Source: an uncultured Sphingomonas sp. | GTDB lineage: Bacteria > Pseudomonadota > Alphaproteobacteria > Sphingomonadales > Sphingomonadaceae | Direction: 5' to 3' | Length of the DNA: 64,000 nt | Assembly: GCA_913775315.1 (NCBI GenBank) | Contig: CAJYIX010000017.1 | Coordinates: forward strand, 1 to 64,000 | In this document: piece after piece, positions 1 through 64,000 of the stretch | How positions within the stretch are numbered: the first letter of the stretch is position 1 | How the letters are laid out: each line of letters opens with the position of its first letter | Notes under the pieces: generated by a model | Told to the model about the DNA's origin: nothing | The model's database searches: none | What the model saw: only the letters and a program-made list of their open reading frames with translations | Translations under genes and position numbers: made by a program

Positions 1-469
1 CGATCTCGTGGTACATGTGCACCATCAGGATCCGGTCGAAGCTGTTTTCCGGCAACCGCGGATCCTCGGGCAGGCCCAGCCGCACGCTAACATTGTCCAG
101 CCGCTCGCGCGCCACGCGCTGGGCCAGGCCGTCGCGAACCTCTGGCACGATGTCCTCGGCCAGGACGCGGCCGTCCTCACCCACCCGCGCGGCGAGGCGG
201 ATGGTATAGTATCCCTCGCCCGCGCCGATGTCGGCGACGGTCATGCCAGGCTTGATCCCCGCCTTGTCCATCACCGACGCGCCTTCTTTGACGCGGTCGC
301 GCGCTTCCTCGGTCGACCAGCGTGCAGAGACGATCGTCGCGACGGGCCGATCGGCGGCGGGGAAGCGGCCCTCGACCTTCTCCTCGGTCTTGTTCATCGC
401 GGGCGCCTTGACCGGCGCTTCGCACGCCGATGCCGCCAGCGCGAGCGCAGGGGCCAGCAACGTCAGCAT
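1..469 (-). CDS. Exported class I SAM-dependent methyltransferase (3' end cut by window edge)
   Basis: The first 156 codons are present; the end lies beyond base 1. The start ATG at 469 follows GAGGAGG and sits 17 bases past the prfB stop, so it is probably co-transcribed with prfB. The N-terminus is a hydrophobic signal ending in a weak lipobox (LAASAC), which predicts export or a lipoprotein. A glycine-rich SAM loop (VADIGAGEGYYT) is seen near residue 75, and FDRILMVHMYHE near the edge resembles methyltransferase motif III/IV. Sequence shows: leader plus Rossmann motif. Inference: a periplasmic or membrane-anchored methyltransferase of unknown substrate. An exported SAM-dependent enzyme is odd because SAM is cytoplasmic, so the leader might instead be an uncleaved anchor. 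Confidence 0.75.
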   Translation of the reverse strand, partial: MLTLLAPALALAASACEAPVKAPAMNKTEEKVEGRFPAADRPVATIVSARWSTEEARDRVKEGASVMDKAGIKPGMTVADIGAGEGYYTIRLAARVGEDGRVLAEDIVPEVRDGLAQRVARERLDNVSVRLGLPEDPRLPENSFDRILMVHMYHEI

Positions 470-486
470 CGGCGCCCCCTGCCTCC

Positions 487-1614
487 TCAATCGACGTCCT
501 CCACCTCGACCTTTTCGCCCGTCACGCGCTGCGACAACGCCGCGGCCATGAACGGGTCGAGTGCCCCGTCTAGCACGTCGGACGGCGCGGTCGAAGTCAC
601 GCCGGTGCGCAGATCCTTCACCAGCTGATAGGGCTGGAGGACGTAGGAGCGGATCTGGTGGCCCCAGCCGATCTCCGTCTTCGCCGAATAATCGCTCATC
701 GCCGCCGCCTCGCGCTTCTGAAGCTCGGCCTCGTACAGGCGCGCGCGCAGCATCCCCATCGCGGTCGCACGGTTCTTGTGCTGCGAACGGTCGTTCTGGC
801 TGGCGACGATGATGCCCGACGGAACGTGGGTGATGCGCACCGCCGAATCGGTCGTGTTCACGTGCTGCCCGCCCGCGCCCGAGGCGCGATAGGTATCGAT
901 CTTGAGGTCGCTCTCATTGATCTCGATGTCGATCGAATCGTCGATCACCGGATAGACCCAGACGCTCGAGAAGCTGGTGTGCCGCCGCGCCGAGCTGTCA
1001 TAGGGGCTGATGCGGACCAGGCGGTGGACGCCGCTCTCGGTCTTGGCATAGCCGTACGCGTTCTCACCCTTGAGCAGCAGCGTGGCCGACTTGATCCCCG
1101 CCTGATCGCCGGCGTGATAGTCGACGATCTCGACCTTCATGCCCTTTCGCTCGGCCCAGCGCGCGTACATGCGCTGGAGCATTTCGGCCCAGTCCTGGCT
1201 CTCGGTCCCGCCGGCGCCGGCGTGCACCTCGAGATAGGCGTCGTTGGCATCGGCCTCGCCCGCCAAGAGCGCCTTGATCTTGTCCTCCTCGGCGCGCGCG
1301 GCGAGCGCCTTCAGGCCCGCGACGCCCTCCTCGGCCATCTCGGCATCACCCTCGGCATCGGCCATGTCGATCAGCTCGGCGGTGTCGCTGAGCTCGCGCT
1401 CGATCGCCCGCGTCGCGCCGATCGCGGTGTCGAGCCGCTGGCGCTCGCGCATCACTTCCTGCGCGGCGCGCGGATTATCCCACAAGGTGGGGTCCTCGAC
1501 GCGCGCGTTCAGTTCGTCGAGCCGGCGCAGCGCTCGATCCCAGTCGAGGAAGCGGCGTAAGAGCGCGAGCGCGTCATTGATCTGGTCGGCATAGGCCTGC
1601 GCTTCGGCGCGCAT
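487..1614 (-). CDS. prfB: Peptide chain release factor 2
   Basis: RF2 recognises UGA and UAA stop codons and triggers peptidyl-tRNA hydrolysis on the ribosome. The 375-residue product has the full layout: an N-terminal helical domain, an SPY tripeptide region at about 203-205 (the place of the SPF anticodon-like motif), and the catalytic GGQ at 248-250. The ATG at 1614 is chosen because GGAG lies just upstream; an in-frame ATG at 1641 would start inside a dispersed repeat. The reading frame is continuous around codon 25, so the programmed +1 frameshift known from E. coli prfB is absent. It lies between mrcA and the exported methyltransferase on the same strand. Confidence 0.95.
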   Translation of the reverse strand: MRAEAQAYADQINDALALLRRFLDWDRALRRLDELNARVEDPTLWDNPRAAQEVMRERQRLDTAIGATRAIERELSDTAELIDMADAEGDAEMAEEGVAGLKALAARAEEDKIKALLAGEADANDAYLEVHAGAGGTESQDWAEMLQRMYARWAERKGMKVEIVDYHAGDQAGIKSATLLLKGENAYGYAKTESGVHRLVRISPYDSSARRHTSFSSVWVYPVIDDSIDIEINESDLKIDTYRASGAGGQHVNTTDSAVRITHVPSGIIVASQNDRSQHKNRATAMGMLRARLYEAELQKREAAAMSDYSAKTEIGWGHQIRSYVLQPYQLVKDLRTGVTSTAPSDVLDGALDPFMAAALSQRVTGEKVEVEDVD

Positions 1615-1635
1615 GGGAAACTCCAATTCTCTGAA

Positions 1636-1714
1636 CGTCATTCCAGCTTGGGCTGGAATCGCTGCGATCCTGCGCCCGCCAACCGGGCGATCCTGGCCTC
1701 TCGCCGGGATGACG
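1636..1714. repeat. Dispersed CGTCA/TGACG-bounded palindromic repeat
   Basis: This intergenic element between mrcA and prfB begins CGTCATTCC and ends GGGATGACG. It contains an internal inverted repeat, TTCCAGC with GCTGGAA. It has the same boundaries and GC-rich hairpin character as the elements at 8862-8935 and 13226-13321, so I take it as one copy of a REP-like family. It may also form a hairpin within the mrcA-prfB transcript. Confidence 0.55.
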
Positions 1715-1733
1715 AAGGGGGGTTGGGACCGCG

Positions 1734-4280
1734 TTAGTAAATCCCGCCCTCCCTTTGCAAGAAATCGCTGTCGGACGGGCGCTGCTGCGTCTGGCGGCGC
1801 GCCGCGGCGGCCGCGGCCTTCGCCTTGGCGGCGGCCTCGGCCCGCTCTTGCGCCTCGGCCTCGCGGTTGCGGCGCTGGCGGGTGGGTTCGCTCTCGGGCT
1901 TAAAGGCTTCCCAGATCACCGATGCCTTGGGATCGTCGGTCGGCCACGCCCCCGTCACCGGCCGGCCCGAGCCGCGGTCGATCCGCACCATCCGCGTGCC
2001 CGGCGGCGCGCGGAACGGCAGCACCTCCATCCCCTCCCACGCCTTCGTCGCGAACGCCTTGAAAATCGGCGCGGCGACAGTGCCGCCCTGCGCATAGCCG
2101 CCCAGGCTGCGCGGCTGGTCGTAGCCAAGATAAAGGCCGGCGATCATCTGCGGCGTACCGCCGACGAACCACACGTCGGTCGGCCCGGTCGACGTCCCCG
2201 TCTTGCCCATGATCGGCCGGCCGAGGTCGCGCAGGATCGTCGCGGTGCCGCGCTGGATCACGCCCTCGGCCACGTGCGTCATCTGATAGGCGCTGACCGC
2301 ATCGACGACCTGCCGCGCGCGGATGCGCGGGCGCGGCATCGGCTTGCCGTCCCAATCGGGCATGTTGCACCGCTCGCACGCGCGCCACCGCTCGGGCCAG
2401 ATCACCTCGCCCTTGCGGTTCTGGACGAAGTCGATGACGCTGGGGGTCAGCTGGCGCCCGTTGTTGGCGAGGATCGAATAGGCGTTGACCATCCGCATCA
2501 CCGTCGTCTCGCCCGCGCCCAGCGCATAGGAGAGATAGGGCGCGTATTTCTGGTCGGTGATGCCGATGCGCTGCATCAGCCCGACGACCTTTTCCATGCC
2601 CGTCCGGTTCGCCGCCTGCACCGTCATCAGGTTGCGCGACTGTTCGAGGCCCCAGCGGATCGTATGCGGCCCCGCCCCGCGCGAATTACCGAAGTTGCGG
2701 AAGCATTTCTGCCCCAGCCGCGCGCCCTGATAGACGCAGAACGGGCCGTCGACGATGATCGTCGCGGGGGTCATTCCCGCCTCGAACGCGGCGGCATAGA
2801 CGATCGGCTTGATCGTCGAACCCGGCTGGCGCATCGCCTGCGTCGCGCGATTGAAGCTGTCGAGGCTGGCGTCGAACCCGCCCTGCAGCGCGAGGAGCCG
2901 GCCCGTCCGCGGGTCCTCCACCACCATGCCGCCCGAAATCTTGGGAATACTGCGAAGGACCCACTGCCCGCCCTCGGGCGCGACAGCGACCACGTCGCCG
3001 GCCTTCAACGCGGCGAAGGCAGTCCCGCCCTTGCCGCGGACTGGCATCTGCGCGCCCCAGCGCGGCATCGTGCCGGTGGTGCCGTCGGTAAAGCCAATCT
3101 CGGCACTGTCCGACCCGCGCGACACGACCACGCCGACGCGCCAGTCGTCGAAGTCGATCGCCATGTTGCTGGCGAGCAGCGGCCCCTGCCAGCCATCGGC
3201 GATGTCGAGCGTCTTGATCGGCCCCGACCAGCCGCGCCCCGAATCGAAACGGAGCAGCCCGCGGCGCAGCGCGTCGGTCGCGTCGGCCTGTATCTTGGGG
3301 TCGAGCGAGGTGCGCACCCAAAGGCCACCGTCATAGACGCTGTACGGCCCCTCCGCCGCCTTCTCACCGAAGCGGTCGATCAGCTGGCGCCGCACTTCCT
3401 CGACATAATAGCCGGCGTTCGACTGGAGCGTCGGGAGCTGGCGGTCGGACAGACCCAGCGGCTCGCCACGCGCGGTCTGGTACTGCGTGTTGTTGATGAA
3501 GCCGTTGCGCAGCATCTCCGACAACACCCAGTTGCGCCGCTCGAGCGCGCGATCGGCATTCGCCGCGCGGCCATAACTTTCGGGCGCCTTGGGCAGCGTC
3601 GCGAGGAACGCCATCTCCTGAAGCGCGAGCTGGTCCACGTCCTTGTTGAAATAGGCGCGCGCCGCCGCCTGCACGCCGAACGCGCGCCGTCCCATCGGAA
3701 TGCCGTTGAGATAGAGCTCGAGGATCTGCGGCTTGGTCAGCGCATCCTCGATCCGCCAGGCGAGGATCATCTCGCGCACCTTGCGCGAGGGCGAATATTC
3801 GTTGCCGATCAGCAAATTCTTGGCGACCTGCTGGGTGATGGTCGACCCGCCGCGGGCGCGCGCGCCGGTGCCCATCTTGCTGACGTAATCGACCACCGCG
3901 CCGGCGAAACCGGGGAAATCGACGCCGTGATGCTCGAAGAAGGTCTTGTCCTCGGCCGCGAGGAACGCGCGGACGAGCAGCGGCGGGAACTCGGCATAGT
4001 CGAGCTCGACGCGCCGCTCGCGCGCATAGGTGTGGATGGGCGTCCCGTCGGCCGAACGGATCGTGGTGGGGAGCGGCGGCTCATAGGCCTTGAGCGCATC
4101 GACACTCGGCAGGTCGCGCGCGAACAGCGCCCAGCCAGCGACCATGCCGATGCCAGCCAGCAGCGCCAGCACGGCAAGCAGCCGGAACCACCAGCGCCGG
4201 CGCAACCGGGTGAACCACCCGCCCGCACCCTCGCCGCGCTGGAGCCTGAAATTGACCGAGTTCGCGTCCGCTTCCGCCAT
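1734..4280 (-). CDS. mrcA: Penicillin-binding protein 1A (class A, bifunctional)
   Basis: Polymerises glycan strands and cross-links peptides of peptidoglycan; acts in the periplasm, anchored in the inner membrane. The 848-residue length is typical. A cytoplasmic head is followed by a membrane segment at about 32-53. The GT51 glycosyltransferase shows its catalytic EDKTFFEHHG at 110-119 and GGSTITQQVAKN from 144. The transpeptidase shows STIK (Ser488), SRN, and KTGTS (Lys693). The C-terminal tail is rich in Ala, Arg and Gln. The amidase gene lies 70 bases upstream on the same strand, so wall synthesis and wall cleavage are linked. All key catalytic motifs are intact. Confidence 0.96.
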   Translation of the reverse strand: MAEADANSVNFRLQRGEGAGGWFTRLRRRWWFRLLAVLALLAGIGMVAGWALFARDLPSVDALKAYEPPLPTTIRSADGTPIHTYARERRVELDYAEFPPLLVRAFLAAEDKTFFEHHGVDFPGFAGAVVDYVSKMGTGARARGGSTITQQVAKNLLIGNEYSPSRKVREMILAWRIEDALTKPQILELYLNGIPMGRRAFGVQAAARAYFNKDVDQLALQEMAFLATLPKAPESYGRAANADRALERRNWVLSEMLRNGFINNTQYQTARGEPLGLSDRQLPTLQSNAGYYVEEVRRQLIDRFGEKAAEGPYSVYDGGLWVRTSLDPKIQADATDALRRGLLRFDSGRGWSGPIKTLDIADGWQGPLLASNMAIDFDDWRVGVVVSRGSDSAEIGFTDGTTGTMPRWGAQMPVRGKGGTAFAALKAGDVVAVAPEGGQWVLRSIPKISGGMVVEDPRTGRLLALQGGFDASLDSFNRATQAMRQPGSTIKPIVYAAAFEAGMTPATIIVDGPFCVYQGARLGQKCFRNFGNSRGAGPHTIRWGLEQSRNLMTVQAANRTGMEKVVGLMQRIGITDQKYAPYLSYALGAGETTVMRMVNAYSILANNGRQLTPSVIDFVQNRKGEVIWPERWRACERCNMPDWDGKPMPRPRIRARQVVDAVSAYQMTHVAEGVIQRGTATILRDLGRPIMGKTGTSTGPTDVWFVGGTPQMIAGLYLGYDQPRSLGGYAQGGTVAAPIFKAFATKAWEGMEVLPFRAPPGTRMVRIDRGSGRPVTGAWPTDDPKASVIWEAFKPESEPTRQRRNREAEAQERAEAAAKAKAAAAAARRQTQQRPSDSDFLQREGGIY

Positions 4281-4350
4281 CAGGCGCGCGGTTTAGACGA
4301 GGTTGCGTCGGTTGGAAATGCCGCCGCGGCGAGTGGAGCGACGCCGATTT

Positions 4351-5622
4351 TCAGCGCGACGCCATCCGCCGCGCGAAATAGACCTCGGCTGCGCGCGCGA
4401 CGCTTTCGGCCACCTTCTTGCGCCCGTCCTTCGACCCTAGGAACTCGGCATCGCCCGCGTTCGAGATATAGCCTGTCTCGAACAGGATCGACGGCATGTC
4501 CGGCGCCTTGAGCACGACGAGGCTCGCCATCCGATGGAAATTGTCCTTGGTCGGCATCAGCGGCTTGGCCTCGCGCCCCAGCAGCCGTGCGAAGCTGGCC
4601 GAGCGGTTCATCGTCTCGCGCTGGGCCAGGTCGATGAGCAGCGAGGAGATGTCGCTCGCCTGATCGCCGAGGTCGAGGCCGGCGATGATGTCGGCCTTGT
4701 TCTCGCGCGCCGCCAGCCGCGCGGCCTCCTTGTCGGAGGCGACTTCGGACAGAGTGTAGGCGGTGGCGCCGGTCGCCTCCGGGTTGCCCGCACTGTCGCA
4801 GTGGATCGAGATGAACAGGTCCGCCTTCAGCCGCCGGGCGATGCCGTACCGCTCCTGCAAGATCAGGAACCGGTCGTCCTCACGCGTCAACGCGACGCGG
4901 ACGCGGCCGCTGTCGAGGAGGCGCTCCTTGATCGCCAGCGCGGTCTTGAGCGTCACGTCCTTCTCGCGCAGCCCCGCCTCGTCGTTCAGCGCGCCGGGAT
5001 CCTTGCCGCCATGGCCCGCGTCGATCACCACCAGCGGGCGGCTGTCGTCGTCGCCGTAAATGCGCGGCAGCGCAGGCGCCCGCTTCGCCGCGGGCACGGG
5101 CAGGCTGACGCGCGAGCCGACATTGGCCGGCGGCATGCTGGGCCGGCGCGCCATCTCGAACCCGCCGTCGAAGCCGGCGAGCGGCAATCGGCCCTCTGCG
5201 GCGGCGCGCGCGAACCGCTGGTCGTCGACACGGCGAAGGACGAGCGTCAGCGTGCCGCTGGCGGCATCGAACCGCCCCTCGCGAACGATCGCCGGCCGGT
5301 CGAGGTCGAAGACGAGCCGCGCGCCGCGTTCGGTCGCGCCCTGGCGCACGCGCGCCACCGGCCCGCCCGATTCGACCCGCGCACCGGGCGCGACGCCCGC
5401 GATATCGAGCGCGATCCGCCGCGGCGCGTCGAGGATGAAGGTCGAGGCGCCCGCCGCATTCCCATCCAGCCGCACCACGATCGCTTCGTCGCTGACCCGC
5501 ACCTCGGCAAGGTCGCCCGCCAGCGCGGGAACGCCGCCTGCCCAAGCGGCGAGAAGCGCGAAGATCCACATCACCCGCACGCTATGGCGCGCCGCCCGCG
5601 CAGCGGTCCAGTCAAAACGCAT
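4351..5622 (-). CDS. amiC: N-acetylmuramoyl-L-alanine amidase (AmiC type)
   Basis: Zinc amidase that cuts the bond between MurNAc and L-Ala, normally for daughter-cell separation. The 423-residue protein has a signal segment at about 13-36, an AMIN domain at about 37-130 (septal or peptidoglycan targeting), a linker, and an Amidase_3 domain from about 196. Zinc and catalytic residues are visible: His204 in DAGHGGKDPG, Glu220 in LREKD, His274 in SIHCD and Glu382 in FETGY. It is first in a leftward block with mrcA and prfB and is divergent from rne. The AMIN plus Amidase_3 order supports AmiC rather than AmiA. Confidence 0.93.
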   Translation of the reverse strand: MRFDWTAARAARHSVRVMWIFALLAAWAGGVPALAGDLAEVRVSDEAIVVRLDGNAAGASTFILDAPRRIALDIAGVAPGARVESGGPVARVRQGATERGARLVFDLDRPAIVREGRFDAASGTLTLVLRRVDDQRFARAAAEGRLPLAGFDGGFEMARRPSMPPANVGSRVSLPVPAAKRAPALPRIYGDDDSRPLVVIDAGHGGKDPGALNDEAGLREKDVTLKTALAIKERLLDSGRVRVALTREDDRFLILQERYGIARRLKADLFISIHCDSAGNPEATGATAYTLSEVASDKEAARLAARENKADIIAGLDLGDQASDISSLLIDLAQRETMNRSASFARLLGREAKPLMPTKDNFHRMASLVVLKAPDMPSILFETGYISNAGDAEFLGSKDGRKKVAESVARAAEVYFARRMASR

Positions 5623-6089
5623 CGCCCTGTCAGCCCCTTTTCGTTGGCATGAGGGTTAGCGATGACCCCTTGGAGTGAAGTGAAATGGCGCGGTTAACGC
5701 GTCGTTCGGCACGATTTTGCCGGCAGGGCGGCAGAAACGCGCCGGTTGATGCGCGGGCGACCCGGTGCTACGTCGCAGATTACCGATACTGGCGCGTCGA
5801 GGTTTGATGCACAGCCATGTCGGGACATCCGCCCGATCCGGCGTGCTTCACGGGGTCGGACGCTCACAGGTTGACGCTGCAATGAGGCTTGTTTCCGTCC
5901 TTCGCCACCCCGCCGCCCCTTGGGGCCGGCGCGTGGCAGGGATGCTGCCGGGCGAACGCCCCGGCCGGCTCTTCGCAGCAGAGGCACTTCATCCACATCG
6001 AACGGCCCCCGACGCGATGCGCGCAGGGGCCAATCCATCGCATCGGCGCCCGGCCGGCCACGCGCCGCCGACGCCGCGGAGAGTTTTGA
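5623..6089 (+). promoter_or_regulatory. rne leader: Long non-coding gap: divergent promoters and probable rne 5' leader
   Basis: These 467 bases between amiC and rne hold no credible gene; short frames here lack family resemblance. Known biology: RNase E autoregulates through its long structured 5' untranslated region, and this gap fits such a leader. Hairpin-forming stretches are visible, for example GCCCC-TT-GGGGC at 5915-5926. A TTGACG at 5871-5876 could be a -35 element, but no convincing -10 follows at the right distance. Assignment as an rne leader is inference from position and length. Confidence 0.4.
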
Positions 6090-8807
6090 ATGGCAACACG
6101 CATGTTGATCGACGCACGGCACCGGGAGGAAACCCGGGTCGCCGTCGTCCAGGGTAACCGCATCGAGGAATTCGACTTCGAGTCGGCCGAGCGCAAGCAG
6201 CTCAAGGGGAACATCTATCTGGCCAAGGTGACGCGCGTCGAGCCGTCGCTCCAGGCCGCGTTCGTCGATTACGGCGGCAATCGCCACGGCTTCCTCGCCT
6301 TTTCCGAAATCCACCCCGATTACTACCAGATCCCCAAGGAGGATCGCGACGCCCTGCTCGCCGAAGAGGCCGAGCACGCCGCCGAGGAAGCCGCGCTGCG
6401 CGCCGCCGAGGATCATGACGACGACGAGGACGGCGACGTCGAGGTGCTCGAGCGCCCCGGCGACGACGAGGATGACGCCGAGCACGACGGCGATCATGGC
6501 GGCGAAGAGGGCGCGCCCGCCCCGCGCCGCAAGAAGGGCAATGGCGACGACCCTGCAGAGGCGCTGCGCCAGCGCCGCATGAATCTGCGCCGTCGCTACA
6601 AGATCCAGGACGTGATCCGCCGCCGCCAGGTGCTGCTGGTCCAGGTCGTCAAGGAAGAGCGCGGCAACAAGGGTGCGGCGCTGACGACGTACCTGTCGCT
6701 CGCGGGTCGTTACTGCGTCCTCATGCCCAACACCGCGCATGGCGGCGGCATCAGCCGCAAGATCAGCTCGGCTGCCGACCGCAAGCGGCTGAAGGCGATC
6801 ATGGCCGACATGAAGCTGCCCTCGACCATGGGCTGCATCGTGCGCACCGCCGGCCTTCAGCGCACCAAGACCGAGATCAAGCGCGACTTCGACTATCTCG
6901 CCCGGCTGTGGGACGGGATTCGCGAGAACACGCTCAAGTCCTCGGCCCCCGCGCTCGTCTATGGCGACAGCGACCTGATCAAGCGGGCGATCCGCGACAT
7001 CTACAATCGAGAGATCGACGAGGTGATCGTCGAGGGCGAGGAAGGGTATCGCCACGCCAAGGATTTCATGAAGCTGCTGATGCCCAGCCATGCGCGGCGG
7101 GTGAAGCAATATTCGGACGCCGTACCGCTCTTCCAGCGGTTCGGCGTCGAGGATCAGCTGGCGGCGATGTACCACCCCGTCGTCCAGCTGAAGTCCGGCG
7201 GCTACCTGGTCATCAATCCGACCGAGGCGCTGGTCTCGATCGACATCAACTCGGGCCGCTCGACGCGCGAGCACAATATCGAGCAGACCGCGACCGCAAC
7301 CAACCTCGAGGCGGCGCACGAGATCGCGCGCCAGCTTCGCCTGCGCGACATGGCCGGCCTCGTCGTCATCGACTTCATCGACATGGATCACTCGTCCAAC
7401 GTCCGTAAGGTCGAGAAGGCGATGAAGGAGGCGCTGAGGAACGATCGCGCCCGCATTCAGGTCGGCCGCATCAGCGCCATCGGCCTGATGGAAATGAGCC
7501 GCCAGCGGCTGCGCACCGGCGTGCTCGAAGCTTCCACCCGCACCTGTCCGCATTGCGAGGGCACGGGGCTCGTCCGCACTGCCTCGTCCGCAGGCCTGTC
7601 GGCGCTCCGCCTGATCGAGGAGGAGGCTGCGCGCGGTCGCGGATCGCAGCTCCTGCTGCGCGCCAGCCAGGAAGCCGCCTTCTACGTCCTCAACAAGAAG
7701 CGCGCCGACATCGCCGAAATCGAGGATCGCTACGGCGTGATGGTCGAGGTCGCCGCGGATGGCGAGCTCGAGGGCGCGCGCATGTCGGTCGAGGCCTCCG
7801 GCCCCCCGCCGGCCTATGCGCCCAAGCTCGACCCGATCGTCGAGGAGTTCGACGAGCCCGAGATCGAGGAGTTCGACGAGGAAGAGGAAGAAGAGGAAGC
7901 CGTCGAGGCCACCGAGACCGAGCAGGCCGAACCGCGCCGCGAGCGCGAGCGTGAGCGCTCGGGCGAAGGCGACGAGGGCGGCCGCGGCCGCAAGCGTCGC
8001 CGCCGCCGCGGTCGCCGCGGTCGCCAGCGCGAGGACGAGAACGGCAACGCCGGGGAAAGCGAAGCCGGTGACAGCGAGGGCGAGAGCGACGCCTCCGACG
8101 AAACCGTCGAGGGCGATGCCGAGACGGTGACCGCCGAAACCCAGGCACCGGCCGAGGGTGGCGAGCGTCGCCGCCGTCGCCGCCGCCGTCGTGGCGGTCG
8201 CCGCGAGGAAGGCGAGTCGCGGGTCGCCGTCGACGTCTCGGACGACAACGCCGACGATGCCGCCGAGCCAGTCGAGGATGAAGCCCCGGTCGAGGCCGAA
8301 ACCGCCGTCACCATCGCCGATGCGACCCCGGCCGAGCCGGTCGAGGCAGCGCCGGCCAAGCCCAAGCGCACCCGCCGCAAGAAGGCGGACGTAGAGGCCG
8401 CGCCGGTCGAGGCCGAGGTCGAAGCGGCACCTGTGGCCGACGCGGAAGCCGAGGCGCCGATCAAGCCCAAGCGTACCCGCCGCAAGAAGGCGGATGTGGA
8501 GGCTGCACCGGTCGAGGCCGAAGTCGAGGCGGCGCCGGTTGCCGACGCGGAAGCCGAGGCGCCAGCCAAGCCGAAGCGTACCCGACGCAAGAAGGCCGAC
8601 GCCGCGCCGGTCGATGCTACTGCCGGGGCAGCGATGCCCGCCGACCGTACGCCCGAGCCGGTTTCGGTCGTCGGCGAAATGGCACAGCCGATGGAGGCGG
8701 AGGCTACGGCCACCGAGGCGGATGCTGCGCCGACGGTCGTCTCGACCGAACCCGAAGGTCCGCCGCGCCGCGGCTGGTGGCAGCGCACCTTCGGCGGCAC
8801 CGAATAA
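6090..8807 (+). CDS. rne: Ribonuclease E/G family endoribonuclease
   Basis: Central RNA decay and processing endonuclease. The 905-residue product starts MATRMLIDARHREETRV, as in alphaproteobacterial RNase E. The S1 domain (about 37-190) is split by a highly acidic insertion at about 95-150, common in this class. The catalytic DNase I-like region follows, and the zinc-link CPHC is at 486-489. The C-terminal third is low complexity, with acidic and arginine-rich blocks and about 2.3 copies of a 35-residue repeat containing KPKRTRRKKAD; this is likely the disordered RNA-binding and degradosome scaffold. It has its own terminator at 8810-8838. The extensive open frame on the opposite strand is a GC artefact. 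Confidence 0.96.
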   Translation: MATRMLIDARHREETRVAVVQGNRIEEFDFESAERKQLKGNIYLAKVTRVEPSLQAAFVDYGGNRHGFLAFSEIHPDYYQIPKEDRDALLAEEAEHAAEEAALRAAEDHDDDEDGDVEVLERPGDDEDDAEHDGDHGGEEGAPAPRRKKGNGDDPAEALRQRRMNLRRRYKIQDVIRRRQVLLVQVVKEERGNKGAALTTYLSLAGRYCVLMPNTAHGGGISRKISSAADRKRLKAIMADMKLPSTMGCIVRTAGLQRTKTEIKRDFDYLARLWDGIRENTLKSSAPALVYGDSDLIKRAIRDIYNREIDEVIVEGEEGYRHAKDFMKLLMPSHARRVKQYSDAVPLFQRFGVEDQLAAMYHPVVQLKSGGYLVINPTEALVSIDINSGRSTREHNIEQTATATNLEAAHEIARQLRLRDMAGLVVIDFIDMDHSSNVRKVEKAMKEALRNDRARIQVGRISAIGLMEMSRQRLRTGVLEASTRTCPHCEGTGLVRTASSAGLSALRLIEEEAARGRGSQLLLRASQEAAFYVLNKKRADIAEIEDRYGVMVEVAADGELEGARMSVEASGPPPAYAPKLDPIVEEFDEPEIEEFDEEEEEEEAVEATETEQAEPRRERERERSGEGDEGGRGRKRRRRRGRRGRQREDENGNAGESEAGDSEGESDASDETVEGDAETVTAETQAPAEGGERRRRRRRRRGGRREEGESRVAVDVSDDNADDAAEPVEDEAPVEAETAVTIADATPAEPVEAAPAKPKRTRRKKADVEAAPVEAEVEAAPVADAEAEAPIKPKRTRRKKADVEAAPVEAEVEAAPVADAEAEAPAKPKRTRRKKADAAPVDATAGAAMPADRTPEPVSVVGEMAQPMEAEATATEADAAPTVVSTEPEGPPRRGWWQRTFGGTE
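8358..8602 (+). repeat. 105-base in-frame tandem repeat in the rne C-terminal region
   Basis: Units start at 8358, 8463 and 8568, a period of exactly 105 bases or 35 codons; the third copy is partial. Each unit encodes a basic KPKRTRRKKAD segment followed by an acidic-proline stretch built from EAAPVEAEVE-like residues. Copies differ only at scattered, mostly third-position bases, pointing to recent expansion or conversion. Confidence 0.85.
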
Positions 8808-8809
8808 GC

Positions 8810-8838
8810 AAAAGGCCGGGGGAAACCCCGGCCTTTTT
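8810..8838 (+). terminator. Rho-independent terminator of rne
   Basis: A 12-base perfect stem (8810-8821 with 8826-8837, AAAAGGCCGGGG and its complement) closes a short loop and runs into five T residues, beginning 3 bases after the rne stop. The A-tract on the other side makes it potentially bidirectional, serving the leftward thioesterase region too. Confidence 0.9.
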
Positions 8839-8861
8839 CTTGTTGCCCCATCATAGAGGCT

Positions 8862-8935
8862 CGTCACCCCGGGGGCCCGCCGCCTTTCTACGTCCAGAAG
8901 ACGAAGCGCGACCCCGGATCAAGCTCGGGATGACG
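8862..8935. repeat. Dispersed CGTCA/TGACG-bounded repeat
   Basis: Begins CGTCACCCCGGG and ends CTCGGGATGACG, with the typical core GACCCCGGATCAAGCTCGGG. It lies between two convergent genes. It matches the edges of the copies at 1636-1714 and 13226-13321, so I class it as a REP-like element. Confidence 0.6.
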
Positions 8936-8959
8936 TGGCCATTGGGTTGGGCCCTCTCC

Positions 8960-9355
8960 TCACGCCAGGAACGGCGCGGCCATTTCCGCGGGCACACGCA
9001 TCAGCCGCCCGCTCGCACGCTCGATCAGTGCCCAGGTCGTCACCGCTTCCACGCGCACTCTCCCGTCCTCGCCCAGGAAACGCATGTGCCGGTTGAAGCG
9101 TGCGCCCCGCGGCGGTTCGGGCACCCAGGTCTCCGCCGTCACCCGCTCGCCCGCGCGGACGTTGCCGCGATAGTCGATCTCGTGCCGGATCACGACCCAG
9201 ATATAGGCGTCGATGTCACTCGGCGGCGCGACCGCATGCCAATGCGCGCCCGCGACGTCCTGTACCCACTTCACCCAGACCGCATTGTTCACATGGCCCA
9301 GTTCGTCGATGTCGGCGTCGGCAGCGATGATCTCGACGCGGTAAGGCGTCCCCAT
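8960..9355 (-). CDS. Acyl-CoA thioesterase, hot-dog fold (4HBT/YbgC type)
   Basis: 131 residues, the usual length for a single hot-dog thioesterase that hydrolyses acyl-CoA thioesters in the cytosol. The motif DIDELGHVNNAVWVKWVQD near residue 14 is the 4HBT active-site signature, with the catalytic Asp/His-Asn surroundings. The start ATG at 9355 overlaps the TGA of the preceding lipoprotein gene by one base (TGATG), implying translational coupling; a TTG at 9358 is possible but less likely. Substrate unknown. Related FadM/YbgC proteins act on long-chain or phospholipid-derived acyl-CoA. Confidence 0.85.
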   Translation of the reverse strand: MGTPYRVEIIAADADIDELGHVNNAVWVKWVQDVAGAHWHAVAPPSDIDAYIWVVIRHEIDYRGNVRAGERVTAETWVPEPPRGARFNRHMRFLGEDGRVRVEAVTTWALIERASGRLMRVPAEMAAPFLA

Positions 9356-10293
9356 CAACGCGCGTCGCAGGACAGCGGCGCGGTGCCCGGGATGGTGATC
9401 GTCGAGGCGTCGCCCTTCCCACGCAGTTCGAGACCGCCATCGCCCTTGTACCAGATGCCCGACCCGCTTGGCTGTTGTTGCAGCGTTCCGAGCGCGCGAT
9501 AGCCGCGGCGCAGCGTCACCTGGTTCTTGGCGTTATCGAACCGCGCGATCAGCCGCACCCCGCCCTCACAGGCATAGCGCGCGGTGACGACCGGCGCGTC
9601 GGCCTCGGGCGCTTCGCCGGTCGCAGGGACGGGCGGTGATTCAGGCAGCGGAGCGGCTGCGCGCGGCAGGATTTCGGCGCTTGCAATTCGCCAACGCTGC
9701 TGCGCGGGGGTCGTACCTTCGATATCGCCGGTGCGGTGCAGCGTCACGATCCCACGCCGCTCGACGACCTCGCCGCTCTCCTTCATCCGCGCAGTGACCG
9801 TGACGGGCACCTCGACGTAGCGCTGACCCGCGCCCGCATCGATCCGGCCCGCGGGACCGACATCTGCCTTAAAATCGGCGAAGCGGTCGAAGCGCTTCGC
9901 GTAATCGGCGGGCGTCAGCCCCGACGCTTCGCCGTTGTCGTCCCACATCGCCCGTGCAGCGGCATAATCACCGCTCGCAATTCTGTCGTAATAGGCACGA
10001 ACGATCCGCGCGGCGCCCGCGCGCCCCGCCTCCGGCGTGGGCGTCGCGGTGGGCTGTGCGCGCGGCGCAAGCGGTGGGGCGTCGATGCCGGGCAGCGACG
10101 CGTCCGGGGCCGCCAGATTCGCCTCGGGCTCGGGCAGCGGCGCGAGCGCGGCATTGTCCGCCTCCGCCGCTTCCTCGTTCATCAGCGTGACGGCGGGGGC
10201 ATCGGCGGCACCCGCCGAATTGTTACCCGCATCCTCGCCGCCGCCGCATCCGGCAAGCAGCGCCAGCACGACCAGTGGCGACGCATGTCTCAT
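9355..10293 (-). CDS. Lipoprotein with C-terminal MliC-like (C-type lysozyme inhibitor) domain
   Basis: 312 residues from the ATG at 10293; a TTG at 10302 is the alternative start. The signal peptide ends in a clear lipobox LLAGC, followed by Gly/Asn- and Ala/Pro-rich linkers to about residue 90. A central domain (about 95-200; IVRAYYDRIASGDYAAARAMW) resembles SnoaL/NTF2-like folds. The last 75 residues show the MliC pattern: YACEGGVRLIARFDN, SGIWYKG, LRGKGD and a terminal LSCD, with two cysteines positioned for the family disulfide. Inference: a surface lipoprotein protecting the cell against lysozyme, or a wall-related sensor. Translationally coupled to the downstream thioesterase. Confidence 0.75.
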   Translation of the reverse strand: MRHASPLVVLALLAGCGGGEDAGNNSAGAADAPAVTLMNEEAAEADNAALAPLPEPEANLAAPDASLPGIDAPPLAPRAQPTATPTPEAGRAGAARIVRAYYDRIASGDYAAARAMWDDNGEASGLTPADYAKRFDRFADFKADVGPAGRIDAGAGQRYVEVPVTVTARMKESGEVVERRGIVTLHRTGDIEGTTPAQQRWRIASAEILPRAAAPLPESPPVPATGEAPEADAPVVTARYACEGGVRLIARFDNAKNQVTLRRGYRALGTLQQQPSGSGIWYKGDGGLELRGKGDASTITIPGTAPLSCDAR

Positions 10294-10340
10294 CGTCGCC
10301 AAAGGTGCCGATGCCAGCGCGCTGCCGTCAAGCCCGCTCG

Positions 10341-10691
10341 TCAGGGCTCGATCGCCGCACGGCCGCCATCGTCCAGATCGTCGTCGCCATCCTCGCTTTC
10401 GAGCGTGTCGGCGTCGAAGTCGGCCTGCGCTTCGTCCTCGGCCTGGTCGTCCTCGTCCTGATCGACGTCCTCATCCTCTTCGCCAAGGTCTTCGTCGGTC
10501 AGGTCGTCGAGCGCATCCTCTTCCTCGGCGGTATCGTCGCCGAGATCGGGGGCGAGGTCGGTCAGGATGTTGCCGTCGCTCGGTCCGTCGCGCGTCGCCT
10601 CGAGAATCTCGGCGCGCTGGCTCTCGTCATAGCCGTCTTCCTCGAAACCGTCGTCGTTCGGGCCCTGTTCGCCCACACGGTGTCCGCCCAT
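10341..10691 (-). CDS. Small strongly acidic protein of unknown function
   Basis: 116 residues from an ATG at 10691 preceded by AAGGAGG, which makes the start reliable. The first 30 residues (MGGHRVGEQGPNDDGFEEDG) look conserved and structured. The second half is almost wholly Asp and Glu with a few Ala, Leu and Gln, and is probably disordered. No catalytic motif or membrane segment is visible. It lies 55 bases downstream of the MFS exporter gene in the same direction. Function unknown; I see no basis for a specific role. Confidence 0.7.
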   Translation of the reverse strand: MGGHRVGEQGPNDDGFEEDGYDESQRAEILEATRDGPSDGNILTDLAPDLGDDTAEEEDALDDLTDEDLGEEDEDVDQDEDDQAEDEAQADFDADTLESEDGDDDLDDGGRAAIEP

Positions 10692-10746
10692 CGCACCCTC
10701 CTTGATTGAAGCAGGGTGGTAACGGGCCGATCCGCCGGGCGTTCCT

Positions 10747-11979
10747 TCAGTGAGGCCGGAACATCCGCCCACGCTCGGCGATCGCAACGATTAAGAAGGC
10801 GATCAGCCCCATCAGCAAGAAGCCCGAATAGAGCGGCACCGTCGTCCCGTCGAACGCCTGGCCGATGACCGCACCGATCAGCGCCCCGCCGAGCGTCGAC
10901 ACGAACCCCTGGAAGCTGGAGGCGAGCCCGGCGATCCCGCCCATATTCTCCATCGCCATCGCCGAGAAATTGGACGCCGCCAGCCCGAAGCAGGCCATCA
11001 ACAGCGCCTGTAGCACGATGAACAAGGGTAGCGATTCGAGGCCCATCAGCCCGACGGCCAGATGCACCGCCGCGATGACGATCAGCCCGGCCAGCGCGCT
11101 GTGCGAGATCAGCCGCGTGCCGAACCGCATGACGATGCGCGAATTCATGAAGTTGGCGAGCGCCATCGTGCCCGCGACGCATGCGAAGACGACCGTCAGC
11201 CACTCGGCCGCGCCGAACAGGTCGGCCATGATCTGCTGGATCGAATTGATGAAGCCGAACAGCCCGCCCGACAGCAAGGTCGCACCGAGCGTATAGCCCA
11301 CCGCCATCCGATCACGGCAAACCTTGGCGAAGCCGGCGAGGATGTGGCCGGGCAGCAGCGGGCTGCGCTGCTCGGGATCGAGCGTCTCGGGCATCCGCAC
11401 CCAGAACCAGGCGAGCACGAGGCCGGCGACGGTCGCAATCCCGACGAAGATCCAGCGCCACGGCGCGAACAGCAGCACGATCTGGCCGAACGCGGGGGCG
11501 AGCACCGGCGCTGCCATGAACACCACGAAGACGAGGCTCATCACCCGCGCCATCGGCCGTCCGGCGAAACAGTCGCGCACCATCGCCACGGTCACGACCC
11601 GCGCGCCCGCCACCGCCATCCCCGCGACGAAGCGCGCGACCAGCAGCAGCGTGAAGCTTCCTGCCGCCGCCGCCAGCAGATTGGTGACGACGGCGATCAG
11701 CAGCGACACGCCGAGGATCGGTCGCCGCCCGAACCGGTCGGAAAGCGGCCCGTGCGCAAGCTGCGCGACCGCGAAGCCGATCAGGAAACTGGTGATGACG
11801 AACTGGCGGTCGTTGGGATTACCGACGCCAAGACTGTCGCCGATCGCCGGGAGCGCGGGCAGCATCGAATCGATGCCGAGCGCGGTCAGCGCCATCAGCG
11901 CGGCCGCCAGCGCCACGAACTCGCCGAACGGGATCGGCGCGCGGTCGAGCGACGCGGGGGCGGCAAGCGGCTGATGCAT
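10747..11979 (-). CDS. Multidrug exporter, MFS Bcr/CflA subfamily
   Basis: 410 residues, twelve predicted hydrophobic segments, inner-membrane drug/proton antiporter family. The DHA1 motif between TM2 and TM3 is clear (GPLSDRFGRRPILG), and GIDSMLPALPAIGDSLG in TM1 is characteristic of Bcr/CflA transporters. The motif-C region in TM5 reads APVLAPAFGQIVLLFAPWRW. The start ATG at 11979 is followed by a short cytoplasmic N-terminus. It is divergent from the oxygenase gene at 12118 and precedes the small acidic gene. Substrates cannot be read from the sequence; bicyclomycin- or chloramphenicol-like export is only a family precedent. Confidence 0.88.
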   Translation of the reverse strand: MHQPLAAPASLDRAPIPFGEFVALAAALMALTALGIDSMLPALPAIGDSLGVGNPNDRQFVITSFLIGFAVAQLAHGPLSDRFGRRPILGVSLLIAVVTNLLAAAAGSFTLLLVARFVAGMAVAGARVVTVAMVRDCFAGRPMARVMSLVFVVFMAAPVLAPAFGQIVLLFAPWRWIFVGIATVAGLVLAWFWVRMPETLDPEQRSPLLPGHILAGFAKVCRDRMAVGYTLGATLLSGGLFGFINSIQQIMADLFGAAEWLTVVFACVAGTMALANFMNSRIVMRFGTRLISHSALAGLIVIAAVHLAVGLMGLESLPLFIVLQALLMACFGLAASNFSAMAMENMGGIAGLASSFQGFVSTLGGALIGAVIGQAFDGTTVPLYSGFLLMGLIAFLIVAIAERGRMFRPH

Positions 11980-12117
11980 CGGGGCTCCTTAGCGCAGACC
12001 GCGCACGGGTCACGCGGAATGTCGGCGCGGGCGCGCGAATCGCCGGGCGGGTTGCGACCTGCCCGGCTGACGCCCTATCTTGGGCGCTATCAAATCCATT
12101 CAAGACAGGCACGTTCC

Positions 12118-13071
12118 ATGCTCGATACCCCGCTGGCCGACATCCGGCCCGTTTCGCTCGACGATCAGGCGCGCGACCCCGACGGCTTCGCCCGCGACTT
12201 CGGCCAGGCGTTCCAGCGCTACGGCTTCGCGATCGTCCGCGACCACGGCATCGACGATGCGCTGATCGCCCGCGCCTGGGCGATGACCGAGGCGCTGTTC
12301 GCGCTGCCGGAGGAAACCAAGCGCGGCTGGTTCGTCCCCGGCGGCGGCGGCGCGCGCGGCTACACGCCGTTCAAAACCGAGATCGCCAAGGGCGCGAGCC
12401 ATGTGGACCTCAAGGAGTTTTGGCACATTGGCCGCGAGCTCCCCGCCGGGCATCGCTTCGCCGCGGTCATGTCGCCCAACATCTGGCCGAACGTGCCGGA
12501 GGGGTTCCGCGACACCTTCCTCGACCTCTTCGCCGCGTTCGACCGTGCCGGTTCGCGGCTCCTGTCGGCGATCGCCCGCTACCTCGACCTCGCACCCGAT
12601 TGGTTCGAGCATGCGGTCGAGGACGGCAATTCGGTCCTCCGCCTGCTCCACTATCCGCCCGTGACCGAGGATGCGCCCAATGTCCGCGCCGGCGCGCACG
12701 AGGATATCAACCTCATCACCCTGCTGCTCGGCGCCGAGGAAGCGGGGCTCGAACTGCTCGACCGCGACGGCCGCTGGCTGCCGGTCAAGCCGCCCGAGGG
12801 GGCGATGGTCGTAAATGTCGGCGACATGCTCCAGCGGCTGACCAACCACGTCCTCCCCTCGACAACGCACCGCGTCGTCAATCCGCCGGTCGAGCGGCGA
12901 GGCCATTCGCGCTATTCGATGCCCTTCTTCCTCCACCCCGCGCCCGATTTCGTTATCAAGACGCTGCCCGGCTGCATTTCGGAGGACCGCCCCAACCGCT
13001 ATCCCGAACCGATCACCGCGCACGATTATCTGCACGAGCGGCTGGTCGAGATCGGTCTCATCAAGAAGTAA
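12118..13071 (+). CDS. 2-oxoglutarate/Fe(II)-dependent oxygenase, isopenicillin N synthase-like
   Basis: 317 residues. The N-terminal DIOX_N region (about 1-130; YGFAIVRDHGID) is followed by the jelly-roll core. Iron ligands are visible: His194 and Asp196 in GAHEDIN and His251 in STTHRVVNP. Arg265-x-Ser267 (RYSMPFF) is the 2-oxoglutarate-binding RxS. All residues needed for catalysis are present, so it should be active in hydroxylation, desaturation or ring closure. The substrate is unknown; bacterial homologues include 2-oxoglutarate-forming purine or small-molecule oxygenases. The start ATG at 12118 is chosen by homology-like length; the same frame is open upstream but carries no protein-like sequence. 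Confidence 0.88.
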   Translation: MLDTPLADIRPVSLDDQARDPDGFARDFGQAFQRYGFAIVRDHGIDDALIARAWAMTEALFALPEETKRGWFVPGGGGARGYTPFKTEIAKGASHVDLKEFWHIGRELPAGHRFAAVMSPNIWPNVPEGFRDTFLDLFAAFDRAGSRLLSAIARYLDLAPDWFEHAVEDGNSVLRLLHYPPVTEDAPNVRAGAHEDINLITLLLGAEEAGLELLDRDGRWLPVKPPEGAMVVNVGDMLQRLTNHVLPSTTHRVVNPPVERRGHSRYSMPFFLHPAPDFVIKTLPGCISEDRPNRYPEPITAHDYLHERLVEIGLIKK

Positions 13072-13088
13072 AGGCGACCAACCCGGTA

Positions 13089-13179
13089 CGTACCCCGGCG
13101 AAGGCCGGGGTCCAGTTGGCAAACGCCAGTGACAACTTCTGACCGCCCGTGACTGGACCCCGGCCTTCGCCGGGGTACG
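13089..13179. repeat. Perfect 28-base inverted repeat (nested palindrome)
   Basis: Arms at 13089-13116 and 13152-13179 are exact reverse complements over 28 bases, separated by 35 bases. Each arm is itself nearly palindromic (CCCCGGCGAAGGCCGGGG). It follows the oxygenase stop by 18 bases, so it may also act as a transcription end or mRNA-stabilising structure. A second, imperfect element lies 47 bases further on. Confidence 0.8.
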
Positions 13180-13225
13180 GCTGTTCGGCAAGTAGCCCCG
13201 CTAGCCCCGCACCCAATTCTTTCTT

Positions 13226-13321
13226 CGTCACCCCGGACTTGTTCCGGGGTCCACCGTCCCGCATGAGCCGCGTTCAGTGCTTGCGCGGCACGGTGGATGC
13301 CGGAACAAGTCCGGCATGACG
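13226..13321. repeat. Imperfect 32-base inverted repeat, CGTCA...TGACG bounded
   Basis: Arms at 13226-13257 and 13290-13321 match as reverse complements with only a few mismatches, around the core GGACTTGTTCCGG. The outer edges CGTCA and TGACG are the same as in copies at 1636 and 8862. The right arm ends 17 bases before the hom start codon. The pairing of two different REP-like elements in one gap is typical of dispersed bacterial palindromes. Confidence 0.75.
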
Positions 13322-13338
13322 ATAAGGGCTGTTCGACC

Positions 13339-14628
13339 ATGACTACTCCGCTCCGCGTCGCGATCGCCGGTCTCGGGACCGTGGGCGCGGGCGTCATCCG
13401 GCTCATCGATGCGAACGGCGATCTGATCGCGCGCCGAGCCGGCCGCCCGATCGAGGTCGTCGCCGTCTCCGCCCGCGACCGCGCCAAGGATCGCGGCGTC
13501 GATATCGCCCGCTTCGCCTGGGTCGACGATCCGGTCGGCCTCGGCCGGCATGACGGCGCCGACGTGGTGGTGGAGCTGATCGGCGGCTCCGACGGCCCCG
13601 CCCTCGCGCTCGCGCGCACCAGCGTGGCTGCAGGCAAGAGCTTCGTCACCGCGAACAAGGCGATGATCGCGCACCACGGCCTCGAACTCGCGCGCGCGGC
13701 CGAGGATGCCGACGTCGCGCTCAAGTTCGAAGCGGCGGTCGCCGGCGGCGTTCCCGTCATCAAGGGCCTGCGCGAGGGCGCCGCGGCGAACGAGATCGCG
13801 CGCGTCTACGGCATCCTCAACGGCACCTGCAATTTCATCCTCAGCCGAATGGAGGCCGAGGGCCGCGACTTCGCCAACGTACTGGCGGAGGCGCAGGCGA
13901 AGGGCTTTGCCGAGGCCGACCCCAGCTTCGACATCGACGGCGTCGATGCCGCGCACAAGCTGTCGATCCTCGCCAGCCTTGCCTTCGGCACCAGCCCCGC
14001 GTTCGGTGACGTGGCCGTGACCGGCATCCGCGACCTGATCGCCGCCGACATCGCCGAGGCGGGCGCGCTCGGCTATCGCGTCCGCCTGCTCGGGCTGGCC
14101 GAGGCGAATGCCGGCGGGCTGTTCCAGCGCGTCCACCCGCACCTCGTCCCTGTCGATCACCCGCTTGCCCACGTCACCGGCGCGACCAATGCCGTGGTGG
14201 CCGAGGGCAATTTCGTCGGCCGCCTGTTGTTTCAGGGCGCTGGCGCGGGCGACGGCCCGACCGCCAGCGCCGTCGTCGCAGACCTGATCGACATCGCCCG
14301 CGGCGAGTTCGGTCCGGCCTATGCCATGCCCTCGGCCAGCCTCGCCGCGCAGCCGTCCGCCGATCCGGGCGAGCGCCGGGGCCGCGCGTTCCTGCGCTTC
14401 GCCGTCGTCGACAAGGTCGGCGTGCTGGCGGAGATCGCCGCGGCGATGCGCGATGCCGGTGTCTCGATCGAAAGCCTGATCCAGCGCGGCGCGACGGCGG
14501 GCGGCGGCGTGATCGTCACGATCGTCACGCACGAGGGGCCAGAACGCTGCGTCGCGCAGGCGCTGGACAAGCTCGCCGGGTCGCAGAGCCTGGCGGGCAA
14601 GCCGATGTGGATGCACATCCTCGGCTGA
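13339..14628 (+). CDS. hom: Homoserine dehydrogenase
   Basis: Reduces aspartate semialdehyde to homoserine in the threonine/methionine branch. 429 residues, the monofunctional length. NAD(P)-binding GLGTVGAG sits at 11-18; the catalytic domain carries NGTCNFIL and the GFAEADPSFDIDG signature; a C-terminal ACT domain (about 350-429, VVDKVGVLAEIAAAMRDAGV) implies allosteric control, usually by threonine. The ATG at 13339 follows AAGGG and gives the canonical N-terminus MTTPLRVAIAGLG. It stands alone, flanked upstream by palindromic repeats. No kinase fusion is present, unlike ThrA/MetL of enterobacteria. Confidence 0.95.
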   Translation: MTTPLRVAIAGLGTVGAGVIRLIDANGDLIARRAGRPIEVVAVSARDRAKDRGVDIARFAWVDDPVGLGRHDGADVVVELIGGSDGPALALARTSVAAGKSFVTANKAMIAHHGLELARAAEDADVALKFEAAVAGGVPVIKGLREGAAANEIARVYGILNGTCNFILSRMEAEGRDFANVLAEAQAKGFAEADPSFDIDGVDAAHKLSILASLAFGTSPAFGDVAVTGIRDLIAADIAEAGALGYRVRLLGLAEANAGGLFQRVHPHLVPVDHPLAHVTGATNAVVAEGNFVGRLLFQGAGAGDGPTASAVVADLIDIARGEFGPAYAMPSASLAAQPSADPGERRGRAFLRFAVVDKVGVLAEIAAAMRDAGVSIESLIQRGATAGGGVIVTIVTHEGPERCVAQALDKLAGSQSLAGKPMWMHILG

Positions 14629-14721
14629 ACCGGCCGCCGAAATCGCGTCCTTTGCTGATCTGCATTATAGACTTATCCTAGGTGCTGGCCGCTTGGAGAG
14701 GGCGAGCAGGCGCGAGGGGCG

Positions 14722-16194
14722 ATGATCGGGGGCGACACGCGAGTTGCGACGGGGGTGCCGGCCGGCCGGCTGGCGCTGTTCGCCCTGCTGGGCATGTGCG
14801 CCGGCCTTCCCTTCTACCTCTTCTCGACGATCCTCTCGCTGCGGCTGGCACAGAACGGCGTCGGCCTTGCGGTCATCGGCTTCTTCGCCTGGGTGTCGCT
14901 GCTGCCGACTTTCAAGTTCCTGTGGGCACCGCTCGTCGATCGCGTCGGCGTGCCGGGCTTCGCGCACTTCTATGGCCGGCGGCGCAGCTGGATCCTCGCG
15001 TCGCAGCTCGGCATCGCCGCCTCGATCGCGGCGCTCGCGCTGACGCATCCCGACGCGTCGCCGCCGCTCACCGCATTCTGCGCGCTCAACCTCGCCTTCT
15101 GGACGACGATGCTCGAGATCGCGGCCGATGGCTGGCGGATTGAGCTCGCGCCCGGTGCCGCAGCGCAGGGGCCGATCGTCGCCGCGAACATCTGGGGCTA
15201 TCGCACCGCGATGGTCGCGGCGGGGTCGGGCGTGCTCGTCGTCGCGGCGGCAGCCGGATGGGTCATCGCCTATCTGGTCCCCGCCGCGATCGCGCTGGCG
15301 GCGTTCGTGCCCATCGCGCTGACCCGGCGCGAGGGGGAGGGCAGCCGGTCGTCCTCGCTGATCGCCGGAATCGCGGCGACGACGGCGCTGGTCGCGGGCG
15401 TCGCGATGCTGATCGGCGCGGCCGGTGCGGCGCTGCTGGCGATCGCGGGCATGCTCGGCATCGGCGCGGGGAGCAACGTCACGCCCTGGCTGCTCGGCGT
15501 CGCCCTGGCGCCGTTCCTCATGATGGCCGCGACGATCCCTGCGATCCGCCGCCGCTCGGCCCCGGATATCGCGACCAGCGCGGCGCCCGTCCGCCCGTAT
15601 CTCGACTTCTTCTGGCGCTATGGCTTCGTTGCGATCCTGCTGCTCGCGTTCGTGTCGCTCTATCGGATGGGCGACGTGCTGGCGCTAACGCTGTCCAAGC
15701 CGTTCGTCGCCTCGCTCGGCTATTCGCTCCGCGCGATCGGGCTGGCAGACGGCGTGGTGGCGCTCATGGCAAGCATGGCGGGGGTCGCCGCGGGCGGGCT
15801 GCTCGCGGCGCGCTGGCCGGCGGGCCGGACGCTGGCGCTCGGCGCGCTGCTGGCGGGGCTCGGCAATTTCGCGTTCGTCTGGCTGGGCGCGCACGCGCTG
15901 TCGGCCCCAGCCCTGTGGCTGGCGACCGGCGCCGATCAGTTCGGCAACGGGTTCGCCGGGGCCGTGTTCGTCGTCTATCTCTCGTTGATCGTGAACCCGG
16001 CCCATGCATCGGCACAATATGCGTTCCTGTCGGGCTTCGCCTTCCTCCTCCCGCGCCTGCTGGCGGGGGGCGCCGGAGCCTTTGCCGCAACGCACGGCTA
16101 TGCCGCCTTCTTCGTCATGTCGGGCGCACTCAGCCTTGCGGCGATGTTGCTGCTTCCCTTCGTCCTGTCCGCTCGTTCCCGCGAGGCCTGCTAA
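14722..16194 (+). CDS. AmpG-like MFS permease (muropeptide import candidate)
   Basis: 490 residues, about 12-14 hydrophobic segments. Features of the AmpG/PAT branch are seen: GMCAGLPFYLFSTILSLRL in TM1, KFLWAPLVDR, and FYGRRRSWILASQLG. Known AmpG proteins import GlcNAc-anhydroMurNAc peptides released by wall turnover. The stop TAA shares its last A with the start of the downstream serine hydrolase (TAATG), so the two are translated together; this strengthens a wall-recycling role. The start ATG at 14722 follows GAGGGG. Some sphingomonad members of this family transport other compounds, so the substrate is an inference. Confidence 0.8.
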   Translation: MIGGDTRVATGVPAGRLALFALLGMCAGLPFYLFSTILSLRLAQNGVGLAVIGFFAWVSLLPTFKFLWAPLVDRVGVPGFAHFYGRRRSWILASQLGIAASIAALALTHPDASPPLTAFCALNLAFWTTMLEIAADGWRIELAPGAAAQGPIVAANIWGYRTAMVAAGSGVLVVAAAAGWVIAYLVPAAIALAAFVPIALTRREGEGSRSSSLIAGIAATTALVAGVAMLIGAAGAALLAIAGMLGIGAGSNVTPWLLGVALAPFLMMAATIPAIRRRSAPDIATSAAPVRPYLDFFWRYGFVAILLLAFVSLYRMGDVLALTLSKPFVASLGYSLRAIGLADGVVALMASMAGVAAGGLLAARWPAGRTLALGALLAGLGNFAFVWLGAHALSAPALWLATGADQFGNGFAGAVFVVYLSLIVNPAHASAQYAFLSGFAFLLPRLLAGGAGAFAATHGYAAFFVMSGALSLAAMLLLPFVLSARSREAC

Positions 16195-17249
16195 TGCCGC
16201 TGTCTGACGTCGCCGATGCCGCCTTTGCCCCCGCCGCACGCGCCGTGGCGGCGGGCAAGATCCCCGGTGCCACGCTCGGCCTCGTCACAGCGGGCGGCGA
16301 GCGTGCGCTCGTCTCGACCGGCCATGCGCAGCTTCAGCCGATGCGCGAGCCGCTGACGCTCGGCCACTGGTGGGACCTCGCCTCGCTGACCAAGGTGATC
16401 GCGACCGCCCCCGCGATCCTCAAGCTGGCCGACGAGGGGCGGCTCGACCTCGACCGCCCGATCGCCGATGCGATCCCGGATCTGCGCCAATACGACGTGG
16501 CGAACGCGGCGGAGCGGCGGATCACGTTCCGCGCCGCGCTGTCGCACCAGACGCACCTGCCCGCGGTCGAGCCGATCTATACCTATGGCAGCGATCCGCG
16601 GACGCTGCGCGCCTTCGTCCTCCAACGCGAATGGCGCGCCGGGCTGCCGGTCTATTCGGATATCAACTTCATCCTGCTTGGCATCGCGATCGAGCGGCTG
16701 ACCGGGCGTCCGCTCGACCTGCTCCCCATGCCGCCGGGCCTTGCCTGGCGCCCCGACCCCGCGCTCAGCGTCTCTACCGAGCGGTGCATGTGGCGCGAGC
16801 GCGTGCTGAAGGGCGAGGTGCATGACGAGAACGCCGCCGCGCTCGGCGGTGCGGCGGGCCATGCCGGGCTGTTCGGGACGATCGACGGCGTTCTCGATTT
16901 CGCGCGCGGGCTGTTGGACGGCACCGGTGCCTCGCCCACCGCGCTGTCGGCGATGCGCGAGCGCGCGTCGCTCACGCGCGCCTGCGGGTGGGAGCGCCGC
17001 GTACCCGGCTGGCCCGGCGGCGATGCGTGCAGCGACGGGGCAATCGGGCATACGGGCTTCACCGGCACCGGCCTATGGCTCGATTTCGAGCGCGGGCTTG
17101 CCTGGAGCCTGCTCACCAATCGAGTCCACCCGACCCGGCACCGCGAAACGGGTATCGCGGCGCTGCGCCGCGAGACCGGCGATCGGGTGATCGCCGCGTT
17201 CGACCGAAGCGCACCAAAACCACTGGCGCCCCCCGCCCCGCTTTGCTAG
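16194..17249 (+). CDS. Serine hydrolase, beta-lactamase/PBP4B-like (MEROPS S12)
   Basis: 351 residues. The penicillin-recognising triad is visible: SLTK at 64-67, YSD at 154-156 (place of YxN) and HTG at 286-288 (place of KTG). [10 protein letters not shown] followed by [18 protein letters not shown] is the signature of the YfeW/EstB branch. No signal peptide is evident, so it is probably cytosolic, where it could act on imported muropeptides or on esters. It overlaps the AmpG-like gene by one base. The family is catalytically diverse: D-Ala carboxypeptidase, esterase or amidase activity cannot be told apart here. Confidence 0.83.
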
Positions 17250-17261
17250 GCGACGCCCTAG

Positions 17262-17338
<77 letters not shown>

Positions 17339-17344
17339 TTTTTC

Positions 17345-18043
17345 CTAGATCAACACCCCGCTCACCCGCCCCAATAGCCCGGTCAGCGCCATCGCCGCGC
17401 AGCCGAGGATCGTCACGCGCAGCACCGCGCGCACGACCGGCGAACCGCCCGCGCGCGCTCCGATCGCGCCGAGGATCGCGAGCATCAGCACCGCCGCCAC
17501 GAACACCGCCGCCACCGCCGTCTCACGCGGCACGATCGCGGCGATTGCGACGGGGACGATCGCCCCGGTCGCGAACGCGGCGGCGGAGGCGAGCGCGGCG
17601 AGGACGGGGTTCGCCCCGCCCTCGTCCGCCAGCCCGAGTTCGTCGCGGCGATGCGCGCCGAGGGCGTCGTGCGCCATCATCTGCTGCGCCACCTGTCCCG
17701 CCAGCGCCGGCTCGACCCCGCGCCCGACATAGATGGCGGCAAGCTCCGCCGTCTCCGCTTCCGGCGCGCGGGCAAGCTCGGCGGCCTCGCGGGCGAGGTC
17801 GGCATTCTCGGTATCGGCTTGCGAGCTGACGGACACATATTCGCCCGCCGCCATCGACAGCGCGCCGCCGACGAGCGAGGCGATGCCGGCGAGCAGCACC
17901 GTCTGCGCGCTCGCACCCGGCGACGCGGCGACGCCGACGATCAGGCTGGCGGTCGAGATGATGCCGTCGTTCGCGCCCAGCACCGCGGCGCGCAGCCAGC
18001 CGACGCGGTGGATCAGGTGATGCTCGCCGTGCCCTGCCCTCAT
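17345..18043 (-). CDS. VIT1/CCC1-family iron/manganese transporter
   Basis: 232 residues with five hydrophobic segments. The N-terminal [20 protein letters not shown] and [17 protein letters not shown] are diagnostic for the VIT family, which moves Fe(II) or Mn(II) across membranes. A loop with several Glu residues ([19 protein letters not shown]) corresponds to the metal-binding helical domain. Its ATG at 18043 overlaps the czcA stop by four bases (ATGA), so it is the third gene of the metal-efflux operon. In that context export of Fe or Mn from the cytosol is plausible. The gene ends next to tRNA-Arg, with which it converges. Confidence 0.88.
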
Positions 18044-21000
18044 TCGCCCGCCTCCTTGCGCGCCGCGCGCCGCTCGACCCAGTGATACAGGCTCGGCAGC
18101 AGCAGCAGCGTCAATATCGTCGAGGTGATGATGCCGCCGATGACGACGGTGGCAAGCGGTCGTTGCACTTCGGCGCCCGCGCCGCTGGCGATCGCCATCG
18201 GGATGAACCCGACCGAGGCGACGAGCGCAGTGGACAGGACGGGGCGCAGGCGATCGTGCGCGCCGCGCCGGACGGCCTCGTCCACCTCGAGCGGCTCGCC
18301 CTCGCGCCCGTCGCGCAGTGAATTGATATGGTCGATGAGGACGAGGCCGTTGAGCATCGCGATCCCCGACAGCGCGATGAACCCGATCGCCGCGGTGATC
18401 GAAAACGGCATGCCCCGCAGCCACAACGCCAGCACGCCGCCCGTCACCGCGAACGGGATGCCGGTATAGACGATCGCCGCATCGCGCACGCTGCCGAGCG
18501 CCGCGAACACGAGCGCGAAGATGAGGATCAGCGCCGCGGGGACGACGATCGTCAGACGCTTCTGCGCGGCTTCGAGCTGATGGTATTGCCCGCCGAACTC
18601 GATGCGATACCCCTCGGGCAGCTTCACCTGCTGCTGGATCGCGGTCCGCGCCTTGTCGACATAGCCGGCCAGGTCATTGGTCGACAGGTTGACCATCAGC
18701 GCCGCGCGCCGGTTGGTGTCGTCGTGCAGGATCGGCTCGACGATCCGCTCCTGGCGCAGCCGTGCAACGCGCGACAACGGGACCATGCCGTAATCGCCGA
18801 CACGCAGCGGCAGCGCGAGAATGGCGGACGGATCGGCGCGCAGGCTTTCGGGCATGCGGATGACGATCGCGTGGCGCGCGGGGCCGTGCGGAATGAAGCC
18901 CACCTCCGCCCCCGCCAGCGCATCGCGGATCGCGTTGTTCACTTCCTGTGTGCCGAGGCCGAGGCGGAGGAGCGCGGGATGATCGAGCTCGACGACGATA
19001 CTCTTGGGCCGGCCGGACGTCTCGAACTCGACCCCCTCGGTCCCGGGCAGCTTCTGGAGCACCGCCTTGGCCTTGGCCGCGGCGCGTTCGAGCGTGTCGT
19101 AGTCGTCGCCATAGATCTTGACCGCCACGTCGGCGCGCACGCCCTCCAGCATCTCGTTGAAGCGCATCTCGATCGGCTGGGCGAACTCGAAATTCTGCTT
19201 GGCGTAGACGCGCTTGGCGACCTTTTCGATCCCGGCGATCAGTTCGTCCTTGGTGCGCGGGCCACCGTCGCCGGTTGGCCAGTCCTTTTCCGGGCCGTAG
19301 AAGATATAGAGGTCGTTCTGCTCGGGAGGCATCGGGTCGGTCGCCACCTCGCTGGTGCCGATGCGCGAGAAGGTGTGCGTCACCTGCGGATAGGCACGGC
19401 GGATCGCGCGCTCGGTCGCCTGCTCGATCGCAAGGCTCTGTTCCAGCGACATGCCGACCGGGCGATAGACCATCGCGGTGATCGCCCCCTCGTCGAGCTG
19501 CGGCGTGAATTGAGAGCCGAGGGTGCGGAACACCATGAACGTCGAGGCTAGCAACACAAGCGCGGCAAGGACGAGCAGCGCCGGATGCCGGATCGCGGTG
19601 TTCAAGGCAGGCGTATAGACCCGCTCGGCGATACCGACGAAGCCGCCCTTCTGCTCGCCCTCGTCCTTGGCGGGTGCGCGCAGCAGCCAGGCGGACAGCG
19701 CGGGCACGACGGTGAAGGTCCAGATGAGGCCCGCGACGATCGCCAGCATCACCGCCTGCGCCATCGGCTGGAACAGCTTGCCCTCGACCCCGCCGAGGCT
19801 GAGGACGGGGACATAGACGAGCGCGATGATCGCGATCCCGAACAATGTCGGACGCGCCACCATCCGTGCAGCCTCCGCCACGATCTCGCGCCGTTCGTCG
19901 GCGGTCAGGTCCTCGCCCTTCTCGCGCCGTCGCTGGCCGAGCAGGCGCAGGCTGTTCTCCACGACAACGATCGCCCCGTCGACGATCAATCCGAAATCGA
20001 GCGCGCCGAGGCTCATCAGATTGCCCGACACGCCCAGCGCATGCATCCCCCCCGTCGTGACGAGGAAGGCGAGCGGGATGACGAGCGCGACGATCAGTGC
20101 CGCACGCCAGTTGCCCATCACGAACAATAGGACCAGCGCGACCAGCAGCGCCCCCTCGCCCAGATTCTTTTCGACGGTCTTGATCGTCCGGTCGACCAGA
20201 TCGGCGCGGCTGTACTGGCGGTCGATCACCATTCCTTTGGGCAGCGCCGCCTCGATCGCCGGCAGGGCATCCTCGACGCGCATCGCGACTTCGCGGCTGT
20301 TCTGGCCGACGAGCATCATCACCGTGCCGAGCACCGTCTCGCGCCCGTTCTGCGTCGCCGCACCTTGCCGCGGGGCGGCACCGGTGGTGACGGTGGCGAG
20401 GTCGCGGACGGTGAGCGGCAGGATGCCGCCGGCGAACTTGACCGGGATCGCGGCGATCGCCTCGGCGCTCGTCACCCGCGCCTCGGTGCGGACGGTGAAG
20501 CGCTCGGCCCCGCGCCGGATGATGCCGCCGCCGGCATTCTCGACATTCTTGCCCACCGCTTCGGCCAGCTCGCCGGCAGTGACGCCGTGCATCGTCAGGC
20601 GGACGGGATCGGGCTCGACGACGAACTGTTCCTCCAGCCCGCCGTTCGAATTGACGTCGGCGACGCCGGCGACCGCGCGCAGCATCGGGCGCACGGTGTA
20701 TTCCTGTGCCTCGTAGAGCTCCATCAACTGGCGCTGGGCGCTCATCCCCAGCGGCGGCCGCTTCCATTCGAGCGTGTAGTAATAGATTTCGCCGAGGCCC
20801 GTGGTGATCGGCGCCAGCTGCGGCGTGCTGCCCGGCGGCAGCTGGTTCTGCACCGCGGTCAGCCGCTCGGTGACGAGCTGGCGCGCCTTCAACTGGTCGG
20901 TGCCGTCCTTGTAGAGGAGCGTGACCTGGCTGAGGCCCGTCTTAGTGAGCGAACGCGTCTGGTCGAGGCCGGGTTGCCCGCCCATCGCGCGCTCGATCGG

Positions 21001-21198
21001 CAGCGTCACCAGCCGCTCGATCTCCTCGGGCGCGAGCGCGGGAACCGCGGTGTTGATCTGGACCTGCACCCCGGTGATGTCGGGAATCGCGTCGATCTGA
21101 AGCGTGGTGAACGACCACAGGCCGACCGCGGCGATGAGCGCGGTGACGAGCGCGACCGCAAGGCGGTTGCGCGTGACGAGATCGAGCCAGGCCTTCAT
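18040..21198 (-). CDS. czcA: Heavy-metal RND efflux pump, CzcA/CusA family
   Basis: 1052 residues, inner-membrane proton-driven metal exporter with two large periplasmic loops. The TM4 signature DFGLIVDGAIVVVEN at 401-415 carries the proton-relay residues Asp401, Asp407 and Glu414, the pattern of divalent-cation (Co/Zn/Cd/Ni) pumps rather than the CusA copper type. N-terminal TLQIDAIPDITGVQVQI and FQPMAQAVMLAIVAGL are typical. The ATG at 21198 overlaps the TolC-family stop by four bases. No adaptor (CzcB) gene lies in this operon or the window, although the family needs one, so the adaptor must be elsewhere or be dispensable. Confidence 0.93.
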   Translation of the reverse strand: MKAWLDLVTRNRLAVALVTALIAAVGLWSFTTLQIDAIPDITGVQVQINTAVPALAPEEIERLVTLPIERAMGGQPGLDQTRSLTKTGLSQVTLLYKDGTDQLKARQLVTERLTAVQNQLPPGSTPQLAPITTGLGEIYYYTLEWKRPPLGMSAQRQLMELYEAQEYTVRPMLRAVAGVADVNSNGGLEEQFVVEPDPVRLTMHGVTAGELAEAVGKNVENAGGGIIRRGAERFTVRTEARVTSAEAIAAIPVKFAGGILPLTVRDLATVTTGAAPRQGAATQNGRETVLGTVMMLVGQNSREVAMRVEDALPAIEAALPKGMVIDRQYSRADLVDRTIKTVEKNLGEGALLVALVLLFVMGNWRAALIVALVIPLAFLVTTGGMHALGVSGNLMSLGALDFGLIVDGAIVVVENSLRLLGQRRREKGEDLTADERREIVAEAARMVARPTLFGIAIIALVYVPVLSLGGVEGKLFQPMAQAVMLAIVAGLIWTFTVVPALSAWLLRAPAKDEGEQKGGFVGIAERVYTPALNTAIRHPALLVLAALVLLASTFMVFRTLGSQFTPQLDEGAITAMVYRPVGMSLEQSLAIEQATERAIRRAYPQVTHTFSRIGTSEVATDPMPPEQNDLYIFYGPEKDWPTGDGGPRTKDELIAGIEKVAKRVYAKQNFEFAQPIEMRFNEMLEGVRADVAVKIYGDDYDTLERAAAKAKAVLQKLPGTEGVEFETSGRPKSIVVELDHPALLRLGLGTQEVNNAIRDALAGAEVGFIPHGPARHAIVIRMPESLRADPSAILALPLRVGDYGMVPLSRVARLRQERIVEPILHDDTNRRAALMVNLSTNDLAGYVDKARTAIQQQVKLPEGYRIEFGGQYHQLEAAQKRLTIVVPAALILIFALVFAALGSVRDAAIVYTGIPFAVTGGVLALWLRGMPFSITAAIGFIALSGIAMLNGLVLIDHINSLRDGREGEPLEVDEAVRRGAHDRLRPVLSTALVASVGFIPMAIASGAGAEVQRPLATVVIGGIITSTILTLLLLPSLYHWVERRAARKEAGE

Positions 21199-22448
21199 CG
21201 CGTCAGCGGATTGCCGCCGTTGAGCGCGCGCAGCTTCAAGAGCGCCTCGATCGCCTCGCGCCGGGTGTCGAGCACGGCGTTGACCGCATCGACATAGGAT
21301 TGCTGGATCTGCGTGTAGGTCGTCAGCGGGATTGCGCCGAGTCGATAGTTGCGGTCGGCATCGGCCGCCGCCTCGGCAAAGCGCCTGGGCGAATCGCCGT
21401 CCCATTTAGTGAGCGCATCGCGCTTCGCCTCATATTGCGCGGCCTGGTCGAACACGTCGCGAGCGATGCGGCGCTCGGCGGCGACGAGCGTCGCGTTCGC
21501 CTGTGCCTGCTTGCTCTGTTCGGCGGCGACGTCGCCCGCCTGCCGGTTCCAGAGCGGCAGCGTGGTCTGAAGCCGCACGCCGTAATTGGTCTCGCGAATG
21601 TCGGAGCGGGCGCGCTCGTAATAGGGGCCGACGGCGACGGTCGGCAGGCGCGACTTGCGGGCGAGGTCGACGCGCAGCCCCTGCTGCTCGAACTGCGCGC
21701 GCAGCGACTGGAGCTCGAAATTGTTCTCGCTCGCCTTCGCCGCCAGCGCCCCGCCGGGCGGCAGATCGGGCAGGCTCATGTCGGGCCGGACGATGCGGAT
21801 ACGCGCGGCGAACGGCGCACCGCGCAGCTGGTTGAGCTCGTAGAGGATCGAATTCGCCTCGGCATCCGCGGTCGCGGCGCTGCGCTCGGCGCTGATCGCG
21901 CTCGCCTGTAGCGACGCGGCCTCGAGCTGCGGCGAGGGACCGGCGGGATCGCGCGCGACGATGATGCGGGCGAGCGTGCGCATCCGCGCCGCCACCTCGC
22001 GCGCCGCCGCCGCCTTTTCGTCCGCCGCGAACAGCCCGTAGCCCAGCGACCGCGCGCGCGCCCCCAGCGTCGCATCGAATTGCTGGAGGCCGAGCTTCGC
22101 CAGCCCCACCTGCCGCTCGGCGATCGCGCGGCGAAGCGCGATGCGGCCGCCGAACTCGATCGGCTGGACGACCGAAACGGCATAGGTCATCCCCTCGCCC
22201 GCCAGGTTGCCGCTCACCGGATCGGTCGCGCGCCGCTCGCCGAACTCGACCGTTGCTTCGGGATCGGCCCAGCGGCCCGCCGCGTCGCGCTGCACGCCTG
22301 CGGTCTCGATCTGGCGCTGATAGAATTGCCGCTCGGGGTTGTTGGCGATCACGTCGGCGACCAGCGCATCGAGCGAGATCGCCCCTTGCTGCGCCGCCGC
22401 CGGCGATGCGACCATGACCAAGCCGGCAAGCCAGAACGTCCGCATCAT
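21195..22448 (-). CDS. czcC: TolC-family outer-membrane channel (CzcC/CusC-like)
   Basis: 417 residues with a signal peptide (MMRTFWLAGLVMVASPAAAQ). Two OEP repeats of long amphipathic helices are seen, with the typical FELQSLRAQFEQQGLRVDLARKSRLP segment and the C-terminal YRLGAIPLTTYTQIQQSYVDA. It supplies the outer-membrane exit duct for the adjacent RND pump. First gene of czcC-czcA-vit; the start codon ATG is at 22448, with a second in-frame ATG at 22445. The divergent regulator gene begins 122 bases away, and the shared gap contains palindromes that may be operators. Confidence 0.9.
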   Translation of the reverse strand: MMRTFWLAGLVMVASPAAAQQGAISLDALVADVIANNPERQFYQRQIETAGVQRDAAGRWADPEATVEFGERRATDPVSGNLAGEGMTYAVSVVQPIEFGGRIALRRAIAERQVGLAKLGLQQFDATLGARARSLGYGLFAADEKAAAAREVAARMRTLARIIVARDPAGPSPQLEAASLQASAISAERSAATADAEANSILYELNQLRGAPFAARIRIVRPDMSLPDLPPGGALAAKASENNFELQSLRAQFEQQGLRVDLARKSRLPTVAVGPYYERARSDIRETNYGVRLQTTLPLWNRQAGDVAAEQSKQAQANATLVAAERRIARDVFDQAAQYEAKRDALTKWDGDSPRRFAEAAADADRNYRLGAIPLTTYTQIQQSYVDAVNAVLDTRREAIEALLKLRALNGGNPLTR

Positions 22449-22473
22449 CCTCTCCGAAAGCCTGCCGCCTGCC

Positions 22474-22534
22474 TAACGTGCGTTATCGTCGCGCGTCGAT
22501 TAAATCCGCGTTCAGAGTCTGAACGCCTATTCAG
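22474..22534. promoter_or_regulatory. Candidate operators between czcC and the response regulator gene
   Basis: The divergent gap holds a perfect 7+1+7 palindrome, GTTCAGAGTCTGAAC, at 22510-22524, a second TTCAG exactly 20 bases after the first (22511 and 22531), and a 5+2+5 palindrome TAACGTGCGTTA at 22474-22485. OmpR-family regulators bind direct repeats about one or two helical turns apart, so the TTCAG pair is a sensible site for the neighbouring regulator. The site assignment is inference from position and symmetry. Confidence 0.5.
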
Positions 22535-22570
22535 TTGACGCATCCCGCCCGGCGGCGCGACACCCGGCCC

Positions 22571-23248
22571 ATGACGCGCATCCTGCTCATCGAGGACGAC
22601 GACGGCACGGCGGACGAGATCCTGCTCGAGCTCGCCGCCTCGGGCTATGAGGCGGAGCGTGCCGGCAATCTGTCGATCGCGGGCGAGCGGGCGCGGGCGG
22701 CAGCGTTCGACCTACTCATCCTCGACCGGCAATTGCCCGATGGCGAGGGGCTGGCACTGCTCGCCGACCTGCGCGCCGAGGGGCGGCGGACGCCGGCCTT
22801 GGTGCTCAGCGCGCTCGGCAGCCTCGACGACCGGGTGCGCGGCCTTCGCGCCGGCGGCGACGACTATCTGCCTAAGCCATTCGCGCTGGTCGAGCTGATC
22901 GCCCGGATCGAGGCGCTGCTGCGCCGCCCCGACGACAGCCGGGAAACGCGGCTGATCGCCGGTCCGCTCGACCTCGACCTGCTGACCGGACAGGCGACGC
23001 GCGGCGGCCGGCCGCTCGATCTGTTGCCGCGCGAACTGAAGCTGCTCGATTACATGGTCCGGCGGGCGGGCAGCATCGTCACCCGCTCGATGCTGCTGCG
23101 CGACGTCTGGGGCTACAGTTTCGAGCCCAACAGCAACGTCGTCGACGTGCATATGGGGCGCCTGCGCCGCAAGGTGGACGGTGAGGGGGAAGCGCCGCTC
23201 ATCCGCAACGTCCGGGGCCAGGGCTATGTCCTCGATCCTGCCGGCTGA
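22571..23248 (+). CDS. Two-component response regulator, OmpR/PhoB family
   Basis: 225 residues. The receiver domain has the acidic pair in IEDDDG, the phospho-acceptor Asp52 in ILDRQLPDG, and Lys102 in PKPF. The C-terminal winged helix (about 130-223) shows LLPRELKLLDYMVRRAGSIV and NVVDVHMGRLRRKVD. The start at 22571 (MTRILLIED) is preferred; an upstream ATG at 22535 would add an unlike, arginine-rich stretch. The histidine kinase start lies inside this gene's end. Being divergent from czcC-czcA-vit, it probably controls that operon in response to metal. Confidence 0.93.
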   Translation: MTRILLIEDDDGTADEILLELAASGYEAERAGNLSIAGERARAAAFDLLILDRQLPDGEGLALLADLRAEGRRTPALVLSALGSLDDRVRGLRAGGDDYLPKPFALVELIARIEALLRRPDDSRETRLIAGPLDLDLLTGQATRGGRPLDLLPRELKLLDYMVRRAGSIVTRSMLLRDVWGYSFEPNSNVVDVHMGRLRRKVDGEGEAPLIRNVRGQGYVLDPAG

Positions 23249-24581
23249 TCCGCGCGCGCGGGCGACGTGGCGCTGGGGCGGCGCGCTGGCGGCGATCCTG
23301 ATCGTCCAGTCGCTGCTGCTCGCCGCGGTGTTCTGGGCGCTCGCCAACGGCAGCCACCGGCGCGCGATCGAACATGCGCTGACCGACGACTGCACCTTCT
23401 TCGCGCTGACCCCGCCGGTGGAGCGTGCCGACGAACTGCGCGAGCGGCTGTCGCGCGACATCCACCGCGACCATTTTCTCGGCCTGTTCGATGCGAAGGG
23501 CCGGCTGATCGCAGGCAATGTCGCGCGCCTGCCCGCCGGCCCCGCCCGCGGATCGTTCGTGACGACGGTGATCCCGACGCAATTGCCCGGCAAGACCAGC
23601 GACGAGGCGCGGGTGACGATCTGCCGCCTGCCCGGCGACATGACGCTGCTGTCCGGCGTCGACCTCGACGATACGGAGGCGTCGCTGGCGCTCGTCTGGC
23701 AGTCGCTGCTGCTCGCGCTGATCCCCGGCCTTGGCCTTGCGATCGTGTTCGGCCTCGTCGCCGGGCGGCGGGCGGCGCGGCAGGTGGATGCGGTGCGCGA
23801 CCTCACCCGCCGGATCGTCGCGGGCGACCTTCGCCAGCGGCTGCCGGTGGGGAGCGATCCCGACAGCTTCGGCATGCTGTGCGCACACATCAACACGATG
23901 CTCGACCGGCTGGAGGCGCTGGTGGCGGAAGTACGCGGGATCGGCGACGATATCGCGCACCAGATGCGCACGCCGCTCACCCGCCTGCGCGCGCGCCTCG
24001 ACCGCAGCCTGCGCGATGCCCGCGACCCGGCGGCGTTCGCCGAGGCGGCGGAGGGCGCGCTGGCCGAGGTCGATACGCTGCTCGGCGTCGTCGCCGCGCT
24101 GCTGCGGCTGCGCGAGATGGAGGATCACGCCCGCCGCAGCCGCTTCGCCCCCGTCGATCTGGCGCGGCTGGTCGACGATGCTTGCGACCTCCACCGCCCG
24201 CTGGCCGAGGATCGCGGGATGGTGCTCGATTGCGCGATTCCTCCCGCCCCGCCGGTCGAGGGGGACGCCAGCCTGTTGATGGAGGCGATCGCCAACCTCA
24301 TCGACAATGCGATGAAGTTCGGCCCGCCAGGCGGCCGCGTCGGCATCGAACTGATCCCACATGCCGATGGCGGCACGATCCGGGTGAGCGACGGCGGCAC
24401 CGGCATCCCGCCCGCCGAGCGCGCGGCGGTGACGCAGCGTTTCTATCGCGGGCGGCGGCAGGTGGAGGGTGCCGGCCTCGGCCTCAGCCTCGTCAAGGCG
24501 ATCGCCGACCTGCACGGCTTCGACCTCCGCTTCGCCGAGGGGCGGAGCGCCGTCGAGTTGGTATGTCGGAAAAGCGCCTAG
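23226..24581 (+). CDS. Sensor histidine kinase
   Basis: 451 residues. Two membrane segments (about 19-40 and 158-179) enclose a periplasmic sensor of about 115 residues with two cysteines. HAMP (about 180-232) follows, then the H-box GDDIAHQMRTPLTRLRARLD with His245, N-box NLIDNAMKFGP, G1 VSDGGTGI and G2 GAGLGLSL. All kinase motifs are intact. It overlaps the regulator gene by 23 bases, so the two are a coupled pair. Its stop shares the CTAG with the converging haemoglobin gene. Inference: a metal-responsive kinase for the adjacent efflux operon; the actual signal is unknown. Confidence 0.92.
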   Translation: MSSILPADPRARATWRWGGALAAILIVQSLLLAAVFWALANGSHRRAIEHALTDDCTFFALTPPVERADELRERLSRDIHRDHFLGLFDAKGRLIAGNVARLPAGPARGSFVTTVIPTQLPGKTSDEARVTICRLPGDMTLLSGVDLDDTEASLALVWQSLLLALIPGLGLAIVFGLVAGRRAARQVDAVRDLTRRIVAGDLRQRLPVGSDPDSFGMLCAHINTMLDRLEALVAEVRGIGDDIAHQMRTPLTRLRARLDRSLRDARDPAAFAEAAEGALAEVDTLLGVVAALLRLREMEDHARRSRFAPVDLARLVDDACDLHRPLAEDRGMVLDCAIPPAPPVEGDASLLMEAIANLIDNAMKFGPPGGRVGIELIPHADGGTIRVSDGGTGIPPAERAAVTQRFYRGRRQVEGAGLGLSLVKAIADLHGFDLRFAEGRSAVELVCRKSA

Positions 24582-25048
24582 CGCTCGACCACGTCGTGGC
24601 GCATCGGCGCGAGCTTGGCGAGGAAGCGGTTCTGCGCGGCGAAGGGGACGTGCTCAGCCGCCATCGCCGCCTGTAGGTTTTCGACCAGCCGGTTCATGTC
24701 GCCCTGCTGCACGCCCATGTCCTTGTGCGCGGTGCGCATGTCGCGGCCGGTATAGGTGCAGCCGGCGTTGAGGATGTAGCAGAACTGCTCGAACAGCACG
24801 CGGCGCAGGCGCACCTGATCCTGGTTCGTGAAGATCTCGCCGATCCGCCTGTCCGCGAAATTGGCGGTGACGAAGCGATCGACGATCCGCCGGATCCCGT
24901 CCTGTCCGCCGAACGCGCGCGCCATGCCGTCGCCGGCAAACGGCGTGGCACCGGCATTGGCGGGATCGACCTTGTAGGGTTCGACCGGCTGCTCCTGAAC
25001 GGCGGCCTGAGGCGTCATCAGCATGGCCATCGCGGTAAAGGCGAACAT
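24578..25048 (-). CDS. Exported group 1 truncated haemoglobin
   Basis: 156 residues; about 110 residues form a truncated globin (from AFGGQDGIRRIVDRF) with the proximal haem ligand His108 in MRTAHKDMG. A short hydrophobic leader (MFAFTAMAMLMTPQAAVQEQ) suggests export or membrane anchoring, unlike most truncated haemoglobins. By eye, the position of the usual B10 tyrosine is Val60, so ligand chemistry may differ. Two cysteines (90, 97) flank helix E. Its ATG overlaps the TAA of the DUF3034 gene by one base, so the two are co-translated. Family roles are O2/NO binding and NO dioxygenation; which applies here is unknown. Confidence 0.85.
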   Translation of the reverse strand: MFAFTAMAMLMTPQAAVQEQPVEPYKVDPANAGATPFAGDGMARAFGGQDGIRRIVDRFVTANFADRRIGEIFTNQDQVRLRRVLFEQFCYILNAGCTYTGRDMRTAHKDMGVQQGDMNRLVENLQAAMAAEHVPFAAQNRFLAKLAPMRHDVVER

Positions 25049-25926
25049 TAGAAACTTCCCTGAAGCTGGAGCAGGACGCCGCGCTGCCCCTCGACGGTTG
25101 CGACCGACCCCAGATCGGCATAGGCGACCGTCGCGGTCAGATTGCGGTTGAGCGCATAAGCGGCGAACGCGTCGAACCAGTCGTCCTCGCGCGCGATGCC
25201 GAGATTGTCGGGCTTCGAGCGGAACTCGCCGCCGACCGCGAAGCGGCGCGACACCTGATAGGCGAGCGATCCCTCGGGATGGACCGTCCGCGCATCGCGC
25301 TTGTCCCCGCCGAAGCCCAACAGGCCGTTCTGGTTCGCCTTGGTCGCGCGCAAGGTCACGTTGGCGAGCAGCGACCAGCGCAGGAACAGCTTGGTGGCCG
25401 AGACATAGAGGTCGGCGCCCTCCGACTGCTGCGCCCCCACCGCGCGGACGATCGGGGCGTCGAGACTCTTCTTGTACTGCAAGCCCGCGGCGATCGCCGG
25501 CATCCATTCGCTGCCATAGACGAGGTCGCCGGCAATCTTGACCTTGGCGCCCCAGATGTCCTGGTCGAACTTGTAGTCGTTACCGAGGCCCAGCGCCCCG
25601 CCAACCCAATTGGTATCAAAACGCTGGCGGGCATAGGACAACTCGACCCGATCCCACGCACCGATCGAGATGCCCGCGACCTGGAAATCATAGTCCTTGA
25701 ACTCGGCGACGGTCGCACTCGCTTGAACGCCGATCCCGTCGCGCGTCGCGTTGCCCGCGATCACCGCCCATGGCGTCAGCCCGCCGCCCGCCGCCCCCTC
25801 GATGCTACCGATACCATTTGTCAGCAACAGCTTACCCGGTTCGGCAAGCTGTTGAGCGCCTGCCGAGGCAGCGATGCAGAGGGCGCCGGCCGTGGCGGCG
25901 ATCCTGATCCGAAGCGGTGCGTTCAT
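25048..25926 (-). CDS. DUF3034 family outer-membrane beta-barrel protein
   Basis: 292 residues with a signal peptide cleaved after about residue 24 (CIAASAGAQQ). The mature part is made of alternating hydrophobic/polar strands with many aromatic residues (GISIGAWDRVELSYARQRFD, DLYVSATKLFLRWSLLANVT) and ends in QLQGSF, a C-terminal Phe typical of outer-membrane barrels. LLLTNGIGSIEGAAGGGLTPW at the N-terminus is characteristic of DUF3034. Function is unknown. It is co-translated with an exported globin and is divergent from a cupredoxin and a GGDEF-EAL gene, which suggests one physiological unit. Confidence 0.83.
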   Translation of the reverse strand: MNAPLRIRIAATAGALCIAASAGAQQLAEPGKLLLTNGIGSIEGAAGGGLTPWAVIAGNATRDGIGVQASATVAEFKDYDFQVAGISIGAWDRVELSYARQRFDTNWVGGALGLGNDYKFDQDIWGAKVKIAGDLVYGSEWMPAIAAGLQYKKSLDAPIVRAVGAQQSEGADLYVSATKLFLRWSLLANVTLRATKANQNGLLGFGGDKRDARTVHPEGSLAYQVSRRFAVGGEFRSKPDNLGIAREDDWFDAFAAYALNRNLTATVAYADLGSVATVEGQRGVLLQLQGSF

Positions 25927-26031
25927 GCCGCCTGACTAGCCAGTGTTGGTTAAAGACCCGTTCGAAGGTCCCTCAACGCATGCATTCGCGCCGTTTACTG
26001 ACATTTGATATTTTGCGCCGATACGGATGCG

Positions 26032-26637
26032 ATGAAACAGTTCGCCGTCGCCGCCGCCCTGCTCCTTTCCGCCGCCGTGCCGGCCTATGCAGGCGACGTC
26101 GGCATCCGCGTGGTTGACGCAGCCGGCACGCCGATCCCCGATGCGGTAGTGACGATTCATCCCGCCGCGGGCGTACCCGCCGGACCCATCCGCTTCCCGT
26201 GGAAGCTGGCGATGGTGCAGAAGAATATCAGCTTCAATCCCTCGACGCTGATCGTCCCCGTGGGCGCGACGGTGCCCTTCCCCAACGAGGATAAGGTGCG
26301 CCACCACGTCTACAGCTTCTCGAAGCCCGCCCGGTTCGAGATCAAGCTGTTCGGCCGTGACGAGACGCGCAGCTATACCTTTCGCACCCCCGGTGCGGTC
26401 GCGCTGGGCTGCAACATCCATGATCGCATGTCGGGGTTCATCAAGGTCGTCGACACGCCGTTTGCGATGAAGACCGGCGCCGACGGCCTGTCGACGATCC
26501 GGTCGGTGACGGGGGGGCGCGCACGCCTGACCGTCTGGCATCCACGCCTTCGCGCCCGCGACAACGAGGTGAGCTTCGACATCGACGTGCCGGCAAGCGG
26601 CGACCTTGCCAAGCGCATCCAGGTCGCGCTTCGCTGA
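26032..26637 (+). CDS. Periplasmic cupredoxin-like (plastocyanin-type) protein
   Basis: 201 residues with a signal peptide (KQFAVAAALLLSAAVPAYA). Type-1 copper ligands are visible: His91 or His92 in VRHHVYSF, and Cys127, His130 and Met133 in GCNIHDRMSGF, at the spacing expected for blue copper proteins. The preceding VPVGATVPFPNED is the usual cupredoxin strand before the first His. A C-terminal extension (about 142-201; GRARLTVWHPRLRARDNEVS) is carboxypeptidase-regulatory-like. Similar proteins are often labelled methylamine utilisation proteins, but no methylamine genes are present. Four bases separate it from the GGDEF-EAL gene, so it may deliver electrons or a copper/redox signal to it. 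Confidence 0.82.
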   Translation: MKQFAVAAALLLSAAVPAYAGDVGIRVVDAAGTPIPDAVVTIHPAAGVPAGPIRFPWKLAMVQKNISFNPSTLIVPVGATVPFPNEDKVRHHVYSFSKPARFEIKLFGRDETRSYTFRTPGAVALGCNIHDRMSGFIKVVDTPFAMKTGADGLSTIRSVTGGRARLTVWHPRLRARDNEVSFDIDVPASGDLAKRIQVALR

Positions 26638-26641
26638 CCCG

Positions 26642-28927
26642 ATGCGCCGCGCGATCACTCTCTTGCGCCGCGGGCAGGCGGTGGTCCGCGGGTCGCTCAC
26701 GACCAAGCTGACGCTGTTCTATGCCGGCCTGTTCGCGCTCGCCGCCGCGCTGATCCTGCTCGGCGCGAAGATCGGCATCACTGCCTATGCCGAGCGGATG
26801 GTGGCGAGCGAAATGGACGCCGGCGCGCAGGTCTTCGACCGCGTGGCGACGATGCGCTATGCCCAGCTTCGCGATGCGGGCCGCGTGCTCGCCGCTGATT
26901 TCGGCTTTCGCAGCGCCGCCGCCACCAGCGACGCGCCGACGCTCGCCTCCGCCCTCGATTCGCTCAAGGGCCGGCTGAAGCTCGACCAGGCGTTCTTCGT
27001 CGGCACCGACGGCAGCGTGACGGGCTTTGCCGGCGCGCTTTCGGCGACCGACGCCGACGCGCTGCGTGCCGCGCTCGACCGCGGCGCCGATGCCGGCGTG
27101 CTGCGGCTGGGCGATGCGCGCTTCAACGCCGCCGCCGCGCGCGTCGATGCCCCCGTGACGATCGGCTGGCTGGTGCTCGCCAACCGGCTCGACCATGGCG
27201 AGATGGCCGCGCTGTCGAAGCTGTCGGCGATCGACCTTGCCCCCCGCATCGTCGATGCCCGCACCGTCCGCCCCGGTGACGAGGCGATCGTCGACGGTCA
27301 GCGGACGCTGAACCGTGCGGTGCGCATCGCGTCTTTCCGGGCCGACGATCCGCAGACGCTGCTCCTGACCTACAGCATGACGCGTGCGCTGGCCGATTAC
27401 ATGCCCATGCTGTGGCTGCTTCTGGCCTGCGGCATCGTCGGGGTGGGTCTTGCTGCGGCGGGAAGCTGGCTGCTCGCGCGACGGCTGACGCTGCCGATCC
27501 GCGCGCTCGATGCCGCCGCGCGCAAGGTGGCGGAGGGCAATTACGCGCAGGTGCCTGTCGAGACCCGCGACGAGCTCGGCAACCTTGCCGCCACGTTCAA
27601 TCGCATGGTCGACGACATCGGCGAGCGCGAGCGGCAGATCACGCACATGGCGCTGCACGATGCGCTGACGGGCCTCGCCAACCGAACGCTGCTCGACGAT
27701 CATCTGGCCCGCGCGCTGGCGCAAGGGTCGGAGCGGCGACAGGCGCTGTTCTGCCTCGACCTCGACAATTTCAAGGCGGTCAACGACACGCTCGGCCATC
27801 CCACCGGCGACGCGCTGCTCTGCGTCATCGCCGAGCGGCTGCGCGGGTTCGCGGGCGATGGCCTCGTCGCGCGGCTCGGCGGCGACGAGTTCGCGATGCT
27901 CGTCGACGACACGCACCGCTCGTTCGATCGCAGCGCCGCCGAACTCGTCCAGCTCGTCGCCCGGCCCTGTACCGTCAACGGTCACCGGATCGTCCCCGGC
28001 ACCAGCGTCGGCATCGCCATCCTGGGCGCCGACGGCCCCGACCCGGTCGAACTGTCGAAGAACGCCGACCTCGCCCTCTATCGCGCCAAACAGGAGGGGC
28101 GCGGCGGTTTCCGCTTCTTCGAGCCGCGCATGGATGCCGAGGCACAGAAGCGGCGGCAGATGGAGCTCGACCTTCACGACGCGATCCGCCTCGGCCAGCT
28201 GTCGCTGATGTTCCAGCCGCTGTTCGACCTGTCGGCGGGCCGCATCTCTTCGTTCGAGGCGCTGCTGCGCTGGCACCATCCGGTACGCGGCCTCGTCTCG
28301 CCGGTCGACTTCATCCCGCTGGCCGAGGATACGGGGCTCATCATCCCGATCGGCGAGTGGGTGATCCGCGAGGCGTGCCGCGTCGCGCGCACCTGGCCCC
28401 AGCATGTGCGGATCGCCGTCAACGTCTCGCCCGTGCAGTTCGGCCATGTGGGGCTGAAAAGCGTGATCCTCCAGGCGCTGGCCGAGACGGGTCTCGCCCC
28501 CAATCGCCTCGAGCTCGAGATCACCGAGAGCCTGTTCATCGAGAACCCGGAGGCGACGCTGGCCTCGCTGCACAGCCTCCGCGCGCTCGGCGTGCGCGTC
28601 GCGCTCGACGATTTCGGTACCGGCTATTCCTCGCTCAGCTATCTGCGCAGCTTCCCGTTCGACAAGATCAAGATCGACCGCAGCTTCATCATCGACCTCC
28701 TGAACTCGAAGGGGGCGACCGCGATCATCAAGTCGATCACGACGCTGGCCGAAGCGCTGGGCATGGAAACCACCGCCGAGGGGGTGGAGAGCGCAGGCCA
28801 GCTCGACATCCTGCGCCAGCAGGGGTGCAGCCACATCCAGGGCTATTATTTCAGCCGCCCGATCGTGGAGACCGCGGTGACCGAGATGCTCGCCAGCGAC
28901 GATTTGGCGCTGCGCGCCGCCGGCTGA
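26642..28927 (+). CDS. Membrane GGDEF-EAL protein (diguanylate cyclase/phosphodiesterase) with periplasmic sensor and HAMP
   Basis: 761 residues. TM1 (about 22-46) and TM2 (about 253-280) bracket a periplasmic domain of roughly 200 residues; HAMP follows (RRLTLPIRALDAAARKVAEG). The GGDEF motif is intact at 413-417 (RLGGDEFAML) and the EAL motif intact at 539-541 (SFEALLRWHHP), with DDFGTGYSSLSYLRSFPFD and the terminal GCSHIQGYYFSRP. Both catalytic modules may therefore be active in c-di-GMP turnover. The start at 26642 is 4 bases after the cupredoxin stop. Inference: the sensor reads a periplasmic redox, copper or gas cue handled by the neighbouring cupredoxin and globin. Confidence 0.92.
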   Translation: MRRAITLLRRGQAVVRGSLTTKLTLFYAGLFALAAALILLGAKIGITAYAERMVASEMDAGAQVFDRVATMRYAQLRDAGRVLAADFGFRSAAATSDAPTLASALDSLKGRLKLDQAFFVGTDGSVTGFAGALSATDADALRAALDRGADAGVLRLGDARFNAAAARVDAPVTIGWLVLANRLDHGEMAALSKLSAIDLAPRIVDARTVRPGDEAIVDGQRTLNRAVRIASFRADDPQTLLLTYSMTRALADYMPMLWLLLACGIVGVGLAAAGSWLLARRLTLPIRALDAAARKVAEGNYAQVPVETRDELGNLAATFNRMVDDIGERERQITHMALHDALTGLANRTLLDDHLARALAQGSERRQALFCLDLDNFKAVNDTLGHPTGDALLCVIAERLRGFAGDGLVARLGGDEFAMLVDDTHRSFDRSAAELVQLVARPCTVNGHRIVPGTSVGIAILGADGPDPVELSKNADLALYRAKQEGRGGFRFFEPRMDAEAQKRRQMELDLHDAIRLGQLSLMFQPLFDLSAGRISSFEALLRWHHPVRGLVSPVDFIPLAEDTGLIIPIGEWVIREACRVARTWPQHVRIAVNVSPVQFGHVGLKSVILQALAETGLAPNRLELEITESLFIENPEATLASLHSLRALGVRVALDDFGTGYSSLSYLRSFPFDKIKIDRSFIIDLLNSKGATAIIKSITTLAEALGMETTAEGVESAGQLDILRQQGCSHIQGYYFSRPIVETAVTEMLASDDLALRAAG

Positions 28928-29122
28928 CCCGAAAAACAGCGACTTTAGCGCACCCTAAGGAGTGATGGCGGAACGCCGCCCCATACCGCTATTACGAAAT
29001 GGCTCGGGGGAGATACGTCTGCGGCGCCACGCACTCCCGGTAGCCGCAGACGGAATCGGCATCGTCGCCCGCGTTCAGGGTCGCTCCTCGCGGGTGACGA
29101 TGCCGACAACCGACCGGGCCGC

Positions 29123-29884
29123 TCAGGCCTTCAGCCGATACCCGGTCTTCAACATCCACGCGACGATGCCCGTGCAGATCACGAGGAAGCCCAGCGTCGC
29201 GCCCAGGCTGACGGCCACATCCACGTCGCCGCGCCCAAAGAAGCTCCAGCGAAAGCCGCTAACCAGATAGACGACCGGGTTGAACAGGCTGACCGTCCGC
29301 CACGGCGCGGGTAGCATGTCGATCGAATAGAAGGCGCCGCCGAGGAAGGTGAGCGGCGTGACGATCAGCGAGGGGACGAGGCTCAACTGCTCGAACCCCT
29401 TGGCCCACAGTCCGACGATGAACCCGAACAGGCTGAACGCGACCGAGGTGAGGATCAGGAACGCGACCATCATCACCGGATGCTCGATGCGCAGGTCCAC
29501 GAAAAAGGCCGAGGTGCCAAGGATGATCGCCCCGATCAGCATCGACTTGGTCGCCGCCGCCCCGACATAGCCGAGGATCAGCTCCGCCGCCGCGACGGGT
29601 GCGGACAACACTTCATAGATCGTGCCGGCAAAGCGCGGCATGTAGATGCCGAAAGATGCGTTCATCAGGCTCTGCGTGAGCAGGCTTAGCATGACGAGGC
29701 CGGGGACGATGAACGCGCCGTAGGGCACGCCGTCCACCTCCTGGATCCGGCTGCCGATCGCACCGCCGAAGACGATGAAATAGAGCGCGGTGGTGATAAC
29801 GGGGGTGACGATGCTCCCCCAGAAAGTGCGCCCGAAGCGCGTCATCTCGAAGCGATAGATTGCCCAGACGCCGGGAAGATTCAT
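29123..29884 (-). CDS. ABC-2 type transporter permease
   Basis: 253 residues with six hydrophobic segments and the ABC-2 signature [24 protein letters not shown] and [13 protein letters not shown]...[13 protein letters not shown]. Inner-membrane half of an exporter driven by the adjacent ATPase. Its ATG overlaps the ATPase stop by four bases. The pair resembles YadH/YadG-type exporters, whose substrate (lipid, polysaccharide or drug) cannot be told from sequence. The 195-base gap to the GGDEF-EAL gene holds no clear gene. Confidence 0.9.
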
Positions 29885-30816
29885 GCTGCCTGCTCCGGCC
29901 GGTGGACGAGGTCGACGAAAATGTCCTCGAGGCTCGATTTCGAGGTGTCGAGGTCCTTGAACTGGATGCCGAGCTCCGAAACCTTGCGCAGCAGCGACGG
30001 GATGCCCGTCCGCTCCGCCTGGGCGTCGAAGACGTAGCGCAGCTTGTGCCCCTCGTCGGCAAGGGTCAGGTCCCATTCGGCAAGCTCTGCGGGCACCGCG
30101 CTCATCGGCTCGACCAGCGAAATGTCCATCTCGCGCTTGCCGAGCTTCTTCATCAGCGCGGTCTTTTCCTCGACCAGCAGAAGCTCGCCGCGATTGATGA
30201 CGCCGACGCGATCGGCCATCTCCTCGGCTTCCTCGATATAGTGCGTCGTCAGGATGATCGTCGTGCCCGCCTCGCGCAGGCGATGGACGAGCTTCCACAT
30301 GTCGCGGCGCAGTTCGACGTCGACACCGGCGGTGGGCTCATCGAGGAACAGGAGGTCGGGCTCGTGCGCCAGTGCCTTGGCGATCAGCACGCGGCGCTTC
30401 ATGCCGCCCGACAGCTCCATGATCTTGGCGTCGCGCTTGTCCCACAGCGACAGGTCCTTGAGCACCTGCTCGACGAGCGCATCGTCGCGGCGGCGCCCGA
30501 ACAGGCCGCGCGAGAAGCGGACGGTCGAAATCACCTTCTCGAACATGTCGGTCGACAGTTCCTGCGGCACCAGCCCGATCCGCCGCCGCGCTTCGCGGAA
30601 ATCGCGCGCCACGTCATGCCCGTCGAAGGTGATGGTGCCGGAGGACGGGACGACCAGGCCGCAGACGATGCCGATCATCGTCGTCTTGCCCGCGCCATTG
30701 GGGCCGAGCAGTGCGAAAATCTCGCCCTTGTTGATCGACAGGTCGACCGACTTCAGCGCCTGATGCCCGCTGGCATAGGTCTTGGTGACGCCCGAAAGCG
30801 TCAGGATCGGTTGCAC
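29881..30816 (-). CDS. ABC transporter ATP-binding protein (YadG/CcmA-like)
   Basis: 311 residues from a GTG start at 30816 preceded by AAAGGGG. Walker [10 protein letters not shown] is near residue 40, the signature [15 protein letters not shown] near 138, Walker [14 protein letters not shown] near 158, and the switch His in ILTTHY. A C-terminal extension of about 90 residues (from [15 protein letters not shown]) is usual for drug or polysaccharide exporters of the DrrA/YadG group. It is coupled to the permease. The gene is often called a multidrug ABC ATPase, but no substrate evidence is in the sequence. Confidence 0.93.
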
Positions 30817-30878
30817 GTCGGCCGCCCCTTTTCGTTGTCGGTCGGCAGGTAAGTGGCGGGGCTTACCGCCACAAGGGG

Positions 30879-32240
30879 TCAGGGCGCGGTGCGCAGCCGC
30901 CCGTCGGCCCGGCCGCTGACCCACCAGAGCCGCACGCCATTGAACAGCGCCGCCGCGACCATCCCCGCGCCCGATGCCCAGACCAGCCCCGCCGGCCCTA
31001 CCCCAACATGCACCAGCCACCAGCCCAGCCCGCCGGTCACGACGAAGAACGCCGCGATCCCGTTGAGCCCCGCCGCCACCTGATCGCCCAGCGAGCGCAG
31101 CGCATAGACGAAGACGACCTGAAGCCCGTCGAACAGGATGAACGGCGCCCAGCGCAGCAGCATCCCCGCGGCGATGGCATGGACTGCCGCCGCGGAGGGG
31201 AACACCGACACGATCGGGCCGATGCCGATCAGGATGACGAGCGCCATCAACCCGGTGCCGAACGCCGCCAGCCCCGCGGCGATCGCGGCGCGCCGCCACG
31301 CCTCGTCCGGCCGCCCCTCCCCCACCGCATTGCCGACGCGCACTCCCGCGGCCGAGCCCAGGCCGAGCGCGAAGCCGAAGGTGACGTTGTGCACCGAAAA
31401 GACGATCTGGAACGCATGCGCCGTCGCCTCGCCCAACTGGGTCGAGAGTGCGATCAGGATCGAGAAGCCCGCAAGCTCGAGGCCGGAGGCAAGCGCCGGC
31501 ACCGCCCCGAAGGACAGCAGCGCGGCAACGCCCGCCCATCGGAAATCGGTGAGCGTGCGCACCCCCCGCTCGGCCGCGCGCGGCAGCGTCCAGGCGGCAT
31601 AGAGCATCGCTGCCGCGCCGAAAGCCGACGCGATCGCGGTCGCCGATGCCGCGCCGACCGCGCCGAACGCCGGCAGCCCGAACTGCCCGGTCGCCAGCAC
31701 CCAGGCGAGCACGCCGTTGAGCGGCAGCACCGAAAGCTGCACCACCATCACCCGCCGCGGCCGGCTGACGCCCTCGAGAAAGAAGCTCGCGGCGATCGAC
31801 AGAAGCTGGAACGGGTAGGCGCAGGCCATCACCCGCACCACCGCCGCCGCGGCGGGCGCAAGGTCGGGCGCCACGCCGACGAAGCGGAGCAGCGGCTCGG
31901 CAAAGGCGAACAGGATGCCGCCGCTCGCGACCCCGAGCATCAGGCCGAGCACCAGCCCCTCGTGCAGCACGCGCCCCGTCTCGCGCAGGTCCCCCGCCCC
32001 GTCGGCGCGCGAGACCATGACGATGACCCCCGACAGCCAGCCGAGCACGACGACGATGCCGATGTACGTCAGCGCCCGGCTCGCCCCCAATGCGGCGACC
32101 TCGTGCGTGCCCGTCAGGCCGACGACGATCACGTCGGTCAGGTGCAGGATCGTCCAGTTGAGGCTGGTCAGCATCACCGGCCATGCAAGCGCGAGGATGC
32201 GGCATGCCTCTTGCGACAGGGGGGATCGGGCGGTCTGCAT
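30879..32240 (-). CDS. MATE family efflux transporter
   Basis: 453 residues and twelve hydrophobic segments in two related halves. MATE features include [24 protein letters not shown] in TM1, [15 protein letters not shown] in the middle, and [17 protein letters not shown] in the second half. The family exports cationic drugs in exchange for Na+ or H+. The ATG at 32240 begins [21 protein letters not shown]. It is convergent with none and divergent from tRNA-Leu. It lies 62 bases upstream of the ABC ATPase gene in the same direction, but functional linkage is uncertain. Confidence 0.92.
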
Positions 32241-32367
32241 CGCGCCCGGCTCTAGGCTGCGGCGATGCATCGGGCAAATCGAGAAGAAAGCGTGTTGCAA
32301 GGGTCCGGGGACGCTGCTAGGGGCACCCGCCTACCGGCCGCCGGGTCCTCTTGGCGGTATGACACGT

Positions 32368-32454
32368 GCGGTCGTGGCGGAACTGGTAGACGCGCAACGT
32401 TGAGGTCGTTGTGGGCGAAAGCCCGTGGAAGTTCGAGTCTTCTCGACCGCACCA
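32368..32454 (+). tRNA. tRNA-Leu (anticodon GAG)
   Basis: 87 bases, class II tRNA with a long variable arm (GGGCGAAAGCCC). Acceptor GCGGTCG/CGACCGC, anticodon stem CAACG/CGTTG, loop TTGAGGT with anticodon GAG at 32402-32404, T-arm GGAAGTTCGAGTCTTCT, and encoded CCA. It decodes CTC and CTT. An inverted repeat follows directly and probably ends transcription. Confidence 0.97.
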
Positions 32455-32502
32455 AGTCCCGATCAGATGCAGACCCCGATGGGTGCGATCTGATCGGGGA
32501 CT
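32455..32502 (+). terminator. Inverted repeat after tRNA-Leu (probable bidirectional terminator)
   Basis: AGTCCCGATCAGAT at 32455-32468 pairs with ATCTGATCGGGGACT at 32488-32502 with a single bulged G, leaving a 19-base loop. It sits between tRNA-Leu and the converging GH27 gene, whose stop is at 32510. The downstream side has CCCCTTT rather than a strong T-run, so efficiency is uncertain. Confidence 0.6.
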
Positions 32503-32509
32503 TCCCCTT

Positions 32510-33850
32510 TCAGCTCAGTTTCAACAGCTCCGCCCCATGTGGTGCGACCGTGCGCGCGATCCGGCGTTCCGCACGCCCCGCATCCCTGCCCGCCCACAGG
32601 TCGCGCACCGCCACGCGCGGCGGTAGGCCGAGCAGGTCGAGCGCGATGCCGACCTCCTTGGGCTTGTCGGTGGTGTTGAACAGCGCGACATAGCGCCCGC
32701 TCCCCGCCTCTGGCCGGGCGGACCAGATGCGCGTCCCGTCCGCCACGAAATGCGGCTGGTTGTCGCTCGAGGCCTGATTGACCGCCAGCACTTCGCGATT
32801 GGTGAGCAAGGCCAGCGTCGGCGCATCGAGATGGCGCAGGTCGCCGCCCATGATGAGCGGGGAGCGGGCGATCGACCACAGTGTCATCACCGTCCGCTGC
32901 TCGGCCGGCGTGAACTTGGTATCGCGCTGGCCGAGCGCGAGGCGCCCGAACGGCAGCATGTCGGCATCGGGCCACCCGCCCGGCCGGCGCGCGTCGTTCC
33001 AGTTCTCCAGCCGGGTGAACTGCGCTTCCAAGAGCGGCCACTCGTCCCAGAAATCGTCGGAGATGCGCCACATCTGCGCAAAGCGGCGGACGTGATCGGC
33101 GCGCGCGACGGGGGTCTCGCCGGGCGACAGGCTCAGCATCATCGGCCGCCCGGTGCGCCGGATCGCCAGATGCGCCGCCTCGATCTCCGCCGCATGCGCG
33201 TCATAGGGGCGGCTCATGTCGTCCATCTTGACGAAATCGACGCCCCAGCCGGCATAGAGCGCGAACACGCTGTCGTAATAGGCCTGCGCCCCCGGCCGCT
33301 TCATGTCGACGCCGTACATGTCGGGATTCCAGGGGCAGACGCTGCTCGTATCGGCAATATCCCGCGCACGGACATTGGTGCCTAGCACGGGCAGGTTGCG
33401 CTCCACCGCCAGCCGCGGGATGCCGCGCATCAGGTGGATGCCGAACTTCATCCCCAACCGGTGCACATCGTCCGCGAGCGGCGCGAAGCCCCTGCCGCCG
33501 GCGCTCGACGGGAAGCGGTTTGGCGCGGGGAGCAGCCGGCCATGCCCGTCCATCACCGGCACCGGCGCCTTGTTATAGGCATAGCTCGACGCCTCGGGCT
33601 CGTACCACTGGATGTCGACGGTGAAGATGTCGTAGCCGAAGGGCAGCAGCCGCTTCGCCATGATCGCCGCGGTCTCGCGCGCCTGTGCCTCGCTGATCGT
33701 CGTCGCGAAGCTGTTCCAGCTGTTCCAGCCCATCGGCGGACGCGGCGCGAGGACCGTTGCCGGCGCCGTCTGCGCGCGAAGCGGGGCGACCGCCGCACTC
33801 GCCGCGCCCAGTGCCATCACGCCGCGCCGGCTCAGTTCCGGTCCCGTCAT
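32510..33850 (-). CDS. Glycoside hydrolase family 27 (alpha-galactosidase-like)
   Basis: 446 residues. The N-terminus ELSRRGVMALGAASAAVAPLRAQ is a twin-arginine-like export signal. The barrel opens PPMGWNSWNSF, the GH27 signature. The nucleophile region is VDFVKMDD (Asp210) and the acid/base region WRISDDFWDEW. The tail from about 355 forms the C-terminal beta domain. GH27 covers alpha-galactosidases, alpha-N-acetylgalactosaminidases and isomalto-dextranases, so the sugar is not fixed. Two ATGs occur six bases apart; the second (33850) is preferred because GGGAGG abuts the first with no spacer. The alpha-amino-acid ester hydrolase gene lies just upstream. Confidence 0.9.
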   Translation of the reverse strand: MTGPELSRRGVMALGAASAAVAPLRAQTAPATVLAPRPPMGWNSWNSFATTISEAQARETAAIMAKRLLPFGYDIFTVDIQWYEPEASSYAYNKAPVPVMDGHGRLLPAPNRFPSSAGGRGFAPLADDVHRLGMKFGIHLMRGIPRLAVERNLPVLGTNVRARDIADTSSVCPWNPDMYGVDMKRPGAQAYYDSVFALYAGWGVDFVKMDDMSRPYDAHAAEIEAAHLAIRRTGRPMMLSLSPGETPVARADHVRRFAQMWRISDDFWDEWPLLEAQFTRLENWNDARRPGGWPDADMLPFGRLALGQRDTKFTPAEQRTVMTLWSIARSPLIMGGDLRHLDAPTLALLTNREVLAVNQASSDNQPHFVADGTRIWSARPEAGSGRYVALFNTTDKPKEVGIALDLLGLPPRVAVRDLWAGRDAGRAERRIARTVAPHGAELLKLS

Positions 33851-33917
33851 CGCCATCCTCCCGATCCTCTATTTGTCGGTGTAATAGCATGACGGGGCTG
33901 CGTCGGCGCAACCCGGC

Positions 33918-35771
33918 TTAGCGCATCACCGGCAGCACGATCCGCGAGCCCGCGCAGACGCGCTGCGTCGCGCGGCGGAAGTCGCCGGCCGCGGCCTTGG
34001 CGATGTTGGGGACGAACGTCTGGGGGTTGCGGTCGATCACCGGGAACCAGCTCGACTGGACCTGCACCATGATGCGGTGGCCCTTCCTGAAAACATGGTC
34101 GTGTTCGCGCAGGTCCACGTCCCAGCTTCGCACCTGATCGGGCACCAGCGGCTTGGCCTTTTCGTACCCGTCGAGCCAGCGGCCGCGCCGCACCTCCATC
34201 GCGATGGGCAGCTGATAGCCGTTGAGGGACTTCGCATAATCCCCCGGCTTCATCGGCCGCGGCAGCTTTTCGGTGTCGTCGGGGAGCACATCGATCAGCT
34301 TCACGACGAAATCGCTGTCGGTGCCGCTGGTCGAGGCCATCAGCATCGCCTTCAATGACCCCGTGACGGTGAGGTCCGCGTCCAGCGGCGCGCTGACATA
34401 GCTCAGCACGTCGGGCCGCCCGCCCAGGAACCGCTGGTCGTCCGCCTCCCACCACGGCCAGTCGCGCGAGCCCCAGGTCGAAGAGATCGGTCGGCGGCGA
34501 TAGGGGACCGGCGCGGCGGGGTCGGACACGTAATCGCGGCACGCCTCGCCCGCCGCGGGCGCGTCGAAGCTGACCGTGCCGTCGGCGCGCAGATAGAGGC
34601 TGGTCGGCTTGGCGGCGGCGGGCGGCCATTGCGGATAGTCGCGCCACTGCCAGCTGCCCGACTGGAACATCCGCGCCTCGTAATAGGGGCGCTCGCCCTT
34701 GCCGTGCAGCCAATAGGCGAAGAACGGCGCTTCCACATCGCGGCGGAACGCGGTGCCGCTGTCGGTGCCGATCGGGATCGGCCCCACCTTGTCGCCGGGA
34801 CCGCGCCAGCTGCCGTGGTTCCACGGGCCGGCGACGATCGTGTTGAGCTTGTTTGGGTCGTCGCGCTCCAGCTTCTGATAGATGCGCCAGGGGCCGTACG
34901 GATCCTCCTGATCCCAGAAGCCCGCGACCGACAGCGTGGCGACGCCCGCGCGGCCGAGCGCGTCGGTCCAGCGCTGCGCCTGCCACCCGGCGTCGTAATC
35001 GGGCCGTTCGACCATCGCGGTCATGATCGGGGACACGCCCTTGAACCAGCGCTTCTCGATATTGCCGAGCGTCCCCTGTTTCAGGAACCAGTCGTAGGTG
35101 TCGAACTGGTCGTAGCCGGGGAAGTCGTCGTTCGTCTTCGAATGCTGGAGCAGGTACAGCCAGTCGGTCGCATAGGTCAGCCGCGCCGCGCCGAAGCGGT
35201 GCAGGTCGTCGTTCATCCACCAGTCGTTCCATCCGGCTTGCGGGCTGACGGCCTTGAGCGCCGGATGCGGCTTGGTCAGCGCGACTGCGGCGGCATAGCC
35301 GGGATAGGACACGCCCCACATCCCGACCTTGCCGTTGTTGGCGGGTACGTTTTTCACCAGCCAGTCGATCGTGTCATAGGCGTCGGTGGCGTCGTCAACC
35401 GCCTTCGACCCCTTGGGCGCGATCGCCATCGACATGGTGAACCTGCCATCGGAGCCGAACCGCCCGCGCATGTTCTGATAGACCATGATGTAGCCGTCGC
35501 GCGCGAGGAAGCTCTGGTCGGGCGGCGTCTCCGCCGGCGCCTCGTCGGGGATGCCATAGGGACTCCGCTCGAGCAGGATCGGCAGCGGGCCGGTCTTGTC
35601 CAGCGGCCGGATCACCACCGTCTCCAGCCGCGCCCCGTCGCGCATCGGGATCATCGTCTTGGTGTAGCTATAGGCGGGCGCGGGCGCCGCGACCGGCTGC
35701 GCCTGACGCGCGAAAGCAGCGGGAGCGGCGGCGGCGAGCGCCAGGGCGAGCGCAAGAAGCGGGCGATGCAT
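33918..35771 (-). CDS. CocE/NonD hydrolase, alpha-amino-acid ester hydrolase-like
   Basis: 617 residues with a signal peptide (about 1-22). The alpha/beta-hydrolase core has the nucleophile Ser155 in GVSYPG, an Asp in GFWDQEDPYG (287-290) and His319 in GPWNHGSW. A helical cap and a C-terminal jelly-roll (from about 400) follow, as in alpha-amino-acid ester hydrolases and cephalosporin acylases. Conserved blocks such as RSPYG, QNMRGRFGSDGRF and DATDAYDTIDWLVKNV match that subgroup closely. Likely periplasmic; hydrolyses esters or amides with a free alpha-amino group, including beta-lactam side chains. Natural substrate unknown, dipeptide esters possible. Confidence 0.9.
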   Translation of the reverse strand: MHRPLLALALALAAAAPAAFARQAQPVAAPAPAYSYTKTMIPMRDGARLETVVIRPLDKTGPLPILLERSPYGIPDEAPAETPPDQSFLARDGYIMVYQNMRGRFGSDGRFTMSMAIAPKGSKAVDDATDAYDTIDWLVKNVPANNGKVGMWGVSYPGYAAAVALTKPHPALKAVSPQAGWNDWWMNDDLHRFGAARLTYATDWLYLLQHSKTNDDFPGYDQFDTYDWFLKQGTLGNIEKRWFKGVSPIMTAMVERPDYDAGWQAQRWTDALGRAGVATLSVAGFWDQEDPYGPWRIYQKLERDDPNKLNTIVAGPWNHGSWRGPGDKVGPIPIGTDSGTAFRRDVEAPFFAYWLHGKGERPYYEARMFQSGSWQWRDYPQWPPAAAKPTSLYLRADGTVSFDAPAAGEACRDYVSDPAAPVPYRRRPISSTWGSRDWPWWEADDQRFLGGRPDVLSYVSAPLDADLTVTGSLKAMLMASTSGTDSDFVVKLIDVLPDDTEKLPRPMKPGDYAKSLNGYQLPIAMEVRRGRWLDGYEKAKPLVPDQVRSWDVDLREHDHVFRKGHRIMVQVQSSWFPVIDRNPQTFVPNIAKAAAGDFRRATQRVCAGSRIVLPVMR

Positions 35772-35846
35772 GGCGCGGGAGATCAGCGGAAAACGGGGCG
35801 GTTGTCGAGGGTGGGTGGGGCTATTGCTTACTGCTACCCGCCAACG

Positions 35847-36794
35847 TCACGGTGCTTTCCATTCGAAAAATACCTTGCGCGCGTCGTCCTCGTGAAGATC
35901 GAAATACGCCGTATGGTACTGCGATGGCGGTACGATGCCGCTTGTCATTTTGAAAGGCAATTCGTCTATACAAATTTCTGAGATTAACGCAGAAAAATCC
36001 TTATCATAGCAATCTTTCAATAATTTCAGGTTTGTAGATGGAAAGCTTTCTTTGAACTCTTTATTGAAAGGAGGTTGAAAATATCGGATAAGTGACGCTT
36101 CGTAAAGGGTTACCCGCTCAGCATCGGAAGTTCCAAACAGTTTATCTAAACCTGCTGAAATTCTGGATTCGCTTTGTTCCTTGTTCAAAGCCCACGGATT
36201 CATAAAGGTAAGCATGCGAGTTCCCGGCTCGATTTCCAGCATAAGGACATTAAGTCGGCGATCGGCCGGTATGCCTCTTACCGAAATTTGCTGCAGAGTT
36301 TCGTGCTTGAGCAATCGATCCAGCGCGTTGCGTGATCCGTCTTTGCCATACGCTTGTCCAATATAGAGTACGTCAAAGGGGATTGCATCTTGTTCTTGAT
36401 TCAGCCGACGAACGAACTCCTCTTGGGTAGGCGCCCAGTAGCTATCGTTGCTCTTTACAAACCACCCGTCCTCGGTTTCAACGAGTTCGGCTCCGTCAGA
36501 TAGTGGCCAATCGAGCTCGTGACGCTTGCCGGCAACGAGCATCCTAATGAAAAGTCGTTCAGCATCGAGGCGCCAATCGACGATCTCGACCGCTGGCAGA
36601 GTACCAATAATGTAAATATGACAGGTCTCGATTTGAGACTTGAAAACTTCTATGACTTTCTTTTCGTATATTCCGAACGCGGGCATAAGTACAAAACTTT
36701 TCGCGTACATATTCAACGCATGCTCGATGTCGAATTGCTTACCCCCAAATAAATAAGAGAGGTCAATATTTTTCTTGGGCTCGCCTTCGGTCAT
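35847..36794 (-). CDS. Low-GC orphan protein with GIY-YIG nuclease-like motifs
   Basis: 315 residues with no assignable name. Residues 140-245 carry residues in the order expected of a GIY-YIG nuclease: DVLYIGQ (Tyr144, Gly146), Arg160 and His164 in LDRLLKHE, Glu232 in YEASLIRYFQPPFNK and Asn244. The first GIY is replaced by DVL. The N-terminal 130 residues (FDIEHALNMYAKSFVLMPAF) are unrecognised. Base composition differs sharply from both neighbours: the row 36001-36060 is 18 of 60 G+C in a window that is otherwise strongly GC-rich. This points to horizontal transfer. The gene stands alone. Inference: a nuclease of defence or mobile-element type; the domain call needs a profile search. Confidence 0.55.
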   Translation of the reverse strand: MTEGEPKKNIDLSYLFGGKQFDIEHALNMYAKSFVLMPAFGIYEKKVIEVFKSQIETCHIYIIGTLPAVEIVDWRLDAERLFIRMLVAGKRHELDWPLSDGAELVETEDGWFVKSNDSYWAPTQEEFVRRLNQEQDAIPFDVLYIGQAYGKDGSRNALDRLLKHETLQQISVRGIPADRRLNVLMLEIEPGTRMLTFMNPWALNKEQSESRISAGLDKLFGTSDAERVTLYEASLIRYFQPPFNKEFKESFPSTNLKLLKDCYDKDFSALISEICIDELPFKMTSGIVPPSQYHTAYFDLHEDDARKVFFEWKAP

Positions 36795-36838
36795 TCACCG
36801 ATCTCACCAATTCCAAGAGTACGCTGACTGCAAATCAC

Positions 36839-37399
36839 TTAAGCACAATTTCCCGTCCGCTCGCCCGTCACGCGCGACCGCATCTTCATCGCGCTTGCCG
36901 CCCCCGGCCCCGCGGCCTCGATCCGGTTCTCCAGCTCGAATCGCCGGTTATCGAACGTCCCGGTCATCGCGATCTTCGCCGCGCCCGCGCCTTGGCCGTC
37001 GCCCGCACACGTCATCGCGGCATCGACTTTGCCATCCTTCATCGTGAAGCGGTCGAAGCGGCAATTGCCCGACTTGCCGGCGAACAGGTCCTCGTTAGGG
37101 TTCGCCGCCTGCTCCGGGGTCATGCAGCTCGAGACGGTCGATTTCTGGAGCATCCGGCGCTTCATCTCGCCGGCCATCTCCGGCGGCAGGCCGGGGATGT
37201 CGGCCTCCAGCACCTCGATCGTCGTGCGCCACTGGCCGGGGTCGAAGCGCATCGCCGCGCCCGCCGCCCTGGTCTGAGCCTGAACCTCCGCCACGCTGGC
37301 GTTGGTCACGTCGATCTCGCCGGTCCTGGCCGCGCTGTCCTTCGTGCTTTGCCCCCCGCAGCCCGCAAGCGCGAGGGCGATCAGGACCAGCCGCTTCAC
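36839..37399 (-). CDS. DUF3617 domain lipoprotein
   Basis: 186 residues from a GTG start that overlaps the M20 hydrolase stop by four bases (GTGA). The signal ends in a lipobox (LALAGC). DUF3617 features are RFDPGQWRTTIEVLEADIPG, the cysteine pattern SSCMTPEQA...GNCRFDRFTMKDG...AAMTCAGDG, and a final CA. Family function unknown; members are periplasmic or outer-membrane lipoproteins common in sphingomonads. Co-translated with the amidohydrolase. Confidence 0.85.
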   Translation of the reverse strand: MKRLVLIALALAGCGGQSTKDSAARTGEIDVTNASVAEVQAQTRAAGAAMRFDPGQWRTTIEVLEADIPGLPPEMAGEMKRRMLQKSTVSSCMTPEQAANPNEDLFAGKSGNCRFDRFTMKDGKVDAAMTCAGDGQGAGAAKIAMTGTFDNRRFELENRIEAAGPGAASAMKMRSRVTGERTGNCA

Positions 37400-38742
37400 G
37401 AACCCGCACTCCCGCCCGCGCCCGGCTTCATCAGGTCGAGGAGCGCGGCGGTCATCGCGATCGTGCCGGTGACGATCGCGGGTTCGGGCGCGATCTTGAA
37501 CAGCGGCGAGTGGTGCGAGGGGACCGGCGGGCCGCCCTTCGCCGCCGCGTCGATCACCGCCTGCGGCGTGCCGCCGACCGCGAAATAATAGCCCTTCACG
37601 CCCAGATCGGGCTGAATGAGATAGGCGAAATCCTCCGCCCCCATGCCCTTCTGCGCGAACGGCACGACGTTGCTCGCGCCCAGCGCCTGCGCCATCACGC
37701 CGTTCAGCCGCCGGGCGAGCGCGGCGTCGTTGATCGTCGTCGGCGTCCCCTCCACCACCGTCACCACGGGCATCTTGTCGGCCGGCATCCCGTTGAGTTC
37801 GCCGATCCCCTTGGCCACGCGGCGGATGCCGGCGATCAGGCGCGCGCGCTCCTCCTCGTCGTTGGCGCGGACCGTCACCTGGAGCTTGGCCTCGTCGGAG
37901 ATGATGTTGTGCTTCAGCCCCGAATGGAACGAGCCGACGGTGATGACGCCGGGCTTCAAGGGCTGCTGCTCGCGGCTGATGAGGCCCTGCAACGCGATGA
38001 CGAGCTGCGAGGCCATATAGACCGGGTCCTTGCCCATGTGCGGGCTGGCGCCGTGTGCGCCGATGCCGGGGACGGTAATGTCGACCGAATCGGACGAGGA
38101 ATACTGGATCCCCTCCGCCGCCGACACTTTCCCCGCCGCGAGTTCGGACGAGACGTGGAAGGCGAGCGCCGCCTCGGGCTTGGGAAATCGCTTGTAGAGC
38201 CCGTCCTTCACCATCGCCGCCGCGCCGCCGACGCGCTCCTCGGCGGGCTGGACGATGAAGACGACCGTACCCTTCCACCGGTCCTTGAGCGCCGCCATGC
38301 GCCGGGCGGTGCCGACCATCGACGTGATGTGCGTGTCGTGGCCGCAGGCGTGCATCACCGGCGCCTCGACTCCGTCGACACCGACCTGCCGCACCTTCGA
38401 GGCGTTGGGCAGCCCCGACTTCTCCTCGACCGGCAGGCCGTCCATGTCAGCACGGACGAGGATGACGGGGCCGTTGCCGTTCCTGAGCACACCAACGACG
38501 CCGGTGCCGCCGACATTCTCGGTCACCTGCATCCCCGGCACCTTGCGCAGCTCGGCGGCCATGCGCGCGGCGGTCTTCGTCTCCTTGAACGAAAGCTCGG
38601 GATTGCGGTGGAACCAGTCGAACATCGCCGCCAGCTCCGCCTTGTAGTCGGCGCGGACGGCGGCGGCGTAGTCGGGCTCGGCGGCGGCGACCGGCGCGGC
38701 GATCGACAGCGCGGCGGCGGCGGCAAGGAACAGGTGACGCAT
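37396..38742 (-). CDS. Exported M20-family amidohydrolase (N-acyl-amino acid/peptide hydrolase)
   Basis: 448 residues with a signal peptide (MRHLFLAAAAALSIAAPVAAA). The metal-binding HACGHDTH at about 131-138 and catalytic PAEE at about 166-169 are the IAA-Leu/hippurate hydrolase signature of subfamily M20D. A dimerisation domain occupies about 210-330. The ATG at 38742 has GGGGGAG seven bases upstream, so the in-frame ATG at 38757 is not needed. Likely cleaves N-acylated amino acids in the periplasm; a role beside the alpha-amino-acid ester hydrolase in scavenging is possible but speculative. Confidence 0.9.
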   Translation of the reverse strand: MRHLFLAAAAALSIAAPVAAAEPDYAAAVRADYKAELAAMFDWFHRNPELSFKETKTAARMAAELRKVPGMQVTENVGGTGVVGVLRNGNGPVILVRADMDGLPVEEKSGLPNASKVRQVGVDGVEAPVMHACGHDTHITSMVGTARRMAALKDRWKGTVVFIVQPAEERVGGAAAMVKDGLYKRFPKPEAALAFHVSSELAAGKVSAAEGIQYSSSDSVDITVPGIGAHGASPHMGKDPVYMASQLVIALQGLISREQQPLKPGVITVGSFHSGLKHNIISDEAKLQVTVRANDEEERARLIAGIRRVAKGIGELNGMPADKMPVVTVVEGTPTTINDAALARRLNGVMAQALGASNVVPFAQKGMGAEDFAYLIQPDLGVKGYYFAVGGTPQAVIDAAAKGGPPVPSHHSPLFKIAPEPAIVTGTIAMTAALLDLMKPGAGGSAGS

Positions 38743-38839
38743 CTGAAACTCCCCCATCTTGCAAGGAGCCTAGGCGCGGGACCGGTTTGACCGCAAGCGG
38801 CGGGATGCAGGCGCGCGCGCGGCAAGCTATGCCGGCATC

Positions 38840-39874
38840 ATGGAAATCGACGAACAGGCGGCCTGGGAAGCCTTCGAGCGGCGCGACCGCAGTGCCGACG
38901 ACCGCTTCGTCGTCGCGGTGACGACGACGCGCATCTATTGCCGCCCCTCCTGCCCCGCCCGCCGGCCCCGCCGAGAGCATGTCCGCTTCCTCGCCAACGG
39001 CGATGCGGCGCGCGCCGAGGGCTATCGCGCGTGCCTGCGCTGTCGCCCGGACGAGGCTGCGCGCGATCGCGAGGGGGTGGCGAAGGCACTGGCGCTGATC
39101 GAGACGGCGGGGGCACCGCCTTCTCTGGACGAATTGGCGGCGGCCGCAGGCTACGCGCCGCATCATTTCCACCGGCTGTTCAGGCGCGCGCTGGGCGTCA
39201 CCCCCGCCGCCTATATCCGGGGATTGCGCGCGGGCCGCGCCGCGGCGGCATTGAGCGAGGAGGGACAGGTGACCGAGGCGATCTACAAGGCGGGCTATTC
39301 CGGCCCTTCGCGCTTCTACGAGGAAAACGCCCGCCGGCTCGGCATGGCCCCCAGCGTCTGGGCACGCGGGGGCGAGGGTGCGGTGATCCACTGGACGATC
39401 GCGCCCACCTCGCTCGGCCCGATGCTGGTCGCCGCGACGGACAAGGGCCTGTGCCGCGTGTCGTTCGACGAGGACGAGGGCGCGCTCGCCGCCCGCTTCC
39501 CCCGCGCCGCGATCGAGCCGGGCGGCGACGCGCTCGCCGACCTCGCCGCCCGCGTGGTGGCGGAGGTCGAGACGCCCGGCCGCGATCCCGACCTGCCGCT
39601 CGACGTCGCGGGCACGGCGTTCCAGGAGGCGGTGTGGCAGGCGCTCCGCCGCATCCCGGCGGGCGGGACGATGAGCTATGCCGAACTCGCCGCCGAGGTG
39701 GGTCGCCCCGGTGCGGTTCGCGCGGCGGGATCGGCGTGCGGGGCGAATAATGTCGCCGTTGTCATCCCGTGTCACCGCGTCACGCGTAGCGACGGGACGA
39801 TGGGGGGGTACGCCTATGGCCTCGATCGCAAGCGGACGCTGCGGCGCCGCGAGGGGGTCGTGGACCCGTCCTAG
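38840..39874 (+). CDS. ada: Bifunctional DNA alkylation-repair regulator Ada
   Basis: 344 residues with all three modules: the N-terminal zinc domain with Cys34, Cys38, Cys65 and Cys68 (Cys34 corresponds to the methylphosphotriester acceptor of E. coli Ada), an AraC-type helix-turn-helix (about 85-175; LDELAAAAGYAPHHFHRLFR), and the C-terminal O6-methylguanine methyltransferase with the acceptor Cys311 in IPCHRV. It therefore should both repair alkylated DNA and activate repair genes. Its stop codon shares the palindromic CTAG with the convergent protease gene. No alkB or alkA is adjacent. Confidence 0.95.
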   Translation: MEIDEQAAWEAFERRDRSADDRFVVAVTTTRIYCRPSCPARRPRREHVRFLANGDAARAEGYRACLRCRPDEAARDREGVAKALALIETAGAPPSLDELAAAAGYAPHHFHRLFRRALGVTPAAYIRGLRAGRAAAALSEEGQVTEAIYKAGYSGPSRFYEENARRLGMAPSVWARGGEGAVIHWTIAPTSLGPMLVAATDKGLCRVSFDEDEGALAARFPRAAIEPGGDALADLAARVVAEVETPGRDPDLPLDVAGTAFQEAVWQALRRIPAGGTMSYAELAAEVGRPGAVRAAGSACGANNVAVVIPCHRVTRSDGTMGGYAYGLDRKRTLRRREGVVDPS

Positions 39875-41400
39875 ACCGCGGGCTTGCAGCGATAGACCAG
39901 CCGTTCGTTGGGCAGCGACGGCAGCGCGGCGCGGATCGCCGACTGCTGACCGGCGAGCGCCGCGCGCGCCGCCTGGTCGGCGCTGCACTGCTTGAGTTGC
40001 ACTTCCTTTCGAAGTGCGCGTGCCTGGCTCATCTGCGCGGCTGACAGCAGATAGCGCGTGTTGGTGTAGGTGCGGGTCGCCGGATCGAACTCGAGCAGCG
40101 AGACGGTTTGTTCGGCATCGGGGACGAGGATGCGCGCCCAACGCCGCCCGGCCTCGGCATATTGCGTGCGCCCGTTGACGCAGCCGTCGCGGCCCCAGTC
40201 GAGCGCCACGTCGTCGGTCGCCGACACGGTGACGCGGCTGCGCGTGGGATCGATGGTGCAGACGAGCTTGCCTACCCCCGCGCGCGGATCGACGCCCGCC
40301 GTCGTCGGCGAGGCGGCGGGGCCGCCGCTGCGCGCCCGCGCCGCCGCCCGTTCGGGATCGAAGGCGGGGCGCAGCAGGAAGACGAGGATAGCGGCCAGCA
40401 TCAACGCCGCGCCGCCGCCGCCCGCCCACATCGCCTCGCGCTGCTTGCCGCGCTGATAGAGCAGGCCCGCGCCGCCCACGCCAAGCGCGCCGACGACCAG
40501 CAGCAGCGCGGCGATCCCGAGGAAGTTCTCGCGCGTCCGCTCGTTTGCGTCGCGCGCTTCCTCGATCGCGGCGGCGCGAGCGGCGGCGGCCTTCTCGGCG
40601 GCCTCGCGCGCGGCGGCGGCATCGGCGGCGGCGGTGCGCGCGTCGGCATCGCGCTCGCTTGCCAGCTGCGCCTCGATGCTGGTGCAGGGGGTGCCGACGC
40701 TCGTCACCGCCTGTCCCGCCTCGCGCAGGAAGGCGAGCAGCTCGGCATCGGCGATCGCGAAGCCGAAACCCGCATCGCCGTCGTCGGCACGGGTGATCGC
40801 CGAATTGACGCCGATCACGCGCCCGCAGCGGTCGAGTAGCGGCCCGCCCGAATTGCCGCGCGCGATGCCGGCGGTGTGGAGCAGCACCTGCGTCCCGCTG
40901 AGCGTCCGAAGCCCGGCATAATTGCCCTGTGTCCGCACGGGCGTCAGCGGGCGGATGAAGTCGGCAGCCGATCGCGCGGTGGCGATGTCGACATTGCCCG
41001 GATAACCGAGCGATACCAGCGCCTCGCCATCCTCGACCGGCCCGGAATAGAGCGCGAGCGGCGGCAGGCGCACTTCCCCGAATTCGATGAGCGCAAGGTC
41101 GCGGGCGGGATCGACGGCGATCAGCCGGCCCTGCACCGACCGCTCGCCCTCGCTCGGCACCACGCCGATCACGACGTTGTCGGGATATTGCGCGGCCAGC
41201 TCGACGACATGCGCATTGGTAACGACGCGGTTCGGCGCGACCGCGAAGCCCGATCCGTGGCCGAAGCCCACCACTTCCTCGCCGTCCATCGCCACGGTGA
41301 CGATCCGCACCACCCCGCGCGCCGCCGCCGAGATATCATCGGCCCGGGCTGGCGCGGTACCGATCAGCAGCATCGCAAGGAAAAGGAAGAAACGCGTCAA
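39871..41400 (-). CDS. S1C trypsin-like serine protease with C-terminal membrane segments
   Basis: 509 residues from a TTG start at 41400 with GGAG seven bases upstream; this start gives a clean signal peptide (TRFFLFLAMLLIGTAPARA). The catalytic triad is intact: His64 in TNAHVV, Asp101 in ARDLALIEF, Ser184 in GNSGGPLL. There is no PDZ domain; instead an alanine/glutamate coiled coil (about 240-290) is followed by two membrane segments and a C-terminal domain with three cysteines (VCTIDPTRSRVTVS, DGCVNGRTQY). This layout departs from DegP/DegQ. Probably a membrane-tethered periplasmic protease. Converges with ada. Confidence 0.82.
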   Translation of the reverse strand: MTRFFLFLAMLLIGTAPARADDISAAARGVVRIVTVAMDGEEVVGFGHGSGFAVAPNRVVTNAHVVELAAQYPDNVVIGVVPSEGERSVQGRLIAVDPARDLALIEFGEVRLPPLALYSGPVEDGEALVSLGYPGNVDIATARSAADFIRPLTPVRTQGNYAGLRTLSGTQVLLHTAGIARGNSGGPLLDRCGRVIGVNSAITRADDGDAGFGFAIADAELLAFLREAGQAVTSVGTPCTSIEAQLASERDADARTAAADAAAAREAAEKAAAARAAAIEEARDANERTRENFLGIAALLLVVGALGVGGAGLLYQRGKQREAMWAGGGGAALMLAAILVFLLRPAFDPERAAARARSGGPAASPTTAGVDPRAGVGKLVCTIDPTRSRVTVSATDDVALDWGRDGCVNGRTQYAEAGRRWARILVPDAEQTVSLLEFDPATRTYTNTRYLLSAAQMSQARALRKEVQLKQCSADQAARAALAGQQSAIRAALPSLPNERLVYRCKPAV

Positions 41401-41457
41401 GGCGATGCTCCGTCGTTGGCGCCGCCTCAATCCGCCACCTCGCCGCCGGGTTCAAGC

Positions 41458-43689
41458 TCAAACGAAGCTGTAGGGATCGACGTCGACCGCGACGCGCACC
41501 TTCGCGGGCCAGTCGACGCCGCCCAGCCAGTCGCGGATCGCCTCCTGCACGGGGAACACACGGCGGGCGTGGACGAGCAGGCGGAAGCGGTGCCGCCCGC
41601 GCAGCATGGCAAGCGGCGCGGGGGCGGGGCCGAACACGTCCATCCCCTCCACCCGCGGCGCGGCGCGGCCGATCGCGCGCGCGGTGTCGTGCGCGGCGTC
41701 CTTGTCCTCGCTCGACACGATGATCGCCGCAAAGCGCCCGAAGGGGGGCGCGTCGGCGTCCTGCCTCGCCTCTGTCTCGGCAGCATAGAAGCTTTCGGCA
41801 TCGCCGCTGACCAGCGCCTGCATCACCGGTGCGGCGGGATCGTGCGTCTGGATATAGACATGGCCGGGCTTGTCCCCGCGCCCCGCTCGCCCGGCGACCT
41901 GCATGATCTGCTGAAAGCTGCGCTCGGCGGCGCGCAGGTCGCCGCCCGCAAGGCCCAGGTCCGCGTCGATCACGCCGACCAGCGTCAGGTCGGGGAAATG
42001 ATAGCCCTTGGTGATAAGCTGCGTCCCCACCACGATGTCGATCTCGCGATGCTCCATGCGCGCCACGAACTCGGCCGCCTTGGCGGGGGACCAGATCGTG
42101 TCGCTGGTGACGATGGCGATCCGCGCGTCGGGCCAAAGCGCCGCCGCCTCGTCGGCGATCCGCTCGACACCGGGACCGCAGGCGACGAGGCTTTCCTCCT
42201 CCTTGCACTCCGGGCACACGCGCGGGGTCGGCATGACATGGCCGCAATGGTGACAGGCCAGCCGACGGATCAGCCGGTGCTCGACCATCCAGGCGGTGCA
42301 ATTGGGGCACTGAAAGCGATGCCCGCAGGTCCGGCACAAGGTCAGCGGCGCATAGCCTCGGCGGTTGAGGAACAGCAGCGCCTGTTCCCCGCGCCCCAGC
42401 GTGTCGTCGATCGCGCGGGTCAGCGTCGGTGCGATCCAGCGCCCGCGCGGCGGCGGGTCGCGCAAGAGGTCGATCGCCTCGATCGCCGGCATCTGCGCCG
42501 CGCCGTACCGGCCGGGCAGCTTCAGTTCGGCATAGCGGCCGAGCGCGACCTGATGCCGCGTCTCGATCGCCGGGGTGGCGGTGGCGAGGACCACCGGACA
42601 CCCCTCGAACATCCCCCGCATCACCGCGACATCACGCGCGTGGTAATGGACGCCGTCCTCCTGCTTGAAGCTCGTCTCGTGCGCCTCGTCGACGACGATC
42701 AGGCCGAGCTTCGGATAGGGGAGGAACAGGGCGGAGCGGGCGCCGACCACGACCTTCGCGTCGCCGCTGGCGATCGCGCGCCAAGCGCGGCGGCGCTGCG
42801 ACTGGCGAAGCCCCGAATGCCAGGCGACCGGCTCGCACCCGAACCGCGCATGAAACCGCTTGAGAAAGGGTTCGGTCAGCGCGATCTCGGGCAGCAGGAC
42901 CAGCGTCTGGCGGCCCGCGTCGATCGCCTCGGCCACCGCCTCGAAATAGGTTTCGGTCTTGCCCGAGCCGGTGACGCCGTCGAGCAGGAAGGGCTGGAAC
43001 GCCGCCCCCGCCACCGCCGCGCGCAGCGTCGCCGACACCTCGGCCTGTTCGGCCGACAGCGCGGGCGGCGCATGGTCCGGGTCGGGCGCGGGATAGGGCA
43101 GGTCGATATCGACCTCGATCGCCTCGATCGCGCCCGCTTTCACTAGCCCGCGGATCACCGCGTCGCTGACGTCGGCGATCGTCGCCAGCTCGCGCACCAG
43201 CCCCTGCCGGTCGCCGATCCGCTCCAGCGCCTGTGCGCGCTGCGGCGTCAGCCGGTCGGGGACGTGGCCGGTCGCACGATATTCGGTCGCGAGCTTCGCC
43301 CCTTCGAGCGCCGAACTCGACGGCAGCGCCATGCGGACGACCGCGGCGAGCGGGCTTAGATAATAATCCGCGGTCCACTCGATCAGGCGGCGCAGCGGCG
43401 TAGGCAGCGGCGGCACGTCGGCGACGCCGAGCAGGTTGCGCAGGCGATTGTCGCCCACTTCCTCGGTCGGCAGGCGATCCGCGTCCCAGGCGACGCCGAG
43501 CAACTGGCGCGGCCCCAGCGGCGCGACCACCACCGATCCCGGCTCCACCCGCATCCCCGCGGGGACGCGGTAGTCGAGCGGGCCGAGCGCCGAATTCATC
43601 ACGATAACGCGGGCACGCTCACCGGGCATGGCGCCGAGATAGCGGCTCGGCCCGGTAAAGAAAGGGTCAGGCGTAGCAGGTCGCGGCAT
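41458..43689 (-). CDS. priA: Primosomal replication restart helicase
   Basis: PriA reloads the replicative helicase at stalled forks. 743 residues. The 3'-end-binding domain is at about 20-120; Walker A GVTGSGKTE has its lysine at 244; DEAH is at 334-337. The cysteine-rich zinc insertion includes CRTCGHRFQCPNC, CHHCG and CPEC. The ATG at 43689 has GGGGAG eight bases upstream and gives a 20-residue leader before MPGERARVIVMNS (ATG 43629), which is the alternative start. The chosen start's ribosome-binding site is inside a large hairpin (43694-43750). Confidence 0.94.
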   Translation of the reverse strand: MPRPATPDPFFTGPSRYLGAMPGERARVIVMNSALGPLDYRVPAGMRVEPGSVVVAPLGPRQLLGVAWDADRLPTEEVGDNRLRNLLGVADVPPLPTPLRRLIEWTADYYLSPLAAVVRMALPSSSALEGAKLATEYRATGHVPDRLTPQRAQALERIGDRQGLVRELATIADVSDAVIRGLVKAGAIEAIEVDIDLPYPAPDPDHAPPALSAEQAEVSATLRAAVAGAAFQPFLLDGVTGSGKTETYFEAVAEAIDAGRQTLVLLPEIALTEPFLKRFHARFGCEPVAWHSGLRQSQRRRAWRAIASGDAKVVVGARSALFLPYPKLGLIVVDEAHETSFKQEDGVHYHARDVAVMRGMFEGCPVVLATATPAIETRHQVALGRYAELKLPGRYGAAQMPAIEAIDLLRDPPPRGRWIAPTLTRAIDDTLGRGEQALLFLNRRGYAPLTLCRTCGHRFQCPNCTAWMVEHRLIRRLACHHCGHVMPTPRVCPECKEEESLVACGPGVERIADEAAALWPDARIAIVTSDTIWSPAKAAEFVARMEHREIDIVVGTQLITKGYHFPDLTLVGVIDADLGLAGGDLRAAERSFQQIMQVAGRAGRGDKPGHVYIQTHDPAAPVMQALVSGDAESFYAAETEARQDADAPPFGRFAAIIVSSEDKDAAHDTARAIGRAAPRVEGMDVFGPAPAPLAMLRGRHRFRLLVHARRVFPVQEAIRDWLGGVDWPAKVRVAVDVDPYSFV

Positions 43690-43693
43690 CGGC

Positions 43694-43750
43694 CCGCTCC
43701 CCAACCGGCCACCATCGGGATACTCCGTGGGTGGCCGGGTGGGGGAGCGG
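43694..43750 (-). promoter_or_regulatory. Large hairpin between the GGDEF gene and priA covering the priA ribosome-binding site
   Basis: CCGCTCCCCAACCGGCCACC at 43694-43713 is complementary to 43730-43750 over about 20 bases with one mismatch and one extra G. Read leftwards, it follows the GGDEF gene stop by 16 bases and its second arm contains the GGGGAG that would serve the priA start at 43689. It could be the GGDEF gene's terminator, or a structure that limits priA translation. There is no T-run. Confidence 0.5.
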
Positions 43751-43766
43751 CCCGGTGCCGTTCACC

Positions 43767-45203
43767 TTACGCCTGCGCCGCCCTCGCCGTTCCCCGCCGC
43801 TCGCGCTTCGCATCGTACAGCGCGGTGTCCGCGGCGTGGATGAGGTCGCGGGGGTTGGTCATGCCCGGCGTGAACGCCGCCCAGCCGATCGTCCCGCCGA
43901 CGCGCACCATCCGGTCTCCCAGCGGGATCGGCCGCGCGAACAGGGCGAGCAGCCGCGCGATCCGCGCGCCGATCTCCCGCGTCGCCGCCCCTTCGAGCAG
44001 CAGCGCGAATTCGTCCCCGCCGAGGCGCGCGGGAAAGCTGTCGGTCAGCCATTCGCCGCGCAGCCGCCGGCCGTGCGCGCGCAGCACGTCGTCGCCCGCC
44101 ATGTGGCCATGGGTGTCGTTGACGCCCTTGAACCCGTCGAGGTCGATGAGGACGAGGGTGAGCGCGCTGTCGCCGCCCCGCGCCCGTGCGATCGCGGCCT
44201 CCAGCCGCTGGTCGAATGCCGCGCGATTGGCGATGCCGGTCAGCGCATCGACATGCGCGCTGCGCCGCAGGTCCTGTTCGAGGAGATAGCGCGCGGTCAC
44301 GTCCTGGAATACGCCCGTGACGGCGACGCTGCGCCCCGCCTCGCGCTCCACCTCGCCCAGCCCGCGGACGCGCAGCCGGCGCCCCTCGGCCGTGTCGAAG
44401 TCGACCTCAAAATCGAACGGCTCGCCTGTCTCCAGCGAATGGGCAAGTGCGGCACTGACCACCGCGCGCGCCGTGGCGGGATAGAAGTCGAGCGCGTTCG
44501 CCAGCGTGGGCTGGAAGTCGTCGGCGACCTCGTGAATGCGGCGGACGCCCTCCGACCACTCGACGGTCTCGGTCGTCGGATCGAAGCTCCAGGCGCCGAT
44601 CATCGCCATGCGCTCGGCCTGACGGAACACACGGTCCTTGCGCCCGAGCACGACCGCCTGATCGTGCGTGCGCTGCGCCAGCGCCAGCGCCTCGCGCGCG
44701 GCCGCGCGGGCGTCGATCAGCGCCTCGGCCAGTTTTCCCAGACGGAGCAGCGCAATCCGCTCGTTCTCGCCCAGTTCGCGCGGCTCGCTGTCGAGCACGC
44801 ACAGGGCGCCGATCGGTGCCTGCTGCCCCGAGGAGCGGACGCGAAGGGGGACGCCGGCATAGAAGCGGAAGCGCGGCCCGTCGCGCACGAGGATACTGTC
44901 GGCGAAGCGCCGGTCCTGCCGCGCGTCGGGCACCACCATCACGCCGTCCTGTCCGATCGTCCGGTCGCAAAAGGTCATGCCGCGCGGAACGGGCGTGCGA
45001 TCCATGTTGAAACTGGCGAGCAGATGCTGGTCATGCGAATCGATCAACGAGATCGAGGCCATCGGCGTGCCGATCAGCCGCGCGGCGAATTCGGTCAGCG
45101 CCTCGAGGTCGAGTTCGGGCGCCGCGCCGATCAGGCCCAGCGCATCGAGCACTTCGAGCCGGCGCACTTCGTCGGGGAGCGGGGGAACGTCGATCGGCTT
45201 CAT
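43767..45203 (-). CDS. Cytosolic diguanylate cyclase with GAF and PAS sensors
   Basis: 478 residues, no membrane segment. GAF at about 25-170 (ASISLIDSHDQHLLASFNMD, GALCVLDSEPREL), PAS/PAC at about 195-310 (MIGAWSFDPTTETVEWSEGV), GGDEF at about 310-470 with the intact RLGGDEFALL at 393-401. It should make c-di-GMP; no EAL module is present. Start ATG at 45203 gives MKPIDVPPLPDEVRRLEVLDALG, which is the usual opening of GAF-type sensor proteins. Divergent from fsa; upstream of priA. Confidence 0.92.
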   Translation of the reverse strand: MKPIDVPPLPDEVRRLEVLDALGLIGAAPELDLEALTEFAARLIGTPMASISLIDSHDQHLLASFNMDRTPVPRGMTFCDRTIGQDGVMVVPDARQDRRFADSILVRDGPRFRFYAGVPLRVRSSGQQAPIGALCVLDSEPRELGENERIALLRLGKLAEALIDARAAAREALALAQRTHDQAVVLGRKDRVFRQAERMAMIGAWSFDPTTETVEWSEGVRRIHEVADDFQPTLANALDFYPATARAVVSAALAHSLETGEPFDFEVDFDTAEGRRLRVRGLGEVEREAGRSVAVTGVFQDVTARYLLEQDLRRSAHVDALTGIANRAAFDQRLEAAIARARGGDSALTLVLIDLDGFKGVNDTHGHMAGDDVLRAHGRRLRGEWLTDSFPARLGGDEFALLLEGAATREIGARIARLLALFARPIPLGDRMVRVGGTIGWAAFTPGMTNPRDLIHAADTALYDAKRERRGTARAAQA

Positions 45204-45317
45204 GCGGCGATCGGTAATTGATGCCGGTTAACGGCGCCTCAAGAAGGTTCGCTCTGTACGCCGTGCCGCCATGTCGGTAGAGGCGCACCATCCCCTTATA
45301 CTCGCGAGGCCGGGCCG

Positions 45318-45971
45318 ATGAAATTCTTCGCTGATACCGCTAACGTCGATGACATCCGCGAACTGGCCGAAGCCGGGCTGCTCGACGGCGTCACCACCAA
45401 CCCGTCGCTGATCGCCAAGGCGGGCCGCGACTTCATCGAAGTGACGCGCGAGATCTGCGGCATCGTCGAGGGGCCGGTGTCGGCAGAGGTCGTCGCGCTC
45501 GACCATGCCGAAATGATGCGGGAGGCCGAGATCCTGCGCAAGATCGGCGACAATGTCGCGGTCAAGGTGCCGTTGACGATCGACGGGCTGAAGACGTGCA
45601 AGGCGCTGACCGACGACGGCACGATGGTCAACGTGACGCTCTGCTTCTCGGCCAACCAGGCGCTGCTCGCGGCCAAGGCGGGGGCGACGTTCATCTCGCC
45701 GTTCGTCGGCCGACACGACGACAACGGCTTCGACGGGATGCAGCTGATCGCCGACATCCGCCTGATCTACGACAATTACGCCTTCGACACCGAGATCCTG
45801 GTGGCGAGCGTGCGCCATCCGATCCACGTGCTCGAGGCCGCGAAGATCGGCGCCGACGTGATGACCGCGCCGCCGTCGGTCATCAAGCAGCTCGTGAAGC
45901 ACCCGCTGACCGACAAGGGGATCGAGGGCTTCCTCGCCGACTGGGCCAAGACCGGCCAGAAGATCGGCTGA
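45318..45971 (+). CDS. fsa: Fructose-6-phosphate aldolase / transaldolase-like enzyme
   Basis: 217 residues, the length of the small transaldolase subfamily (TalC/FSA). The Schiff-base lysine is Lys83 in [39 protein letters not shown] is split across the first beta strands as TNPS at 27-30; [16 protein letters not shown] and [11 protein letters not shown] complete the signature. Either transaldolase of the pentose phosphate pathway or fructose-6-phosphate aldolase; sequence alone does not decide. A TATACT at 45297-45302 could be its -10 element. A GC hairpin follows the stop. Confidence 0.92.
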
Positions 45972-45981
45972 TGTCGAAAGC

Positions 45982-46002
45982 GCCCCGGCCGCGTGCCGGG
46001 GC
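45982..46002. terminator. GC-rich hairpin between convergent fsa and the STAS-like gene
   Basis: GCCCCGGC at 45982-45989 and GCCGGGGC at 45995-46002 form a perfect 8-base stem with a 5-base loop, 10 bases after the fsa stop and 8 bases after the end of the opposing gene. No T-run is visible on either side, so termination strength is uncertain. Confidence 0.55.
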
Positions 46003-46009
46003 ACCCCTG

Positions 46010-46405
46010 TCAGGGCGGCAACCCGACCGAATGCATCCACGCGACCGCTTCGTCGCGGTCGGTGAAGACGCGGCAATTGGGCGCGTTCAGATAGCGCTCG
46101 ATCTGCATCTTGGTCAGGATCGAGCCGGCGATCGCGGCGATCGGCGCGCGCGTCAGTTGCAGCGCGCGCGGCATCATCGCCGCCAGCTGGTCCACCACCC
46201 CCGCGGGCTGGACCGGCGCGTCGCTCACATCGGCGAGCGTATAGAAAGCGCCGTAGCGCAGGCGCAGGATCACGCCCTGCGCCAGCAGGTCCGCCGCGAA
46301 CTTTGCCGCGAGCCCCGCCGACCAGAACCCGGTTGCCGTGATCCGCAACATGCGGTCGGCCGGGTCGTGCCGGATCGAATAGTCGGCTTTCGTGTCGGTC
46401 TGCAT
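46010..46405 (-). CDS. STAS/SpoIIAA-like small protein
   Basis: 131 residues, no signal or membrane segment. Strand-helix alternation (YSIRHDPADRMLRITATGFW, GAFYTLADVSDAPV, CRVFTDRDEAVAWMHSVG) fits the SpoIIAA-like/STAS-related fold seen in many small sphingomonad proteins, but no conserved phospho-serine is evident. It follows gene 46416-46835 by 10 bases and is probably its operon partner. Function unknown. Confidence 0.6.
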   Translation of the reverse strand: MQTDTKADYSIRHDPADRMLRITATGFWSAGLAAKFAADLLAQGVILRLRYGAFYTLADVSDAPVQPAGVVDQLAAMMPRALQLTRAPIAAIAGSILTKMQIERYLNAPNCRVFTDRDEAVAWMHSVGLPP

Positions 46406-46415
46406 GACGGGGGTC

Positions 46416-46835
46416 CTAAGCGTCGATCTGATGAGTCAGCGCGGCAAGCGCGGGCATGAGGACGGTTCGCTCGCGGCGACCCCTATCCTCGATCCTGCGC
46501 ATCAGCGCGGCGGAGGCGGCGCAATAGCCGCGCCAGTCCGCGCCGATCCGGTCGGGCGGCCAGGACGAGACATGGAGGCTGGCGGCCGCGCGCAGTTTCG
46601 AAAGGTCCTGGTCGAGCGTATCGAGCGCGGCGGCGATCCCGACGATCCCGGTCGAAAGCAGCGCGGGGTACGCCGTCTGCTTCAGGAACCGCGACCGGTC
46701 CATGCTCGCGGCCATCAACTGGTGCCGCGCGCGCGACAGCCGCGCCATGTCGGGCGCGGGCGCACGGCAGAGCTCGCGCATTGCCGCGACCCTGAGCCGC
46801 AATCGCTCGTAATGCTGGTCCAGTACCTCGATCAT
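46416..46835 (-). CDS. Small helical protein of unknown function
   Basis: 139 residues, largely helical and Arg/Ala-rich, with no signal peptide. HYERLRLRVAAMRELCRA near the start and RIEDRGRRERTVLMPALAAL near the end give a four-helix bundle look reminiscent of haemerythrin-like proteins, but the metal ligands of that family are not visible. Only a short gap separates it from the downstream STAS-like gene. I cannot assign a role. Confidence 0.55.
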   Translation of the reverse strand: MIEVLDQHYERLRLRVAAMRELCRAPAPDMARLSRARHQLMAASMDRSRFLKQTAYPALLSTGIVGIAAALDTLDQDLSKLRAAASLHVSSWPPDRIGADWRGYCAASAALMRRIEDRGRRERTVLMPALAALTHQIDA

Positions 46836-46923
46836 GTCGTCCGATCCGTGATCGGTGCGGCCTAGGCCCCGGTGCCTGACGATCGATTAACCGCTTGCGA
46901 TCGGTACGCTTTCGCGCGCCGCG

Positions 46924-47700
46924 TCAGTCGCGAAAGACGGGCGCGCGGCGGCCGAGGTTGGCGGCGACCGCCTCCATCTGGTTGGGACTGCCGATCAGCT
47001 TGCCCTGCTCGCTCGCTTCCGCCGCCAGGATCGCGGCAGCGTCGCCCTCGATCGCCGCCAGCCGCTTGGCCGCGCGGATCGCATGCGGGTTGCGGTCGGC
47101 GATAATGCGCGCCAACGACCGCGCCTCGGCCAGCGGATCGTCAGCGAGCCGCGTGACGAAGCCGAGCGCCGCGGCCTCTTCGGCCCCGAACTCGCGCGCG
47201 GTATAGATGCACTCGCGCAGCGCGTCGTCGCGAACGAGCCCGCGCCACAGCGCGTAGCCCGCCATGTCGGGGACGATGCCCCATTTCAGCTCCATCACGC
47301 TCAACCGCGCATCGGGCGCTGCAATGCGGATATCCGCCCCACTCGCGATCTGGAGCCCCCCGCCGAACACCACGCCGTGCAGCGCCGCGATCACCGGCAT
47401 CGGCAGCGTCCGCCAGCCCCAGGCGACATGCTGATAGAGATTGGCGATCCCGTGTCGCCGCTCAGCCAGCCCGCCCAGATCGCCCGCCGCCGCCATGCTC
47501 GCCATGTCGAGCCCGGCACAGAAGCCGCGCCCCTCGCCCGACAGCACGACGGCGCGCACATCGCGCGCCTCGCCCAGCCGGTCGATCGTGTCGGCGATCG
47601 CGGCGAACATCGCCGGGTCGAGCGCGTTGAGCTTGTCGGGGCGTGCCAGCCGCACTTCTGCCACGCCGCCCTCGATCGTCATCGTCACGCGTTCGGTCAT
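46924..47700 (-). CDS. Enoyl-CoA hydratase/crotonase family protein
   Basis: 258 residues. The oxyanion-hole signature GRGFCAGLDMASM and AALHGVVFGGGLQIASGADIRIAAPDARL are typical, and MELKWGIVPD follows, with Glu at a catalytic position. Probably acts on short enoyl- or hydroxyacyl-CoA in the cytosol. Two ATGs lie six bases apart (47706, 47700); the second suits the GGGAGG spacing. It follows the orphan winged-helix regulator by 22 bases and may be the last gene of that operon, or a separate beta-oxidation gene. Confidence 0.87.
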   Translation of the reverse strand: MTERVTMTIEGGVAEVRLARPDKLNALDPAMFAAIADTIDRLGEARDVRAVVLSGEGRGFCAGLDMASMAAAGDLGGLAERRHGIANLYQHVAWGWRTLPMPVIAALHGVVFGGGLQIASGADIRIAAPDARLSVMELKWGIVPDMAGYALWRGLVRDDALRECIYTAREFGAEEAAALGFVTRLADDPLAEARSLARIIADRNPHAIRAAKRLAAIEGDAAAILAAEASEQGKLIGSPNQMEAVAANLGRRAPVFRD

Positions 47701-47722
47701 CGGCATCCTCCCAACGCGAGGA

Positions 47723-48331
47723 CTAGGCCGGTGACAGGCGATAGCCAAGCCCGCGGTCAGTGCGCAGCATGGGCGCAGCGCCCGGCGGGTCGAGTTCCGC
47801 GCGCAGCCGCGCGACATGCACCTGCACGACATTGGTGCCGGGATCGAAGCCGAGCCGCCAGATCGCCCGCAACAGCTCGGCGCGCGGCACCGGCCGACCG
47901 GCATGGCGCGCGAGATAGGCCAGCAGCGCATATTCGCGGGGACGAAGATGCAGCGACCGGCCGCCCCGCACTGCCGTCCTCGCAATCGGGTCGAGCGACA
48001 GGTCGCCGACCGTGACGCGCCCCGCGACGCTGCGCAGCCGCGCGGCCAGCCGGGCGGCGATCTCCGCCGGGGCGGCATCCGCGCAGACCGCCTCGTCCGC
48101 GCCTGCGTCCAGCGCCTCGATTACGCGATCGGGCCGATCGACCAGCAGCATCAGCGGGCCAGTCCAGCCGGTCTCCCGCACCTGTGCGACCATCGCCCGC
48201 GGCGCGGCGATGCTGGAGAGCATTACCGCATCGACCTCCCCCGCCAGCGGCGCCAGCGCGAGCAGGCCGCGCGCCGCGAGCGCGGCGGCAAGCGCAGGGC
48301 TCAGCGGGTCACAGGCTATGCGGGCGAGCAT
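47723..48331 (-). CDS. Orphan OmpR-type regulator with degenerate receiver domain
   Basis: 202 residues. The C-terminal winged helix is well conserved (HLRPREYALLAYLARHAGRP, VVQVHVARLRAELDPPG, DRGLGYRLS). The N-terminal receiver-like half (about 1-100) lacks the acidic pair and has Ser39-Ser40 (VMLSSIAAP) where the phospho-acceptor Asp should be, so it is unlikely to be phosphorylated. No kinase gene is near. ATG 48331 is preferred to the adjacent GTG at 48334. It lies 22 bases after the cupin-like gene in the same direction and is a natural candidate to regulate that unit. Confidence 0.82.
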   Translation of the reverse strand: MLARIACDPLSPALAAALAARGLLALAPLAGEVDAVMLSSIAAPRAMVAQVRETGWTGPLMLLVDRPDRVIEALDAGADEAVCADAAPAEIAARLAARLRSVAGRVTVGDLSLDPIARTAVRGGRSLHLRPREYALLAYLARHAGRPVPRAELLRAIWRLGFDPGTNVVQVHVARLRAELDPPGAAPMLRTDRGLGYRLSPA

Positions 48332-48353
48332 CACGCCTGCAAATTACAGGTCT

Positions 48354-49253
48354 TCACGCCGGATCGGTTCGAACCTGATCCAGATCGGTCGCGATGGCGT
48401 GCGCGTGCGCGGCAAGCATCCGATCGGCGGCGATGTCGGGCTTTGCCAACAGCGGACGTGCCATGTCGGGGGCGATCCGCGCGAGCGTTCGCCATGCCGC
48501 GACCCTGACGCAAGGATCGCGATGACCCCGCCCGAACGCCTCGACTAGGTCGAGGCCCTTGCCCAGCGCTGCCGCGAGGTCGAGCAGTAACGCCGCGGGC
48601 ATCACCGCAAGCGCGCCCGCCACGCATCCGCGATCGGTGTCGTAGCGATACTGGCCCCGCCATGGCGCGGCATCGTCGCGCACCAGCAGGTTGACCGACA
48701 CCGACAATGCCGCTGGCGGCGCCTGCGCATGTATGTCGTGATAGGCGCGATAGAGCCGGACATCGCCGGGCGCGAGGCGATGCCGGCCAACCGGCACGAG
48801 CGCGACGGGCTCGCCGGCGATTCCGGCATGCGGCGCGGCCAGCGTCCATTCGTCGCTCCAATAGCCCGGTCCTGCATGGCCGCAGGTGAGGAACGCGAAA
48901 TCATGATCGTGCGCCGTCCCGTAGAAGAACGCCGCGGGTGCGCTGTCGGCGAGCATCGCGTCGCCGATGCCCGGCCAGAAGGCGGCGCGCAGCACGAACC
49001 GGCGACCGGGCGGGGCGAGCAGCAGCGCCTGCGCGCCATAGCCGCCATTTTCCGCCGCGCCCCCGCCGCCCGCCAGCACCCGTTCGGCGACGCGTGCGAC
49101 GAGGCCGCGGTCGGCGGACAGCGCGGCCAGGTCGTCGGCCAGCGACGCGAGCCCCGCCTCGTCCTGCGGATCGACGCCCGACGCCTCGGCCCGCGACAGG
49201 CATTCGTCGGCATCAAGTGCGCCCGACGGCGCAGCGGGGATCAGACGGGACAT
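48354..49253 (-). CDS. Unknown protein: cupin-like domain plus HEAT-like C-terminus (paralogue A)
   Basis: 299 residues, no signal peptide. The centre (about 85-190) looks like a cupin/double-stranded beta-helix: FFYGTAHDHDFAFLTCG with His115 and His117, GPGYWSDEW, then RLAPGDVRLYRAYHDIHAQ with His175, which could hold a metal. The C-terminal 80 residues have HEAT-like helices (GHRDPCVRVAAWRTLARIAP). It shares this half with the preceding gene product, so the two are paralogues. It overlaps that gene by 13 bases. Function unknown; inference is a partner or modifying enzyme for the 45-residue peptide encoded upstream. Confidence 0.68.
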   Translation of the reverse strand: MSRLIPAAPSGALDADECLSRAEASGVDPQDEAGLASLADDLAALSADRGLVARVAERVLAGGGGAAENGGYGAQALLLAPPGRRFVLRAAFWPGIGDAMLADSAPAAFFYGTAHDHDFAFLTCGHAGPGYWSDEWTLAAPHAGIAGEPVALVPVGRHRLAPGDVRLYRAYHDIHAQAPPAALSVSVNLLVRDDAAPWRGQYRYDTDRGCVAGALAVMPAALLLDLAAALGKGLDLVEAFGRGHRDPCVRVAAWRTLARIAPDMARPLLAKPDIAADRMLAAHAHAIATDLDQVRTDPA

Positions 49254-50020
49254 GCCAGCATCGCCTGCGCCGCCATGGCCGCGGCCCGCACTTCGGGATG
49301 CGGATCGGCGATGGCCATTCGCGCCAACGTCGGCGCCGCCCCGCGCGCATCCTGCGCCAGCCAGTGCCGCATCGCCGCCCAGCGCACGAAGAAGGCGGGA
49401 TGGGCGCTCGCTGCCGCCAGCGCGCCGGTCCCGCCGCCGAGCGCGCCGAGCACCTCGACCAGCATCGCCGCCTGCGCCGCGTCACCCTCGGCGGCGGCCA
49501 CCCGGCGCAATCGCCCGCCGGGAAGCACATAGTCGCGCAGCAGCGGCGCGGCATCGACAGCCAGCGTCAGCGTCAGCAGGATCAGACCGCCCTCGCCGGC
49601 GACGAACCGATGCGCCTCGCGCCGTCCGTCGATCGCGAGGGCGCTGCCGCGGAGCACGTCCACCGATCGCCGCGGCCCCAGCGGCGAAGCGGTCGTCGCG
49701 CTGAAATCAGGCCCGACGACGCCCGCCTCCCAGCGATCGAGGCGCCCATCTCCGGCGAGGACGCGGACGAACGACTGCCGTCCCCCCGCGACGACGCCGC
49801 CCGGCGGCTCGCCCGCCGGCCGCAGCGCCGTCACCGCGAGTACGAGGTCGGCGCGCCGCTCGATCATCAGCGTCGCGCGATCACCCGTCACCCGCCCGGC
49901 CAGGGGCCAGCCCGCATTGGGCCGGGCAAGCAGCGGCGAAAGGATCGCCGCCGCCCAGTCGCCATCGGCGACCAGCGCGGCAGCGACGGCCGGGTCGCCC
50001 GCCCGGTCGAGCGCCGCCAT
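49241..50020 (-). CDS. Unknown protein with HEAT-like repeats (paralogue B)
   Basis: 259 residues from the first in-frame ATG at 50020. A CTG at 50059 overlapping the peptide stop (CTGA) would add 13 plausible residues (SDPVSAWRSGAA) and is a possible non-standard coupled start. The C-terminus has two clear HEAT-like motifs (HPAFFVRWAAMRHWLAQDA; DPHPEVRAAAMAAQAML). Its second half aligns by eye with that of the downstream protein (L..ALG.G...EA, VR.AA.R), but the His-rich cupin residues are absent here. Function unknown. The long open frame upstream of 50059 has poor codon use and overlaps the peptide gene. Confidence 0.65.
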   Translation of the reverse strand: MAALDRAGDPAVAAALVADGDWAAAILSPLLARPNAGWPLAGRVTGDRATLMIERRADLVLAVTALRPAGEPPGGVVAGGRQSFVRVLAGDGRLDRWEAGVVGPDFSATTASPLGPRRSVDVLRGSALAIDGRREAHRFVAGEGGLILLTLTLAVDAAPLLRDYVLPGGRLRRVAAAEGDAAQAAMLVEVLGALGGGTGALAAASAHPAFFVRWAAMRHWLAQDARGAAPTLARMAIADPHPEVRAAAMAAQAMLACPV

Positions 50021-50055
50021 CGCCGCGCCCGACCGCCACGCGGAAACCGGATCGC

Positions 50056-50193
50056 TCAGCGCCCGCCCCCCGTCATCGCGACGATATAGACATAGACGTC
50101 GTCGCCCTGCCGCTCGGCCGCGGGGATCGCGGCGGGATCGCCGACACGCGTGGCAAGGCTGGGCAGGCGATCGAGTGGAACGGTGGTCGGCAT
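50056..50193 (-). CDS. 45-residue peptide gene at the head of the HEAT/cupin unit
   Basis: The ATG at 50193 has AAGGGG seven bases upstream. The product begins MPTTVPLDRLPSLATRVGDP and ends DDVYVYIVAMTGGGR, with no cysteine, signal peptide or membrane segment. Of the two open frames here, this one has G or C at about 80 percent of third positions, as genes in this window do; the competing frame is Arg-rich with weaker third-position bias. The stop lies immediately before the region where paralogue B starts, so expression is coupled. It could be a precursor peptide, a small regulator or a subunit; I do not recognise a family. Confidence 0.6.
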   Translation of the reverse strand: MPTTVPLDRLPSLATRVGDPAAIPAAERQGDDVYVYIVAMTGGGR

Positions 50194-50317
50194 CGGTCAT
50201 CCCCTTGTCGGCACCGCCAAGTCGGCGGCGGCCAGAGGATCGCGCGGGATGCGCCGCGAACGCAGTTAATTCACTGTAACCTTGGCGGCGCACCCCGCTT
50301 GGGCTTTAAGGGCGGCA
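50194..50317. promoter_or_regulatory. Divergent regulatory gap with a GTTA-N8-TAAC dyad
   Basis: 124 bases separate the peptide gene from the rightward thioesterases. AT-rich sequence at 50263-50280 (CAGTTAATTCACTGTAAC) contains GTTA-8-TAAC and a near-repeat (CAGTTAA, ACTGTAA) ten bases apart, the spacing at which OmpR-type winged helices bind. The orphan regulator encoded downstream is a candidate binder. This is inference from symmetry and location. Confidence 0.4.
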
Positions 50318-50749
50318 ATGGCCCCCATCCCCTTCCACCCCGAACAGTTCCTGACCCGCACGCAGGCGCATCACGGCGGCATCCTCGGCATCGGATACCG
50401 CGCGCACGGTCCCGACTGGGCCGAGCTCGACCTGCCGTGGAAGCCCGAGCTGGTCGGTGACGAAGCCAGCGGCGTGCTCGCCTCCGGACCGATCGTGGCG
50501 TTGATGGACATGGCAACCAGCGTCGCGGTCTGGATGAAGCGCGGCGGTTTCGTGCCGCACGCCACGCTCGACCTGCGCGTCGATTATCTGCGGCCGGCAC
50601 GCTCGGGCGAGACGGTGATCGGCCGCGGCGAATGCTATCGGCTGACGCGCGCAATCGCGTTCGTGCGGGGGATCGCGCATGACGGCGACCCCGACGATCC
50701 GGTGGCACACGTCGCCGGCACCTTCATGTCGACGGGTCTCAAGCCATGA
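50318..50749 (+). CDS. PaaI-family acyl-CoA thioesterase (first of pair)
   Basis: 143 residues, hot-dog fold. GDEASGVLASGPIVALMDMATSVAVW is the PaaI/4HBT active-site helix, with an Asp in the catalytic position, and ATLDLRVDYLRPARSGETV is the following strand pair. The start ATG at 50318 (MAPIPFHPEQFL) is preferred to an upstream in-frame ATG at 50282, which reads from the operator gap. Four-base overlap with the second thioesterase gene suggests the two form a heteromer or act in sequence on the same acyl-CoA. Confidence 0.83.
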   Translation: MAPIPFHPEQFLTRTQAHHGGILGIGYRAHGPDWAELDLPWKPELVGDEASGVLASGPIVALMDMATSVAVWMKRGGFVPHATLDLRVDYLRPARSGETVIGRGECYRLTRAIAFVRGIAHDGDPDDPVAHVAGTFMSTGLKP

Positions 50750-51123
50750 GCCTGCCCCCCTACGCCCGGCTGCTCGGCCTGCGCGTCGAACCCGACGATA
50801 GCGGCGCGCCGGTGCTCGTCATGCCGTTCGGCGACAAGGTGATGGGACGCCCCGGCTTCGTCCATGGCGGCGCGATCGGCGGGCTGGTCGAAATGGCGGC
50901 GGTCGCGGCGCTGCGTCACGCGCTGGCTGACGAGGGCGTGACGATCAAACCGATCAACCTCACCACCGATTTCATGCGCGGCGGCAAGGACGGCGACACG
51001 CGCGCGGCGGGGCATGTCGTCCGCCTTGGCACACGCATCGCCAATGTCGAGGCGTTCGCCTGGCAGGAAGACCGCGACCGCCCGATCGCGGCGGCGCGGA
51101 TCAACTTCCTGTTGGCGCGCTAG
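50746..51123 (+). CDS. PaaI-family acyl-CoA thioesterase (second of pair)
   Basis: 125 residues. GRPGFVHGGAIGGLVEMAAVAAL carries the HGG helix motif of PaaI thioesterases with Glu as catalytic acid, and INLTTDFMRGGKDGDTRAAG the central strands. It starts within the stop of the preceding gene (ATGA). It converges with the sugar dehydrogenase gene and shares its stop in a common CTAG. Substrate unknown. Confidence 0.85.
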   Translation: MSLPPYARLLGLRVEPDDSGAPVLVMPFGDKVMGRPGFVHGGAIGGLVEMAAVAALRHALADEGVTIKPINLTTDFMRGGKDGDTRAAGHVVRLGTRIANVEAFAWQEDRDRPIAAARINFLLAR

Positions 51124-52289
51124 GCCTTTGGCGTCAGCTTGAGCAGCCGCCCGCCCTCGCCGTCCTCGAGGACGTAGAGCGCGCCGTCCGGCCCCTGCTC
51201 GACCTCGCGGATGCGGTGGCCCATCGGGAACTGGTCGCCCTTGGTCGCGTTGGTCCCGTTCACGTCGACGCGGACCAGTGATTCGCTCGACAGCCCGCCG
51301 ATGAACAGGTCGCCGTTCCACTGCGGGAAAGCATTGCCGGTGTAGACGATCAGCCCGCCGGGCGAGATCACCGGGTTCCACGACACTTTCGGCGGCTCGA
51401 GATCGGGCCGCGTCTTGTGATCGGGAATGTCGCGCCCGTCATAATGGTCGCCGTCGGAGACGATCGGATAGCCATAGTTGCGGCCGGGCAGGATGAGGTT
51501 CACTTCGTCCCCGCCCTTCGGCCCCATTTCCTGTTCCCACAGATTGCCCGACGCGTCGAAGGCGAGGCCGAGCAGATTGCGATGACCGTACGACCAGACC
51601 GCAGGGTGGAAGCCCTTCTGCGTCAGGCCCGGATCGCCCGCCGGCTTGCCGTCCAGCGTCAGGCGCAGCACCTTTCCGAGCGTCGCCTTCGGGTCCTGCG
51701 CCGGATCGAACTTCTGCCGCTCGCCATTGGTGAAGAACAGATACTGGCCGTCGGGCGAGAAGGCGATGCGGCCCGAATAATGGCCGTCGCCCGACACGAA
51801 CGGCGTTGCGCGGAACAGCTCGGTCACGTTCTCAAGTCTGGCCGAACCGCCCCCCTCGGCCAGCGTGCCGCGCATCAGCACCACACCCTTGCCGCCCGTA
51901 CCCGCCATCGACGCGGAGAAATAGACCTGCCGGTTCTGCGCGAAGGCGGGGGCGAGGACGACGTCCATCAGCCCGCCCTGCCCCGCGCTGTCGACCGCGG
52001 GGATGCCGGCGACGGGCGTCTTGGTCTTCCCGTCGGCGCTGACGAGCAGCATCTGCCCCGCCTTCTGCGTCACCAGCATCCGCGCGTCGGGCAGGAAGGT
52101 CATCGCCCAGGGGGCATCGAACGTCGCCACCGCCGCGGTCTGGAACGGTACGCCGCCGCTAGTCGCGCCCGGCGTCGGAGTGGGCGTCGCGGTCTGACTC
52201 GGCCCGGGCGCGGGGGCGGTCGGCGACGCGCCGTCGTTGCAGGCGATCAGCGCGGTCGCGGCGACCGCAAGGGCAAGGGGGGCACGCAT
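51120..52289 (-). CDS. PQQ-dependent aldose sugar dehydrogenase (YliI/Asd-like) lipoprotein
   Basis: 389 residues. A signal with lipobox LIAC is followed by a Pro/Thr-rich linker (about 20-45), then a six-bladed beta-propeller. Characteristic blocks: QGGLMDVVLAPAFAQNRQVY, GRIAFSPDGQYLFFTNGER, WSYGHRNLLGLAFD and GGDEVNLILPGRNYGYP, which carry PQQ and calcium contacts. It oxidises aldoses in the periplasm and passes electrons to the respiratory chain. ATG 52289 gives the lipoprotein signal; upstream in-frame codons are not needed. Depends on PQQ supply, whose genes are not in this window. Confidence 0.88.
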   Translation of the reverse strand: MRAPLALAVAATALIACNDGASPTAPAPGPSQTATPTPTPGATSGGVPFQTAAVATFDAPWAMTFLPDARMLVTQKAGQMLLVSADGKTKTPVAGIPAVDSAGQGGLMDVVLAPAFAQNRQVYFSASMAGTGGKGVVLMRGTLAEGGGSARLENVTELFRATPFVSGDGHYSGRIAFSPDGQYLFFTNGERQKFDPAQDPKATLGKVLRLTLDGKPAGDPGLTQKGFHPAVWSYGHRNLLGLAFDASGNLWEQEMGPKGGDEVNLILPGRNYGYPIVSDGDHYDGRDIPDHKTRPDLEPPKVSWNPVISPGGLIVYTGNAFPQWNGDLFIGGLSSESLVRVDVNGTNATKGDQFPMGHRIREVEQGPDGALYVLEDGEGGRLLKLTPKA

Positions 52290-52371
52290 GGTCGGTCTCT
52301 CCCGGCAGGTAGTTTGCTTGGCGAACCCGTAGCATGGAAGCCGGTTCCGCCTATCCCGGTTCCGGGACGGC

Positions 52372-52400
52372 TTGTGCGTGTCAGTCAACGCGCGTATATG
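52372..52400 (+). promoter_or_regulatory. Candidate sigma70-type promoter for rimP-nusA-infB
   Basis: TTGTGC at 52372-52377 and TATATG at 52395-52400 are separated by 17 bases, an optimal spacing, about 90 bases before the rimP start. It is the most promoter-like sequence in the 201-base gap. An alternative TTGTTC/TTGACA-poor region lies to the right. Assigned by eye only. Confidence 0.4.
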
Positions 52401-52490
52401 GCCCCTTGTTCTCGACATTGGTGACATTGCCGGGGTCGGGGCCGAAAGGCTCCGGCGCGATACCCGCTTGTCTACCCACCGGAGTGTAGT

Positions 52491-53030
52491 TTGACCGATC
52501 TTGCCCGCCTGACCGACCTGATCGAACCCGAAGCCGCCGCGCTCGGGCTGTCGCTGGTGCGCGTCAAGTTCTTCGGCGGGCGGTCGGACCCGACGCTTCA
52601 GGTGATGGCCGAGCGGCCCGACACGCGCCAGCTGGTGATCGAGGATTGTGCCGAGCTGTCGCGCCGCATCTCCGACCGGCTCGATGCGCTGGAGGCCGAG
52701 GGCAAGGACCCGATCGAGGGCGCCTACCGGCTCGAAGTGTCGTCGCCCGGCATCGACCGGCCGCTGACGCGCCTCAACGACTTCGCCGACTGGGCCGGCC
52801 ACGAAGCGCGCCTGACGCTGACCGAGCCGGTCGAGGGGCGCAAGCAGCTGACCGGCGACCTGGTGGGTGTCGAGGGGACCGCGGTCACGATCGACGTGCG
52901 CAAGCATGCGCGCATGACCGTCGACTTCGCCAAGATTGCCGACGCCAAATTGCTGCTTACCGATCGGCTGATCGCCGCGACGCAGCCGCTCTCTGTCGAG
53001 GGCGCCGACAAGATTCTCACGGAAGGGTAA
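52491..53030 (+). CDS. rimP: Ribosome maturation factor RimP
   Basis: 179 residues, slightly longer than E. coli RimP, needed for 30S assembly. The N-terminal alpha/beta domain includes EPEAAALGLSLVRVKFFGG and YRLEVSSPGIDRPL, the family signature; the C-terminal SH3-like domain spans about 95-170. The only sensible start is TTG at 52491 with GGAG upstream at 52481-52484; no ATG or GTG is in frame nearby. First gene of the classical rimP-nusA-infB operon, 9 bases before nusA. Confidence 0.93.
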   Translation: MTDLARLTDLIEPEAAALGLSLVRVKFFGGRSDPTLQVMAERPDTRQLVIEDCAELSRRISDRLDALEAEGKDPIEGAYRLEVSSPGIDRPLTRLNDFADWAGHEARLTLTEPVEGRKQLTGDLVGVEGTAVTIDVRKHARMTVDFAKIADAKLLLTDRLIAATQPLSVEGADKILTEG

Positions 53031-53039
53031 CAGACGAAG

Positions 53040-54665
53040 ATGGCCAACGCCGTTTCCGCCAATCGGGCCGAGCTGATCGCGATCGCCGATTCGGTCGCCA
53101 AGGAAAAGCTGATCGACCGCGCCATCGTCATCGAGGCGATGGAAGAGGCGATCCAGCGCGCCGCAAAGAACCGCTACGGCGCCGAGATGGACATCCGCGC
53201 CAAGCTCGACGCAGGGAGCGGCGACCTTCGCCTGTGGCGCGTGGTCGAGGTGGTCGAGGAAGTCGACGACCTCTACAAGCAGGTCGACCTGAAGGGTGCG
53301 CAGAAGCTGAAGAAGGATGCCGCGCTCGGCGACTTCCTCGTCGATCCGCTGCCGCCGATCGAGTTCGGCCGCATCCAGGCGCAGGCCAGCAAGCAGATCA
53401 TCTTCCAGAAGGTCCGCGACGCGGAGCGCGAGCGCCAGCATGAGGAGTTCAAGGACCGCGTCGGCGAGATCATCACCGGCGTCGTCAAGCGCGTCGAGTT
53501 CGGCCATGTCGTCGTCGACCTGGGCCGGGCCGAGGGCGTCATCCGCCGCGACCAGCAGATCCCGCGCGAGGTCGTCCGCGTCGGCGACCGCGTGCGCAGC
53601 CTGATCCTGTCGGTGCGCCGCGAGAATCGCGGGCCGCAGATTTTCCTCAGCCGCGCGCACCCCGACTTCATGAAGAAGCTGTTCGCGCAGGAAGTGCCCG
53701 AGATCTACGACGGTATCATCGAGATCAAGGCCGCCGCCCGCGATCCGGGTTCGCGCGCCAAGATCGGCGTCATCAGCCGCGATTCGTCGATCGACCCGGT
53801 CGGCGCGTGCGTCGGCATGAAGGGCAGCCGCGTGCAGGCCGTCGTGCAGGAGATGCAGGGCGAGAAGATCGATATCATCCCCTGGTCGCCGGATACGGCC
53901 ACCTTCGTCGTCAACGCGCTTCAGCCGGCGAACGTCGCGCGTGTGGTGATCGACGAGGAGGACGACCGGATCGAGGTGGTGGTCCCCGATGATCAGCTTT
54001 CGCTCGCCATCGGTCGCCGCGGCCAGAATGTCCGCCTTGCCAGCCAGCTGACGGGCAAGGGCATCGATATTCTGACCGAGACCGACGCCAGCGAGAAGCG
54101 CCAGGCCGACTTCGTCCGCAATTCAGAGACGTTCCAGAACGAGCTCGACGTGGACGAGACGCTGGCGCAGCTGCTGGTGGCCGAGGGCTTCTCGGAACTC
54201 GAAGAGGTCGCCTATGTCGAGCTCGACGAGCTCGCGAGCATCGAGGGCTTCGACGACGAACTGGCGCAGGAGCTTCAGAGCCGTGCGCAGGAAGCGCTGG
54301 AGCGCCGCGAGGATGCCGCGCGCGAGGAGCGCCGGGCGCTCGGCGTCGAGGACGATCTGGCGACGATGCCCTATCTGACCGAGGCGATGCTCGTCACGCT
54401 GGGCAAGGCGGGGATCAAGACGCTCGACGATCTCGCCGACCTCGCCACCGACGAACTGGTCGAGAAGCGCCGCGCCGAACCGCGCCGCCGCGGCGAGGAT
54501 GCGCCGCGCAAGCCCGAGAACAAGGGCGGCATCCTCGGCGAGTACGGCCTTTCCGACGAGCAGGGCAACGAGATCATCATGGCCGCCCGCGCGCACTGGT
54601 TCGAGGACGAAGCAGCGCCTGCGGCAGAGGTCGAGGAGGACGCAAATGCGGAATCCTCACAATGA
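53040..54665 (+). CDS. nusA: Transcription termination/antitermination factor NusA
   Basis: 541 residues. The N-terminal RNA polymerase-binding domain (about 1-130) is followed by S1 (about 135-200; GEIITGVVKRVEFGHVVVDL), KH1 (about 205-280; DPVGACVGMKGSRVQAV) and KH2 (about 285-345; QLSLAIGRRGQNVRLASQL). C-terminal acidic repeats with ELDELASIEGFDDELAQEL and a helix-hairpin-helix-like stretch follow. It regulates pausing, termination and antitermination. All expected domains are present. Confidence 0.96.
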   Translation: MANAVSANRAELIAIADSVAKEKLIDRAIVIEAMEEAIQRAAKNRYGAEMDIRAKLDAGSGDLRLWRVVEVVEEVDDLYKQVDLKGAQKLKKDAALGDFLVDPLPPIEFGRIQAQASKQIIFQKVRDAERERQHEEFKDRVGEIITGVVKRVEFGHVVVDLGRAEGVIRRDQQIPREVVRVGDRVRSLILSVRRENRGPQIFLSRAHPDFMKKLFAQEVPEIYDGIIEIKAAARDPGSRAKIGVISRDSSIDPVGACVGMKGSRVQAVVQEMQGEKIDIIPWSPDTATFVVNALQPANVARVVIDEEDDRIEVVVPDDQLSLAIGRRGQNVRLASQLTGKGIDILTETDASEKRQADFVRNSETFQNELDVDETLAQLLVAEGFSELEEVAYVELDELASIEGFDDELAQELQSRAQEALERREDAAREERRALGVEDDLATMPYLTEAMLVTLGKAGIKTLDDLADLATDELVEKRRAEPRRRGEDAPRKPENKGGILGEYGLSDEQGNEIIMAARAHWFEDEAAPAAEVEEDANAESSQ

Positions 54666-54722
54666 GCGCGCTTTCGCACCGTTGATCGCGGCATCGCGCC
54701 CCTCCGCTGAGGAGGGGCCGCG

Positions 54723-55478
54723 ATGAATGACCGCAGCTGTATCCTGTCGCGGGAGACCGGCCCGCGCGAGGGGCTCGTGCGCCTGGCGCTCGGCCCCGAT
54801 GGCAGCATTCATCCCGACGTGCGCGCCAAGGCCCCCGGCCGCGGCGCGTGGATCGGCGTGGACAAGCCCGCGCTGGAGGCGGCGATCGCCAAGGGTCGCC
54901 TTCGCGGCGCCCTGTCGCGCGCGTTCAAGACGAGCGACATCACCGTGCCCGCCGACCTGGCCGACCGGATCGCCGACGCGCTGCAACGCGCGACGCTCGA
55001 CCGGCTGGGGCTGGAGGCGAAGGCGGGGACGCTGCTGACCGGCGGCGAGCGGATCGAGGAAGCTGCCCGGCTCGGCCGGCTGCATTGCCTGTATCACGCG
55101 GCCGACGCCGGCGGCGACGGTGTGCGCAAGCTCGCCCAAGCCTGGCGCGTCGGCCGCGATGCCGAGGGATCGGGCCTGACCGGGGTGGTATTGCCGATCC
55201 CGCGCACCATATTGTCGTTGGCGCTAGGCCGCGAAAATGTGGTACATATCGGTCTGACCGACGCCAGAGCAGCGAAGCGGGTGAGCGAAACGCTCGATCG
55301 CTGGCTGCATTTTATCGGACCTGAACCTACCGCCCAGCCTTGCGAAACCGGCTCGCAGGGCGCATCGACCGCAACCACGGTCCTGCGCGGAACTGCCGGC
55401 CACGACGCCCCGGTGAAAGCCGGAACGAATGGCCCGGCCGACGCCGGAACGAACGAAGGACTTCGAGTACCCGAATGA
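54723..55478 (+). CDS. YlxR-like RNA-binding protein (DUF448) with L7Ae-like C-terminal part
   Basis: 251 residues. The YlxR domain (about 1-75) shows the family block around CILSRETGPREGLVRLALGPDG, VRAKAPGRGAWIGVD and RGALSRAFK. A second domain (about 85-195; LGLEAKAGTLLTGGERIEEA, LSLALGRENVVHIGL) is the L7Ae/YlxQ-like partner fused in alphaproteobacteria. The last 45 residues are low complexity. ATG at 54723 follows GAGGAGG. Four-base overlap with infB. The usual Met-Arg-Asn-type N-terminal extension is not in this frame, though a frame encoding it lies just upstream (see findings). Confidence 0.88.
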   Translation: MNDRSCILSRETGPREGLVRLALGPDGSIHPDVRAKAPGRGAWIGVDKPALEAAIAKGRLRGALSRAFKTSDITVPADLADRIADALQRATLDRLGLEAKAGTLLTGGERIEEAARLGRLHCLYHAADAGGDGVRKLAQAWRVGRDAEGSGLTGVVLPIPRTILSLALGRENVVHIGLTDARAAKRVSETLDRWLHFIGPEPTAQPCETGSQGASTATTVLRGTAGHDAPVKAGTNGPADAGTNEGLRVPE

Positions 55479-58219
55479 GCGATACGGACAACGACAAGCC
55501 GAAGCTGGGCGCGCGCGCGCCGCTGGGCCTCAAGCGCACGGTCGAGACGGGCAAGGTGAAGCAGAGCTTCAGCCATGGCCGCTCCAACACCGTCGTGGTC
55601 GAGGTGAAGCGCCGGCGCATGATCGGCCGTCCGGGCGAGGACACGGGTGCGCCTGTCCAGGAGGCGGCGCCGGCCGCCCCTGCCCCCGCCGCTGCGGCCC
55701 CGCCGCCGCCGCCGGCCCCCGTGCGTCGCCCGCCGACGAACGAGACTCCGCACGAGCGCCAGGCACGCCTGCTGCGCGAGGCCGAGGAGCAGCGCATGGC
55801 CGCGCTCGAGGACGCGCGTCGCCGTGACGAGCGCCTGCGCGCCGAAGCGGCCGAGGCCGAAGTTCGCCGCCAGGCCGAAAAGGCCGAGGCTGAGGCCGCC
55901 GAGCGCGCGGCTGCAGCCGCCGCCGAAGCCGAAGCGGCCAAGCCCGCCCCGACACCCGAGCCTGCGCCCGGCCCCACCCCGGCCCCGCAGCCCGAGCCGG
56001 AGGTCGCAAAGGCGGCCGAGCCCGCGCCTGCGCCGACCAAGGTTGAGCCCGTGGCCCCGCCCGCGCCGCCGCAGCCGGTAACGCTCCAGCTCGATCCGGG
56101 CTTGCCCGCGCCGCGCCGGTTCAGCCCCGTCGCGCGCCCCGAAATTCCGAAGCCGCAGCCCAAGCCAGAGCCGAAGCAGGAAGCGCCCGCCGCCACGGCG
56201 AGCACTGCCGGCGGTCAGGCGGCTGCCCCGCGTTCGGCGCCGAGCGGCACCGGCGCGGCGACCCCGCGCCGCGATGCGCCTGCACGTCCCGCGCCGTCGC
56301 GCGACCGCAAGGGCGACGATCGCCGCCAGTCGGGCAAGCTCACGGTCAACCGTGCGCTGAACGAGGACGGCGGCGCGCGTGCCCGCAGCCTCGCCGCGCT
56401 CAAGCGTGCGCGTGAAAAGGAACGCCGCGGCCATGGCGGCCCGCGCGAGCCGCAGGCCAAGCAGGTTCGCGACGTCAAGGTGCCCGAGGCGATCACCGTG
56501 CAGGAGCTCGCCAACCGCATGGCCGAGCGCGGCGCCGACCTCGTCAAGTCGCTGTTCAAGATGGGCATGCCCGTCACGCTGACGCAGACGATCGACCAGG
56601 ACACCGCCGAACTGCTCGTCACCGAGTTCGGTCACAACATCAAGCGCGTGTCGGACAGCGACATCGACATCCAGCTCGACACGACGGAGGACGATGACGG
56701 CGCGCTGCTGCCGCGGCCGCCGGTGGTCACGATCATGGGCCATGTCGATCACGGCAAGACGTCGCTGCTCGATGCCCTTCGCGGCACCGACGTGGTGCGC
56801 GGCGAGGCGGGTGGCATCACCCAGCATATCGGCGCCTATCAGGTGACGCAGAAGGACAAGTCGAAGATCACCTTCCTCGACACGCCCGGCCACGAGGCGT
56901 TCACCGAGATGCGTGCCCGCGGCGCCAACGTGACCGACATCGTCGTGCTCGTCGTCGCCGCCGACGACGGCCTGATGCCGCAGACGGTCGAGGCCATCAA
57001 TCACACCCGCGCGGCGGGCGTGCCGATGATCGTCGCGATCAACAAGATCGACAAGCACGAGGCCAATGCCCAGAAGATCCGCGAGCGGCTTCTGAGCGAG
57101 GAAGTCGTGGTCGAGGAAATGGGCGGCGAGACGCAGGACGTCGAGGTGTCGGCGCTCAAGAAGATCGGCCTCGACGACCTGATCGAGAAGATCCAGCTCC
57201 AGGCCGAACTGCTCGAACTGCGCGCCAACCCGGATCGTGCGGCCGAGGGTACTGTGATCGAGGCCAAGCTCGACAAGGGCCGCGGTCCGGTCGCGACGGT
57301 GCTCGTCAGCCGCGGCACGCTCAAGGTCGGCGACGTGTTCGTCGCCGGTGCCGAGAGCGGCAAGGTCCGCGCGCTGGTCAACGACAAGGGCCAGCAGGTC
57401 AAGGAAGCCGGTCCCTCGACCCCGGTCGAGGTGCTGGGCCTGTCGGGCGTGCCGATGGCCGGCGACCCGGTGCAGGTCGTGGAGAACGAGGCCCGCGCCC
57501 GCGAGGTCGCTGCCTATCGCCAGTCGGTCCTGACGCAGAAGCGCACGACCAACGCGCCCGCCAGCCTCGAGAGCATGTTCTCGGCGCTGTCGGCGAAGAA
57601 GGCGATCGAATATCCGCTGGTGGTCAAGGCCGACACGCAAGGGTCGGTCGAGGCGATCGTCGCCGCGATCAATAAGATCTCGACCGACGAGATCCGCGCG
57701 CGCGTCCTCCATTCGGGCGTCGGCGGCATCACCGAGAGCGACGTGAACGTGGCCGCGGCCTCGGGCGCGCCGATCATCGGATTCAACGTGCGCCCCAATG
57801 CCAAGGCGCGCGAGATCGCCGAGCGGAACAAGGTCGCGTTCAAATATTACGACGTGATCTACGACCTCACCGACGAGATCCGCGCCGGCATGGCGGGCGA
57901 GCTCGGGCCGGAGGCGTTCGAGACGGTCGTCGGCCGGGCGGAAATCCGCGAGGTCTTCTCGGCGGGCAAGCACGGCAAGGCGGCGGGTCTGCTCGTCACC
58001 GAAGGTGTCATCCGAAAGGCGCTCAAGGCCCGCATCACGCGCGCCGACGTCATCATCTACCAGGGCGAGATCGCGTCGCTGCGCCGCTTCAAGGACGATG
58101 TGGCCGAAGTGCGCGCGGGCCTCGAATGCGGTGTGACGTTCAGCCAGAACTTCACCGACATCAAGGCCGGCGACTATCTCGAAACCTTCGAGGTGGAGAT
58201 GCGCGAGCGGACGCTCTGA
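55475..58219 (+). CDS. infB: Translation initiation factor IF-2
   Basis: 914 residues. An N-terminal conserved motif ([20 protein letters not shown]) is followed by a long Ala/Pro/Glu-rich region to about 320, typical of sphingomonad IF-2. The IF2_N domain follows (about 340-390; [20 protein letters not shown]), then the GTPase with G1 GHVDHGKT at 422-429, G3 DTPGHEAF and G4 NKID, and the fMet-tRNA-binding C-terminal domains. The start ATG at 55475 overlaps the YlxR stop (ATGA). Delivers initiator tRNA to the 30S subunit. Confidence 0.97.
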
Positions 58220-58241
58220 GCGTCCGCTCCGCGAGGGTCTG

Positions 58242-58655
58242 ATGGCACGCCAGCAAGATAGTTCGCCCGAGGGCCGCTCGGTCCGGCTGCTGCGCGTGGG
58301 CGAGCAGGTTCGTCATGTCCTGTCCGACGTGCTGATGCGCGGGGACGTGCATGACGACGTGCTCGCCGCGCACAGCGTCAGCGTGACCGAGGTTCGGATG
58401 TCCCCCGACCTTCGCCACGCGACGGTGTTCATCAAGCCGCTGTTGGGATCGGAAGAGGCCGCGGTGCTCAAGGCGCTGCGCACCAACACCGCCTATCTCC
58501 AGCGCGAGGTGGCAGGCCGCATCAACCTGAAATATGCCGCCAAGCTCAAGTTCCTGGTCGACGAGAGCTTTGACGAAGGCGACCGCATCGACGCGCTGCT
58601 GCGCTCGCCCAAGGTAGCGCGCGACCTTGAGGAAGACGATCAGGCCGAGGGCTGA
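58242..58655 (+). CDS. rbfA: Ribosome-binding factor A
   Basis: 137 residues. [21 protein letters not shown] and [22 protein letters not shown] show the KH-like fold of Rbf[23 protein letters not shown] matches the C-terminal part with an acidic tail added. Helps 30S maturation and cold adaptation. It lies 22 bases past infB and overlaps the converging yceI gene by 16 bases. Confidence 0.94.
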
Positions 58656-59197
58656 AGATCGGCCTCGATCGCGATGCGCACCCGGCGCCCGACGATCAGC
58701 GGATAGGCGGTCATCCCGAAATCCCGGCGATCGATCTCGGTCACGGCGGACACGTGAAAGCCGCCGCCCGCCGCCAGCGTCTCGATCGGTCGTGAGAAGC
58801 GCACGTCGAGCCTGGCAGGTCGGCTGACCCCGCGCGCGACCACGTTCCCGTCGATGGTGCCCGTCGCGGATCCGGTGGGGTGCAGGCCCGACCCGACGAA
58901 GCGCACGATCGGATGGCGCGCCACATCAAAGAAGTCCTCACCCTTCAATCGCCGCTCGGTCACGCTGTCAGGAGCGACCAGCGCCGCGGCATCAACCCGT
59001 ACGTCGAGGCGAACGTCGTCGCCGACCACATCGGCGGACCCTTCGACTTTCGGGAAGCGCGCGGTCTTCCTGGCAAAGCCGAAAAAGCTAACCGTGGCCG
59101 TGACGAGACTGTCCGCGGAATCGACCGCCAGCCGCCGGTCGGGCACCTCGAGGAACAGGGAAAGCAGGGCGATCAGGCCAGCCATCGCCCGCATCAT
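58640..59197 (-). CDS. YceI-family lipocalin-like periplasmic protein
   Basis: 185 residues with an N-terminal hydrophobic segment ([18 protein letters not shown]). The beta-barrel pattern includes [20 protein letters not shown], the block around [18 protein letters not shown], and [20 protein letters not shown], the YceI signature. The family binds polyisoprenoids or amphiphiles. ATG at 59197 has GAGG eight bases upstream; the in-frame ATG at 59194 is the alternative. Interrupts the rbfA-truB region on the opposite strand. Confidence 0.87.
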
Positions 59198-59253
59198 GCG
59201 CCCGTCCTCGCGCCTTCGCAATCGGGGACCGCGCTGCTAAGGCGGCGGCCGCG

Positions 59254-59838
59254 ATGGCCAAGCTCTATTTCTACTACGCCTCGATGAATGCGGGGAAGTC
59301 GACCACGCTGCTTCAGGCCGACTTCAACTATCGTGAGCGGGGGCTGCACACGATGCTGTTCACCGCCGCGCTCGACGATCGGGCGGGCGCGGGGCGGATC
59401 GGGTCGCGCATTGGCCTGGGCGCCGACGCGACCGCGTTCGACGCGGCGACCGACCTGTTCGCCGTCGTCATGGCGGAGCACGCGCACCGCACCGTCGGCT
59501 GCGTGCTGGTCGATGAGGCGCAGTTCCTGTCGGGCCGCCAAGTCGATCAGCTTGCCGCGCTGGCCGACAAGGCGGACATTCCCGTCCTCGCCTATGGCCT
59601 GCGCACTGATTTCCGCGGGGCGCTGTTCGAGGGGGCGGCGCGGCTGCTGGCGATCGCCGACTCGCTAACCGAACTGAAGTCGATCTGCCCCTGCGGTCGC
59701 AAGGCAACGATGAACCTGCGCGTCGATGCCGAAGGACAGGCGGTGCGCGAGGGCGCGCAGACGGAGATCGGCGGCAACGACCGCTACGTGGCGCTCTGCC
59801 GCCGCCATTTCACCGAGGCAATGGAAGCCGCGGCCTAG
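59254..59838 (+). CDS. tdk: Thymidine kinase
   Basis: 194 residues, type II TK. P-loop MNAGKSTTLL has Lys15; the catalytic Glu88 is in LVDEAQFL; the lasso zinc site has CPCG and a C-terminal CRRH. Phosphorylates thymidine for salvage. The ATG at 59254 begins MAKLYFYYASMNAGKS. Its stop shares a CTAG with the convergent metallopeptidase gene. Confidence 0.95.
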   Translation: MAKLYFYYASMNAGKSTTLLQADFNYRERGLHTMLFTAALDDRAGAGRIGSRIGLGADATAFDAATDLFAVVMAEHAHRTVGCVLVDEAQFLSGRQVDQLAALADKADIPVLAYGLRTDFRGALFEGAARLLAIADSLTELKSICPCGRKATMNLRVDAEGQAVREGAQTEIGGNDRYVALCRRHFTEAMEAAA

Positions 59839-60761
59839 CGCCACATCCGCGCGATCAGCCGCTCCCCCTCCGGATCGTGCGCGGAAAGGTCGGCACGCGT
59901 GAACGGGAAGAAGTCGTTGCGGCTGAAATAGGCCTCGGTCAGTTCGGCGAAATATTCGGCGGCGTTGGTCCGCGCATAGGCATCGACGGTCGAGCCGTCA
60001 TGGCGCTTGACCGCCAGATAGCGTCCGCTTGCCATCGCATCCCGATAGGTCGCCTCGATCACCGCGCGATCGGCGTCGGGCAATCGGAAGAAATAGGCGT
60101 GCGCCAGCTCGTGCAGGATGTATCCGGGCTGCACCCGCGCGGCGTCGACGAACACCGCCGCATCCGAGACCTCGATCCCGCGCGTCATCTCGGTCGTGCG
60201 GCCGTGCGCAACCAGCCAGCCCGGATCGGGATGGTACATGCCGCCCGGCCCCGAATGGTCGAGGAGGAAGATCGGCGTGCCCCGCACCTGCGCCAGCGCG
60301 GCGGCGGGCAGCACCGCGTCAACCTCATTCAGCATGCGCGCGATCGTCGCCAGTGCCGTTCGAGCCGGCTCGCGCTTCGGGCGCAACGCGAGGTCGACGA
60401 AGACCTTCCAGCCCGGCGGCGCAGGAACGCGGCGATAGCGGCTGGTGCCCACATAAGTGCCGTTCAGCACCCCGTCGATCCGCACCCGGCGACGACAGCG
60501 GCCGGCGGGATCGACCAGCTCGAACAGATGGCCCGGATAGGTATCGAGCGCCATGAACCCGCCGGGTTCCACGATCCCCTGATCGACCGCCCTGCCCGCC
60601 CGGTCGATCCAGCGCAGGCGAAGCGGCACCGGGCCGCCGTTCTGAAAGGCGTATTGGCCGCGCGTCCCGTCCGGCCGGTCCACGGATGCCGGGGCCGGTC
60701 CCGCACAACCGGGCGACGAAGCGGCCAGGGCAAGCGCGGTCAGCGCGGTCGCGATCATCAT
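59835..60761 (-). CDS. Lipoprotein with pVHL-like beta domain fused to HExxH metallopeptidase
   Basis: 308 residues from ATG 60761 (MMIATALTALALAASSPGC); an ATG at 60758 is nearly equal. The leader has a weak lipobox (SPGC). Residues about 36-95 match the von Hippel-Lindau beta-domain pattern: asparagine-led strand, LRLRWIDRAG, VEPGGFMALDTYPGHLFELVD. The second part (about 130-308) has the zinc motif HELAHAYFF with His217, Glu218 and His221, and a candidate third ligand Glu273 in NAAEYFAELTEAYF. Family knowledge: bacterial VHL-beta proteins are secreted and of unknown role. Inference: an envelope or secreted zinc protease with a binding module. Divergent from truB. Confidence 0.78.
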   Translation of the reverse strand: MMIATALTALALAASSPGCAGPAPASVDRPDGTRGQYAFQNGGPVPLRLRWIDRAGRAVDQGIVEPGGFMALDTYPGHLFELVDPAGRCRRRVRIDGVLNGTYVGTSRYRRVPAPPGWKVFVDLALRPKREPARTALATIARMLNEVDAVLPAAALAQVRGTPIFLLDHSGPGGMYHPDPGWLVAHGRTTEMTRGIEVSDAAVFVDAARVQPGYILHELAHAYFFRLPDADRAVIEATYRDAMASGRYLAVKRHDGSTVDAYARTNAAEYFAELTEAYFSRNDFFPFTRADLSAHDPEGERLIARMWR

Positions 60762-60870
60762 CTGTCTCCCATGGCCCGGCGCCAGTCTTCGGTAGCGATT
60801 GCGGCGGCTTGAGGGCGCGGGCGCACGCGCGGCTGGCGCTCCGACCCGCCAGCGACTAACCGCGCTCGCC

Positions 60871-61761
60871 ATGCATGGCTGGATCATCCTCGACAAACCG
60901 CTCGGTCTCGGCTCGACACAGGGCGTGAGCGCAGTGAAGCGCGCGCTGCGCCAGGGCGGCTACGGCAAGGCCAAGGTCGGGCATGGCGGTACGCTGGATC
61001 CGCTGGCGACGGGCGTGCTGCCGATCGCGGTGGGCGAGGCGACCAAGCTCGCCGGGCGGATGCTCGACAGCGACAAGGTCTATGACTTCACCGTCAGTTT
61101 CGGGACCGAGACCGACACGCTCGATGCCGAGGGCAAGGTCGTGGCGGAGAGTGACGTGCGCCGCGATGCAGCCGCAATCGAGGCGGTCCTGCCGCACTTC
61201 ACCGGGCCGATCGAACAAGTGCCGCCGGCCTATTCGGCGCTCAAGGTGGACGGCGAGCGCGCCTACGATCTGGCGCGCGCGGGCGAGACGTTCGAGCTGG
61301 CGACGCGTGCCGTCACGATCCATTCGCTCGACCTGACGCCCCCCGGCGAGGGGCCGCTCGACGCCGCCACCTTCACCGCGCATGTCTCCAAGGGCACCTA
61401 TATCCGCAGCCTCGCACGCGACATCGCATACGCCCTCGGCACCGTCGGGCATGTGACGATGCTGCGCCGGGTAAAGGCGGGGCCGTTCGGGCTGGATCAG
61501 GCGATTCCGCTGGACATTCTGGCTGAGGCCAGTAAGGGCCGCACGCTTGAGAACTATATCCTGCCGCTGAGGGCGGGGCTGGACGACATCCCGGCTCTAT
61601 CCCTCGAACCCGGTCAGGCAGGAGCGCTCCGTCAGGGGCGGGTGCTGACCGGATCTGCTGCCGACGATGGCCAATATTTCGCGCTGGACGGTGAAACGCC
61701 GGTCGCGCTGGTCGAGGTGACGGGCGGAAACGTCCGCGTCGTACGGGGCTTCAACCTGTGA
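60871..61761 (+). CDS. truB: tRNA pseudouridine-55 synthase
   Basis: 296 residues. Makes pseudouridine 55 in the T-loop of tRNAs. The catalytic Asp43 is in [33 protein letters not shown] and [17 protein letters not shown] are the other family motifs. The C-terminal part is a PUA-like domain. ATG at 60871 gives the standard [12 protein letters not shown] start; the frame is open upstream without family resemblance. 22 bases before rpsO. Confidence 0.95.
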
Positions 61762-61783
61762 CACGATGTCGAGGACAAGAAAC

Positions 61784-62053
61784 ATGACGATCACTGCCGA
61801 GCGCAAGGAAGCGCTGATCCAGGACAACGCCCGCAACAGCGGCGACACGGGCAGCCCCGAGGTCCAGATCGCGATCCTGACCGAGCGCATCGCCAACCTG
61901 ACCGAGCACTTCAAGACGCACGCCAAGGACAACCATTCGCGTCGCGGCCTGCTGATGCTGGTCAACAAGCGTCGCAGCCTTCTCGACTATCTGAAGAAGA
62001 AGGATGCGGACCGCTATACCGCACTGATCGCGAAGCTGGGTCTTCGCAAGTAA
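61784..62053 (+). CDS. rpsO: 30S ribosomal protein S15
   Basis: 89 residues, the invariant S15 length. Starts [16 protein letters not shown]; contains [35 protein letters not shown] and a terminal KLGLRK. Binds 16S rRNA in the 30S platform. The upstream in-frame ATG at 61766 is not used by family standards. Followed by a hairpin-T terminator and then pnp, the classical order in which S15 and PNPase expression are linked by RNA processing. Confidence 0.97.
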
Positions 62054-62059
62054 TCCGGG

Positions 62060-62084
62060 ACGGCTCCGCGATGCGGGGCCGTTT
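62060..62084 (+). terminator. Hairpin terminator/processing site after rpsO
   Basis: ACGGCTCCGC at 62060-62069 pairs with GCGGGGCCGT at 62073-62082 with one mismatch around a 3-base loop, followed by TT. It starts six bases after the rpsO stop. In enterobacteria the rpsO-pnp gap is cut by RNase E and RNase III, so partial read-through to pnp is expected. Confidence 0.75.
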
Positions 62085-62209
62085 CCATATCCGGCAGGGC
62101 GCAATTCGGCGCCATGGCGGCGGCGGAAATTCCGCCATCTGCGGGCGATCAGCGTCCGCATCCAAGTAGGCCCCGGCCCGCATCGGGCGGCCGGTGTGAA
62201 GGAAACGAA

Positions 62210-64000
<1,791 letters not shown>

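Follow-up and report, generated by a model that had tools for sequence, protein, structure and literature searches.

What brings together a 45-residue peptide, two large related proteins and a winged-helix regulator in a single run of genes? In the 64,000-nucleotide stretch of DNA analysed here (the window), from an uncultured Sphingomonas sp., these four genes follow one another on the (−) strand from 50193 to 47723, in the order peptide, protein A, protein B and regulator (Table 1). We consider the peptide, A and B likely to be parts of a RiPP-like biosynthetic module, in which B would oxidise the peptide and A would serve as its inactive partner. The sequence AAGGGG ends seven bases upstream of the peptide's ATG, and the frame of A opens either at a CTG at 50059–50057, which overlaps the peptide's TGA and gives a protein of 272 aa, or at its first ATG, at 50020. 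The 5′ end of B overlaps the 3′ end of A by 13 bases and the regulator begins at GTG 48334 or ATG 48331, 19 or 22 bases past B, in keeping with the four leftward, overlapping or closely spaced genes of the original prediction. Because A–B pairs with a peptide in front are also found in other genomes, this layout goes beyond chance; in 108 of 109 loci A is the immediate upstream neighbour of B, overlapping it in 99. The neighbours in the window are genes for an enoyl-CoA hydratase and thioesterases, and neither an exporter nor a protease was recognised beside the module.

Table 1. Features of the locus, in coordinates of the window
Feature	Position	Strand	Basis
45-residue peptide gene, probable precursor peptide	50056..50193 (stop codon included)	−	ORF; profile match; recurrent position
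Protein A: helices, cupin barrel without metal ligands, C-terminal HEAT-like helices	49241..50059	−	AF2 model; paralogue of B
Protein B, 299 aa: thiol-dioxygenase-like cupin with H115, H117 and H175, C-terminal helices	48354..49253	−	AF2 model; Foldseek
Core of highest conservation in B, R89 to D205	48639..48989	−	Invariant or nearly invariant columns; coordinates converted by hand
Winged-helix regulator with pseudo-receiver, accessory	47723..48334	−	PF00486, E = 4e-22; in 48/107 loci

The gene for the 45-residue peptide is genuine. A profile built from 39 peptides, the window's own among them, matches none of 2196 control ORFs and places the peptide ahead of A–B in 59 of 61 held-out loci; homologues of the large genes without the peptide had been named as the case that would count against the idea, and the idea was not refuted by this comparison. 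The held-out peptides lie mostly far from the training set (nearest-neighbour alignment score per position, median 0.45; below 0.6 for 43 of 59), and within its own genome the window's peptide is the sole profile match up to E = 10, at E = 6.3e-6. Protein-level constraint (pN/pS < 1) is found only in the peptide frame, and together with the held-out profile test this frame-specific constraint rejects a chance ORF. In two loci, L121 and L141, A and B are present and a recognisable peptide was not found. The junction between the peptide and A in the window carries no hairpin (z = 0.07) and no terminator.

Protein B clearly resembles thiol dioxygenases in its predicted fold. Its AF2 model (pLDDT 93.2) consists of helices, a cupin barrel and C-terminal helices, and the best Foldseek match is 8vni (E = 1.8e-7; TM 0.43 by query and 0.63 by target), with 4tlf, 6xb9 and many CDO entries among the further matches; cysteine, 3-mercaptopropionate and mercaptosuccinate dioxygenases are thus its closest relatives by fold. 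In a profile alignment with bacterial relatives, H115-D-H117 of B falls on H99-D-H101 and H175 falls on H158, which makes these three His residues putative metal ligands. Of 124 loci, 123 preserve the full trio and the remaining one has its gene split over two frames; across 41 B sequences the three columns never vary. The likeness has limits: by sequence profile B matches thiol dioxygenases non-significantly (E = 0.055, probability 1%), PF05995 (CDO_I) matches none of the 41 B sequences and nothing in the window's genome, and the S-x-H-x-Y motif past the third His, whose S171, H173 and Y175 are invariant in four bacterial relatives, reads S186-x-N188-x-L190 in B. B differs further in its extra C-terminal helices and in its locus, which adds a peptide gene and a paralogous partner in which the metal site is missing. 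CDO has a carboxylate-binding Arg; R89 of B, kept in 125 of 126 covered rows of the alignment, was considered for this role and dropped, as the profile alignment does not pair the two.

Protein A, whose AF2 model (pLDDT 94.5) likewise comprises helices, a cupin barrel and C-terminal helices, aligns with B over 250 columns (E = 3.1e-5), identifying the two as paralogues by sequence. The alignment of their C-terminal halves proposed originally was therefore correct and understated, as the barrel is included. The proposal that only one of the two keeps a His-rich centre is borne out as well: A has no conserved His, its best column reaching 17 of 40, and the window's A has a His aligned with H175 of B and none at the positions of H115 or H117. 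By sequence profile A does not match thiol dioxygenases. Its C-terminal part has HEAT-like helices such as occur in phycocyanobilin lyase and designed alphaRep proteins, with HEAT-type proteins matched among PDB sequences (alphaRep best, E = 9.1e-7; 5n3u, E = 3.5e-4); only the repeat part of A matches these proteins, which have neither barrel nor peptide. HEAT falls below threshold in the window's A, and HEAT_2 is found in 29 of 40 A alignment members (best E = 1.4e-8) and in 6 of 41 B sequences (best E = 9.1e-4). For B, no PDB sequence was a convincing match (best E = 0.22). Both A and B look soluble in their models.

The original prediction that no known family would be recognised stands at the level of sequence and fails at that of fold, where B has the clear relatives described above. 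Neither Pfam nor NCBIfam gave an above-threshold match for the window's peptide, A or B; the wider scans covered 41 B and 40 A sequences with Pfam and 70 B and 39 peptides with NCBIfam, where none of the 70 B sequences matched. The RRE leader-binding domain had no Pfam match in the 41 B and 40 A sequences, in a type of profile search that can miss such domains. PADLOC anti-phage models matched none of two A and two B proteins; with the regulator they gave one weak AbiEii fragment (E = 0.004). In PHROGs the window's B matched one weak family of unknown function (E = 0.0034), and a phage origin was set aside, as no relative turned up when viral contigs were scanned. Within the window's family the locus occurs in 105 of the 298 genomes sampled, counting the window's own, and is spread over 46 of 96 genera. 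Among plasmids, 2 of 72,556 records match a single query, the B protein of locus L047. No description of the A–B pair was found among the literature matches listed, which mostly lie outside subscription papers.

Sphingomonad peptides share a conserved N-terminal block, a variable linker and a hydrophobic end, with conservation at both ends. In most relatives the block reads I/L-D-I/L-x-x-L/I-P-D/E-L-x-T-x-V-G/A, followed by G-S. The tails are rich in V and I, and their hydrophobicity is barely above that of shuffled versions of the same peptides, 24% of which reach the observed mean. Directly ahead of the hydrophobic run, 88 of 101 sphingomonad peptides carry D, E or C. The putative core of these 101 peptides has no invariant residue and 76 of them lack Cys altogether, so that a general oxidation of thiols is unlikely.

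More distant loci retain A–B with different short peptides, which, except for those of L193, have no profile match and were chosen by eye. The peptide of L195 has a repeated FIFAA stretch and those of L199 and L200 an SGGG motif, and L193 has three peptide genes in tandem and L211 two, with glycine-rich V-G-x-x-C peptides in both loci. In two distant loci, one of them on plasmid pASTE61-200 of Alteromonas stellipolaris LMG 21861, MacB-type exporter genes flank the two or three peptide genes and A–B on one side and a second ABC ATPase gene flanks them on the other: upstream, L211 and L193 have ABC and MacB/FtsX genes, downstream they have an ABC ATPase gene, and L211 also has Yip1, HlyD and ABC-2 permease genes. 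Of 12 distant places that were folded, 11 show a stable hairpin 3′ of the peptide gene (z −2.9 to −5.4), L198 being the exception (z −1.4). Around the sphingomonad loci, the 40 largest neighbour clusters include none that looked exporter-like by eye, a weak sign only that no exporter recurs, as the clustering relied on a crude ORF caller that failed to call B in 30 of 125 loci.

We infer that A and B serve in maturation and that B acts on the peptide, and likewise the type of reaction, the role of A, export from the host of the window and the biological purpose of the system. The peptide would be a precursor, recognised by the A–B pair through its N-terminal block. B would be a metal-dependent 3-His cupin of the thiol-dioxygenase kind, by its fold most likely using Fe(II), and would oxidise a residue in or beside the hydrophobic C-terminal part of the peptide. 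A, lacking the metal site, may hold the leader or complete a heterodimer. The product would be a short hydrophobic peptide that is exported; a pump of the MacB type adjoins the genes in the two distant relatives. Peptide modification by an intact and a degenerate paralogue, as originally suggested, draws good comparative support from the near-obligate linkage of the peptide in sphingomonads, the metal site confined to B, the tandem and differing peptides and the two exporter loci.

The original suggestion of peptide sensing gained no specific support. A modified peptide might be a signal read by the adjacent winged-helix protein, whose receiver was rightly called unphosphorylatable as far as inspection goes: it reads AVMLSSI at what we take to be the site of the phospho-acceptor Asp motif, and no such Asp was seen by eye in it or in 21 relatives examined. 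The shared Asp-less receiver and the presence of the regulator within 1 kb past B in 48 of 107 loci speak for such signalling; the other 59 loci lack this neighbour, and where present the regulator may simply control the operon. The regulator, part of the unit in the window, is therefore an optional and not a constant part of the system, and we regard a signalling role as very improbable.

Two further readings would leave the peptide unmodified by B. As a regulatory or structural subunit, it would stabilise or gate an A–B oxygenase acting on a small molecule, in line with fold relatives of B that are small-molecule dioxygenases with small thiols as their known substrates, with conservation at both peptide ends and with the lack of a recognised exporter beside the window's module. 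The tandem peptide genes, hairpins and transporter genes of the distant relatives better fit a product that is separately expressed and exported, and the peptides vary between clades while A–B persist, leaving this reading unlikely. The peptide could instead be a membrane-active one, bacteriocin-like or a small toxin, with A and B helping in self-protection, storage or transport; the V/I-rich tails and the V-G-x-x-C peptides would suit this, and the second ABC transporter could provide immunity. However, even at 23% identity (Vibrio L212) B retains its metal-site residues, which asks for catalysis, and the G-x-x-x-G/A spacing in the second half of the peptide, for which a likeness to two-peptide bacteriocins had been considered, occurs in only 14 of 101 sphingomonad peptides, and this likeness was dropped as a general feature. 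We judge this membrane-active role to be decidedly unlikely. The RiPP-like module remains our preferred reading.

Among known systems, those built on MNIO/DUF692 enzymes likewise combine a short precursor gene, an iron enzyme and a partner protein, as in the available text on the pbs cluster, where the MNIO PbsC works with the RRE-containing PbsD (PMC12257519); unlike these, B has a different fold, no RRE was recognised and A, the partner, is paralogous to the enzyme. The same text describes PbsQ/BpmG of biphenomycin-like RiPPs as a cupin-like hydroxylase acting on a residue of the precursor peptide; this protein is described as JmjC-related and as acting on Orn after other steps, which would set B apart (PMC12257519). 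TMcins are a RiPP-class product that retains a transmembrane helix and, according to the part of the preprint available, differ in that intramembrane proteins mature them; neither "cupin" nor "dioxygenase" occurs in its main text (PMC13252029). Cupin appears in the available part of another article only as "Nif11 domain/cupin" (PMC10783134).

Whether the locus defines an undescribed RiPP class, in which a two-protein maturase made of a 3-His thiol-dioxygenase-fold cupin with HEAT-like helices and its catalytically dead twin oxidises short hydrophobic peptides, is in our estimate an even call. The core of three genes and the soluble-looking models of A and B make the proposal directly testable in E. 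coli. Lasso peptides are the well-known RiPPs of the window's family. If true, the proposal would add a class matured by two proteins in about one third of the sampled genomes of that family (105 of 298) and on a marine Alteromonas plasmid with transporter genes, would give a role to a conserved locus that has no family model, and would bring a new enzyme fold to the modification of peptides, along with a new way of making oxidised hydrophobic ones.

The peptide ORF, A, B and the regulator follow one another on the minus strand of the window, joined by overlaps or by a gap of 19–22 bases, much as the original prediction of four leftward genes with overlaps or gaps of about 22 bases had it. Two starts are available to A: a CTG that overlaps the peptide stop codon and an ATG 13 codons later. 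Because the peptide stop in L040, L043 and L044, loci from other genomes, is likewise overlapped by a TTG, ATG or GTG start, the CTGA at the window's junction could be the same start/stop coupling. An enoyl-CoA hydratase gene flanks the module downstream and two hotdog thioesterase genes flank it upstream.

Features of the module in the window and in loci fetched from other genomes (L-numbers)
Feature	Locus	Position	Strand	Detail
Peptide ORF	window	50193–50056	minus	45 codons
A	window	start uncertain, end 49241	minus	
B	window	49253–48354	minus	
Regulator	window	end 47723	minus	
Two tandem hotdog thioesterases	window	50318–51123	plus	divergent from peptide gene
Two peptide ORFs, A, B	L211 (Alteromonas plasmid pASTE61-200)			preceded by Yip1, HlyD, ABC ATPase, MacB/FtsX; followed by second ABC ATPase, ABC-2 permease
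Three peptide ORFs, A, B	L193			preceded by ABC and MacB/FtsX genes; followed by another ABC ATPase
Single peptide each	L176, L177, L198			36–40 residues
Single peptide	L195			repeated FIFAA stretch
Single peptide each	L199, L200			SGGG motif
Single peptide each	L180, L201			without hydrophobic tail
Distant A–B pair	L212 (Vibrio sp. ED002 plasmid p1-ED002)	5198–6754		short B, 59-residue ORF after it; Tn3 transposase and restriction-modification genes nearby
Divergent B and preceding gene	L195	4995–6642		peptide ahead with repeated PPQ(N/D)Q stretches; adjoins hslV/hslU-like genes (by eye)
Divergent B and preceding gene	L197	2601–4248		as L195
RND efflux pump and adaptor-like genes (by eye)	L177	3449–7806		5′ of peptide–A–B
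RND efflux pump and adaptor-like genes (by eye)	L198	17–3821		5′ of peptide–A–B
Two A–B pairs	L071	4039–8290		in tandem
B in two frames	L147	6001–6900		metagenome-derived genome
Open B frame	L063	about 3600–5744 (oriented)		peptide and most of A replaced by other sequence

The 45-residue peptide is a real gene. An ORF of 39–56 residues with a ribosome-binding site lies ahead of A in 38 of 40 fetched loci; one of the two failures, L052, does have the peptide, with a GTG start visible in its duplicate L134; in the second, L063, the peptide is missing along with most of A, possibly the mark of a decaying module. A profile was built on 39 peptides, the 38 by-eye picks and the window's own. Held-out loci numbered 68 once 11 training duplicates and 1 internal duplicate were taken from 80 named loci, and 61 after removal of 7 whose upstream sequence was too short. 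At a cut-off of 15 bits the profile matches 59 of these 61, all other sphingomonads sharing common descent with the training loci, and at 20 bits it still matches 57; of 2,196 control ORFs, drawn from neighbouring stretches and the opposite strand, none reaches 10 bits. The refutation first proposed, homologues of the large genes that consistently lack the peptide frame, is thereby not borne out in sphingomonads; L121 and L141 gave no peptide by profile. Most held-out peptides are distant from those used for training: scored per aligned position against the nearest training peptide, they have a median of 0.45, with 1 of 59 above 0.85. In two groups of close relatives the peptide frame gives pN/pS of 0.40 and 0.13 and the two other frames 1.2–2.1; the groups comprised 7 and 3 loci after one locus had been excluded from each (from 8 and 4) for unequal length. 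Altogether 101 of 109 distinct sphingomonad loci carry a match of at least 12 bits, none of them two; of the remaining eight, L063, L121 and L141 have no recognised peptide, L153 has a similar ORF below the cut-off, and upstream sequence is too short for a match in L127, L136, L138 and L155.

The 101 sphingomonad peptides open with an N-terminal block (D in 78/100, L or I in 98/101, L in 97/101, with further columns of T in 68/101, V/T/I in 93/101 and G or A in 94/101, and a later G in 95/100), followed by a variable linker, a column that is D, E or C in 88/101, and a V- and I-rich run. The window's peptide fits this pattern loosely. Hydrophobicity peaks, on average, in a stretch centred at 77% of the length (9% in the extreme peptide), though this stretch exceeds its counterpart in shuffled peptides only slightly, 24% of shuffles reaching the observed mean. 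Cysteine is present in 25 of the 101.

B is directly preceded by A in 108 of 109 sphingomonad loci, a count that takes in the L063 remnant and three loci with A matched in part (L089, L125 and L157); the sole exception, L138, begins at a contig end. The two genes overlap in 99 loci, are separated by 30 bases or fewer in 8 and by more in 1. Since the regulator lies within 1 kb after B in only 48 of 107 loci having enough sequence, and the divergent thioesterase (the first of the window's tandem pair) adjoins the module in only 61 of 109, the conserved core is peptide–A–B, with regulator and thioesterases as neighbours, the latter probably through shared ancestry. No exporter-like family was recognised by eye among the 40 largest neighbour clusters of the sphingomonad loci. 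In five loci, including L079, B is followed on the same strand by another shared family (cluster 35), judged by eye to be probably a membrane protein.

Homologues of B are carried by 105 of the 298 genomes sampled from Sphingomonadaceae and span 46 of 96 genera, with the window's own genome included. They are found in 15 of 398 genomes of the phylum sample (13 of the 15 from this family), 6 of 385 of the class sample (one a short match, E = 6e-4), 2 of 80 from another family of the same class, and 7 of 119 (one at E = 7e-4) and 4 of 118 from two families outside the class. A collection scan found 371 stretches; the best 80 of the 371 are sphingomonads by title, except one labelled simply 'bacterium'. 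Among 72,556 plasmid records two carry relatives (Alteromonas stellipolaris and Vibrio sp.); none was found in the viral contigs scanned. Six genomes (G027, G087, G186, G255, G286 and G297) have two B genes; the two matches in each of G176 and G180 look like a single gene cut by contig ends.

Predicted models of A and B (pLDDT 94.5 and 93.2) have a common fold of N-terminal helices, barrel strands and C-terminal helices, and their profiles align over 250 columns (E = 3.1e-5, probability 73%), confirming the proposed relatedness of the two proteins. Equally sound was the proposal that one paralogue alone keeps a His-rich centre. Across 124 loci, aligned as 128 rows, H115 and H117 of B are His in 126/126 covering rows and H175 in 127/127 (one of these rows being an A protein, L122, caught by the B profile), and all three are present in 123 of 124 loci, the exception being L147; the window's A has a His aligned with H175, but A's histidines are unconserved, the best column reaching 17/40. 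The Vibrio B, at 23% identity, retains R89, W93 and the three His. By fold, B is closest to mercaptosuccinate dioxygenase (8vni; E = 1.8e-7, TM 0.43 by query and 0.63 by target), with 3-mercaptopropionate dioxygenase and cysteine dioxygenase among its other top matches; for A, ergothioneine dioxygenase (E = 2.8e-6) comes first in a list that includes further cupins. By contrast, comparison of B with the thiol dioxygenase sequence profile falls short of significance (E = 0.055, probability 1%), even though that alignment pairs the His motifs, and where thiol dioxygenases have S-x-H-x-Y, B has S-x-N-x-L. B may therefore work like the thiol-dioxygenase fold but, by the sequence tests made, is outside that family.

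RiPP clusters pair constant maturation genes with peptides that vary or multiply, a hairpin downstream of the peptide gene, and transporter genes. The distant relatives of the module show a similar combination. Both peptide ORFs of L211 have ribosome-binding sites and are absent from the annotation; its first peptide and that of L193 have E-P-V in common ahead of a hydrophobic run, and their later peptides V-G-x-x-C. Outside sphingomonads the sphingomonad profile matches only the L193 peptides (19–22 bits), the other distant peptides being by-eye picks. Similar peptides recur in different genomes in the pairs L177/L198, L180/L201, L195/L197 and L199/L200; in L212 the peptide lies after B, and inspection of L194 and L196 yielded no convincing peptide. 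Ten distant peptides had no match above threshold in Pfam or NCBIfam. Folding gave a stable hairpin behind the peptide gene in 11 of 12 distant places (z between −2.9 and −5.4); four of the 12 had been selected for a visible hairpin, whereas the other eight, among them the exception L198 (z −1.4), had not. On our analysis, these loci would decide between readings: because a stable A–B pair is accompanied there by changing and sometimes multiplied peptides, hairpins and transporters, they favour a RiPP-like reading. In it, B would oxidise the peptide and A would be an inactive partner.

No description of the A–B/peptide system was found in the family libraries or the open-access literature searched. 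The nearest analogues identified there are RiPP systems that pair an MNIO with a partner protein and PbsQ, a cupin-like hydroxylase (both PMC12257519), and, for hydrophobic products, TMcins (PMC13252029). In the RiPP-like reading, the leader block of the peptide would be bound by A or by the A–B pair, and the metal centre of B would activate O2 and oxidise the peptide core, with putative sites at the D/E/C position or among the V/I residues. The oxidised product would then be exported and could act on membranes, on competitors or as a signal. We consider it fairly likely that B takes the peptide as its substrate, and lean, with somewhat less assurance, towards oxidation at a 3-His iron as the chemistry.
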